This document shows positions 1-36,575 of a DNA stretch of 36,575 nucleotides, piece after piece; position 1 is the first letter of the stretch, and each line of letters begins with the position of its first letter. The DNA lies in the IMG/VR virus record IMGVR_UViG_3300025655_000126, positions 1 through 36,575 of that record; one strand, written 5' to 3'. The stretch is from a virus. The position numbers were made by a program, and so were the translations under genes. The notes under the pieces were generated by a model. It ran no database searches. It worked only from the letters and a program-made list of their open reading frames with translations, and was not told the origin of the DNA.

Positions 1-237
1 ATCATCCGCAAGACCTTCTTCGATGGTGGTGTGGACGAAATTATCTCGACTCGCCGTTTGGTTCATATCGCTCGTGCGTATGCGATCTTCGGTGACCGTA
101 TGCAAGCGATTACCATGTGTACCAATCGCTTTGACGAAGATACCAAACAGTCCTTCGCTGATCTCTACACCAAGATTGATGCTGGTGTAGTTGCGGAGGA
201 AACTCCTGAAACTGTAAATGAAGAGGTGCCTTTCTAA
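1..237 (+). CDS. cobS: CobS-like AAA+ ATPase, C-terminal end (partial)
   Basis: The reading frame is open from the first base, so this is the last 78 codons of a gene that begins outside the window. The sequence FFDGGVDEIISTRRLVHI, followed by a helix-rich end, resembles the C-terminus of the CobS/MoxR-type AAA+ ATPases common in marine T4-like phages. CobS is a subunit of cobaltochelatase; its role in phages is not established. The Walker motifs would lie upstream and cannot be checked. The stop codon shares a base with the ATG of the next gene (TAATG). A GTG at 31 could be mistaken for a start, but similarity to the family continues upstream of it. Confidence 0.6.
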   Translation: MIRKTFFDGGVDEIISTRRLVHIARAYAIFGDRMQAITMCTNRFDEDTKQSFADLYTKIDAGVVAEETPETVNEEVPF

Positions 238-614
238 TGGCTAAGATCCGAAAGAGTTATGAAGTTGAGCTGGATGCCTTCCTCCATCCAGAAGGAATCA
301 ACTGTGTGTTGTGGGAAGGTGACAACGACGAACCAAGTATTGACTTTGTTGCTACTTGGGCTGAGTTGATCAAGGGTGTATTTGAACCACATCAGATTGC
401 TGGTCGTGATAAGTGGCTCGGCAAGTACAATGGGCTGGCGTATGAGGTTGACTCGGTTGCCGAGATCGGTTATACTATCTCTGCGTTGAGGGAAGCTGCT
501 TTCCAGATGGAAGCAGAACTCAAGCAGCATAAGTTGTTTGACCGTGAGCGTTGGGTTGCAGAAACAAATATGGATCCTGCTCGTGCTCATGAATTTACTG
601 AGGACTTGATTTAA
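237..614 (+). CDS. hypothetical protein, 125 aa
   Basis: I do not recognise this protein. It is acidic and predicted soluble, with no signal peptide or membrane segment, and has a helical C-terminal half (around ALREAAFQMEAELKQHK). The ATG overlaps the upstream stop (TAATG), and its own stop overlaps the next ATG in the same way, so it belongs to a translationally coupled string of small early-type genes. Confidence 0.75.
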   Translation: MAKIRKSYEVELDAFLHPEGINCVLWEGDNDEPSIDFVATWAELIKGVFEPHQIAGRDKWLGKYNGLAYEVDSVAEIGYTISALREAAFQMEAELKQHKLFDRERWVAETNMDPARAHEFTEDLI

Positions 615-952
615 TGGGAATGTACGACCACATCACCTATGGCGGCAAAGAGTATCAGACCAAAGATACTCCAGCACAGATGCTCGATTATTATGAGATT
701 CGTGGTGACGAACTTTGGTATAGAGACACCAAGTATGAATGGACTGAAGAAGAAGATTCGATGTTTGGCGGTTATCTCAAAGAAGTCTCCCACGATTGGA
801 AGTTTGTGTCCGACTTTGATGGTGTGATTCGTTTCTATAATTATGAGCGTGACGATGAAGGTAAGTATTATTGCGAAAGCGAATACAAAGCAGTGTTTGC
901 TGATGGCAAGATGGTAAAGTTGGCAGAGGTGAAGAATGAACATTCAGCATAA
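614..952 (+). CDS. hypothetical protein with MGMYDHI N-terminus, 112 aa
   Basis: The N-terminus MGMYDHITYGGKEYQTKD is typical of a conserved family of small phage proteins of unknown function (MGMYDxI...YQTKD). The protein is rich in Tyr, Asp and Glu and has no membrane segment. It overlaps both neighbours, by TAATG upstream and 17 bases downstream, which supports co-translation. Confidence 0.75.
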   Translation: MGMYDHITYGGKEYQTKDTPAQMLDYYEIRGDELWYRDTKYEWTEEEDSMFGGYLKEVSHDWKFVSDFDGVIRFYNYERDDEGKYYCESEYKAVFADGKMVKLAEVKNEHSA

Positions 953-1370
953 TCCAAATTTTGATCGTGACCTTGTAATCAAACACTACTCTGAGAAGGA
1001 TGGTGTTCCAATCAAGTATGTCTGCACCTCTGCTTTGGACAATGAAGAGTTTGCTATGGACATCTTCTATCGTGAAACTCCTCATCCTGAGTTTGGTAAT
1101 CGGTACTTTGGTCTGTATTCAAAACCAGATTTCAGTGGAGATCTCAGTGGCAAACTAATGATCACCAACGCTGATGCCATTGAAGGACAGACCTTTGCTA
1201 TGGTCGAAGACCTGAATGGTGATCTGGTTTATTCTCAGCACCGTCATGACTTTAGAATGATGAAGAATGGTAATATGATCGATGGTGGTCGTGCCTATGT
1301 TCGTGCGAATGGTATGATTCGTTCCTTTGAAGTAAAGGACGGTGAGTTTGTGGAGATGAATAATGACTAG
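936..1370 (+). CDS. hypothetical protein, 144 aa
   Basis: No family is recognised. The predicted soluble protein has alternating short beta-type stretches (GLYSKPDFSGDLSGKLMITNADAIEG) and a C-terminal segment MIRSFEVKDGEFVEMNND. The start lies inside the end of the preceding gene, after a GAGGTGAAG purine stretch that can act as a ribosome-binding site. Confidence 0.7.
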   Translation: MNIQHNPNFDRDLVIKHYSEKDGVPIKYVCTSALDNEEFAMDIFYRETPHPEFGNRYFGLYSKPDFSGDLSGKLMITNADAIEGQTFAMVEDLNGDLVYSQHRHDFRMMKNGNMIDGGRAYVRANGMIRSFEVKDGEFVEMNND

Positions 1371-1641
1371 AGAAGAAACACTTGAAGCAATCAAGGTTAT
1401 GCAGCATTACGCTGATGGTGGTGAGGTTGAGCAGCGGTTGCGGGATGATGACGAATTGGATTGGTTTTGGAATGGTTCCCCAACCTTTGACTTTTTACAT
1501 TATGACTATCGCATCAAGAAAACCACCAAGAAGATCAAGCTATATGCTTGGATTGACTACAAAGGTCAACTCTGCTGGATAACAACTGACAGCTGGAAGC
1601 GTGTCCAATCCGAAGATAAATGGGTGGAGGTAGAAGAATGA
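1363..1641 (+). CDS. hypothetical phage protein, 92 aa (YRIK motif)
   Basis: The arrangement of an N-terminal helix (EETLEAIKVMQHYADGGEVEQR), a central W-rich segment and FDFLHYDYRIKK resembles a widespread family of small phage proteins ending the first half in 'YRIK'. Their function is unknown. The start overlaps the preceding gene by 8 bases and the stop overlaps the next start as ATGA. Confidence 0.7.
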   Translation: MTREETLEAIKVMQHYADGGEVEQRLRDDDELDWFWNGSPTFDFLHYDYRIKKTTKKIKLYAWIDYKGQLCWITTDSWKRVQSEDKWVEVEE

Positions 1642-1808
1642 GCCGAACGAAACATCACAAAGATCAAAAGCATAAACATACAGGACATGATCTCTGGGGA
1701 AAACAAGGTGATCCAGGTGGATGTACTGCATACAACGCCTACAATAAACAAGTCCTCAGACGAAAAGAGCGTGGGATTTTGAAGAAAAAATTAAACAAGG
1801 AGGTATAG
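1638..1808 (+). CDS. small basic His/Lys-rich protein, 56 aa
   Basis: This short ORF starts at an ATG overlapping the previous stop (ATGA). The N-terminus MSRTKHHKDQKHKHTGHD is strongly His- and Lys-rich and the C-terminus is also basic (RRKERGILKKKLNKEV). Such a protein could bind nucleic acid or metal, but this is inference from composition only. A longer frame beginning at 1620 is less likely because it would overlap far into the upstream gene. Confidence 0.6.
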   Translation: MSRTKHHKDQKHKHTGHDLWGKQGDPGGCTAYNAYNKQVLRRKERGILKKKLNKEV

Positions 1809-1810
1809 GA

Positions 1811-2116
1811 ATGAACGAACAAACTGAACATGATCCTGTGGCAATCGTAAATAAAGGCATGGGCGGTATTGAGTGGTTGAGTGAGCCTTTGCCAGACGAC
1901 ACGCCACTCTACACCGCACTGCCAAAGCGTGAATGGGTAGGGTTGACGGACGACGATGAGGTTGCATTCGAGTGGGAGCGTGTTACTGGACACAGTATTT
2001 TTGGTGGAGATCCGTGGGATGGTCGTCAGATGTTTTTATCCCCCAACGAAATCCTTGAATTTGCAGAAGCCATCGAAGCCAAACTGAAACAAAAGAACAC
2101 GGAGATAGATAAATGA
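1811..2116 (+). CDS. hypothetical phage protein with LYTALPKREWVGLTD motif, 101 aa
   Basis: A good ribosome-binding site (AAGGAGGT) lies just upstream of the ATG. The central motif (P)LYTALPKREWVGLTDDD is a mosaic element found in many unrelated small phage proteins of unknown function. The C-terminal part is helical (NEILEFAEAIEAKLKQKN). The stop overlaps the next start as ATGA. Confidence 0.7.
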   Translation: MNEQTEHDPVAIVNKGMGGIEWLSEPLPDDTPLYTALPKREWVGLTDDDEVAFEWERVTGHSIFGGDPWDGRQMFLSPNEILEFAEAIEAKLKQKNTEIDK

Positions 2117-2325
2117 GTATTGAAATCAAACAACGAAAGGCAAAGTTCGCAGAACTGAAACCATATGATGTCTTTGCTGATGAAGGTGATTATATTGAAG
2201 TCACTGAGTGGGGAAACGGAGAAGGGTTTGATGTATCAACCGTTGTTTCCAAGCACTACCAATTATTTTCATTGACATACGGTCAGTGGGAAGCACTCCA
2301 AGCACTGGTTGCTTATAAGGAATAA
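2113..2325 (+). CDS. hypothetical protein, 70 aa
   Basis: Small acidic soluble protein with no recognised family. It starts on an ATGA overlap with the preceding gene and ends two bases before the ATG of a small membrane-protein ORF. Confidence 0.6.
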   Translation: MSIEIKQRKAKFAELKPYDVFADEGDYIEVTEWGNGEGFDVSTVVSKHYQLFSLTYGQWEALQALVAYKE

Positions 2326-2326
2326 C

Positions 2327-2428
2327 ATGGCTGATGCTGCTCTCATAATTGGAATTGTGTTGCTGATTATTTTCTTTGGTGGTGAACCAGATCTGCACGA
2401 TGCATTGATGCATTACTTGATGAAATAA
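2327..2428 (+). CDS. small single-span membrane protein, 33 aa
   Basis: The ORF encodes MADAALIIGIVLLIIFFGG followed by a short polar tail ending in HYLMK. A hydrophobic stretch from about residue 4 to 18 would span the inner membrane once. A TAAGGAATAAC sequence containing AGGA precedes the start. The next gene begins 9 bases after its stop, so it fills what would otherwise be a gap in a tight array. Function unknown. Confidence 0.6.
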   Translation: MADAALIIGIVLLIIFFGGEPDLHDALMHYLMK

Positions 2429-2437
2429 GGAATAACA

Positions 2438-2662
2438 ATGAACAAACGAATCAAAGAACTTGCTGAACAGGCTGGAATGTACTACAGAAGTTATCCTTTA
2501 GACTTTGCCTACTCAAGTTTTGATGAAGAGAAGTTTGCTAAGTTGATCGTGCAGGAATGTGTTGACATTTTGTCGACCTATCGTGTTAGGTTTGAAGATG
2601 GGTTTGAGTATAACTGTGACCATCCTGTTGTTGCTATAAACAAACATTTCGGAATCGAATAA
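2438..2662 (+). CDS. hypothetical phage protein, 74 aa (MNKRIKELAEQAG type)
   Basis: The pattern MN(K/E)RIKELAEQAG ... FDEEKFAKLIVQEC ... HFGIE is a common small phage protein family of unknown role. It is preceded by AAGGAATAACA and its stop overlaps the next ATG (TAATG). Confidence 0.7.
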   Translation: MNKRIKELAEQAGMYYRSYPLDFAYSSFDEEKFAKLIVQECVDILSTYRVRFEDGFEYNCDHPVVAINKHFGIE

Positions 2663-2853
2663 TGGCACTTAAAGTTTTCCCAACCGAGTTTCAGATCTAT
2701 GATGACGAATCTGATATTGTACTTGGTACGATTAAAGCATTCGATGAGGTATCGTTGGATGTTGAGATCAAACAGATTATGTCTGCGAAAGACATGGCGG
2801 ATCTTGCTGCTGTGATGGAAAAGATTGAACAACTGCATAAGGATGGTGTGTGA
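2662..2853 (+). CDS. hypothetical protein, 63 aa
   Basis: Small acidic protein with no recognised family. Its start overlaps the previous stop (TAATG) and its stop overlaps the next ATG at 2853. Confidence 0.55.
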   Translation: MALKVFPTEFQIYDDESDIVLGTIKAFDEVSLDVEIKQIMSAKDMADLAAVMEKIEQLHKDGV

Positions 2854-3041
2854 TGGAAGACGAAAGCCATTTACCAGTAAGCGAACAAAGTCTAGTGTTT
2901 AGACTACGCAAAAGAGCAGAAATTCGACGTAACATCAAAGATCGTAAAAGTGTGCAAGAAGGTGCTCCAGACCGTATCGCAGACCTATTAGAAGAAGCAT
3001 CCGATAGAATTGAGGAATTAGAAAATGGAAGACGAAAGTAA
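2853..3041 (+). CDS. hypothetical charged helical protein, 62 aa
   Basis: The ATG at 2853 is preferred to the GTG one codon earlier because it sits on the preceding stop codon. The product is highly charged, with a basic centre (RLRKRAEIRRNIKDRK) and an acidic predicted helix (IADLLEEASDRIEELENG) resembling a short coiled coil. The next gene starts inside it. Confidence 0.55.
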   Translation: MEDESHLPVSEQSLVFRLRKRAEIRRNIKDRKSVQEGAPDRIADLLEEASDRIEELENGRRK

Positions 3042-3375
3042 GTACGGTCACATTCAGTTTGAGTATGTGTACAAGGGTGATGAGTTTGGCGGTCGTCCAC
3101 GCAAGGTTGTATTCTCTATTCCGACTCCTGATATGTCGATGGACGAACTTGTTGAAGAGTTTGAATACTTCCTAAAGGCAGTTGGGTATCATTTCAAAGA
3201 AGGTCAACATATCGGTTATGAGTATGATGAATCTATGAATCAAAAAGAACTTGCTGATCAGAAAGAATGGGAAGAACGCCACCTGCCTGAAGATCTAGAA
3301 GCAAAGACTTTCGACAATGCCTTCAAAAAGAAAGCAGAACAGATGGGTGATACAATTACAAAGGAATTCGAATGA
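3025..3375 (+). CDS. hypothetical protein, 116 aa
   Basis: The segment KVVFSIPTPDMSMDELVEEFEYFLKAVGYHF matches my memory of a small conserved family in T4-like cyanophages, of unknown function. The ATG overlaps the preceding gene by 17 bases. The first residues MEDES are identical to those of the preceding protein, possibly reflecting duplication of a translation-start cassette. Confidence 0.65.
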   Translation: MEDESKYGHIQFEYVYKGDEFGGRPRKVVFSIPTPDMSMDELVEEFEYFLKAVGYHFKEGQHIGYEYDESMNQKELADQKEWEERHLPEDLEAKTFDNAFKKKAEQMGDTITKEFE

Positions 3376-3554
3376 ACGATTGGGCAGTATATACAAAAGA
3401 ACAAGTTGATGAGATGATTGCAGCAGCAAAGCAAGAAGTCTATAATGAGATTGGTGGTGCAATGGGTATGATTCTGAACAATCCCTATGCACAGAATCGG
3501 TATGATAATTTTGCAGATCCGTTAGAAACTTGGCGAATTTTTGATTTAAGTTGA
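3372..3554 (+). CDS. hypothetical protein, 60 aa
   Basis: It begins on an ATGA overlap with the previous gene. The first half is helical (TKEQVDEMIAAAKQEVYNEI). Its final codons contain the -35 element of the next promoter. No family is recognised. Confidence 0.55.
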   Translation: MNDWAVYTKEQVDEMIAAAKQEVYNEIGGAMGMILNNPYAQNRYDNFADPLETWRIFDLS

Positions 3555-3579
3555 CTAAATACTCCATTGAGTATATAAT
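3551..3579 (+). promoter_or_regulatory. sigma70-type promoter TTGACT-17-TATAAT
   Basis: The -35 TTGACT (3551-3556) and a perfect -10 TATAAT (3574-3579) are separated by 17 bases, upstream of the glycosyltransferase gene. The -35 overlaps the stop codon of the preceding gene. A start around 3586 would leave a short 5' UTR containing the ribosome-binding site GGAG. Confidence 0.8.
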
Positions 3580-3607
3580 TGTATTTGAACTATAACATGG
3601 AGTTATT

Positions 3608-4462
3608 ATGGAACTAACGATTGATCTTTCCGATCTGCGTAAGCGCAAGATCTTTGTTGCCACCCCAATGTATGGTGGCAACTGTCATGGCATGTACACT
3701 AAGAGTACTGCCGACCTCGCCAAACTTACCACCCATTATGAAATGGATTGTAAGTTCTTCTATCTGTTTAATGAATCACTGATTACTCGTGCTCGCAACT
3801 ACTGCGTGGATGAATTCATGCGTTCTGATTATACGCATCTGATGTTCATTGATAGTGACATTGGGTTTGATCCGAATGATGTTCTGACTCTCGCTGCTCT
3901 GATGGATCCTGAAGAAGAGAATCCAAAAGAAATTATGTGTGGTCCATATCCTAAGAAAACCATTGCTTGGGAAAAGATCAAACGAGCAGTCGATAAAGGT
4001 TTTGCTGACGAAGATCCTTCTGTACTGGATCGCTTTGTTGGTGACTTTGTATTCAATCCTGCTGATGGTCAGAAAGAGATTCGTATTGATGAACCAGTTA
4101 GTGTACTTGAAGGTGGCACTGGGTTTATGATGATTGCTCGCTCTGCCTTTGAGAAGTTTAACAAGGCATATCCTGAGTATTCTTATCTGCCTGATCATGT
4201 ACGCACGAAGCACTTTGATGGTACTCGTGAGATTCATATGTACTTTCAGGCACTGATTGATGAGAAGTCTAAGCGTTATCTGTCTGAGGACTATATGTTC
4301 TGTCAGTGGATGCGTGAGATTGGTGTTGAAACTTGGATGGCACCATGGATGAAACTCCAGCATACTGGTTCTTATACTTTCGGTGGTTCTCTTGCTGACC
4401 TAGCAGCAGTTGGTGCTACTGCTACAGCAGATCCAAATCAAATTGCTAAGATGAAGAAGTGA
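3608..4462 (+). CDS. glycosyltransferase-like protein, 284 aa
   Basis: The protein has the layout of GT-A type glycosyltransferases: an N-terminal strand KIFVATPMYGG, a helix with RARNYCVDEFMRSDYTHLMFIDSD and the metal-binding DxD (D-S-D, about residues 82-84), followed by VLEGGTGFMMIARSAF. This resembles glycosyltransferase-like proteins in T4-like cyanophages. It would transfer sugar from a nucleotide sugar onto an acceptor not identifiable here (modified DNA or host surface glycan are possibilities). It has its own sigma70-like promoter and a GGAG ribosome-binding site. Confidence 0.65.
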   Translation: MELTIDLSDLRKRKIFVATPMYGGNCHGMYTKSTADLAKLTTHYEMDCKFFYLFNESLITRARNYCVDEFMRSDYTHLMFIDSDIGFDPNDVLTLAALMDPEEENPKEIMCGPYPKKTIAWEKIKRAVDKGFADEDPSVLDRFVGDFVFNPADGQKEIRIDEPVSVLEGGTGFMMIARSAFEKFNKAYPEYSYLPDHVRTKHFDGTREIHMYFQALIDEKSKRYLSEDYMFCQWMREIGVETWMAPWMKLQHTGSYTFGGSLADLAAVGATATADPNQIAKMKK

Positions 4463-4463
4463 T

Positions 4464-4760
4464 ATGGAATTTAAATATAATGAACCTGCCTTAGTGCAGG
4501 AATTGATGGACTATATTGATTCAACTTATGGTGGTCATTACAGTCGAAACAAATTTCAAACAACTGAGTTTGTAATTGACAGTGGACATGGTATGGGTTT
4601 CGCTTTGGGTAATGTTTTGAAGTATGCTCAGCGGTATGGTAAGAAAGGATCTGCCGATGACGCAAGAAAAGACTTGCTTAAAACACTCCACTATGCTATA
4701 ATTGCTCTTTATATTCATGATCTTGAAAACACAAAGGAAGTAGATAATGAAAATCAGTGA
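4464..4760 (+). CDS. DUF3310 family protein, 98 aa
   Basis: The motif GFALGNVLKYAQRYGKKG followed by DARKDLLKTLHYAI is the signature of DUF3310 (SaV-like), a small helical domain found in many phages next to nucleotide and replication genes. Its biochemical role is not settled. The gene follows the glycosyltransferase by one base and overlaps the sliding-clamp start. The promoter for the clamp gene lies inside its 3' part. Confidence 0.7.
   Translation: MEFKYNEPALVQELMDYIDSTYGGHYSRNKFQTTEFVIDSGHGMGFALGNVLKYAQRYGKKGSADDARKDLLKTLHYAIIALYIHDLENTKEVDNENQ
4674..4702 (+). promoter_or_regulatory. candidate sigma70-type promoter for gene 45
   Basis: A perfect -10 TATAAT (4697-4702) lies 17 bases after TTGCTT (4674-4679), inside the preceding coding region and about 45 bases upstream of the clamp start. 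The -35 is weak (3 of 6 consensus bases). Confidence 0.5.
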
Positions 4761-5409
4761 TCAAACTTTTGATATTTTGAAGAACTTTTCGACGATTAAT
4801 CCGTCGATCTCAGTGAAGGCAGGTAATGTACTGCGCACTGTATCTGAGCAGAAGAATATTCTGGCACAGGCAGTTGTTAGTGAATCTTTCCCACAGGCAT
4901 TTGCGGTCTATGAACTGAATCAGTTCCTCGGTCTTGCTAGTCTGTTCGAAGATGGCGAATATGACTTTGCTGAAAAGGCAGTAACAATCAGCGAAGGTAA
5001 CAACTCCTCTCGTTATACTTACACTGATCCTTCTATGGTTACTCAACCACCAGAAAAGAATCTGGAACTGCCAAGCACCGAAGTACATTTCCGTTTGCTT
5101 CATGCTGATCTAAAGAAGGTTGTAAATGCTGCCAATCAGTTGGCGTTGCCTGAAGTTGTAATTCGTGGTAAGACTGGTCATGTACATCTGGTTGCTACCG
5201 ATACCAAGAATCCTACCTCTAATGAGTTCTCGCATGATCTGCGTATGTCTGCCTCTGCTGAGTTTGACTTTGTATTCAAGGTAGAGAATCTGAAGTTTAT
5301 GGCGCAGGACTATGATGTGAAGATTTCTCAGCGTGGTATCTCTCACTTCAAGGGTGATACTGTTGAGTACTGGGTTGCAACCGAAACAGGATCTAAGTAC
5401 AATGGCTAA
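4747..5409 (+). CDS. 45: sliding clamp, T4 gp45-like, 220 aa
   Basis: The length (T4 gp45 is 228 aa) and sequence pattern MKISDQTFDILKNFSTINPSISVKAGNVLRT ... FAVYELNQFLG identify the trimeric ring-shaped processivity clamp of T4-like phages. It tethers DNA polymerase gp43 to the template and also, with gp33 and gp55, activates late TATAAATA promoters of the kind seen in this window. It opens the replication operon 45-dsbA-44-62-regA, which is the T4 order apart from insertions. The ATG overlaps the upstream gene by 14 bases. Confidence 0.9.
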   Translation: MKISDQTFDILKNFSTINPSISVKAGNVLRTVSEQKNILAQAVVSESFPQAFAVYELNQFLGLASLFEDGEYDFAEKAVTISEGNNSSRYTYTDPSMVTQPPEKNLELPSTEVHFRLLHADLKKVVNAANQLALPEVVIRGKTGHVHLVATDTKNPTSNEFSHDLRMSASAEFDFVFKVENLKFMAQDYDVKISQRGISHFKGDTVEYWVATETGSKYNG

Positions 5410-5662
5410 TATCGCAATTCCGAGTGATCCAAATACACAGAAGAAGATCCGTGAAGCACTGCATCAAATCTCTGACTCCATGACTCGTATTGATGCAGAG
5501 AAGGATCATATCAAAGACATTCTTCAAGTTGTTCAAGATGAAACGGATGTTCCAAAGAAATATGTAAGTAAGATGGCACGAATCTATCATAAGCAAAATC
5601 TTCAGCAGGTGAAGATGGAGAATGAAGATTTAGAGGCACTTTACGAAACAATCAATCCTTAG
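5402..5662 (+). CDS. dsbA: DsbA-like dsDNA-binding protein, 86 aa
   Basis: The sequence DHIKDILQVVQDETDVPKKY ... ARIYHKQN ... ENEDLEALYETI aligns by eye with T4 DsbA (IKDIRIRAKDELGVD ... LALYHKDN ... ETEEVVELYDTV). DsbA is a small dsDNA-binding protein that binds at late promoters. The ATG at 5402 overlaps the end of the clamp gene; a longer frame upstream would lie wholly within gene 45. The stop codon overlaps the stop of the convergent homing endonuclease gene, so the two 3' ends share four base pairs. Confidence 0.7.
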   Translation: MANIAIPSDPNTQKKIREALHQISDSMTRIDAEKDHIKDILQVVQDETDVPKKYVSKMARIYHKQNLQQVKMENEDLEALYETINP

Positions 5663-6258
5663 TTGTATCTTGACCAAGTTGTCGCATCAAATTCTTTTCT
5701 ATCTGATATGCGACATGCAAATTTAGGGCGAGGGATTCCTTTCCTCGCCCTAGACATTTTTTGTTTGGTTTTTTCTGAATGTTTCAACCCAATATGCGAA
5801 TCTGATATTCTCTTTTTATGATTATCTGAAAGGGTTGATCCTATTTTAGATGCAGACATTTTCTGTTTGGTTTCCTTAGAATGGTTCCGTTTTTTCCCAG
5901 CATCAGAAATTTTCTTTTTATGTTCGGAAGAAAACTTCTTTCCTTTGTGTGCGTTTGATATTTTTCTTTTGGTTTCTTCTGTGCGTTTCTTTCCCTTCTT
6001 TGCTTCGGACATCTTTCTTTTGGTTTCTTCTGTAAGCGTTCTGCCGATAGTGCTGATAATGTTCCCAGCAAATCTATCACCCCTATTCTTATGAATAGCA
6101 ACATGATCATCTGGATGCAGAGCAATTAAATTAGAAGGGTGGTTGCTTCCGCCACAGGATTGAGGTATAATATGATGTACATGGAATCCTTTGGGAATTT
6201 CCCATTCAGGATACCATTGACGCCAATAGTTAATGAGGTTTTGACGATAAATAGACAT
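5659..6258 (-). mobile_element. HNH homing endonuclease with NUMOD3 repeats, 199 aa
   Basis: This is the only convincing minus-strand gene. The N-terminal HNH domain reads HVHHIIPQSCGGSNHPSNLIALHPDDHVAIH. It is followed by about six tandem 17-residue NUMOD3-like DNA-binding repeats of the form (T/S)EETKRKxSxAxKGKK. This is a free-standing homing endonuclease, expected to cut phage genomes lacking it and spread by repair. It sits between dsbA and gene 44 of the clamp-loader operon. The start at 6258 has a GGAG ribosome-binding site on the minus strand and a late promoter (6317-6324) upstream; an in-frame codon at 6315 lies too close to that promoter. Confidence 0.85.
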
Positions 6259-6316
6259 GCTGATACTCCGTGAAAGTGTTAGAGTGTACAGGGATTGCCG
6301 TCCCGTGGTACACAAC

Positions 6317-6324
6317 TATTTATA
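6317..6324 (-). promoter_or_regulatory. T4-type late promoter TATAAATA (minus strand)
   Basis: The plus-strand TATTTATA reads TATAAATA on the minus strand, the exact T4 late -10 consensus. It lies about 60 bases upstream of the homing-endonuclease ATG. It overlaps a plus-strand TATAAT (6321-6326) ahead of gene 44, so the two directions may share polymerase-binding DNA. Confidence 0.65.
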
Positions 6325-6342
6325 ATTGTGAGGTTTTATATT

Positions 6343-7284
6343 ATGCGTGAAGAATTTTTATGGGTTGAGAAGTATCGTCCTCATACCATTGAGGATACGA
6401 TTCTCCCTGATGATCTAAAGAAAACATTTCAGACATTCGTTGACAATGGAAACATCCCTAATCTACTGCTCACTGGTTCTGCTGGAATCGGTAAGACAAC
6501 TGTTGCTAAAGCAATGTTGGATCAAATCGGAGCAGACTATATTGTAATCAATGGTTCAGACGAAGGTCGTCTTATCGACACACTGCGCACTAAGATCAAA
6601 AACTTTGCTTCCAGTATGTCGCTTTCTGGAGGTCGTAAGTATGTTATTCTTGACGAGGCTGATTACCTTAATGCAGAAACTGTTCAACCTGCTCTTCGAA
6701 ATTTTATGGAAGAGTATTCTGCTAATTGTGGTTTTATACTTACTTGCAATTTTGTTAATAAAATCATCGCACCTCTTCACTCTCGATGCTCCGTTGTCGA
6801 ATTCAAGTTGCGGAACGCCGACAAACCAAAGTTGGCAGGACAGTTCTTCAAAAGAGTTGAAAAGATTCTAGAGAAGGAAGGGATTGAATATGAACAGAAG
6901 GTTGTTGCTGAACTCATCACTAAACATTTTCCTGATAATCGTCGCATTCTTAACGAGCTTCAGCGTTACAGCGTTACTGGTCGGATCGACTCTGGTATTC
7001 TTGTTTCGCAGTCTGACGCAAATCTGAAGACATTGTTTGATGCGTTGAAGAACAAAGAGTTTACTGCCGTTCGTAAATGGGTTGGACAGAATATTGATGG
7101 TGATGTTGCACCATTCTTTCGTAAGTTCTACGAATCGTTGCATGACCTTTTGGTCCCATCAAGTGTGCCAGAAGTGGTAGTAATTTTGGCGGATTACCAA
7201 TTCAAAAGTGCATTTTGCGCCGACCAAGAAATAAATGTTACCGCAATGCTAACTGAAATTATGGTTTCCGCTGAGTTCAAATAA
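6343..7284 (+). CDS. 44: clamp loader large subunit, T4 gp44-like, 313 aa
   Basis: This AAA+ ATPase of the clamp loader opens the gp45 ring and places it on primer-template DNA, acting as a gp44/gp62 complex. Walker A is GSAGIGKT (residues 45-52), Walker B is LDEAD (103-107) and the arginine-finger SRC motif is at 147-149. The family length fits (T4 gp44 is 319 aa). The ATG at 6343 is chosen because homology starts at EFLWVEKYRPHTIED; the open frame further upstream overlaps the divergent endonuclease leader. Both flanks of this gene carry homing-endonuclease insertions. Confidence 0.92.
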   Translation: MREEFLWVEKYRPHTIEDTILPDDLKKTFQTFVDNGNIPNLLLTGSAGIGKTTVAKAMLDQIGADYIVINGSDEGRLIDTLRTKIKNFASSMSLSGGRKYVILDEADYLNAETVQPALRNFMEEYSANCGFILTCNFVNKIIAPLHSRCSVVEFKLRNADKPKLAGQFFKRVEKILEKEGIEYEQKVVAELITKHFPDNRRILNELQRYSVTGRIDSGILVSQSDANLKTLFDALKNKEFTAVRKWVGQNIDGDVAPFFRKFYESLHDLLVPSSVPEVVVILADYQFKSAFCADQEINVTAMLTEIMVSAEFK

Positions 7285-7304
7285 TCGCCACAAAAGCAGA
7301 CTTG

Positions 7305-7312
7305 TATAAATA
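7305..7312 (+). promoter_or_regulatory. T4-type late promoter TATAAATA
   Basis: Exact late consensus TATAAATA, 19 bases upstream of the second homing endonuclease, followed by an AAAGGAG ribosome-binding site. It would give the endonuclease late expression independent of the early clamp-loader operon. Confidence 0.7.
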
Positions 7313-7330
7313 GAATAAAGGAGAAATTCT

Positions 7331-7969
7331 ATGGTGCAAAAAAACGCAAAGTGGTGGAATAATGGTGTCATCAATAAACGGTCTATTGATTGCCCTGGAA
7401 ATGGATTTATTCCTGGAAGAAAAACATTCCAAAGAATGTCCCCAACTGGGGAAACGAGGAAAAAAATATCTGAAGCAAACAAAGGAACCTCTCCATGGAA
7501 CAAAGGATTGAAAACTGGACCAGAATCTGCAGAAACAAGAAAGAAAAAATCTGTTTCAGCAAAAGGAAATACTAATGCTGTTGGTTCTACTCCGTGGAAC
7601 AAAGGGTTGACTTCTGACGACCCAAGAATTGCCAGTTACTCCTCAAAACAGAGAGGACAATCCAGAAACGGTAACTATGTCTCAGGGGCGGATCATCCAA
7701 ACTGGAATGAAGACACTCCAGAGTACCAACGATTTAGAAAACAGGTTGATGTATTGACAGAAAAAGTGTATACTGAATACAAGCAAGAAATAAACCCAAA
7801 TGATTATCCAAGAACATTGGCAGGCGTTGAAAATGGATACCAACTTGACCACATCATACCAGTTCATTATGGTTGGGTGGTCGGTATGACTGCTGACGAG
7901 TTAACACAAAAAGAAAATTTGCAAATGTTGCCATGGAAAGATAACTTGAAAAAGAGTAATAACCTATGA
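7331..7969 (+). mobile_element. HNH homing endonuclease with NUMOD3 motifs, 212 aa
   Basis: The N-terminal half carries NUMOD3-type DNA-binding motifs (ETRKKISEANKG, ETRKKKSVSAKG), each followed by an S/T-PWNKGL element. The C-terminal HNH domain reads YQLDHIIPVHYGW ... KENLQMLPWKDNLKKSN. The domain order (NUMOD3 then HNH) is the reverse of the endonuclease at 5659-6258, so the two are independent acquisitions rather than a duplication. It lies between genes 44 and 62, adjacent in T4. Its stop overlaps the gene 62 start (ATGA), so the clamp-loader small subunit may be translationally coupled to it. Confidence 0.85.
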
Positions 7970-8379
7970 GCAAAGTGAATCCGTTTGACTTTACCAACTC
8001 GATCAATCAAACCAAAAAGGATTTGATGCGTGGCACTGCCAACGATAAGATCGCAGAGAAGTCATACAGTCCATTCCTAACCAATCGTGCTTTGTCGTAT
8101 CATAACGACACGGTGTTCTACGCAAACGAGATGAACACACGCCATCATCTTGATAATCTTTTACAATACGACTTTTTACTAAATATCATCAGACCCAAGA
8201 AGCGATTCGCTAAATGGTCAAAGAAAGATAATGATGGTGATGTGTTGATTGTTAAAGAATACTTTGGTTATAACGATACTAAAGCACGCCAAGCACTCGC
8301 CATCCTAACACCTGAACAATTGACCCAAATAAAAATTACATTACAAAAGGGTGGCAGAGATGACAGAAAACATGGTTGA
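7966..8379 (+). CDS. 62: clamp loader small subunit, T4 gp62-like, 137 aa
   Basis: The sequence NPFDFTNSINQTKKDLM ... YSPFLTNRALSYHNDTVFYANEMN is characteristic of gp62, the non-ATPase partner of gp44 in the T4-type clamp loader. T4 gp62 is 187 aa; the shorter length is usual in marine relatives. It starts on an ATGA overlap with the inserted homing endonuclease and overlaps the regA start. Confidence 0.85.
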   Translation: MSKVNPFDFTNSINQTKKDLMRGTANDKIAEKSYSPFLTNRALSYHNDTVFYANEMNTRHHLDNLLQYDFLLNIIRPKKRFAKWSKKDNDGDVLIVKEYFGYNDTKARQALAILTPEQLTQIKITLQKGGRDDRKHG

Positions 8380-8749
8380 GGTTGTCCTCAGAAACGAAGA
8401 CGACTTCCTAAAAATTCGTGAGACACTGACAAGAATTGGCGTAGCATCTAAGAAGAATCGTACGATTTATCAGTCATGTCATATACTCCATAAACAAGGG
8501 AGATATTACATTGTACACTTCAAAGAACTATTCGCATTGGATGGCAAACCTTCCAACTTTGCTGAAGAAGATGTTGCACGTCGTAATACGATTGCCAATC
8601 TTCTTGCTGAGTGGGGTCTTGTTGATTTGGTTGATGTTGGCAAAAGCAGTGAACCTGTTGCTCCACTTTCTCAAATTAAGGTATTACCTTATAAGGAGAA
8701 GGATGAATGGGAACTCGTTGCCAAGTACAATCTTGGAAAGAAAAGATAA
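8360..8749 (+). CDS. regA: RegA translational repressor, about 129 aa
   Basis: RegA is an RNA-binding protein that represses translation of many early T4 mRNAs, including its own, by binding around start codons. The motifs FLKIRETLTRIGVASKKNRTIYQSCHIL and GRYYIVHFKELF match T4 RegA closely. The start could be ATG 8360 (MTENMVEV) or ATG 8372 (MVEVVLRN); T4 RegA begins MIEITLKK, which favours 8372, but 8360 has the better upstream purine run. The gene follows 62 in the T4 order. Confidence 0.92.
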   Translation: MTENMVEVVLRNEDDFLKIRETLTRIGVASKKNRTIYQSCHILHKQGRYYIVHFKELFALDGKPSNFAEEDVARRNTIANLLAEWGLVDLVDVGKSSEPVAPLSQIKVLPYKEKDEWELVAKYNLGKKR

Positions 8750-8775
8750 GTATGGATTGAGTGGAGAATTACATT

Positions 8776-9192
8776 ATGGAAATAGAAAAAACAAACTTTG
8801 AAATGGTTGGTGAGTTTATGAATGCATTTGGTCAAGAAGTAAAGACCAAAGCAGAATTCCCAAGTAATGATGTTCAGGTTCTTCGTGTTGATTTGATCGC
8901 TGAAGAATTGAATGAATTGAAGGATGCAATCAATCAGAATAATCTGGTAGAGGTTGCTGATGCATTGACCGATCTTCTCTATGTTGTATATGGTGCTGGT
9001 CATGCATTTGGTATTCAGTTGGATACTTGCTTCCATGAAGTACATGCTTCTAACATGAGCAAGTTGGGTGCTGATGGAAAACCAATATATAGAGAAGATG
9101 GTAAGGTTCTGAAAGGACCAAACTTTTTTGAACCAGAACTGGTGGAAATTCTTTATGGAGAAAATCCACAATTAGAACTTGACTTTGGTTAA
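8776..9192 (+). CDS. MazG/PRA-PH-like NTP pyrophosphohydrolase, 138 aa
   Basis: The pattern LIAEELNELKDAINQNNLVEVADALTDLLYVVYGAG (EExxE ... ExxD) is that of the all-alpha NTP pyrophosphohydrolase superfamily (MazG, HisE, dUTPase-2 types), which hydrolyse non-canonical or alarmone-related nucleotides. Related genes are widespread in T4-like cyanophages. The ATG at 8776 has a GGAG ribosome-binding site; a GTG at 8761 is possible but less likely. The last codons (LDFG) include the -35 box of the next promoter. Confidence 0.75.
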   Translation: MEIEKTNFEMVGEFMNAFGQEVKTKAEFPSNDVQVLRVDLIAEELNELKDAINQNNLVEVADALTDLLYVVYGAGHAFGIQLDTCFHEVHASNMSKLGADGKPIYREDGKVLKGPNFFEPELVEILYGENPQLELDFG

Positions 9193-9207
9193 GATTGTTT
9201 ATATAAT
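9179..9207 (+). promoter_or_regulatory. sigma70-type promoter TTGACT-17-TATAAT
   Basis: TTGACT (9179-9184) and a perfect TATAAT (9202-9207) are 17 bases apart. The -35 lies in the final codons of the MazG-like gene. It would drive the H1-like gene and, if read on, the tmRNA. Confidence 0.8.
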
Positions 9208-9238
9208 ATTTGTTTGATTGATACTCTAGGAGAATGAA

Positions 9239-9601
9239 ATGGGTATGGAACTTTTGATTGCAATTATTGTAGTTGCTGTTATTGCTATTCTGTGGGCACT
9301 TCGTAATGATATGAAGTCTGTTTCTTCTAACGAAGAAAAGGATGCTCGTGAAGAATTTGCTAAGGAAGTCCGTGATTGGGCAAACGAAACAACCGAAAAG
9401 ATGACAGTAACTGAAACTGAAAAGACCGAAGTGGTTGTTGAAGATAAGGAACCTGCTAAAGCAGTTAAGAAAAGTGTCACCAAGAAGGCACCTGCTGTAA
9501 AGAAGGCACCTGCTAAGAAGAAGGTCGCTGCTCCTAAGACTAAGGCAGCACCAAAAAAGAAGGTTGCTCCTGCTAAGAAGAAGGCAGCACCTAAGAAATA
9601 A
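9239..9601 (+). CDS. membrane-anchored histone-H1-like protein, 120 aa
   Basis: The N-terminus MGMELLIAIIVVAVIAILWALRND contains one strong transmembrane helix with an uncleaved-anchor appearance. An acidic linker rich in Glu and Thr follows, then a C-terminal tail from about residue 74 made almost entirely of Lys, Ala and Pro (KKAPAVKKAPAKKKVAAPK type repeats). The tail resembles histone H1 and bacterial AlgP/HctB-like DNA-binding tails. The combination suggests a membrane-tethered nucleic-acid binder; this is inference. AGGAG lies just upstream of the ATG, and a sigma70-like promoter precedes it. Confidence 0.7.
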   Translation: MGMELLIAIIVVAVIAILWALRNDMKSVSSNEEKDAREEFAKEVRDWANETTEKMTVTETEKTEVVVEDKEPAKAVKKSVTKKAPAVKKAPAKKKVAAPKTKAAPKKKVAPAKKKAAPKK

Positions 9602-9726
9602 TAAATAATGCAGTGCAGAAAAGTAACGGAGCGGAGAGTCTGCACCTCGTTGATGCTCCAGCATTATTCGTTGAAGCGAAATTGAAGGTTGTTTGGACGG
9701 CAGTTCGATTCTGCCCATCTCCACCA

Positions 9727-9794
9727 TAAGCATATTCTTTAAGGTCTTGGTCGTTACCAGCGTAGCAAAAACGGCGACAGAATATGCTTCTGAT
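9727..9794 (+). other. tmRNA intervening (excised) segment with perfect inverted repeat
   Basis: This segment joins the encoded CCA of the acceptor piece to the GGGG of the coding piece. AAGCATATTCT (9728-9738) is perfectly complementary to AGAATATGCTT (9779-9789). The stem extends the acceptor stem and closes a loop that, in known permuted tmRNAs, is removed by processing to give the two mature RNAs. Confidence 0.75.
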
Positions 9795-9905
9795 GGGGAT
9801 GTCTAGGTTCGACAGGCAATTGTGTAGGTTTCGTGGAGAATCGGTCAAGGCGAAAGACCGCAAGGATTGGGCGAACACCTGGTCGAAGAAGCAATTAAAC
9901 TAAGT

Positions 9906-9950
9906 GCAAACGATGACACTTACTATCAGGATCTTCGCCTAGCAGCGTAA
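9906..9950 (+). other. tmRNA tag-peptide reading frame (ANDDTYYQDLRLAA-stop)
   Basis: The resume codon GCA follows TAAGT, like the E. coli TAGTC-GCA context. The frame encodes ANDDTYYQDLRLAA and ends in TAA. It begins AND, like most proteobacterial tags, and ends LAA, the ClpXP-recognised terminus of the E. coli tag ANDENYALAA. It is four residues longer than the E. coli encoded tag. Confidence 0.85.
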
Positions 9951-9966
9951 GCCTGATTGGGGTTTT

Positions 9967-9998
9967 GGCAGTCCTACCTTATTACCCAAAGGACTGCC
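9967..9998 (+). other. 9-bp hairpin 3' of the tmRNA tag
   Basis: GGCAGTCCT (9967-9975) pairs perfectly with AGGACTGCC (9990-9998) around a 14-base loop. It lies 16 bases after the tag stop and probably forms the 3' end structure of the coding piece. There is no T-run, so it is not a classical terminator. The stretch 10001-10101 after it holds a short CGGAG/TTCCG hairpin and the ribosome-binding site of the next gene, and nothing else I can identify. Confidence 0.5.
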
Positions 9999-10101
9999 CC
10001 AGATACTTCCCCTTGCGGAGTGGCGTTCCGTTTGGGTTTGAGTTGTCTACAAGAGAACTCTGTAATCTTCGCCACATACACACACAACACAGGAGACAGT
10101 T

Positions 10102-10275
10102 ATGTCTAATAAAACACCGTTCGAGATTCGCCTTGAACTCTTAAAAATGGCGAAAGAAATGTTGGAACAAGAATTTTTTGTTAAGGCAGCACACGACAAA
10201 ACTCTTGCGTTCCCAACTGAAGCAGACGTGATTGCTAAGGCAAAAGCATTGAATGATTTTGTAAGCAAAGCGTAA
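10102..10275 (+). CDS. conserved small phage protein, 57 aa
   Basis: The ORF MSNKTPFEIRLELLKMAKEML... ends NDFVSKA and has a strong AGGAG ribosome-binding site before its ATG. It resembles a short conserved protein of T4-like cyanophages with a helical N-terminal half and no known function. It ends 8 bases before the Dam methylase start. Confidence 0.7.
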   Translation: MSNKTPFEIRLELLKMAKEMLEQEFFVKAAHDKTLAFPTEADVIAKAKALNDFVSKA

Positions 10276-10283
10276 ATTACATA

Positions 10284-11150
10284 ATGAAAGATTTGAAGTC
10301 GCCTCTCCGCTATCCTGGCGGAAAATCACGAGCAGTTAAATTTCTTTTCGATGATAAGAATATGCCAACTGCTAAGATTGGTGAGTATCGTGAACCATTC
10401 CTCGGTGGTGGTTCATGCGCCATCGAGTTCACCAAGAAGTATCCAAACATTCCAGTTTGGGTCAACGACAAGTATTATAATCTCTATGCGTTCTGGAGTG
10501 TACTGAAAAGTTTTCCAGATCAACTAGCAGATTATCTTCACAAAAAGAAAGACGAACTGCTAAACTCAGCTGATCCTATGCAAGCACATCTGGATCAGTT
10601 TGCTATTCTAAAAGAAGAAATCAAAGACGCTGATGACTTCGGTAAAGCATGGCGTTTCTATATGCTCAATCGTTGCTCATTCTCTGGTCTTGGAGAAACG
10701 GCAGGATCTTTTAGTAAGGATGCGATCAATAGCAACTTCAATCACAATATCATTTCTCGACTGCCTAAGTTCTCTCAACTGATGAAGAACTGGCACATTA
10801 CCAACTATGACTACACCGAACTACTAGATGGTGATGAAGATGCATTTGTATTTTTAGATCCACCCTATGACATCAAGTCATTCATCTATGGTGATGGTGG
10901 TAACATGCATAGTGGGTTTGATCATAAGAAGTTTCATGATGATGTTGATTACTGTAAGAACATGTGCATGATTACTTACAACTCCAACGATACACTTAAA
11001 AAGGCATATACAGGTTGGGAACAGATTGAGTGGGATCTGACTTATACAATGCATTCTGGTAAGAAGTATCGTGATGATGAAGCAAATCGTAAGGAACTGT
11101 TGTTGCTAAATTATTCAAGAAATGGACAAGCAACACTTGACTTTTCTTGA
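10284..11150 (+). CDS. dam: D12-class DNA adenine-N6 methyltransferase (Dam-like), 288 aa
   Basis: This enzyme transfers methyl groups from S-adenosylmethionine to adenine N6 in DNA. Visible motifs in order are SPLRYPGGKS (6-15), the SAM-binding EPFLGGGS (37-44) and the catalytic DPPY (192-195). The length and motif order fit the Dam/MboIIA-like D12 family. In T4-like phages such enzymes probably protect the genome from host restriction. The recognition site cannot be read from sequence. The final codons (LDFS) include a -35 box for the hsp20 promoter. Confidence 0.88.
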   Translation: MKDLKSPLRYPGGKSRAVKFLFDDKNMPTAKIGEYREPFLGGGSCAIEFTKKYPNIPVWVNDKYYNLYAFWSVLKSFPDQLADYLHKKKDELLNSADPMQAHLDQFAILKEEIKDADDFGKAWRFYMLNRCSFSGLGETAGSFSKDAINSNFNHNIISRLPKFSQLMKNWHITNYDYTELLDGDEDAFVFLDPPYDIKSFIYGDGGNMHSGFDHKKFHDDVDYCKNMCMITYNSNDTLKKAYTGWEQIEWDLTYTMHSGKKYRDDEANRKELLLLNYSRNGQATLDFS

Positions 11151-11168
11151 GTTTTGTAGTATAAATAA
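11138..11168 (+). promoter_or_regulatory. dual sigma70/late promoter TTGACT-17-TATAAATA before hsp20
   Basis: TATAAATA (11161-11168) is the exact T4 late consensus. TTGACT (11138-11143) is exactly 17 bases upstream of its first six bases, which would also allow recognition by host sigma70. The -35 lies in the last codons of dam. Confidence 0.65.
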
Positions 11169-11222
11169 AGTTGTCCGCCGAAAGGGGACATTTGTTTAAT
11201 CTCGCTGAAAAGGAGAACTATT

Positions 11223-11672
11223 ATGGTTACTACATCCAATGCACTTGCGCCATTTGCTCAAATGGCAAAACACCTCAACTCTTTTGGTATTGGACACGAC
11301 AGTCTGATGGATCGTCTGTTCGAAGTCAGTGAACAAGTTGAGCGTTCTACGAAGTATCCTCCATACAATATCGTAAAAGAGGGCGATAACAACTACGCTA
11401 TCGAAATCGCAGTTGCTGGTTTTGAAAAAGATCAGTTGACTATTGAACAAGATGGCGATAAAATTACTGTGAAGGGTGAAGTTGGATCCGTTGATGACGA
11501 CTTCACTGAGTATTTGTATCATGGTATCGCCAAGCGTCCATTTACTCGTGTGTTCACAATCGCTGATCATGTTGAAGTGAAGGGTGCTGAGATTATCAAC
11601 GGTATGTTGACGATTCAACTTGAGCGTACAGTTCCAGAAGAACTTATGCCAAAACAAATCCCGATCCTGTAA
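11223..11672 (+). CDS. hsp20: small heat-shock protein Hsp20/IbpA-like, 149 aa
   Basis: This is an ATP-independent chaperone that holds unfolding proteins. The alpha-crystallin domain runs from YPPYNIV (about residue 45) through GIAKRPFTRVFTIADHVEVKGAEIINGMLTIQLER. The C-terminus ends in QIPIL, the I-x-I anchor used for oligomer assembly. Hsp20 genes are common in T4-like cyanophages. A 54-base leader after TATAAATA carries an AAGGAG ribosome-binding site. Confidence 0.92.
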   Translation: MVTTSNALAPFAQMAKHLNSFGIGHDSLMDRLFEVSEQVERSTKYPPYNIVKEGDNNYAIEIAVAGFEKDQLTIEQDGDKITVKGEVGSVDDDFTEYLYHGIAKRPFTRVFTIADHVEVKGAEIINGMLTIQLERTVPEELMPKQIPIL

Positions 11673-11687
11673 TTCGGAAATTATATT

Positions 11688-12278
11688 ATGATTAAAGTGA
11701 TAGACAACTTTCTGCCTGAAAACGAAGCAATCGAGTTTTCCCGCAAGTTCTTTGAAGACAAAGCATGGAACTATGGGTGGAACATGGGTGTCCAAGAGTC
11801 AGAGCAGAGAGCATGGAACTGGCATAGATCCGTTGGTAATGATACAATGAACATGGGTCAAATGTCAGAAGTTGATCTTCCAGAACATCTATCTCTTTTG
11901 TGGGAATATACCGATTCAGCATTACAGCAGATCAGCGGTGTAAAGCATAAAATGGATCGGTATTATTCAAACTCTCATACCTTTGGCATTGAAGGACCAA
12001 TTCATCGTGATGATGGTTCTTTGACTGCTCTCTATTATCCTTGCGAAGATTGGCAGGTTGAGTGGGAAGGTGGTACTGTATTCTTTAATGAAGAAATCAC
12101 AGACTCTATCAAGTATGCTTCCTACAAATTCAATCGTATGGTCATCTTCAAAGCATCGATTCCTCATCGTGCAATGCCTGTAACAAGAGAGTGTTACCGA
12201 CTGCGCACTTCTGTCGTATTCAAAACCTCAATGGATGTAACTGACCCATCATACAAAGATTGGTATTATAATCGATGA
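11688..12278 (+). CDS. 2-oxoglutarate/Fe(II)-dependent oxygenase, 196 aa
   Basis: The double-stranded beta-helix fold of prolyl-hydroxylase-like oxygenases is indicated by the HxD iron-binding motif in IHRDDGS (H106, D108), by GGTVFFNE, and by a distal histidine with downstream Arg for 2-oxoglutarate (PHRAMPVTRECYRLR, H160 and R171/R173). The substrate is unknown. Such enzymes recur in T4-like marine phages. The ATG overlaps nothing upstream; its stop overlaps the next small ORF. Confidence 0.82.
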   Translation: MIKVIDNFLPENEAIEFSRKFFEDKAWNYGWNMGVQESEQRAWNWHRSVGNDTMNMGQMSEVDLPEHLSLLWEYTDSALQQISGVKHKMDRYYSNSHTFGIEGPIHRDDGSLTALYYPCEDWQVEWEGGTVFFNEEITDSIKYASYKFNRMVIFKASIPHRAMPVTRECYRLRTSVVFKTSMDVTDPSYKDWYYNR

Positions 12279-12427
12279 GATGGAAAGTCTGGTGTCGTAC
12301 ACTCGGCACAAAAATCTCAGAGGATAAAAAAGAGGCAGATTATGCTTGCCTTTTTCGTACGATCTATACTATAATAATGTTTGTCACTTGCTTCTTTATT
12401 ATTGCTAACACGGTACGCCACTGGTGA
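12275..12427 (+). CDS. small membrane protein upstream of DNA polymerase, 50 aa
   Basis: The ORF starts MRWKVWCRTLGTKISEDKKEAD, continues through a hydrophobic segment (about residues 30-46, TIYTIIMFVTCFFIIAN) and ends VRHW. An equivalent MRWKVWC... protein lies directly before gene 43 in T4-like cyanophages. ATGA overlap with the previous gene and GTGA overlap with gene 43 support it. It also contains the gene-43 promoter. Confidence 0.75.
   Translation: MRWKVWCRTLGTKISEDKKEADYACLFRTIYTIIMFVTCFFIIANTVRHW
12346..12375 (+). promoter_or_regulatory. sigma70-type promoter TTGCCT-18-TATAAT for gene 43
   Basis: TTGCCT (12346-12351) and TATAAT (12370-12375) are separated by 18 bases, about 50 bases upstream of the polymerase GTG start and inside the small membrane-protein ORF. 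Confidence 0.65.
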
Positions 12428-13863
12428 AATTCTACACGAACTTTTTTATGCGAGGCAACTATGTCGTTGTCCGTGGTTACAATCATGGTGAGCGATTCAC
12501 TGATCGTATCGAATACAAACCCACACTATGGGTTCCTGCCAAAACAATGACTGACTGGCAAGCAGTTGATGGTCAGTTCCTTGAACCATTACAGTTTGGT
12601 GAGATTAAAGAGGCACGTGACTTCGTGCGTAATTATTCTGAGGTTGATAACTTCAAGATCTTTGGTTCAACTCTGTATGATTATGTTTGTGTGCATCAAA
12701 ACTTTACACAGGACTATGACACCGAGTTTGTAAAGGTCGTCAATATCGATATCGAGGTGGGATCTGAAGAGGGTTTCCCAGATCCGCAGGTTGCAACTCA
12801 ACCTGTAACTGCAATCACTGCATCAATCGATGGCGCATACTATACTTTTGGAACACAGGATTATACTGTTAAGCGTGAGGATGTAACCTACATTCAATGT
12901 GCTACTGAGCGTGAGTTGTTGATCAACTTCCTGCGTCACTGGCGTCATTGGGATGCTGACATTATCACTGGTTGGAATGTGCAGGGATTTGATATTCCCT
13001 ATCTCTATAATCGCATCACTAAAGTTCTCAGCGAGAAGGAAGCAAAGAAACTATCGCCTGTTGGTATGACCAACGAGCGTGAATATGAAAAGTTCAATCG
13101 TAAGCATTTTGAGATTGAATTGATTGGTATGACTGTGCTTGACTATCTCGATCTCTACAAGAAGTTCACATACTCTCAGCAAGAGTCCTATCGACTGGAT
13201 CATATCGCTCATGTTGAGTTGGGTGAGAACAAACTCGATTACTCTGAGGTGGAAACACTACACCAGTTGTACAAGTTGGACTATGAGAAGTTCATCGACT
13301 ATAACATCAAAGACGTGGAGTTGGTTAACAAACTCGAGGACAAGATGAAGTTGATTGACATGGCACTAGCGATTGCGTATGATGCCAAGGTAAATTATGG
13401 TGATGTGTTCACTCAGGTGCGTATGTGGGATGTGCTTATACATAATTGGTTGTATGATCGCAACATTGCTATTCCGCCGAAGGAACGCAAAGAGAAGAAT
13501 GCGCAATATGCTGGCGCATATGTAAAAGATCCGCAGGTGGGTATGCATGAGTGGGTTATGTCATTTGACTTGAATTCGCTTTACCCACACCTGATTATGC
13601 AGTATAATATATCTCCTGACACCTTTGTCGAGGAGGAGTTCGAATCTGTTACAGTGGAAGAGTTGCTTGATGGCAAGTCTGTTCATCGTGATGGTTTGTG
13701 TATGGCAGCGAATGGTCGCTTCTTTGATCGCACCAAGCAGGGTTTCTTGCCTGAGATGATGGATAAGATGTACAGTGATCGTGTGGTCGCTAAAAAGAAA
13801 ATGCTTGAGTCGCAAGACCTTCTCGAGCAAGTCAACAGGAGATTGAAAAATGAACAGTGGTGA
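12424..13863 (+). CDS. 43A: DNA polymerase gp43, N-terminal part (exonuclease + palm motif A), 479 aa
   Basis: Family B replicative polymerase, first half. The 3'-5' exonuclease motifs are present: Exo I NIDIE (D109, E111), Exo II N185...FD (189-190) and Exo III YNIKD (293-297). Polymerase motif A is DLNSLYPHLI (382-391). Translation ends in the fingers region just after AKKKMLESQDLLEQVNRRL, at a normal TGA. Motifs B and C are missing and are encoded by the ORF at 14116. Start is a GTG on the stop of the upstream ORF, fitting the family N-terminus MKFYTNFFMRGN. The joint length with the second half (851 aa) is near a full gp43 (T4: 898), so the polymerase is probably assembled from two chains. 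Confidence 0.93.
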   Translation: MKFYTNFFMRGNYVVVRGYNHGERFTDRIEYKPTLWVPAKTMTDWQAVDGQFLEPLQFGEIKEARDFVRNYSEVDNFKIFGSTLYDYVCVHQNFTQDYDTEFVKVVNIDIEVGSEEGFPDPQVATQPVTAITASIDGAYYTFGTQDYTVKREDVTYIQCATERELLINFLRHWRHWDADIITGWNVQGFDIPYLYNRITKVLSEKEAKKLSPVGMTNEREYEKFNRKHFEIELIGMTVLDYLDLYKKFTYSQQESYRLDHIAHVELGENKLDYSEVETLHQLYKLDYEKFIDYNIKDVELVNKLEDKMKLIDMALAIAYDAKVNYGDVFTQVRMWDVLIHNWLYDRNIAIPPKERKEKNAQYAGAYVKDPQVGMHEWVMSFDLNSLYPHLIMQYNISPDTFVEEEFESVTVEELLDGKSVHRDGLCMAANGRFFDRTKQGFLPEMMDKMYSDRVVAKKKMLESQDLLEQVNRRLKNEQW

Positions 13864-14116
13864 TGTAGTAACAGTCCTTACAGTGGCTGGTGAGTTTATC
13901 GGTAAGTTGAAGCACAAGGATGGTGACGCAGTAACGCTCGAAGATCCTCGTATGCTAGTCCATAATGAACAGGGAATGGGTTTTGCTCATGGCGTGTGTG
14001 TCACAGGTGAGTCTGCTCCAAAGATCGTTGAATTTATGGGTGTTGTTTTGATCACTCCAACCAATGATCAAGTCGTTAGTGCTTGGCGCCAAGCAACCAG
14101 CGGACTGATTACCTGA
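13850..14116 (+). CDS. conserved small phage protein inserted inside split gene 43, 88 aa
   Basis: The protein MNSGDVVTVLTVAGEFIGKLK ... VTLEDPRMLV ... VVLITPTNDQVV ... ATSGLI belongs to a small beta-rich family I remember from T4-like cyanophages, normally encoded as a separate gene and of unknown function. It starts 14 bases before the end of polymerase part A, with AGGAG (13837-13841) eight bases before its ATG, and its TGA overlaps the ATG of polymerase part B. It has no nuclease motif, so it is not itself a homing endonuclease. Confidence 0.8.
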   Translation: MNSGDVVTVLTVAGEFIGKLKHKDGDAVTLEDPRMLVHNEQGMGFAHGVCVTGESAPKIVEFMGVVLITPTNDQVVSAWRQATSGLIT

Positions 14117-15234
14117 TGAAATCAATTGATGAAATGGACCACCAGGAGTTGCTCCAAGCAAAGGTGCAACTCACGAAGGACATCTCAAAGTACAAGAATC
14201 TTCAGTTGGCAAAGAAGGTTCAGTTGAACTCTGCCTATGGCGCACTTGGGAATCAATACTTTCGATTCTTTGATGTGCGTCAGGCAGAAGCCATTACACT
14301 CAGTGGTCAACTGTCTATTCGATGGATTGAAAGACGGATGAATGAGTATCTTAACAATCTATTGAAAACAGAGGATGAAGATTATGTCATTGCGTCAGAC
14401 ACAGACTCGTTGTACATTAGGTTTGATATGTTGGTACACAAGTCTTTTGAAAAAAGAGGCGGAGTACCAGAAGTTGCTAAGACCGTGTCATTCTTGGACA
14501 CAGTCGCTCGACAGAAAATTGAACCGTTTATTGATTCGTGTTATGAAGATCTTGCTAAGAACATGAATGCCTATGCGCAGAAGATGTTTATGAAGCGAGA
14601 AGCAATCGCTGATAAAGGCATCTGGACTGCGAAGAAGCGTTACATTCTAAATGTGTATAACAACGAGGGTGTACAGTACGCTGAACCCAAGTTGAAGATG
14701 ATGGGTATTGAAACGGTGAAGTCTTCGACACCAGCAGTCTGTCGTGATGCATTGAAGAAGGCAATTGGGCTCATCGTAAATTCAGATGAGCAGACTGTAC
14801 AAGATTACATTGCTGGGTTCCGTGAAGAGTTTAAGAAGTTGCCTTTTGAAGATGTAGCATTTCCTCGGTCAATTTCAGACCTTGCTAAATATTCTATCGG
14901 CGGCAAAGATTTGGAGATCCCAAAAGGCACTCCAATTCATGTCAGAGGTGCACTTCTTTACAATCATCTGCTCAAACAACATAAAATGGAGAAGCGATAT
15001 GAGCGTATCAAAGATGGCGAGAAAATTAAATTCTGTTATCTACAAACTCCAAATCCAGTTAGGCAAAATGTTCTTAGTGTTCTTTCTACCTTGCCGAAAG
15101 ACTTCGGTCTAGAAAAATATATTGACTACGACATTCAGTTTGACAAGGCATTCCTTGAACCGCTGAAGATTATTCTCAGCAGTGTGGGTTGGAGTCCAGA
15201 AAAAACAAGTACACTAGAGGGATTTTTCTTATGA
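14116..15234 (+). CDS. 43B: DNA polymerase gp43, C-terminal part (motifs B and C, thumb), 372 aa
   Basis: Second half of the family B polymerase. Motif B is KKVQLNSAYGALGN (33-46), motif C is SDTDS (94-98), and the KKRY motif of the thumb/palm boundary follows. The C-terminus KTSTLEGFFL resembles the clamp-binding tail of gp43. The ATG at 14116 overlaps the stop of the inserted gene (TGATG) with no strong ribosome-binding site, so translation probably depends on reinitiation. A TTG start at 14083 would overlap the inserted gene by 34 bases and is less likely. All catalytic residues missing from part A are here. Confidence 0.93.
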   Translation: MKSIDEMDHQELLQAKVQLTKDISKYKNLQLAKKVQLNSAYGALGNQYFRFFDVRQAEAITLSGQLSIRWIERRMNEYLNNLLKTEDEDYVIASDTDSLYIRFDMLVHKSFEKRGGVPEVAKTVSFLDTVARQKIEPFIDSCYEDLAKNMNAYAQKMFMKREAIADKGIWTAKKRYILNVYNNEGVQYAEPKLKMMGIETVKSSTPAVCRDALKKAIGLIVNSDEQTVQDYIAGFREEFKKLPFEDVAFPRSISDLAKYSIGGKDLEIPKGTPIHVRGALLYNHLLKQHKMEKRYERIKDGEKIKFCYLQTPNPVRQNVLSVLSTLPKDFGLEKYIDYDIQFDKAFLEPLKIILSSVGWSPEKTSTLEGFFL

Positions 15235-15494
15235 GCGATTTCGATTTTGATTTTGGTTTCACAGCAGTAGATGAAACCGAACTTCAAGCAGTACAGGCAG
15301 CAGCGGCAGAAAAAGAGACCGTTGTTCAAACTGCAACTCACACTCAAGAAAAGATTGACAAGTTGTATAATGCAATCACGCCACTGTTGAATAATTTGAA
15401 GGCAAATCCGGAGAAAGAATACATCCTGTGGCCAAATAGAATTGAAAAGGTTGAACAGTTTGAAGATTATTTGCGAGCAATTTATAATGCTTGA
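15231..15494 (+). CDS. conserved small phage protein between 43 and uvsX, 87 aa
   Basis: The sequence MSDFDFDFGFTAVDETEL ... IDKLYNAITPLLNNLKANPEKEYILWPNR is a conserved small protein found at the same place, between gene 43 and uvsX, in T4-like cyanophages. Its function is unknown. It starts on an ATGA overlap with polymerase part B. Confidence 0.8.
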   Translation: MSDFDFDFGFTAVDETELQAVQAAAAEKETVVQTATHTQEKIDKLYNAITPLLNNLKANPEKEYILWPNRIEKVEQFEDYLRAIYNA

Positions 15495-15519
15495 CCGATG
15501 AGTTTTTGTATAGTATAAT
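15491..15519 (+). promoter_or_regulatory. sigma70-type promoter TTGACC-17-TATAAT for uvsX
   Basis: TTGACC (15491-15496) and a perfect TATAAT (15514-15519) are 17 bases apart. The -35 overlaps the stop codon of the previous gene, and a GGAG ribosome-binding site follows before the uvsX ATG. Confidence 0.8.
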
Positions 15520-15543
15520 GATTCTTTCTTGATGGAGTAGATT

Positions 15544-16596
15544 ATGAGTTTTTTGAAAGATATGGTGAAGGGGATTGATAACGCCAATCTCCTGAGTGAA
15601 GGTGGAAACAGTTCTGAGTTCAGTGGTACGATTGACACAGGTTCGTATGCACTGAACGCATTGATTAGTGGTAGCATCTATGGTGGTGTGCCAAACAATA
15701 AGATTACTGCCTTTGCTGGTGAATCAGCAACAGGTAAAACTTTCTTTGTGCTTGGTGTTCTGAAGACTTTCCTTGATCAGAATAAAGATGGCGGTGTCAT
15801 CTATTTTGATACGGAGGCAGCAGTAACCAAGGCAATGATGGCAGATCGTGGGATTGATACTTCCCGTGTGGTAATTGCCGAACCGACTTCTATTGAAGAG
15901 TTCAGAACGAGCGCAACTCGTATCCTAACAAACTATATCGACACACCTAAAGAGAAACAGCAACCGATGATGATGGTGCTGGATTCACTTGGTATGCTTT
16001 CATCCCAAAAGGAACTGGAAGATACTGAGTCAGGTAAGAATGCTCGTGACATGACCAAAGCACAATTGTTGCGTGGGACATTCCGTGTCTTGTCTTTGAA
16101 GTTAGCGAAAGCGAATGTTCCGCTGCTCGTTACCAATCATGTCTATGATGTGGTTGGTGCTTATGTTCCCACTAAGGAAATCTCTGGTGGTTCTGGTCTA
16201 AAGTATGCCGCATCCTCTATCGTGATGTTGGGTAAGAAGAAGGACAAGGACGGCACGGAGTTGGTTGGTAACATCATCAAGGCAACGATGCATAAGTCTC
16301 GATTCACAAAGGAAGGAAAGAAAACAGAAGTTCGTCTTTCTTTTGATAAGGGTCTTGATCGTTACTATGGTCTGCTGGAACTGGCAGAGAAGTATGAGAT
16401 CATCAAGAAGGTTTCTACTCGCTATGAGTTGCCTGATGGGTCAAAGGTGTTTGGTAAGAACATCAACGAAGATCCTGAAAAGTATTTTACACCTGAGTTG
16501 TTGGCACAGCTTGATGCTGCTGCGGCGAAAGAATATAAGTATGGACAAGGTGAAGATCGTCCAGTAGAGGAGATTGAAGATGATTCCGAAGTTTGA
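15544..16596 (+). CDS. uvsX: UvsX RecA-like recombinase, 350 aa
   Basis: T4-type strand-exchange protein for recombination-dependent replication and repair. Walker A is GESATGKT (59-66), Walker B lies in MMMVLDSLGML, and the segment GGSGLKYAASSIVML is typical of the RecA/UvsX core. The length is close to T4 UvsX (391 aa) and to marine relatives. It is transcribed from its own sigma70-like promoter and overlaps the next ORF by 17 bases. Confidence 0.93.
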   Translation: MSFLKDMVKGIDNANLLSEGGNSSEFSGTIDTGSYALNALISGSIYGGVPNNKITAFAGESATGKTFFVLGVLKTFLDQNKDGGVIYFDTEAAVTKAMMADRGIDTSRVVIAEPTSIEEFRTSATRILTNYIDTPKEKQQPMMMVLDSLGMLSSQKELEDTESGKNARDMTKAQLLRGTFRVLSLKLAKANVPLLVTNHVYDVVGAYVPTKEISGGSGLKYAASSIVMLGKKKDKDGTELVGNIIKATMHKSRFTKEGKKTEVRLSFDKGLDRYYGLLELAEKYEIIKKVSTRYELPDGSKVFGKNINEDPEKYFTPELLAQLDAAAAKEYKYGQGEDRPVEEIEDDSEV

Positions 16597-16894
16597 GTTG
16601 GTTGAAAGTAAGAATGGATTTCACGATGACCATTGGTGTATCAAGATTCTAGATGGAGAATATGCTGGTCTGGTTTATCAGTATGACACTGTAAAGGTTG
16701 AGGAGGAAGAGGATGGTGATGGTGCAGTATTGACCTTCAATACCATTACCGTGGAAAATCCTAACAATTGTGACTTGACTAAAGAGCAAGATAAGAATAT
16801 ACTTGGTAATATCCTGGTAAGCATTATTCAAGAACAACTGGAGCAAATGAGTGAGAACGGAACATCTGATACTGAAGAATCTACTGCACAGTGA
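16580..16894 (+). CDS. conserved small phage protein between uvsX and 41, 104 aa
   Basis: Acidic protein MIPKFELVESKNGFHDDHWCIKILDGEYAGLVYQYD... with an acidic, Thr/Ser-rich C-terminus. A similar small protein sits between uvsX and helicase gene 41 in T4-like cyanophages; function unknown. It overlaps both neighbours, by 17 bases upstream and 44 bases downstream. Confidence 0.75.
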   Translation: MIPKFELVESKNGFHDDHWCIKILDGEYAGLVYQYDTVKVEEEEDGDGAVLTFNTITVENPNNCDLTKEQDKNILGNILVSIIQEQLEQMSENGTSDTEESTAQ

Positions 16895-18245
16895 AGATTA
16901 TGCAAGACGCACACTCCCCTATCTGAAACCTGAATACTTCTCTGACATTTCAGAGAAGGTAATCTACGAAGAACTCGATAAGTTTATCAACAAGTACAAT
17001 GCTCTCCCATCCAGGGAAGCATTGACGATTGAGATTGATAAGCGATCCAATCTAAACGACAATCAGTTTTCCGACATTGCCAAGTATGTTGGTTCTTTGT
17101 CCTCTGATGAGCAGGACGATAAGGAATGGTTGATTGATACAACTGAGAAGTTCTGTCAAGAAAAGGCAATCTACAATGCGATTATGGACTCTATCTCGAT
17201 CATCGACGGCGATGGCAAGAGGGACAAAGGAGCGATTCCTCAGATTCTTTCTGATGCTCTTGCTGTTTCCTTTGATCCTAATGTCGGGCATGACTTTCTT
17301 GATAATAGCGATGCTCGATACGATTTTTACCATCGTGTCGAAGAGCGTATCCCATTTGATCTCGAGTATCTCAACAAGATTACCAAAGGTGGCGTTCCGA
17401 AGAAATCGCTGAACATTATCCTTGCTGGCACTGGCGTGGGTAAATCTCTTGCCATGTGTCATATGGCATCGGCGAATCTTTTGGACGGCAAAAATGTTCT
17501 CTATATTACCATGGAAATGGCAGAAGAGAAAATCGCAGAGAGAATCGATGCGAATTTGTTAAATGTTCGATTGGACGAATTAGCAGAATTGCCAAAAAAC
17601 TCTTATGATAAAAAGATCGATCGAGTTAAAAACAAAACCACAGGCAAGTTAATTGTTAAAGAATATCCAACTGCCTCTGCAAATGTTGGACATTTTCGCC
17701 ATCTGATTAATGAACTTAAACTCAAAAAGTCATTTAGACCAGATATTATCTACATCGATTATCTCAATATTTGTGCATCGAGTAGAATGAAAATGGGTGG
17801 ATCAATTAACACTTATTCTTATATCAAAGCAATTGCCGAGGAATTAAGAGGATTGGCAGTGGAGCAGAATGTTCCAATTTGGTCTGCGACTCAAACAACT
17901 CGTTCTGGATATACCAATTCTGATATTGGTTTGGAAGATACTTCTGAATCTTTTGGATTACCTGCAACTGCGGATTTTATGATTGCAATTATTTCCACCG
18001 AGGAATTAAATCAATTAAATCAGGTTTTGGTTAAACAATTAAAAAACCGATATGGAGATCCAAATACAAATAAAAGATTTGTTTTGGGTATTGACCGAGC
18101 TAAAATGCGTCTCTACGACGCCGAGCAGAGTGCTCAGGACGATCTTATCGATGTAGACGATACTGGTCCAGTCAATACATTCGGCGACCGAGATCGCCCC
18201 GAGAGCGGCGAGAGACGGTCGAAATTCGGAGGTCTGAAGGTCTAA
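16851..18245 (+). CDS. 41: replicative DNA helicase, T4 gp41-like (DnaB fold), 464 aa
   Basis: Hexameric 5'-3' helicase that unwinds the fork and forms the primosome with gp61. The GTG start gives MRTEHLILKNLLHSEDYARRTLPYLKPEYF, the usual N-terminus in marine T4-like phages. The RecA-like ATPase core has GTGVGKS (193-199), LYITMEMAEEKIAER and Walker B IIYIDYLN (299-306). The C-terminus is charged and disordered. From about 17520 to 18090 the codons are noticeably more AT-rich than on either side, suggesting a mosaic history. Confidence 0.92.
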   Translation: MRTEHLILKNLLHSEDYARRTLPYLKPEYFSDISEKVIYEELDKFINKYNALPSREALTIEIDKRSNLNDNQFSDIAKYVGSLSSDEQDDKEWLIDTTEKFCQEKAIYNAIMDSISIIDGDGKRDKGAIPQILSDALAVSFDPNVGHDFLDNSDARYDFYHRVEERIPFDLEYLNKITKGGVPKKSLNIILAGTGVGKSLAMCHMASANLLDGKNVLYITMEMAEEKIAERIDANLLNVRLDELAELPKNSYDKKIDRVKNKTTGKLIVKEYPTASANVGHFRHLINELKLKKSFRPDIIYIDYLNICASSRMKMGGSINTYSYIKAIAEELRGLAVEQNVPIWSATQTTRSGYTNSDIGLEDTSESFGLPATADFMIAIISTEELNQLNQVLVKQLKNRYGDPNTNKRFVLGIDRAKMRLYDAEQSAQDDLIDVDDTGPVNTFGDRDRPESGERRSKFGGLKV

Positions 18246-18263
18246 TAAAATCAACAACTTACA

Positions 18264-18313
18264 TGCCCCTGTAAAATCAATAACTTAGCGCATAAGTGGA
18301 TTTTATGGGGGCA
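18264..18313 (+). other. long hairpin downstream of gene 41
   Basis: Bases 18264-18278 (TGCCCCTGTAAAATC) pair with 18299-18313 (GATTTTATGGGGGCA) over 15 pairs including two G-U. An inner 5-bp stem (18283-18287 with 18293-18297) lies in the loop. No T-run follows, so it is more likely an mRNA 3'-end stabiliser or weak terminator than a classical terminator. The rest of 18246-18413 holds the next promoter. Confidence 0.55.
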
Positions 18314-18347
18314 TACAAAATTTCATCGCAAAAAGATGAAAAAAGTG

Positions 18348-18376
18348 TTGCCTTTCTCTGCAGGATCGGATATAAT
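18348..18376 (+). promoter_or_regulatory. sigma70-type promoter TTGCCT-17-TATAAT for the ArdC-N gene
   Basis: TTGCCT (18348-18353) and TATAAT (18371-18376) are 17 bases apart. The downstream sequence GATTGAG at 18386 recurs at the same distance after the promoter at 18917, so the two promoters appear related. Confidence 0.75.
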
Positions 18377-18413
18377 ATCCCTGTTGATTGAGTGAAAGAG
18401 AGAGGACTATATT

Positions 18414-18680
18414 ATGATCAATGCAATTACAGGCAATCCCTACACTGGGAACAACGCTATCGAACTCGAGGCAGCTGGATTCAGCGATCCTCGCTTCCTG
18501 ACCTTCCGTCAAGCACGCACTATCGGTCGCACCGTCAAGAAAGGCGAAAGCGGAATCCGTCTCGTCCGTATCGTCCGTGTGGACAAGAAGAATGCTCAGG
18601 GCAAAATCGAAAAGAAACCTGCTCCGAAGTATTTTACCGTGTTCAATTTTTCCCAAACCGAAGAAATGGTGGAGGCATAA
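18414..18680 (+). CDS. ArdC-type N-terminal (ssDNA-binding) domain protein, 88 aa
   Basis: The pattern NPYTGNNAIELEAAGFSDPRFLTFRQARTIGRTVKKGESGIRLV matches the N-terminal domain of ArdC antirestriction proteins (NPxTGxxYxGxNAxxL ... WLTFxQAxxLGGxVxKGEKGxxV). In plasmid ArdC this domain binds single-stranded DNA and is fused to a C-terminal metallopeptidase domain, about 300 aa in total; here it stands alone. A separate HExxH protein is encoded two genes downstream. It has its own promoter. Confidence 0.75.
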   Translation: MINAITGNPYTGNNAIELEAAGFSDPRFLTFRQARTIGRTVKKGESGIRLVRIVRVDKKNAQGKIEKKPAPKYFTVFNFSQTEEMVEA

Positions 18681-18681
18681 T

Positions 18682-18894
18682 ATGAACACCGATTATGAAG
18701 AAATTACCGTTTTGACTGACAAGTTGAATAAAGAATTGATCGAATATAATGGTTATGGTTATGCCGCTGGTTATTTGGAATCTTATATTCGGAACCTGAT
18801 TTCAACTATTGCTCTGAATAAAAAGCAGATTGAAGCATTAAAAGGATCCCTGAAAAACCATGTATTGGCAGTCCAGAAATTTAATACCCCATAA
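18682..18894 (+). CDS. hypothetical protein, 70 aa
   Basis: Helical protein (LTDKLNKELIEYNGYGYAAGYLESYIRNLISTIALNKKQIEALKGSL) without a recognised family. A strong GGAGG lies before its ATG and it starts one base after the ArdC-N gene, so the two are co-translated. Its stop codon is followed by a 6-bp CCCCAT/ATGGGG hairpin (18887-18909) ahead of the next promoter. Confidence 0.65.
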   Translation: MNTDYEEITVLTDKLNKELIEYNGYGYAAGYLESYIRNLISTIALNKKQIEALKGSLKNHVLAVQKFNTP

Positions 18895-18916
18895 AAAAAT
18901 TCAATGGGGAGAGGGG

Positions 18917-18945
18917 TTGACTTCTCTCTCCAGATGCGATATAAT
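18917..18945 (+). promoter_or_regulatory. sigma70-type promoter TTGACT-17-TATAAT for the metallopeptidase gene
   Basis: TTGACT (18917-18922) and TATAAT (18940-18945) are 17 bases apart, within GATATAATA as in the previous promoter, and GATTGAG follows at the same offset. Confidence 0.8.
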
Positions 18946-18977
18946 AGGTGTTCTGATTGAGAGACAGAGGGTTCAAA

Positions 18978-19514
18978 ATGATTACTACAATTACACGAGG
19001 CGGAACCGCCGACCAGCGCAAGGCGGTCAATTCTATCGCACGGTGGTCAGCGCATAAACTCATGACTAAGCGAATGGCAGATTCACTTACAGTCAAGATT
19101 TCCCTACGCAAAGATCTTTTTCACCGAGAAGGCAACTACGGCGACGTGGAAGTTATCGACCACGAAGCACGCCGACCGAAACAATTTAGCATCCGTGTCG
19201 ACGCCAGTATGACCATGCGCAATCTACTCACAACCGTAGCGCACGAGATCGTACACGTGAAGCAGTACGCTACCGAAGAAATGAAAGGCATGAGTCATCG
19301 TACCAGTTTTATTCCGATGACCAAGTACAAGGGCGAACTATACGCAGACCACATGAATTATTGGGAACAACCGTGGGAGTTAGAAGCACACGGATGGGAA
19401 CGAGGTTTATTTGAAATGTGGGCAGAAGCCAACGATATCTTCAAGCACCCAGTAGAAAACGCATGGGCGTTTGAAGACTTCTATCCACGTGGTTATTGGA
19501 AGGATAAGAAATGA
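18978..19514 (+). CDS. HExxH zinc metallopeptidase-like protein (SprT-like), 178 aa
   Basis: The motif TTVAHEIVHVKQY contains HEIVH (89-93), two zinc-ligand histidines and the catalytic Glu. A likely third ligand lies in EQPWELEAHGWE (E134 or E136). This resembles small phage SprT/ArdC-C-like metallopeptidases; substrate unknown. The ATG at 18978 follows the promoter and a GAGGG ribosome-binding site; the open frame begins earlier, but that codon would fall within the promoter's transcription start. It is encoded close to an isolated ArdC N-terminal domain, which in plasmids is fused to this kind of peptidase. Confidence 0.75.
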   Translation: MITTITRGGTADQRKAVNSIARWSAHKLMTKRMADSLTVKISLRKDLFHREGNYGDVEVIDHEARRPKQFSIRVDASMTMRNLLTTVAHEIVHVKQYATEEMKGMSHRTSFIPMTKYKGELYADHMNYWEQPWELEAHGWERGLFEMWAEANDIFKHPVENAWAFEDFYPRGYWKDKK

Positions 19515-19804
19515 GATTTACGAAAACAGAATGGCATCAGGTAACATCGGAATTTACATACGATATTCCTGACGATGATATTATTGAACAGTTTGGTTCA
19601 GTAGAACGATTCAAGGAAGTATTGTCTCATCAGGACCTTGCTTGGCGTGGTAACATTACCGAAGCACGTGGTGAAGAACCGACTGAAGAAGAACAGGATG
19701 CTCTTTGGGAAATGACCATCAACTATGACTATGATCGTGATGATGATTGGTGGACTGATCGCAAAGGTGGATATGAAATAACATTTGACTTTGAAGAAGA
19801 ATAA
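19511..19804 (+). CDS. hypothetical acidic protein, 97 aa
   Basis: Very acidic protein (IPDDDIIEQFG, GEEPTEEEQDALWEM, YDYDRDDDWW) starting on an ATGA overlap with the metallopeptidase. Its charge pattern would suit a DNA mimic or a partner for a basic protein, but that is speculation. Its 3' codons carry the -35 of the sRNA promoter. Confidence 0.65.
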   Translation: MRFTKTEWHQVTSEFTYDIPDDDIIEQFGSVERFKEVLSHQDLAWRGNITEARGEEPTEEEQDALWEMTINYDYDRDDDWWTDRKGGYEITFDFEEE

Positions 19805-19812
19805 GATATAAT
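19785..19812 (+). promoter_or_regulatory. sigma70-type promoter TTGACT-16-TATAAT
   Basis: TTGACT (19785-19790) and a perfect TATAAT (19807-19812), spacing 16. No gene with a ribosome-binding site starts before the terminator at 19911-19935, so it appears to drive a small RNA. Confidence 0.75.
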
Positions 19813-19818
19813 AGTTTA

Positions 19819-19935
19819 ATGGGGCGCATGGTTACTCTCTCTCAACAATCAACTCCAACCATGTGAAAAAATGACAGCGCAATACTGTCACCCCACCCTA
19901 CGTCTCCTTGTGCCACTTTCGAGTGGCATTTTTTT
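19819..19935 (+). ncRNA. candidate structured small RNA, about 115 nt
   Basis: This interval is bounded by a sigma70-like promoter and an intrinsic terminator. It can fold into hairpin 1 (CATGGTT 19827-19833 with AACCATG 19857-19863) and hairpin 2 (TGACAG 19872-19877 with CTGTCA 19885-19890). Both are enclosed by TGGGG (19820-19824) pairing with CCCCA (19891-19895), and the terminator hairpin follows. A 15-codon ORF (19819-19866) exists but begins at the presumed 5' end without a ribosome-binding site. The RNA matches no family I know. Confidence 0.55.
19911..19935 (+). terminator. intrinsic terminator with TTCG tetraloop
   Basis: TGCCACT (19911-19917), loop TTCG, AGTGGCA (19922-19928), then seven T residues (19929-19935). 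A textbook rho-independent terminator separating the early-type region from the virion genes. Confidence 0.9.
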
Positions 19936-19941
19936 GTTTGA

Positions 19942-19949
19942 AATAAATA
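19942..19949 (+). promoter_or_regulatory. variant late promoter AATAAATA
   Basis: One mismatch from TATAAATA, just after the terminator. It lies very close (6 bases) to the ATG at 19955, so it could serve that gene only with a downstream start or a very short leader. Confidence 0.3.
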
Positions 19950-19954
19950 GGGAT

Positions 19955-20905
19955 ATGGCCAACTTGAGCATTCCCGAACTAGACAAAAGAAACAACTTCG
20001 CTGTCTTTGCAGACAAAGTGCGAAAGGGATTGCCATTCATAGACCAAACTGGTAAAGAGATTGTTGTTGGATATAAAACACGTGCACGAAATGCTGCTTG
20101 GGCAAATGATATTGCCACTCATAGAGAAAAGGCATTTGAAGAATTAAAGAATGCACGTGGTTCTGTTATACTTCCAACAATCAATACTGTTCCAACTCCT
20201 CTTACAAACTTGTACAAGTCATCTGAGTTTGGTGGAGCAGGAGCAGGAGCAAGAACAGCAAAAGAAGATGCACAGTTAAGTGAACTTCGGGATCAACTTG
20301 TCAATGTCATGGAACGATCCAAACAATCTTTTGTTCCGATAAAGGCAAATGGCAAAGTACATAAAGTTGTAGGAGCAGACTCTACTCCAGGAACTCCGAA
20401 GTCTGACTTTCATTTGATTGATACTGATGGCAAAGAGTGCGTTTGGATCTCACACAAAGACGGAACCACTGCTAGGAGTTTTTCTCAATGGGGTGGTATG
20501 AGCGAAAAAGAACGACCAGTGTACATGCATCCAGAGGTGCAGTCGTTTATTGAAGAAGTCCGTGATATGTATCCAAAGGGTGTTCCGCCAGCAACAACGG
20601 TTGCTCGAAAGATTCGTGATACCAAGTTAAAGAACCTTGCTGTGTTTGGTATTGATTATGGAAGCAAACTCGGCAGACAAAATGTAAGTGTATTGTTGCA
20701 AGGAACAGTTGGTATAAAAAATTCTGGCAACTCATATCAACTAACCGCAAGTGCTCATGTAGAGTATAACGGACAAACTCCAACTGGAACTTATGAACCA
20801 ATCCTTATGGCAATGCATAAATGCGATCGATCTCAGTTTGGAATTAAGTGTGGAAGATTTAGCATTTACACTGCAGGCGGTCGCAAGATAAATCAATGGG
20901 TATAA
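19955..20905 (+). CDS. possible nuclease-like late protein, 316 aa
   Basis: I remember similar MANLSIPELDKRNNF proteins from T4-like cyanophages but know of no established function. A core segment TPKSDFHLIDTDGKECVWISHKDG looks like a PD-(D/E)xK-type nuclease motif (D ... SxK variant) and is echoed in the next protein (TPKTDFMIGKAKISLKSG). The C-terminal third is beta-rich. The ATG at 19955 with AGGG upstream is preferred to the earlier open frame, which runs through the terminator. The nuclease assignment is tentative. Confidence 0.55.
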   Translation: MANLSIPELDKRNNFAVFADKVRKGLPFIDQTGKEIVVGYKTRARNAAWANDIATHREKAFEELKNARGSVILPTINTVPTPLTNLYKSSEFGGAGAGARTAKEDAQLSELRDQLVNVMERSKQSFVPIKANGKVHKVVGADSTPGTPKSDFHLIDTDGKECVWISHKDGTTARSFSQWGGMSEKERPVYMHPEVQSFIEEVRDMYPKGVPPATTVARKIRDTKLKNLAVFGIDYGSKLGRQNVSVLLQGTVGIKNSGNSYQLTASAHVEYNGQTPTGTYEPILMAMHKCDRSQFGIKCGRFSIYTAGGRKINQWV

Positions 20906-20908
20906 ATA
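20901..20908 (+). promoter_or_regulatory. T4-type late promoter TATAAATA
   Basis: Exact late consensus, overlapping the last codon of the preceding gene and 32 bases before the ATG of the 355-aa protein. It starts the late transcription block. Confidence 0.75.
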
Positions 20909-20939
20909 TAGAACAATTCACAGTTTTCAGATAAGTATT

Positions 20940-22007
20940 ATGACTATTCAATCATTCAAAGAGTATCGCACGAATCTTCAGGAAGCAAGATCTCGTGGCG
21001 AAGCAATGGAAGAAGTTATCGTTGCTGCTGTTAATGGTAAACCAAAAGGCGATACCAAATTTGGCGTCGAGAAGGATGCTGGCGTCAAAGTCGCCAAGTT
21101 CCTAAAGTCTAATGGCATTAGCGGTAAAGGTAATGTGCTTGGTGCAGATACACTCGAAGTGACCAAAGAATGGTCCAGATTTTGGGATGGTGCTGTTCCT
21201 GCATCAACCAAGACTCCAAAGACGGACTTTATGATCGGGAAAGCGAAGATCAGTTTGAAGTCAGGTGACGCTGCTCAGTTAATGAGTGGCGGCAAGAATG
21301 AGTCTGTTGCTACATTCTATGCTGCTCTTGAACAAACTAAGGGCGACATGAATGCTAAGATGGTAAAGAAACTCAAAGAGATGTTTGATGGTCTTGCTCC
21401 ATCCTCTGTTGCTGCTGGCGATCTTAAGACTGTAATCGCATCTAAGAAAGACGAAGTTGTTAACAAAGCAAATGCTGCACACAAAGCACTCATGTCTGAA
21501 CTGAAAGGTATCTTCGCTGAGAATACTGGTTTCCGTGATGCCTTTGCTTATGAGGCAATGTCTGGTCAGATTAAGTTTGGTGGCAACGAAGGCACTTGTA
21601 CTCACTTCCTTGTCACTTCATTCGATGGTAGCAATGCTGCATTACACTCTGTTAAAGATAAAAAGTATGTAAGCAAGATTGCTAATCAAATGAAAGTTTC
21701 TGTTCGTTTCAAAACAACTTCTGTTAAGAAAAAAGTCGGCGGCAAAGAAACCAAGACTGGTGAGTATCGTTACTGGTCTGTAATCGGGTTGATTATTGAT
21801 AAGATGCAGGAAGATGTTGACACCATGATGGCGAATGGTGAGTTGCTGACCGAAGGTGCAATTATGGATTTCTTCAAGCGTGTTTGGAATCGTATCAAAG
21901 ATCTTTTCATGAAGGCAGTGGAATTTGTAAGAAAGAGCGTAAAGAATATGTTTGACTTCCTTGAAGTTACACCTGATGTTTCTTTCAATAACAACATTCG
22001 TTTCTAA
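20940..22007 (+). CDS. late nuclease-like/virion protein, 355 aa
   Basis: The N-terminus MTIQSFKEYRTNLQEA resembles a capsid-targeting peptide with an LxE-A prohead-protease site. The core TPKTDFMIGKAKISLKSGDA ... QLMSGGKNESVATFYAAL looks like a PD-(D/E)xK-type fold (D ... SLK). The C-terminus (MDFFKRVWNRIKDLFMKAVEFV) is an amphipathic helix followed by FNNNIRF, an ending I remember from structural proteins of marine T4-like phages. Driven by a late promoter. Packaging and injection into the host are inferred. Confidence 0.55.
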   Translation: MTIQSFKEYRTNLQEARSRGEAMEEVIVAAVNGKPKGDTKFGVEKDAGVKVAKFLKSNGISGKGNVLGADTLEVTKEWSRFWDGAVPASTKTPKTDFMIGKAKISLKSGDAAQLMSGGKNESVATFYAALEQTKGDMNAKMVKKLKEMFDGLAPSSVAAGDLKTVIASKKDEVVNKANAAHKALMSELKGIFAENTGFRDAFAYEAMSGQIKFGGNEGTCTHFLVTSFDGSNAALHSVKDKKYVSKIANQMKVSVRFKTTSVKKKVGGKETKTGEYRYWSVIGLIIDKMQEDVDTMMANGELLTEGAIMDFFKRVWNRIKDLFMKAVEFVRKSVKNMFDFLEVTPDVSFNNNIRF

Positions 22008-22273
22008 TGAAAACATATTCAGTCTTTATCACCGAAGCAAACGCTGCTGCGCTCGAGAAGAAAATCGTGCGTAAGGCAGATACGATTCGTAATCATATGG
22101 ATCGTGGTATCCGTGGTCCTGCTGGTCACAATGTACAAGCACAAAAGAATGTGGATGCGATTGATGCTATGATTAAACAATACAAAGATGAATTCGGCGA
22201 TGCAGCATGGAAAGCATTCGCCAAGAAACAAGGTTGGGTTGCTGACGCCAAAGGTTGGGATTTTTATGCGTAA
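22007..22273 (+). CDS. candidate internal head protein with T4-like capsid-targeting sequence, 88 aa
   Basis: The N-terminus MKTYSVFITEA is nearly the same as the T4 internal protein III targeting peptide MKTYQEFIAE, cleaved after Glu by prohead protease gp21 (consensus (L/I)xE). The mature part would be a small basic helical protein (KKIVRKADTIRNHMDRGIRG ... AWKAFAKKQGW). T4 internal proteins are packaged with the DNA and injected. It is translationally coupled to both neighbours by overlaps. Confidence 0.65.
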   Translation: MKTYSVFITEANAAALEKKIVRKADTIRNHMDRGIRGPAGHNVQAQKNVDAIDAMIKQYKDEFGDAAWKAFAKKQGWVADAKGWDFYA

Positions 22274-23495
22274 GTTTAGCACCTTTATTACTGAAGAAAA
22301 GAACACACATATGGAGCATCTTGAAGATGCTGTCCTTAATGGTGGTGTGAAAGGAACTCGTGATGCAATTAATCTTCTTCGCAGTCTTAGAGATATGCTT
22401 GCTGGTCATACTGATAAACCAGTCAATGTTACTGTAAAATGGGATGGCGCACCAGCAATCTTTGCTGGCGTTGACCCAACAGACGGAAGGTTTTTCGTTG
22501 CCAAGAAGGGCATCTTCAACAAAAACCCAAAGATCTACAAGACTCCTGCAGAAGTTGATGCTGAAATCAGCGGCGACCTAGCAGATAAGTTTAAGAAAGC
22601 ACTCGCATATTTGCCAGAACTTGGCATCAAACAGGGTGTCTATCAAGGTGATTTTCTTTTCACTCGTTCTGATTTGAAGAAAGAAAACATCGATGGAGAG
22701 GCAATGATCACTTTCCATCCAAACACAATCGTGTATGCTGTACCAATGAAGTCTGATCTTGGCAAAATTATTCGCACTGCTGAGGTTGGTATTGTTTGGC
22801 ACACAACTTATACTGGTGGTTCTTTTGAAACGATGAAAGCATCTTTCGGAAAGGACATTGCTCCATTGCTCAAGAAAACGAGCAAAGTTTGGTCTGTTGA
22901 TGCTACCTTCCATGATGTTTCTGGTAATGCTACCTTCACTAAGAAGGAAACGGCAGTGATTACTAAGTTGCTTTCTGCTGCTGGTTCACTGTTTCAAAAA
23001 CTCGATGCAAAAACACTCAATGGTATATCAGACAATCCTGAATTGTTGCAGAAAGTTAAAACTCACTACAACACAAAGGTAAGAGCTGGTGAACGAATTA
23101 CTAATGTTTCTGCTCATGTTAGGGATCTGGTTAATTATATTGCGGATTTCTATGGAAAGGAAGCAGAGAAACGCAGCACACCGAAAGGAAAGGCTGCTCA
23201 ACATACTAAGCGAGATGAAATCCTCAAATTCTTCTCCAACGCAAACAAGCGAAATCTAGAAAACATCTTTACCATAATGAACTATATAATTGAAGCAAAG
23301 GAAATTATTATTGCTAAACTGAACCAAGCAAGCAATGTGGGAACTTTCTTGAAGACTTCAAGTGGATTCCAAGTGACTGCACCAGAAGGTTATGTTGGTA
23401 TTGACCATGCAGGTGGTGCTTTGAAATTGGTGAATAGAATGGAATTCAGTAGAGCAAACTTCTCAAGCGATATTATTAAAGGCTGGCAACGCTAG
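22266..23495 (+). CDS. DUF6267-type, ligase-fold nucleotidyltransferase-like protein, 409 aa
   Basis: The motif VNVTVKWDGAPAIFAG contains K58-x-D-G, the adenylated-lysine motif I of DNA/RNA ligases and capping enzymes. Downstream elements FFVAKKGIFN, YQGDFLF and VGIVWHTTY fit later motifs of that fold. The C-terminal part (VTAPEGYVGID, MEFSRANFSSDIIKGWQR) is conserved in T4-like cyanophage proteins usually left unnamed (DUF6267). The N-terminus MRKFSTFITEE resembles a capsid-targeting peptide cleaved at ITE. Activity (nick or RNA joining) is not shown. The ATG at 22266 overlaps the previous stop. Confidence 0.7.
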   Translation: MRKFSTFITEEKNTHMEHLEDAVLNGGVKGTRDAINLLRSLRDMLAGHTDKPVNVTVKWDGAPAIFAGVDPTDGRFFVAKKGIFNKNPKIYKTPAEVDAEISGDLADKFKKALAYLPELGIKQGVYQGDFLFTRSDLKKENIDGEAMITFHPNTIVYAVPMKSDLGKIIRTAEVGIVWHTTYTGGSFETMKASFGKDIAPLLKKTSKVWSVDATFHDVSGNATFTKKETAVITKLLSAAGSLFQKLDAKTLNGISDNPELLQKVKTHYNTKVRAGERITNVSAHVRDLVNYIADFYGKEAEKRSTPKGKAAQHTKRDEILKFFSNANKRNLENIFTIMNYIIEAKEIIIAKLNQASNVGTFLKTSSGFQVTAPEGYVGIDHAGGALKLVNRMEFSRANFSSDIIKGWQR

Positions 23496-23785
23496 TGCAA
23501 TGTGAATCAAGTAAGGTTTGCGGTTGGATAACCGCATTATCTCAACTCACCGTAGCAGCATGTGTATTGTATGTTGGATTCTTGGCAAATCAACACATGA
23601 GTCGAATGGTTGAGTCTTGGGAAGTAATGGCGAATGCTGTTCACAAAATGCAGCAAGATGTTGCTCGTATTGAGAGTGATATGAGAATAATGAATCAAGG
23701 TGTGTATAGTATAAACGGCAATGTTGGTACTATGCAAAATAGAATGACCCCTATGGGAATGATAAGAGGAATGATGCCATGGTAG
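23495..23785 (+). CDS. single-span membrane protein with coiled-coil tail, 96 aa
   Basis: GTG start overlapping the upstream stop (TAGTG). One transmembrane helix (about residues 11-31, WITALSQLTVAACVLYVGFLA) is followed by a helical heptad-like region (MANAVHKMQQDVARIESDMRIMNQGVYSINGNVGTMQNRM) and a Met-rich end. It overlaps the transporter gene, so the two may form a unit. Function unknown. Confidence 0.65.
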   Translation: MQCESSKVCGWITALSQLTVAACVLYVGFLANQHMSRMVESWEVMANAVHKMQQDVARIESDMRIMNQGVYSINGNVGTMQNRMTPMGMIRGMMPW

Positions 23786-24825
23786 ATTTTATTTTTAAGG
23801 GACAGGAATATCTCCTGTACATTGTCTTTATTATGTTGAGCGTCGGGATGATCAAAGAGTTTGGTTTATTCTCAGACGTCTATCAATATCTAATCAAAGC
23901 ATTCAAGTCAAAGAGAGTTATTGTTACTCTCATGTCAGCGTTCACTGGCGTTCTGCCAATTCCTGGACGTGTAACAACCTCAGCAGGTTTGCTTGACACC
24001 ATGGCACCTGATTGCAAAGATGGGCACTCTTGCGAATCTCGTTCCAAATACGGAATCGTTGATTACCTATCAACACACCACTATTATATGTGGTCACCAC
24101 TCGAAAAGACCATTATTATTCCAATGGGTGCACTGGGTATTACCTATGGCGTTCTTATGGAACAACTCGCTCCTCTGCTGATTGTTTCTGTTGCTTTGAT
24201 CCTTGGTTACATCTTTCTTAATGTAAAAGAAGATGATATTGTAATTCGTGAGCAAGACTCTGAATTTAAGATGAGTCGAATGACTCGTGGTGTTCTTCCA
24301 TTCTTTTTTGCGATTGGTGCAATCGTTTATGGAATGAACCCAGCATGGGCATTTAGTGCAGTTACACTGTACTATATGTTTTTGACGATGACTTGGGATT
24401 ATAAGAAGTTGTTGAGTTATATCAACTGGAATGTAATTGCTACTGTTGCGATTGTGATTGTATTGGCAAATATCGCAAAAGGAAATACCAATGAAATTAA
24501 AGCATTCTTGTCAGGAACAGTGTTTGATTTTTCTACTGGTTGGGGTGTACTTGCTGTTAGCGGTCTTGGTTTTCTTGGAGCATTTTTCCTTGGATCAAGT
24601 TCCAGATTCGTCGCCATTGCCGTCTTACTGGCATCAATTTATGGATCCGAATACTTTCTCTGGTTCTTCGCAGTAGAGTTTGCTGGTTATCTTGTATCAC
24701 CAACACACAAGTGTGCAGCAATTGGAATGACTTATTTTGGAACACCGTTTAAGAAGTATGTTTCGGTGCTTGGATTGTGGGCAGCATCTATCATAGGAAC
24801 TGCAGGTGTCTTGACTTTTGCTTGA
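23779..24825 (+). CDS. polytopic inner-membrane transporter-like protein (DUF401-like), 348 aa
   Basis: About nine to ten hydrophobic spans. The segment MSAFTGVLPIPGRVTTSAGLLDTMAP resembles the conserved re-entrant loop of DUF401 and related ion-transporter-superfamily permeases. A second repeat (GLGFLGAFFLGSSSRFVAIAVLLAS ... VEFAGYLVSPTHKC) suits the inverted-repeat design of such carriers. The substrate is unknown. It lies in a late virion-type block, which is odd for a membrane carrier. The gene overlaps the preceding membrane-protein gene by 7 bases. Confidence 0.65.
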   Translation: MVDFIFKGQEYLLYIVFIMLSVGMIKEFGLFSDVYQYLIKAFKSKRVIVTLMSAFTGVLPIPGRVTTSAGLLDTMAPDCKDGHSCESRSKYGIVDYLSTHHYYMWSPLEKTIIIPMGALGITYGVLMEQLAPLLIVSVALILGYIFLNVKEDDIVIREQDSEFKMSRMTRGVLPFFFAIGAIVYGMNPAWAFSAVTLYYMFLTMTWDYKKLLSYINWNVIATVAIVIVLANIAKGNTNEIKAFLSGTVFDFSTGWGVLAVSGLGFLGAFFLGSSSRFVAIAVLLASIYGSEYFLWFFAVEFAGYLVSPTHKCAAIGMTYFGTPFKKYVSVLGLWAASIIGTAGVLTFA

Positions 24826-24826
24826 T

Positions 24827-24834
24827 TATAAATA
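24827..24834 (+). promoter_or_regulatory. T4-type late promoter TATAAATA
   Basis: Exact late consensus immediately after the transporter stop codon and 88 bases before the ATG of the 774-aa protein. The leader between them carries an AAGGAAA purine stretch and no other feature I can identify. Confidence 0.7.
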
Positions 24835-24921
24835 AGTCAGAATTCCTTAAAGGCGACACCTCTATTATACTGTCTGCCGAACAATTAGTCAAGCGTTAAG
24901 TCCAAGGAAAACACGCTAATT

Positions 24922-27246
24922 ATGAAAAAAGTCGTATTTACATTCGGCAGACTCAATCCGCCCACCGTTGGACACCAAAAACTGGTGGACAAGGTCACAT
25001 CCATTGCTCGTAAAGAGCGTGCGGATTCTCGTATCTATCTTTCTCATTCTCAAAACAATAAGAAAGATCCGCTTGACTACAAATCAAAATATGCTATTGC
25101 TTCAAAGGCATTCGGCAGTATTGTAACTCGTTCGAATGCTCGTCAACCTGTTGACATTCTCAAAGAATTAGAGAAGCAGGGTTACACCGATGTAATCATG
25201 GTCGTTGGTTCTGATCGACTCAAGGGCATGGAATTCATCAAGAAGTACAACGGCAAAGAATACAACTTCAATTCTATCAATATCGTTTCCGCTGGTGAGC
25301 GTGATCCAGATGCAGAAGGTGTTGAAGGAATGTCTGCTTCTAAGATGCGTGCTGCTGCCATGGCAGGAGACTTTGATGCGTTTAAGTCTGGATTGCCTCC
25401 AAGAGTAAAGGGCGATGCTAAGAAGATTTATGATCAGTTGCGTTCTATTATGGAAGAACAACTGAACGAATTTGTTATGGACATTCAGCAACGCAGAGCA
25501 CGTGGTCGATTGATGCGTCGTCTTGCTAAAAAGATGGCACGTCAGCGTAAGATTCGTGAAAAGCGTATGGCAGACACAAACCGTTTAATGGCACGCTCGC
25601 AAAAAGCAGCAAAGAATATTCTGCGCAAGAAACTTGCTGGTGAGCGTGGTGCGCATTATAAAGAACTCGGTGCGGCAGAAAAGATTCAAATTGATAAGAT
25701 GGTAGAGAAGAAGTCTGCTGTAATTGGAAAACTTGCAAAGCGTTTGATGCCAAAAATTCGTAAGGCAGAAATTGCTCGTGTTGCTGCAGCAAGAGGACAA
25801 ACAAATGAAGAGATTGATTTTGATCTGATGATCGAAGATCTCTTTATGGATGAGGCAAATGAGTTTATGGCAGAAGTAGCACAAGATCAAGACATTAAAG
25901 ATCGTGAAGGCAGTCAACCTAAAAAATACTTCAAGGATCTTTCTAAGTCAACTAAGACGAAGCGTGATGCTGAGTTTAAGAAAGGTGCTGAAAAGGATTC
26001 AGATGATCCTTCTGCCTATCCTGACAAACATGCAGGTGATGATGACGCAGAAACTAAACCATCGAAGTACACCAAGAAGTATCACCAAATGTTTGGTGAA
26101 GAAGAAGAGTTTGAACTGACTGAAGAATCAGAGAGTGCGCTCAAGAAGAAAGCAGAGAAATCTGGCATTTCATATGGCATTCTGAAGAAAGTCTACGATC
26201 GTGGCATGGCAGCATGGCGTACTGGTCATCGTCCAGGTGCCACTCAGCAGCAGTGGGCATATGCTCGTGTAAATTCTTTTATCACTGGTGGTAAGACTCG
26301 TTCTACTGCCGATGCTGATCTTTGGCGTCAGCATAAGGGCAAGGCAGAGTCTTACAAGTTGAGTGAAGTACAAGAAATGCTTCGCCACGAAGGTAGCAAG
26401 TGGGTTCTTTATTCCAAGGATGGTTCTAAGAAACTTGGTGAGTTTGATACCAAAGAAGATGCGATGAAGCGTGAGCGTCAGATTCAATACTTCAAACATA
26501 TGGAAGAAGGAACTTATAAGAGGTTAAAAGATATTCGTAAAGCCCATCTTAATTATGAAAAGGAAAGAAGCGGTAGAGGATATGGATATAGCAAAACTTC
26601 TAAGATAGCAAAAGATGCGTTGAGAGATATTGCAAAAGATAAGGATCTTGGTAAAGCACCATTAAATCGTTATGACGACGATGATTGGGTAGTTCTTGAC
26701 AAAAACAACAACCCTGTAAAATATGCAGTGAACATGAAGGGCAAAACCGGAAATGATATTGGTCCTTCCAATCTTGCTCCAGGTCAAAAGAAGATGCAAA
26801 TTGGTGATGCTATAAGAAAGAAATATATTAAAGAAGATGTTGCTTTTGAATCGGTAACACCAAAGAAAACATTCTCAGAGATGATGAAGAAAGCAACTGA
26901 TCGTGAAGAGGGTACAAATAGTCTTGCAAAGTCCTACAAGAAAGATACTCCAGGTCAATCAATGGTTGAAGAAGCAGAATATGAAGGCAGAAAGGTCAAG
27001 TTGAATGACCCATTCCGTCTGCCTGCTGGTTCGAAGAAGAAGTTTGGTGTCTATGTGAAGAATGATAAAGGCAATGTGGTCAAGGTAACATTTGGTGATC
27101 CAAATATGGAGATCAAGCGTGATGATCCTGAGCGTAGAAAAGCATTCCGCTCTCGTCATAGTTGCGATGATGATATTGGACCAAAGTGGAAGGCTAGATA
27201 TTGGAGCTGCTATCAATGGCGTGCAGGTAAGAAGGTGGACAACTAA
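24922..27246 (+). CDS. nucleotidyltransferase-headed mosaic virion protein, 774 aa
   Basis: Residues 1-180 form a nucleotidyltransferase of the HxGH superfamily: VVFTFGRLNPPTVGHQKL (TVGH 15-18), VVGSDR (94-99) and the SASKMR motif (138-143, the ISxTxxR counterpart). A basic helical region follows (RRLAKKMARQRKIREKR). Then come several modules common in phage internal proteins: KKVYDRGMAAWRTGHRPGAT (DUF5824-like), a GSKWVLYSKDG...KRERQIQYFKH element and a C-terminal PFRLPAGSKKKFGVYVKN ... KARYWSCYQWRAG domain. Acidic linkers hold (L/I)xE sites such as ELTEE and LFMDEA that prohead protease could cut. Substrate and virion role are inferred. Confidence 0.7.
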   Translation: MKKVVFTFGRLNPPTVGHQKLVDKVTSIARKERADSRIYLSHSQNNKKDPLDYKSKYAIASKAFGSIVTRSNARQPVDILKELEKQGYTDVIMVVGSDRLKGMEFIKKYNGKEYNFNSINIVSAGERDPDAEGVEGMSASKMRAAAMAGDFDAFKSGLPPRVKGDAKKIYDQLRSIMEEQLNEFVMDIQQRRARGRLMRRLAKKMARQRKIREKRMADTNRLMARSQKAAKNILRKKLAGERGAHYKELGAAEKIQIDKMVEKKSAVIGKLAKRLMPKIRKAEIARVAAARGQTNEEIDFDLMIEDLFMDEANEFMAEVAQDQDIKDREGSQPKKYFKDLSKSTKTKRDAEFKKGAEKDSDDPSAYPDKHAGDDDAETKPSKYTKKYHQMFGEEEEFELTEESESALKKKAEKSGISYGILKKVYDRGMAAWRTGHRPGATQQQWAYARVNSFITGGKTRSTADADLWRQHKGKAESYKLSEVQEMLRHEGSKWVLYSKDGSKKLGEFDTKEDAMKRERQIQYFKHMEEGTYKRLKDIRKAHLNYEKERSGRGYGYSKTSKIAKDALRDIAKDKDLGKAPLNRYDDDDWVVLDKNNNPVKYAVNMKGKTGNDIGPSNLAPGQKKMQIGDAIRKKYIKEDVAFESVTPKKTFSEMMKKATDREEGTNSLAKSYKKDTPGQSMVEEAEYEGRKVKLNDPFRLPAGSKKKFGVYVKNDKGNVVKVTFGDPNMEIKRDDPERRKAFRSRHSCDDDIGPKWKARYWSCYQWRAGKKVDN

Positions 27247-27692
27247 TGGACGAAGTAATCGAAAAACTGAAGATCGCTTTCGGAACGAGTTTTGCGTTCT
27301 ATATGAAAGCGCATAACTTTCACTGGAATGTAGAAGGTCCAAACTTCTATCAGTTCCATGAGTTCTTTGGAGACATTTATGAAGAGGTTCAATCTTCCTT
27401 GGATTCCACAGCAGAACAGATTCGCACACTGGATGCTTATACTCCAGGTTCGCTTAATCGTCTTCAAGAACTTAGTGCCATCTCTGGTGAAGACAGAGTG
27501 GAATTATCTCCGCTCACAATGGTACAAATACTCTTGGCGGATAACGAAACGGCTCGGACTGCGTTCCTATCAGCCTTCGCTGCCGCAGAAAAACAAAACC
27601 TGCAAGGATTGATGGATCACCTTGCTGCAAGAATTGACGCACATAACAAACATCGTTGGATGTTAAACTCTCATCTAAAGAAGGTAGGATAA
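27246..27692 (+). CDS. dps: Dps-like ferritin-family protein, 148 aa
   Basis: The signature HNFHWNVEGPNFYQFHEFF ... SSLDSTAEQIRTLD is that of Dps, which forms 12-mers that oxidise and store iron and protect DNA from peroxide. The intersubunit ferroxidase ligands H26, H38, D53 and E57 are all present with the spacing seen in E. coli Dps (H51, H63, D78, E82). The length fits a core Dps without the long Lys-rich tail. It overlaps the upstream gene by one base and sits among late virion genes, so it could be packaged or made late. Confidence 0.85.
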   Translation: MDEVIEKLKIAFGTSFAFYMKAHNFHWNVEGPNFYQFHEFFGDIYEEVQSSLDSTAEQIRTLDAYTPGSLNRLQELSAISGEDRVELSPLTMVQILLADNETARTAFLSAFAAAEKQNLQGLMDHLAARIDAHNKHRWMLNSHLKKVG

Positions 27693-27693
27693 A

Positions 27694-30012
27694 ATGGCAA
27701 ATCTGATCAATACAATTCGTGGCATGAATCAAGTGCTTGAAGAAGGCACGATTCGTGGTAAGGACGGCAAGGAGTATAAAGTCGAACCACAAATGTCTGG
27801 CAACAAGATTCAGTTCAAGGTTACTGATGTTCGTGCCAAACAGTTCAAGACAATTTCTCTTGGTCAGGCAGCAAAACTTTTTGAAGAAGAAGATCTAGAT
27901 GCATTGTCTGAATCTCACTTCAAAGCAGGTGACAAGGTTATCTGGAAAGGAATGGAAGGCGAAGTGATCAGTTCTAAGGGTGAAGGCGATGATGAGGTCT
28001 ACACCGTTAAGTGCGAAGATGGCGAAACCTACCAAATTCCTGCTCGTGAACTCGAAGGGTTTAGCGAAGATGTTATGGATTATGTCAACAAGGCAGCAGA
28101 TTGGGCAAACAAGAATCCTGTTGTTAAAAAGGTTGTTGATGTTGCCAATAAAGTTGGCCAAGCAGTTGCATCGGTTGCTGATCCTTCCGTTGCTGATAAG
28201 AAACTGAAGGAAGGTTTCTTTGATTATAAGTCGCTTGCTAAAGATGTTGCTAAGAAGTTTGGTAAGAAGGGCAAGGCAAAAGATATTGCTAAATGGGTCA
28301 AGGATAACTCTGACGATGATTACAAGTTTAACATGGGTGATCTTTCATCTGAGTTGAAGAAGATGGGTTTCCGTGTTGAAGAAGTCGAAGTTGTTGTTGA
28401 ACGCACCTTTACCGATAAAGAAATTAAGATGGCATATGGTATTCTAAATGATCCTCGCTACAAGCAGGGTAATTTGACTGGTGCTGTCAAGGCAATTGAA
28501 AAGATTGCTAGGGGTTTGAGTGCTCATCCTAGTGTCAAAAAGGCAATGCGTGCCACTCAGGAATCTTTGGGTGAAGCAGCACTGAACATTCCAAAGTCAA
28601 ACATGCCTAAGACACTGAAGCAAATGGTATCTGATTACATTGATAAGACTAGCGACGATAAACTTGTTCGTCTTGCCAAGGTATTGGGTAAGAACATCAC
28701 AATTAAAGGTAATCGTGTGATTATCGAAGAGACAGAAATCGATTTAGACGAGGAGATTAACATGAAAATTAAGACCGTTGAAGAAGCAAAGCGTTTCGGT
28801 CTGACGCAGTCTTTGCTTGATGCGGTCAAGACTGTTATCGGTGCCGAACTTGATCCAGTAAATGATAAAGAAAACGATAAGAAGTTCAAGGATCGTAAGG
28901 ATAAAGACATCGACAATGATGGTGATGTAGATAGTTCTGACGAATATTTGCATAAGCGTCGTGCTGCTACAGATGACGCTATCGATGGCGGCAAGAAACC
29001 TGCCGAAGAAAGTGATATTGGTCAGGGCAAGAAGGCAACTGATGCTCCACCAAAGGTCAGTTCAAAGGGCAAGGAAGGAAAGGGAATTTCTTCTGATGAA
29101 ATGACTGCTGCTGCCGCTCAGATTGCCAAAAGCAAGATGAAGTCTGAAGGTGATGACGAAAACGATCGTGACATCAACATCAATATTGATAACGATGGTA
29201 ACGATGAGAAAGAACCTAAGAAGGACGTCAAGAAGAAGTCTGATGAAAAAGATGTTGATGCTAAGAAAGCAGAAATGTCAAAAGATACGGACGGCGATGA
29301 TGAAATGTCTGATGAAGAAAAGGCAAAAGAAAAAGAATACATTGCCAAGAAGTCCAATAAGAAAGAACCAGTTGATACCAAACCAGTGATGAAAGAAGAT
29401 TTGGACGCTGCTGTTCGTCGTGTTGTCTTTGGAATAAAAGAAACAGAACTTGATGAATCAGTTGAAATCGAAGAAGCGTATGGTCCATCCACTAAGGGAT
29501 ACATAAAGCAAGTTAAAAAGAGTTCTTATAAAGGATATTTGAAGAGAAAGCATGCTGCAGAAGTTGAAAAAGGTGGTGAGCCAAATCCTGGAAAGTGGAG
29601 CCATCCTAAGAACGAAGAAGCATCCAACTGCAAGACTATGAAAGAAGAAGAGATGACCGATGCTCAAATGAAGAAGCGTGAAGAAATCGTCAAGTCTATG
29701 AAGAAGAAAGAAGACGAGTTCAAAGCAAAATATGGCGATCGTTGGAAAGATGTAATGTATGCAACTGCTACTAAGATGGCAATGAAGGAAGGTGCATCAT
29801 GGACGAAGAAAGAAGATTTCGCTTCTGACTACGCTGCACAGGCAAAATCTCAGGCAGTGTTTGGTAAATCCACACCTGAGATTGATATTACTCAGAAAGC
29901 TGCAAAGGCAGCAGTCAACACTGTAAAGGGTGTTCTGAGCAAGATTAAGGGCAAACCTGCGCCAAATGACTCTGCAAATAGCAAGGGTGGCGACACTAGC
30001 GTTGCTCCATAA
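27694..30012 (+). CDS. large charged mosaic virion protein with EF-hand-like loop, 772 aa
   Basis: The protein is a string of modules separated by acidic low-complexity linkers. It has an SH3-like N-terminal part (FKAGDKVIWKGMEGEVISSKG), a helical middle (VNKAADWANKNPVVKKVVDVANKVG), a tail-fibre-unlike DKEIKMAYGILNDPRYKQGN element, and an EF-hand/dockerin-type loop DIDNDGDVDSSDEYLHKRR. A highly charged DE/K stretch follows, then a C-terminal KYGDRWKDVMYATATKMAMKEG. Such mosaic proteins are common in marine T4-like virions. Several LxE sites suggest prohead-protease processing. Function unknown. Confidence 0.65.
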   Translation: MANLINTIRGMNQVLEEGTIRGKDGKEYKVEPQMSGNKIQFKVTDVRAKQFKTISLGQAAKLFEEEDLDALSESHFKAGDKVIWKGMEGEVISSKGEGDDEVYTVKCEDGETYQIPARELEGFSEDVMDYVNKAADWANKNPVVKKVVDVANKVGQAVASVADPSVADKKLKEGFFDYKSLAKDVAKKFGKKGKAKDIAKWVKDNSDDDYKFNMGDLSSELKKMGFRVEEVEVVVERTFTDKEIKMAYGILNDPRYKQGNLTGAVKAIEKIARGLSAHPSVKKAMRATQESLGEAALNIPKSNMPKTLKQMVSDYIDKTSDDKLVRLAKVLGKNITIKGNRVIIEETEIDLDEEINMKIKTVEEAKRFGLTQSLLDAVKTVIGAELDPVNDKENDKKFKDRKDKDIDNDGDVDSSDEYLHKRRAATDDAIDGGKKPAEESDIGQGKKATDAPPKVSSKGKEGKGISSDEMTAAAAQIAKSKMKSEGDDENDRDININIDNDGNDEKEPKKDVKKKSDEKDVDAKKAEMSKDTDGDDEMSDEEKAKEKEYIAKKSNKKEPVDTKPVMKEDLDAAVRRVVFGIKETELDESVEIEEAYGPSTKGYIKQVKKSSYKGYLKRKHAAEVEKGGEPNPGKWSHPKNEEASNCKTMKEEEMTDAQMKKREEIVKSMKKKEDEFKAKYGDRWKDVMYATATKMAMKEGASWTKKEDFASDYAAQAKSQAVFGKSTPEIDITQKAAKAAVNTVKGVLSKIKGKPAPNDSANSKGGDTSVAP

Positions 30013-30014
30013 AT

Positions 30015-30022
30015 TATAAATA
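30015..30022 (+). promoter_or_regulatory. T4-type late promoter TATAAATA
   Basis: Exact late consensus three bases after the previous gene and 36 bases before the next ATG; an AAGGAG ribosome-binding site lies between. Confidence 0.75.
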
Positions 30023-30057
30023 GAAAACAATAATTCTGACATATAAGGAGAATAACT

Positions 30058-30576
30058 ATGTCACTTTGGGGATCTTACGATTTAGTACCGCAGTCTAACA
30101 CTGCTACGGCAACGATTGTCGTAACTGCTGCGAACAATACCGTTATCGGTACGAACACCAAGTTCGCCGATGATTTCAATTCTGGTAACTATCTGTATGT
30201 TGGCGACAACAACTATGTAATTACCACCATTTCTAACAACACCGTAATGACTGTTCGTTCAGCAACTACGCTGGCAACCACTGTTATTCCTGGTGCAAGT
30301 TCTAATGGTGCTTACATTGTTTCTGAGAAGCCAATGTCCATCACCTACGCACAGGCAAACAACGCACAGGTTAGCATGAGTGCTAATGCTGTATATGGTG
30401 TATCTGCTGCTGAAATGGGTTCAACTAGCGGTGAATCCTATGCAGTTGCTCACTCTGGTTGGAATCTGCGTACTGTTGGTACTGGCGGTCGTGCTGGTCG
30501 TGTTACCTATGAAACACTGGTTGCTGGTGGTATCTCTGGCGACGCTGACGACGATTCAATCCTTCCAGATTCGTAA
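30058..30576 (+). CDS. virion structural protein, 172 aa
   Basis: MSLWGSYDLVPQSNTATATIVVTAANNTVIGTNTKF begins a beta-rich, Asn/Thr/Ala-rich protein of a type common in marine T4-like virions (MSxWGxxD...). No signal peptide or membrane segment. It has its own late promoter and strong ribosome-binding site, consistent with high late expression. The exact virion position is unknown. Confidence 0.65.
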   Translation: MSLWGSYDLVPQSNTATATIVVTAANNTVIGTNTKFADDFNSGNYLYVGDNNYVITTISNNTVMTVRSATTLATTVIPGASSNGAYIVSEKPMSITYAQANNAQVSMSANAVYGVSAAEMGSTSGESYAVAHSGWNLRTVGTGGRAGRVTYETLVAGGISGDADDDSILPDS

Positions 30577-30587
30577 GGAGTTGACAA

Positions 30588-30968
30588 ATGGCTGATAAGA
30601 AGGTTACTGATCTGACTGCACTGGCGTCTGCTAGTGGTGATGACCTTCTGTTGGTCGTCAACGATCCTACTGGAACGCCAGCAAGCAGAAAGATTACGGT
30701 AAATCAGTTTTTTGGTGCAGTAGCAGCGAATACAGTACACACAGGAACTTTATCTTGTTCTGCAAATACTACATTCAGTGGTAACAAGGTAACAGTTTCT
30801 GCAAATACTACATTCAGTGGCAATTTGCGTTTATCATCAGACACTCCATCATCCAATGTTGCTTCGGCAGAAGGATATGGTACTGGTTCTATTTGGTTTG
30901 ATGCAGATTACATTTATGTTGCAACTGCTTCTGGTACAATTAAGAGGGCTGCATTGAGCGTATTCTAA
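30588..30968 (+). CDS. tail-fibre-like structural protein with 13-aa repeat, 126 aa
   Basis: The N-terminus MADKKVTDLTALASASGDDLLLVVNDPTGTPASRKITVNQFF is the usual anchoring head of phage tail-fibre and tail proteins. A tandem repeat SANTTFSGNxxxx (two copies, each 13 residues) suggests a short trimeric beta-helical stalk, followed by GYGTGSIWFDADYIYVATASGTIKR, a typical fibre C-terminus. An AAGGAG ribosome-binding site precedes the ATG. Confidence 0.65.
   Translation: MADKKVTDLTALASASGDDLLLVVNDPTGTPASRKITVNQFFGAVAANTVHTGTLSCSANTTFSGNKVTVSANTTFSGNLRLSSDTPSSNVASAEGYGTGSIWFDADYIYVATASGTIKRAALSVF
30758..30820 (+). repeat. two direct 24-bp repeats in the fibre-like gene
   Basis: The same 24 bases occur at 30758-30781 and 30797-30820, offset 39 bases (13 codons), so the repeat stays in frame. 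Identity at the DNA level suggests recent duplication. Confidence 0.85.
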
Positions 30969-31355
30969 ATGTTTAAAGATTTGACGGAAGAAAACTTCCA
31001 ACTTTTTGCTATGAAACATTATTTGAATCCGCATTGTACGGATCTTCTGGAGTTTCATGATGATCTCAGAAAGATTCGTTATATAAAACGACTCTTTAAG
31101 AAGTACGAAGAAACTGGAGAACTGAAAGAACGATTGATATTGAATCATCTTGTTGTACTCTACAATATGTTTGAGAGTAGAGCAATGACGAGAATGCTGT
31201 TTCTAAAGTTAGATGAGCATCTTCATTATCTTAAACCGTTCTTGATTTTTCTCAACTACTGGCCAACAGAGATTGGATTGGTTAACAACAAAAAGGTTCT
31301 TGATAGCGATATCGGTTTAGACGAAGGTATTGTAAAGGTTCTAAGGAATATCTAA
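30969..31355 (+). CDS. conserved phage protein (DUF7207-like), 128 aa
   Basis: Helical protein (DLRKIRYIKRLFKKYEETGELKERLILNHLVVLYNMF ... LFLKLDEHLHYLKPFLIFLNYWP) resembling a small conserved protein of T4-like marine phages and many other phages, function unknown. It directly abuts the fibre-like gene and overlaps the next ATG by one base. Confidence 0.65.
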   Translation: MFKDLTEENFQLFAMKHYLNPHCTDLLEFHDDLRKIRYIKRLFKKYEETGELKERLILNHLVVLYNMFESRAMTRMLFLKLDEHLHYLKPFLIFLNYWPTEIGLVNNKKVLDSDIGLDEGIVKVLRNI

Positions 31356-32680
31356 TGGCAGGAAAGGTAATGGATCTTGTTCTTGTGTATCAGTTTCTGA
31401 AGAGACTGACTACGCCATTTGACAAGACCGACGCATTCAAACTTGGCATCATTGATGCCGAGGGAAATGTCCTCAAGCCATACAAAACCTTGGAAACGAA
31501 AGAAGAAAAAGATGCCTACGGTTATTTTGATCGTTTGGTGTTTGGTCTAAGAAGATTGCTTGAGAAATTGCCATTTGGAAAGAGTCGGTTTGCATCATTT
31601 GCTGCTGCATTATATCTCATCAAAGAAAGTGCTGACCCCAAAGAGCATTACACTGATGAAGAATTGATGCAGGGTTTAATGGAGAACTACGATTACTTGG
31701 ATAGGACTTCTATGAAAAAGTTAAACGAATTGTTTGAAAGTCAAAACATTGACGAACTGAGCAAAGAAACACTTGCTTCCTACAAGAAGAAGGCAGGCGA
31801 GGATGCTCGTAAGGCAGACAAGAAAGGTGACTTCAAGCGTGGTAACAAGCGTTTCTCTGGTATCATGAGAGCGACCAAGAAAGAGTTTGAGAAATCCAAC
31901 GAAGAAGTTGATGAAGGTGTAAACCATGATCGTTACATGAGAGCGCATGGTAAGAAAGCATCTGGTACTGGTACTTGGATGTTTACCACCAAGCGTATGG
32001 GTGATGTGGATTACAAAAACAGCAAAGAAGTTTATACATCTCGTTCAAACACAAAGTTGAGTGACGCTGCTAAAGATGCAATGAAAGCACTCGGTTCTAA
32101 AGAAGTTTATGTAATGGAACAGATTGATGAAGCATCATATAAAGTTCCAAGCAACTATGCTGCCATGATGCTGGCGAAAAAGAAGAGAGAGAAAAACAAG
32201 GTTTCTCAAAACAAGATTATGTCAAAACACAAGTTTGCTTATGAAAAACCAAAAAAAGAAGAAGTTGAACTTGATGAAGGCAAGTTAGATAAGTCTTCAC
32301 CAATCTATAAGGAATACGAAGCACTTAATAAAAAGTCTGTTGCTGATCTTCGTAACATCATTGGTCGCAGTCATCGTGTTGCTGACCTGAAGGGTTATGA
32401 TAAAGCAGGTGCGCTTCGACAGATCCTTGATGACAAGTATGGCGAAAAGAAGGTTGATGCTTTCTTTGGTGAAGAAGTAGAAGTCAATGAAGATGCTCCA
32501 GCAAATGTAACTGGTACTGGTGTTGTTGGTACTGGTGATGATCCTGTACATTGGAAGAAGATGGATGCTCGTAAGAAGGATGTTAAAGAATTCCTTCGCC
32601 GTTATACTGAGCAAAAGATGAAGCGTGAAAGTATTAAAAAGAAAAAAGACTTCATGAAACAATTAGGAATTGATGTCTAA
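31355..32680 (+). CDS. mosaic virion structural protein, 441 aa
   Basis: The N-terminal 110 residues (MAGKVMDLVLVYQFLKRLTTPFDKTDAFKLGIIDAEGN) are conserved in T4-like cyanophages. The rest is modular: IDELSKETLASYKKKAGEDA, a widespread phage internal-protein module; a KVPSNYAAMMLAKKKREK element; an AGALRQILDDKYG helix; and the ending VTGTGVVGTGDDPVHWKK, a C-terminal signature of these virion proteins. It overlaps its upstream neighbour by one base and its stop overlaps the next ATG (TAATG). Confidence 0.7.
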   Translation: MAGKVMDLVLVYQFLKRLTTPFDKTDAFKLGIIDAEGNVLKPYKTLETKEEKDAYGYFDRLVFGLRRLLEKLPFGKSRFASFAAALYLIKESADPKEHYTDEELMQGLMENYDYLDRTSMKKLNELFESQNIDELSKETLASYKKKAGEDARKADKKGDFKRGNKRFSGIMRATKKEFEKSNEEVDEGVNHDRYMRAHGKKASGTGTWMFTTKRMGDVDYKNSKEVYTSRSNTKLSDAAKDAMKALGSKEVYVMEQIDEASYKVPSNYAAMMLAKKKREKNKVSQNKIMSKHKFAYEKPKKEEVELDEGKLDKSSPIYKEYEALNKKSVADLRNIIGRSHRVADLKGYDKAGALRQILDDKYGEKKVDAFFGEEVEVNEDAPANVTGTGVVGTGDDPVHWKKMDARKKDVKEFLRRYTEQKMKRESIKKKKDFMKQLGIDV

Positions 32681-33990
32681 TGGCACAGTATCGCAAGGAC
32701 ACCAATCAGTATTTGGATAATGGGAAAACCATCTTTGAGGTGGTTATGCTTGCCGACCAATATGGCAATCAGATTGGTCCAGCGAATCCATCAGGTACAG
32801 CAGTTGACGCATTTGGTCGTGCTAGAGTTTCTGAACCATATACTCTATTTGATCACATGCATCGTTTTGATGATAACGAATGGCAGTTTGCAAATACAAT
32901 CTCAGCAACTGCAAACTCTGAATTTAAATCAGAACAAGGTTTGTTGCATCTAAATGTTGATACAACAAATGGTGCGTTTAATAAAAAAGAATCTAGAAAA
33001 GTTTTTTCATATCAACCTGGAAAGTCTTTGCAAATTATGCAAACTTTTCAGATGGACGAACCAAAAGATGGATTGCGTCAGCGTATTGGATACTTTGGTG
33101 CTAACAATGGTATCTATCTAGAACAGTCAAATAGCGACATCTATTTTGTCAATCGTTATCTAACAGATTCTGGTGTTGAAGAAAGAAGAATTCCTCAGGC
33201 ACAGTGGAACTATGACACCATGGATGGAGATGGTCCATCTCATATTACACTTGATCTAACTAAGTCTCAAATTTGGTGGACTGATGTTGAGTGGTTGGGT
33301 GTTGGTTCTGTAAGAACTGGTTTTGTGGTTGATGGTCAATTTATTCATTGCCATTCGTTCCATCATGCTAATCGCCAAGCAAATACTTATATGCAAACTG
33401 CATGTTTGCCTCTTCGTGTTGAAATTGAAAACACTGCTGCAACTGCAAGCAACAGCACACTAAAGATGATTTGCTCAACGGTAATCAGTGAAGGTGGTTA
33501 TCAGTTGCGTGGTGAAAAGCGATCAGTTTCTATTCCAATCAATTCACCAAAGAATCTGGCAAACGCAAATGTTTATTATGCAGCTGCTGGATTGAAGTTG
33601 AAGACAAGTGATCTAGATGCAATTGTAATTCCTAGAAACATTTCTCTTATGGGTATCGGCAACAACGCATACTTCAACTGGCGTTTGATTCGTGGTGGAG
33701 CAATTCAAGGTGGTTCTTGGGTAGATGCAGGTACAACTTCAAGTGTAATGTATAACATCACGGGATCAACTATTGCATCTGGTGGTAGAGTAGTTGCTAG
33801 TGGATTTATTTCTTCAACGAATCAATCTGGTTCTGGCACTGTAAATCTAACAGGTGAAGATGTATTTGGTCTTCAGTTGCGTGCTGATCGTTTTCATGAT
33901 CAACCAGAAGAATTTATTTTGGCAGTTGCGCCGAAGGTGGCGGGTGATGATGTTTATGCAGCAATTGACTGGGAAGAGATTACTAGGTAA
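32680..33990 (+). CDS. virion structural protein, 436 aa
   Basis: The sequence MAQYRKDTNQYLDNGKTIFEVVMLADQYGNQIG ... GRARVSEPYTLFDHMHRF belongs to a family common in T4-like cyanophage virions. It is beta-rich throughout with no catalytic motif seen. The family is usually detected with virion proteins, but its position in the particle is not something I can give. Confidence 0.65.
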   Translation: MAQYRKDTNQYLDNGKTIFEVVMLADQYGNQIGPANPSGTAVDAFGRARVSEPYTLFDHMHRFDDNEWQFANTISATANSEFKSEQGLLHLNVDTTNGAFNKKESRKVFSYQPGKSLQIMQTFQMDEPKDGLRQRIGYFGANNGIYLEQSNSDIYFVNRYLTDSGVEERRIPQAQWNYDTMDGDGPSHITLDLTKSQIWWTDVEWLGVGSVRTGFVVDGQFIHCHSFHHANRQANTYMQTACLPLRVEIENTAATASNSTLKMICSTVISEGGYQLRGEKRSVSIPINSPKNLANANVYYAAAGLKLKTSDLDAIVIPRNISLMGIGNNAYFNWRLIRGGAIQGGSWVDAGTTSSVMYNITGSTIASGGRVVASGFISSTNQSGSGTVNLTGEDVFGLQLRADRFHDQPEEFILAVAPKVAGDDVYAAIDWEEITR

Positions 33991-34358
33991 TGACTATGGC
34001 AGCTCGCAAAACTCCAAGCTATGTGTATGAATCAGGTGAAATTGACTATTTCCAACTGATCGAGGATCGCAGAGTGGAAACCGAACAACACATCGAGAAA
34101 CTTCACATAAGGATCAATGGTTTGAAAGACGAACTCTACGAAGAGATCGCTGACTCCCATAAAGAGATTATGCAAGAAATTCGTGAGATGAAAACCGAGC
34201 AGCGTGAACATGCCGAAGCAGAATCAAAGGGTCTGCAGAACATCAACAATCGTTTAAGTGATCTTGAAACGATGAAATGGGTCGTTATTGGTGGTGGAGT
34301 TGCCGTTGGGTGGCTGCTACTCGGTGGTCTAGACGCACTGAAAAATCTTTTGTCATAA
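33990..34358 (+). CDS. tail-anchored coiled-coil protein (XhlA-like layout), 122 aa
   Basis: Long predicted coiled coil (ETEQHIEKLHIRINGLKDELYEEIADSHKEIMQEIREMKTEQ) followed by one C-terminal transmembrane helix (MKWVVIGGGVAVGWLLLGGL). This is the layout of XhlA haemolysin/holin-associated proteins, but there is no clear sequence match, so a lysis role is only a possibility. ATG overlaps the previous stop. Confidence 0.55.
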   Translation: MTMAARKTPSYVYESGEIDYFQLIEDRRVETEQHIEKLHIRINGLKDELYEEIADSHKEIMQEIREMKTEQREHAEAESKGLQNINNRLSDLETMKWVVIGGGVAVGWLLLGGLDALKNLLS

Positions 34359-34363
34359 ATTGT

Positions 34364-34392
34364 TTGTCTTTAGATCCGTTTCAGTGTATAAT
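34364..34392 (+). promoter_or_regulatory. sigma70-type promoter TTGTCT-17-TATAAT for gene 61
   Basis: TTGTCT (34364-34369) and TATAAT (34387-34392) are 17 bases apart. A start seven bases after the -10 would coincide with the gene 61 ATG, suggesting a leaderless message from this promoter. Confidence 0.75.
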
Positions 34393-34398
34393 CACTGA

Positions 34399-35421
34399 AT
34401 GGATTATATTGACACCAAGTACATTCAACTTGTCTCTGCCTCTCTAGAAAACTTCAAGAACAAGGGCAATGGCGTATATAACATGCGTTGCCCATTCTGT
34501 GGAGACTCACAGACCAACAAGTCTAAGGCACGAGGATACATCTTCCAAAAGGAAGGCAATCCAATCTACAAGTGTCACAACTGTGGGAAGGGTGCTACGC
34601 TTCCCAACTTTCTCAAGCATGTCAACGGTCAACTCTACAAAGAGTATGCGCTAGAGAAGTTCTCCGGAAGCGAGAGAAAGACTCCTGCGATTCCCAAGAC
34701 CAAAACCGAACTGCGTTTCAAGAAGCGACCAGAATATCTCAAGACTCCGCTTGGTAATCTAAAGAAAGTGTCTCAACTGGATCCCGAGCATCCAGTCAAA
34801 CAGTATGTGCTTGGTCGAAAAATACCGCAACGGTTTCATTATAAATTATTTTATGCACCGAAGTTCTATGCCTTCGCCAAGCAGTTTGCTCCATCTAAGT
34901 TCCAAGATATCGAGAAAGATGAACCTCGCCTAATAATCCCATTCATTGATAGGAACAAACAATTGATTGGGTTCCAAGGCAGAGCGTTCGGCAAGACATC
35001 GCTGCGATATATAACAGTGAAACTAGATGAAGATGCACCGAAAGTATTTGGTGCAGATAGTATTGATCGGAGCAAAACAGTCTATGTGGTTGAAGGACCA
35101 ATTGACTCCATGTTCCTAGATAATGCAGTTGCGATGGGCGGAGCAGACCTTACTGCGGATGCACTACATATGATTGGAACAACTGATCTTGTGTTTGTGT
35201 TTGATAACGAACCACGCAACAAAGAAATTCTAAAAAGGATTGAAAAGATCATTGATTTAGGTTATAGTATATCTCTCTTCCCAGACTATGTAAAAGAAAA
35301 AGACATCAACGACATGGTGCTTGCTGGAAGAGACGTCGATGAAATTCAAGCGATTATAAGTAATAACACCTTCAAAGGTCTAGCAGCGAAGGCGAAGTTA
35401 AGTGAATGGAGAAAAGCATGA
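34399..35421 (+). CDS. 61: DNA primase, T4 gp61-like, 340 aa
   Basis: Makes RNA primers for the lagging strand with helicase gp41. The N-terminal zinc site is CPFC (C31, C34) and CHNC (C59, C62). The TOPRIM catalytic domain has VVEGPID (EGPID 232-236) and a DNE (269-271) in LVFVFDNEPRNKE. T4 gp61 is 342 aa, so the gene is complete. It lies away from gene 41, after the virion genes, and has its own sigma70-like promoter. No ribosome-binding site is visible upstream. Confidence 0.92.
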   Translation: MDYIDTKYIQLVSASLENFKNKGNGVYNMRCPFCGDSQTNKSKARGYIFQKEGNPIYKCHNCGKGATLPNFLKHVNGQLYKEYALEKFSGSERKTPAIPKTKTELRFKKRPEYLKTPLGNLKKVSQLDPEHPVKQYVLGRKIPQRFHYKLFYAPKFYAFAKQFAPSKFQDIEKDEPRLIIPFIDRNKQLIGFQGRAFGKTSLRYITVKLDEDAPKVFGADSIDRSKTVYVVEGPIDSMFLDNAVAMGGADLTADALHMIGTTDLVFVFDNEPRNKEILKRIEKIIDLGYSISLFPDYVKEKDINDMVLAGRDVDEIQAIISNNTFKGLAAKAKLSEWRKA

Positions 35422-35627
35422 GTGTAAGAACATGTGAGTTATATAATGAAGATAATGATCGTAAGGCAGTAATCTTTGTTGATAAAAGTTTAGATAAAGA
35501 TGTGTGGTGCGTTGATTGTTATGAAGGCGCACACTTCGTAAGATTGATTGAATGTGAAGGGCATACTGAACAATATGCCTATGACGCAGCAGAAAACTGG
35601 GTGAATAAGTGGGGGAGTTTTGAATGA
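35418..35627 (+). CDS. hypothetical protein, 69 aa
   Basis: Starts MSVRTCELYNEDNDRKAVIFVDKS; an in-frame ATG four codons earlier (35406) is possible, but 35418 sits on the ATGA overlap with gene 61. The segment YAYDAAENWVNKWG is conserved in small T4-like phage proteins of unknown function. It overlaps thyX by four bases (ATGA). Confidence 0.65.
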   Translation: MSVRTCELYNEDNDRKAVIFVDKSLDKDVWCVDCYEGAHFVRLIECEGHTEQYAYDAAENWVNKWGSFE

Positions 35628-36307
35628 ATGTTAAATTGGTTTCATACAGTCAGCCAAGCAAAGAGTTTCTGACTGAAGGATTAGAGAATGTCCAAGATCT
35701 TATCGCCTACTGTGCTAGAGTTAGCAATCCAAGCAATCAATTTAACACAGAAACTTCCGAACGACTCATTAGATATCTGGTTAAGCACAAACATTGGTCA
35801 CCGCTGGAAACAGTATCCGCCTGCCTTGAGATTGAAACTACTCGAGACATTGCGAGACAGATCCTACGCCATCGTTCGTTCTCATTTCAAGAATTTAGCC
35901 AGCGATATGCCGATCCAACTCAGGACTTGTCTTTTGTGGTTCGAGAAGCAAGACTACAAGATACCGTCAATCGACAGAACAGCGTAGAGTTGGACATGAC
36001 TGATGACGATAATCGTCGTCTTCAGTATCAGTGGGAACAACATCAAAAGAATCTGATCAAAGCAGCACAAGACGCATACTCTTGGGCAATTGAACACGGC
36101 ATCGCCAAAGAACAGGCACGTGCAGTTTTGCCTGAAGGTCTGACGATGTCACGCATGTATATGAATGGAACACTTCGCAGTTGGATTCACTACATCGATC
36201 TGCGCAGTTCAAATGGAACGCAAAAGGAACACATGGAAGTTGCTCGTGCCTGTGCTAAGGTAATCGCAGACATCTTTCCAATGGCTGATTCTTTTGTAGA
36301 AGAATAA
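35624..36307 (+). CDS. thyX: flavin-dependent thymidylate synthase ThyX, 227 aa
   Basis: Makes dTMP from dUMP using methylene-tetrahydrofolate and FAD. The ThyX signature RHRxxSxxExSQRY appears as RHRSFSFQEFSQRY (82-95). The substrate-binding part ARAVLPEGLTMSRMYMNGTLRSWIHYIDLR is also typical. The length fits the family. It precedes nrdA, giving a nucleotide-synthesis pair, and starts on an ATGA overlap. Confidence 0.93.
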   Translation: MNVKLVSYSQPSKEFLTEGLENVQDLIAYCARVSNPSNQFNTETSERLIRYLVKHKHWSPLETVSACLEIETTRDIARQILRHRSFSFQEFSQRYADPTQDLSFVVREARLQDTVNRQNSVELDMTDDDNRRLQYQWEQHQKNLIKAAQDAYSWAIEHGIAKEQARAVLPEGLTMSRMYMNGTLRSWIHYIDLRSSNGTQKEHMEVARACAKVIADIFPMADSFVEE

Positions 36308-36319
36308 CAAGGGGTAATT

Positions 36320-36575
36320 ATGGCAAGGGAACATCTTGGCATCAACATCGATGTCAGGAGAGATAAGAGTCTCTCAGATCAGGCATTCAAACTTTTAACA
36401 GACTATTACTGTCGCAAAGAAGAGAAGTCACCGCAGGAAGCGTTTGCTCGTGCGGCAGTAGCATACTCAGCAGGCGACATGGAGTTGGCTCAACGCATCT
36501 ATGATGCGGCAAGCAAGGGTTGGTTCATGTTTAGTTCACCAATCCTTTCTAACGCACCACTACCAGATGAAAAAG
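36320..36575 (+). CDS. nrdA: ribonucleotide reductase alpha subunit NrdA, N-terminus (partial)
   Basis: The first 85 codons reach the window end. EKSPQEAFARAAVAYSAGDMELAQRIYDAASKGWFMFSSPILSNAPLP is the N-terminal substrate-binding segment of the ribonucleotide reductase large subunit (S/T-P-x-L-S/F-N). An AAGGGG ribosome-binding site precedes the ATG. Class I versus class II cannot be decided because the radical-site and C-terminal cysteines lie outside. Confidence 0.85.
   Translation, partial: MAREHLGINIDVRRDKSLSDQAFKLLTDYYCRKEEKSPQEAFARAAVAYSAGDMELAQRIYDAASKGWFMFSSPILSNAPLPDEK

Follow-up and report, generated by a model that had tools for sequence, protein, structure and literature searches.

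The window, the whole 36,575-base IMG/VR contig analysed here, carries a genuine circularly permuted tmRNA (ssrA) gene of a T4-like phage, and the gene is very probably functional. When the whole window was searched with cmscan for Rfam families, the sole match above threshold was RF04321 (tmRNA_permuted) at 9666-9950 on the plus strand, with a score of 98.9 bits against a curated cut-off of 47 bits, an alignment spanning the full model (positions 1-213) and a chance expectation of E 2.9e-18 for the 36.6-kb window. ARAGORN independently called a single permuted gene (tmRNA*), which spans 9634-10041 and has the tag ANDDTYYQDLRLAA. Both programs agree with the first-pass annotation, which had placed a permuted, two-piece-type tmRNA gene of a T4-like phage at 9611-10000; the location holds, except that the 3' end given by ARAGORN lies slightly past that range. 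Besides the score, the gene has three further features that mark membership in RF04321: the 3' half comes first, the G3-U70 pair and A73 are present, and the tag frame has a stop codon and a hydrophobic end in -AA. Folded alone, the whole 408 nt gave a z of -1.67, which is not exceptional, and the case is therefore carried by the family models and by the comparison with related sequences. The gene, its parts and its two neighbours are as follows.

9239-9601, plus strand: upstream neighbour, a protein of 120 aa that is hydrophobic at its N-terminus and has a histone-H1-like tail rich in Lys, Ala and Pro
9634-10041, plus strand: permuted tmRNA (ssrA) gene in the extent given by ARAGORN (tmRNA*), with the RF04321 core at 9666-9950
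9699-9715, plus strand: T-arm GGCAG-TTCGATT-CTGCC, 5 bp (sequence; covariation over 101 phage tmRNAs among the matches listed)
9716-9726, plus strand: CATCTCC as the 3' strand of the acceptor stem, followed by the discriminator A and the encoded CCA; the first RNA piece is predicted to end here
9727-9794, plus strand: intervening segment of 68 nt, which tRNA-processing enzymes are predicted to excise (fold, coordinates, homologues)
9728-9738 and 9779-9789: 11-bp perfect inverted repeat, AAGCATATTCT and AGAATATGCTT; predicted terminal hairpin stacked on the acceptor stem
9795-9801, plus strand: GGGGATG as the 5' strand of the acceptor stem, which has the alanine identity pair G3-U70; the second piece is predicted to start here
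9906-9950, plus strand: tag reading frame ANDDTYYQDLRLAA-stop (ARAGORN, translation)
9957-9998, plus strand: 3' pseudoknot-like element after the tag (sequence, relatives, beta_tmRNA model)
10102-10275, plus strand: downstream neighbour, a protein of 57 aa from a family without known function, 'TPFEIRLELLKMAK'

The internal order of the gene is that proposed from the first reading: the 3' tRNA-like half with its encoded CCA, ending at 9726, precedes the 5' half, starting at 9795, the 68-nt segment with its perfect inverted repeat joins the two, and the tag expected to be of the AND...LAA type is present as a complete frame. The two acceptor strands form 7 of 7 pairs including G3-U70, with the discriminator A at position 73. 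For the acceptor stem together with the intervening segment, a folding energy of -32.3 kcal/mol was obtained (z -4.85), and none of 200 shuffled sequences was equally stable. Within the 3' element, the stem is formed by GGCAGUCC at 9967-9974 and GGACUGCC at 9991-9998, with the loop motif CCUUAUUACCCAA; a candidate second helix, noticed by eye, may be formed between UUGGG at 9957-9961 and the loop CCCAA at 9985-9989. The layout of this element is retained in related phages with different letters in the stem, and the beta_tmRNA model has at this position a hairpin with an CCUUGUUACC-like loop.

In type, the tmRNA of the window is, as judged from its sequence, most likely beta-like, although its score with the beta model RF01850, 49.4 bits, is below the cut-off of 84 and comes from the tRNA-like domain only (model positions 67-176). 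Thus, of the Infernal comparisons that had been proposed as a check, that with RF01850 stayed below threshold, while the merged family RF04321 was clearly above its own; the relative L138 scored 117.4 bits with RF01850, above the cut-off. The gene shares with the betaproteobacterial two-piece tmRNA the gene order, the tRNA-like domain and the 3' hairpin with the CCUUGUUACC-like loop. In contrast, the RF01850 consensus has an intervening segment of about 29 positions, against 68 nt in the window, and lacks the final A of the CCA that is encoded in the window. The permuted tmRNAs of phages may represent a distinct type, characterized by the encoded CCA and the long intervening hairpin. Two pattern scans of 84,980 bacterial and archaeal species genomes, made without a positive control and with patterns that require an encoded CCA and an intervening segment of 40-70 or 50-80 nt, features absent from the bacterial consensus models, found no permuted tmRNA of the phage type. 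In phage and plasmid records, distant DNA searches with tmRNA queries gave only short matches, mostly to the tRNA-like domain, or nothing.

From its genes, the contig is that of a T4-like phage related to the Kyanoviridae. It contains the T4-type genes for RegA, clamp loader gp62, MazG, D12-class Dam and a split gp43, together with Hsp20-like, UvsX and gp41 genes, which were identified from their own sequences and from the conserved order in relatives; the setting among replication genes seen in the first-pass annotation is thus confirmed. The nearest isolates by UvsX are Methylophilales phage Melnitz (62%), which is classified under Kyanoviridae, and cyanomyophages (60%). The gp43 DNA polymerase, at 12424-15234, is divided into ORFs 12424-13863 and 14083-15234, and the small ORF between the halves (13850-14116) has a weak DUF6948 match; the gp43 parts match separately also in the relatives L127 and L131, with different spacing. 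Two ORFs resembling NUMOD3 homing endonucleases, one of them also with HNH (5659-6315, minus strand, and 7331-7969, plus strand), adjoin the clamp and clamp-loader genes gp45, gp44 and gp62, and a gene for a ferritin-like protein of the Dps type is located at 27246-27692.

Ahead of the 120-aa gene, a sigma-70-like site TTGACT-17-TATAAT was detected at 9179-9207 with 11 of 12 positions matching. The region contains 5 such sites, hardly more than the 3.2 of shuffled sequences, so this site is a mere hint that the 120-aa gene and the tmRNA are possibly cotranscribed. A T4 late-promoter-like site at 9600 was rejected, the frequency of such sites being within chance expectation. Lys-rich ORFs like the 120-aa neighbour precede the tmRNA in the relatives L127 and L194 and the tmRNA-less site in L131.

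Among relatives chosen by UvsX, permuted tmRNAs were found in L127, L138 and L148 (RF04321) and in L194 (ARAGORN), at the site corresponding to that of the window, upstream of Hsp20/gp43; in contigs that reach far enough, the tmRNA mostly follows RegA/MazG directly. The letters of these four tmRNAs diverge widely. The T-arm, acceptor, intervening segment, tag frame and 3' element are recognizable in each, except for a degenerate T-arm loop in L194 and a weak intervening hairpin in L138; the tag translated from the L127 sequence is ANDDSYTQALAA. One more record, L122, has genes identical to those of the window. No tmRNA was detected at the corresponding site of the close relative L131 (UvsX 87%). 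A tmRNA is present somewhere in 4 of the 12 related records, and 8 gave no match, all of these records being fragments; because of L131 and these unmatched records, we conclude that phages can lose the gene.

Scanning IMG/VR with a pattern for permuted tmRNAs yielded at least 120 stretches, and ARAGORN called tmRNA* in 117 of the 120 loci among the matches listed. The set used for comparison included 101 distinct phage tmRNAs, that of the window among them, again from the matches listed; it counts sequences rather than independent events. In this set, T-stem positions 2, 3 and 4 were paired in all 101, with 4, 2 and 2 pair types, respectively, the mean pairing in shuffles being 0.49, 0.62 and 0.81. 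The terminal helix of the intervening segment was at least 8 bp long in 93% of the 101 tmRNAs among the matches listed, compared with 3% of the shuffles. Some positions of the acceptor stem were fixed by the pattern and are uninformative, and the invariance of this stem among the pattern-scan sequences is in part an effect of the pattern. The tags differ among the phages, mostly keeping the AND...AA form. The structure of the tmRNA is maintained in related phages, with compensatory changes in its letters. In a T4-like clade anchored on gp59 and not picked by tmRNA (L372-L448), a permuted tmRNA was found about 4-6 kb upstream of gp59 in 31 of the 33 loci with enough sequence, so that it is nearly a core gene in that clade.

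Permuted tmRNA genes are common in phages from water. Among 18,146 phage genomes, 402 were reported to carry a tmRNA; of the 133 unique structures, 53 were two-piece by ARAGORN, and 50 of these came from marine or aquatic phages (PMC9004378). The same study described a two-piece permuted tmRNA in Melnitz, a T4-like lytic myophage, and permuted tmRNAs in 17 of 47 Melnitz-like contigs (PMC9004378). A tmRNA of the 'Betaproteobacter-class' was reported for Marzo, a Stenotrophomonas myophage likened to T4 (PMC8928761), whose relative Mendera was termed T4-like (PMC6940306). Both the Melnitz and the Marzo reports appeared in 2022, and together with the at least 120 stretches in IMG/VR they overturn the first impression that no permuted tmRNA had been described in a T4-like myovirus. 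A 2025 tmRNA database holds 79 bacteriophage sequences (PMC11915505). Using ARAGORN and RF04321, we confirmed permuted genes in IME-SM1, Yut2, DLP6, PaMx31, an Alcaligenes schitovirus and Melnitz; GenBank annotation of the tmRNA is present for Marzo and Yut2. The tmRNA genes of the Bxz1 type are one-piece and not permuted. Mycobacteriophage Bxz1 and Bacillus phage G, both among the earlier-listed phage tmRNAs (PMC4131195), share with the window a phage-borne ssrA gene.

Melnitz, the nearest isolate by UvsX, resembles the phage of the window in being a T4-like myophage with a permuted tmRNA (RF04321, 113 bits). Its tmRNA, however, is of the alpha type (RF01849, 106.7 bits), lies upstream of gp33/gp59 and overlaps a glutamine riboswitch, whereas that of the window is beta-like and lies in the RegA-MazG-Dam-gp43 cluster; no riboswitch was found in the Rfam cmscan of the whole window. 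Of the Stenotrophomonas T4-like phages of Menderavirus (IME-SM1, Marzo and Yut2), IME-SM1 and Yut2 have tmRNAs that are permuted (ARAGORN, RF04321) and of the beta type (RF01850, 93-96 bits), but these are located among tRNA genes near nrdA, unlike the setting in the window. The tag of the Stenotrophomonas T4-like phages is VAANDDSYTVRIAA, and the intervening segment of IME-SM1 is 57 nt long, against 68 in the window.

SmpB was found in none of 18 tmRNA-bearing phage records (the window, a fragment, and 17 records of 95-172 kb), while 10 of 14 control genomes were positive, so a phage tmRNA would depend on the SmpB of the host. A complete trans-translation system, with SmpB encoded alongside tmRNA, was not found, the window itself being a fragment. 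With an intact alanine identity pair, an encoded CCA, a tag frame and a stop codon, the simplest reading is standard trans-translation with host factors. We consider it highly likely that the window carries a beta-like permuted ssrA gene of the phage, the RNA of which would be cut into two pieces and rescue ribosomes together with host AlaRS, EF-Tu and SmpB. A single transcript would fold with the acceptor stem stacking on the intervening hairpin, and host enzymes would cut it at the CCA end (about 9726) and at G1 (about 9795), leaving two pieces joined by base pairs. Host AlaRS would attach alanine to the acceptor with its G3-U70 pair, and the charged RNA, together with host EF-Tu and SmpB, would reach ribosomes that have stalled on broken messages. 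There the tag ANDDTYYQDLRLAA would be added, the product degraded and the ribosome freed; during infection, the phage tmRNA would supplement or replace that of the host, presumably to the benefit of the phage.

Two other explanations were considered. The phage tmRNA could be a decoy or inhibitor, which is charged and binds SmpB but titrates the host system or redirects tagging without rescue. The tmRNA of phage DS6A, with little beyond the tRNA-like domain, was reported to inhibit, or to resemble an inhibitor of, E. coli tmRNA (PMC11915505, PMC4131195), and with no SmpB found in the phages the two RNAs would compete for that of the host. A decoy, however, has no need of a complete tag frame, a stop codon and a 3' element, all of which are retained under divergence, and this explanation is very unlikely. 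That the gene was acquired from a host in the recent past, or is a remnant, and has no role in the phage is extremely improbable: the corresponding site is occupied in phages whose tmRNA letters have strongly diverged with pairing kept, the gene is nearly universal in another T4-like clade, and the species-genome scans, run without a positive control, point to no recent bacterial source. The well-known role of ssrA as an integration site of mobile elements and the absence of the gene in L131 speak for such a capture.

The 'TPFEIRLELLKMAK' family, to which the downstream neighbour belongs, gave no convincing Pfam or PHROG match. A member of 78 aa is predicted to form a helical hairpin of two helices (mean pLDDT 91), and the copy in the window lacks about 20 middle residues. 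In IMG/VR loci picked by the 'TPFEIRLELLKMAK' protein, a permuted tmRNA was present upstream on the same strand in 42 of the 47 with enough upstream sequence, and in a divergent subfamily in 15 of 46 loci. Conversely, among the matches listed for loci picked by tmRNA, the 'TPFEIRLELLKMAK' gene was within 3.5 kb downstream in 38 of 67, and upstream or on the other strand in 1 of 55. The pair occurs in two main settings, the gp59/gp32/endolysin cluster (as in L088) and the RegA/MazG/Dam cluster of the window, and UvsX of phages with the other setting mostly has only 32-36% identity to that of the window. In the gp59 clade, where nearly all loci have both genes, synteny alone suffices to explain the linkage. 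A functional link, which we regard as unlikely, is weakened by Roseobacter phage CRP-9 and Phage C48C1, both of which have a member of the family but no tmRNA call. It is likewise unlikely that the tmRNA and the helical protein form a module transferred among several T4-like clades, in which the protein would act on the tmRNA or on rescued ribosomes.

To the permuted tmRNAs known from T4-like phages, the window adds a beta-like one in a replication-gene setting. Such genes prove to be widespread and are nearly core in one T4-like clade, and it is plausible that the phage tmRNA would take over ribosome rescue during infection.
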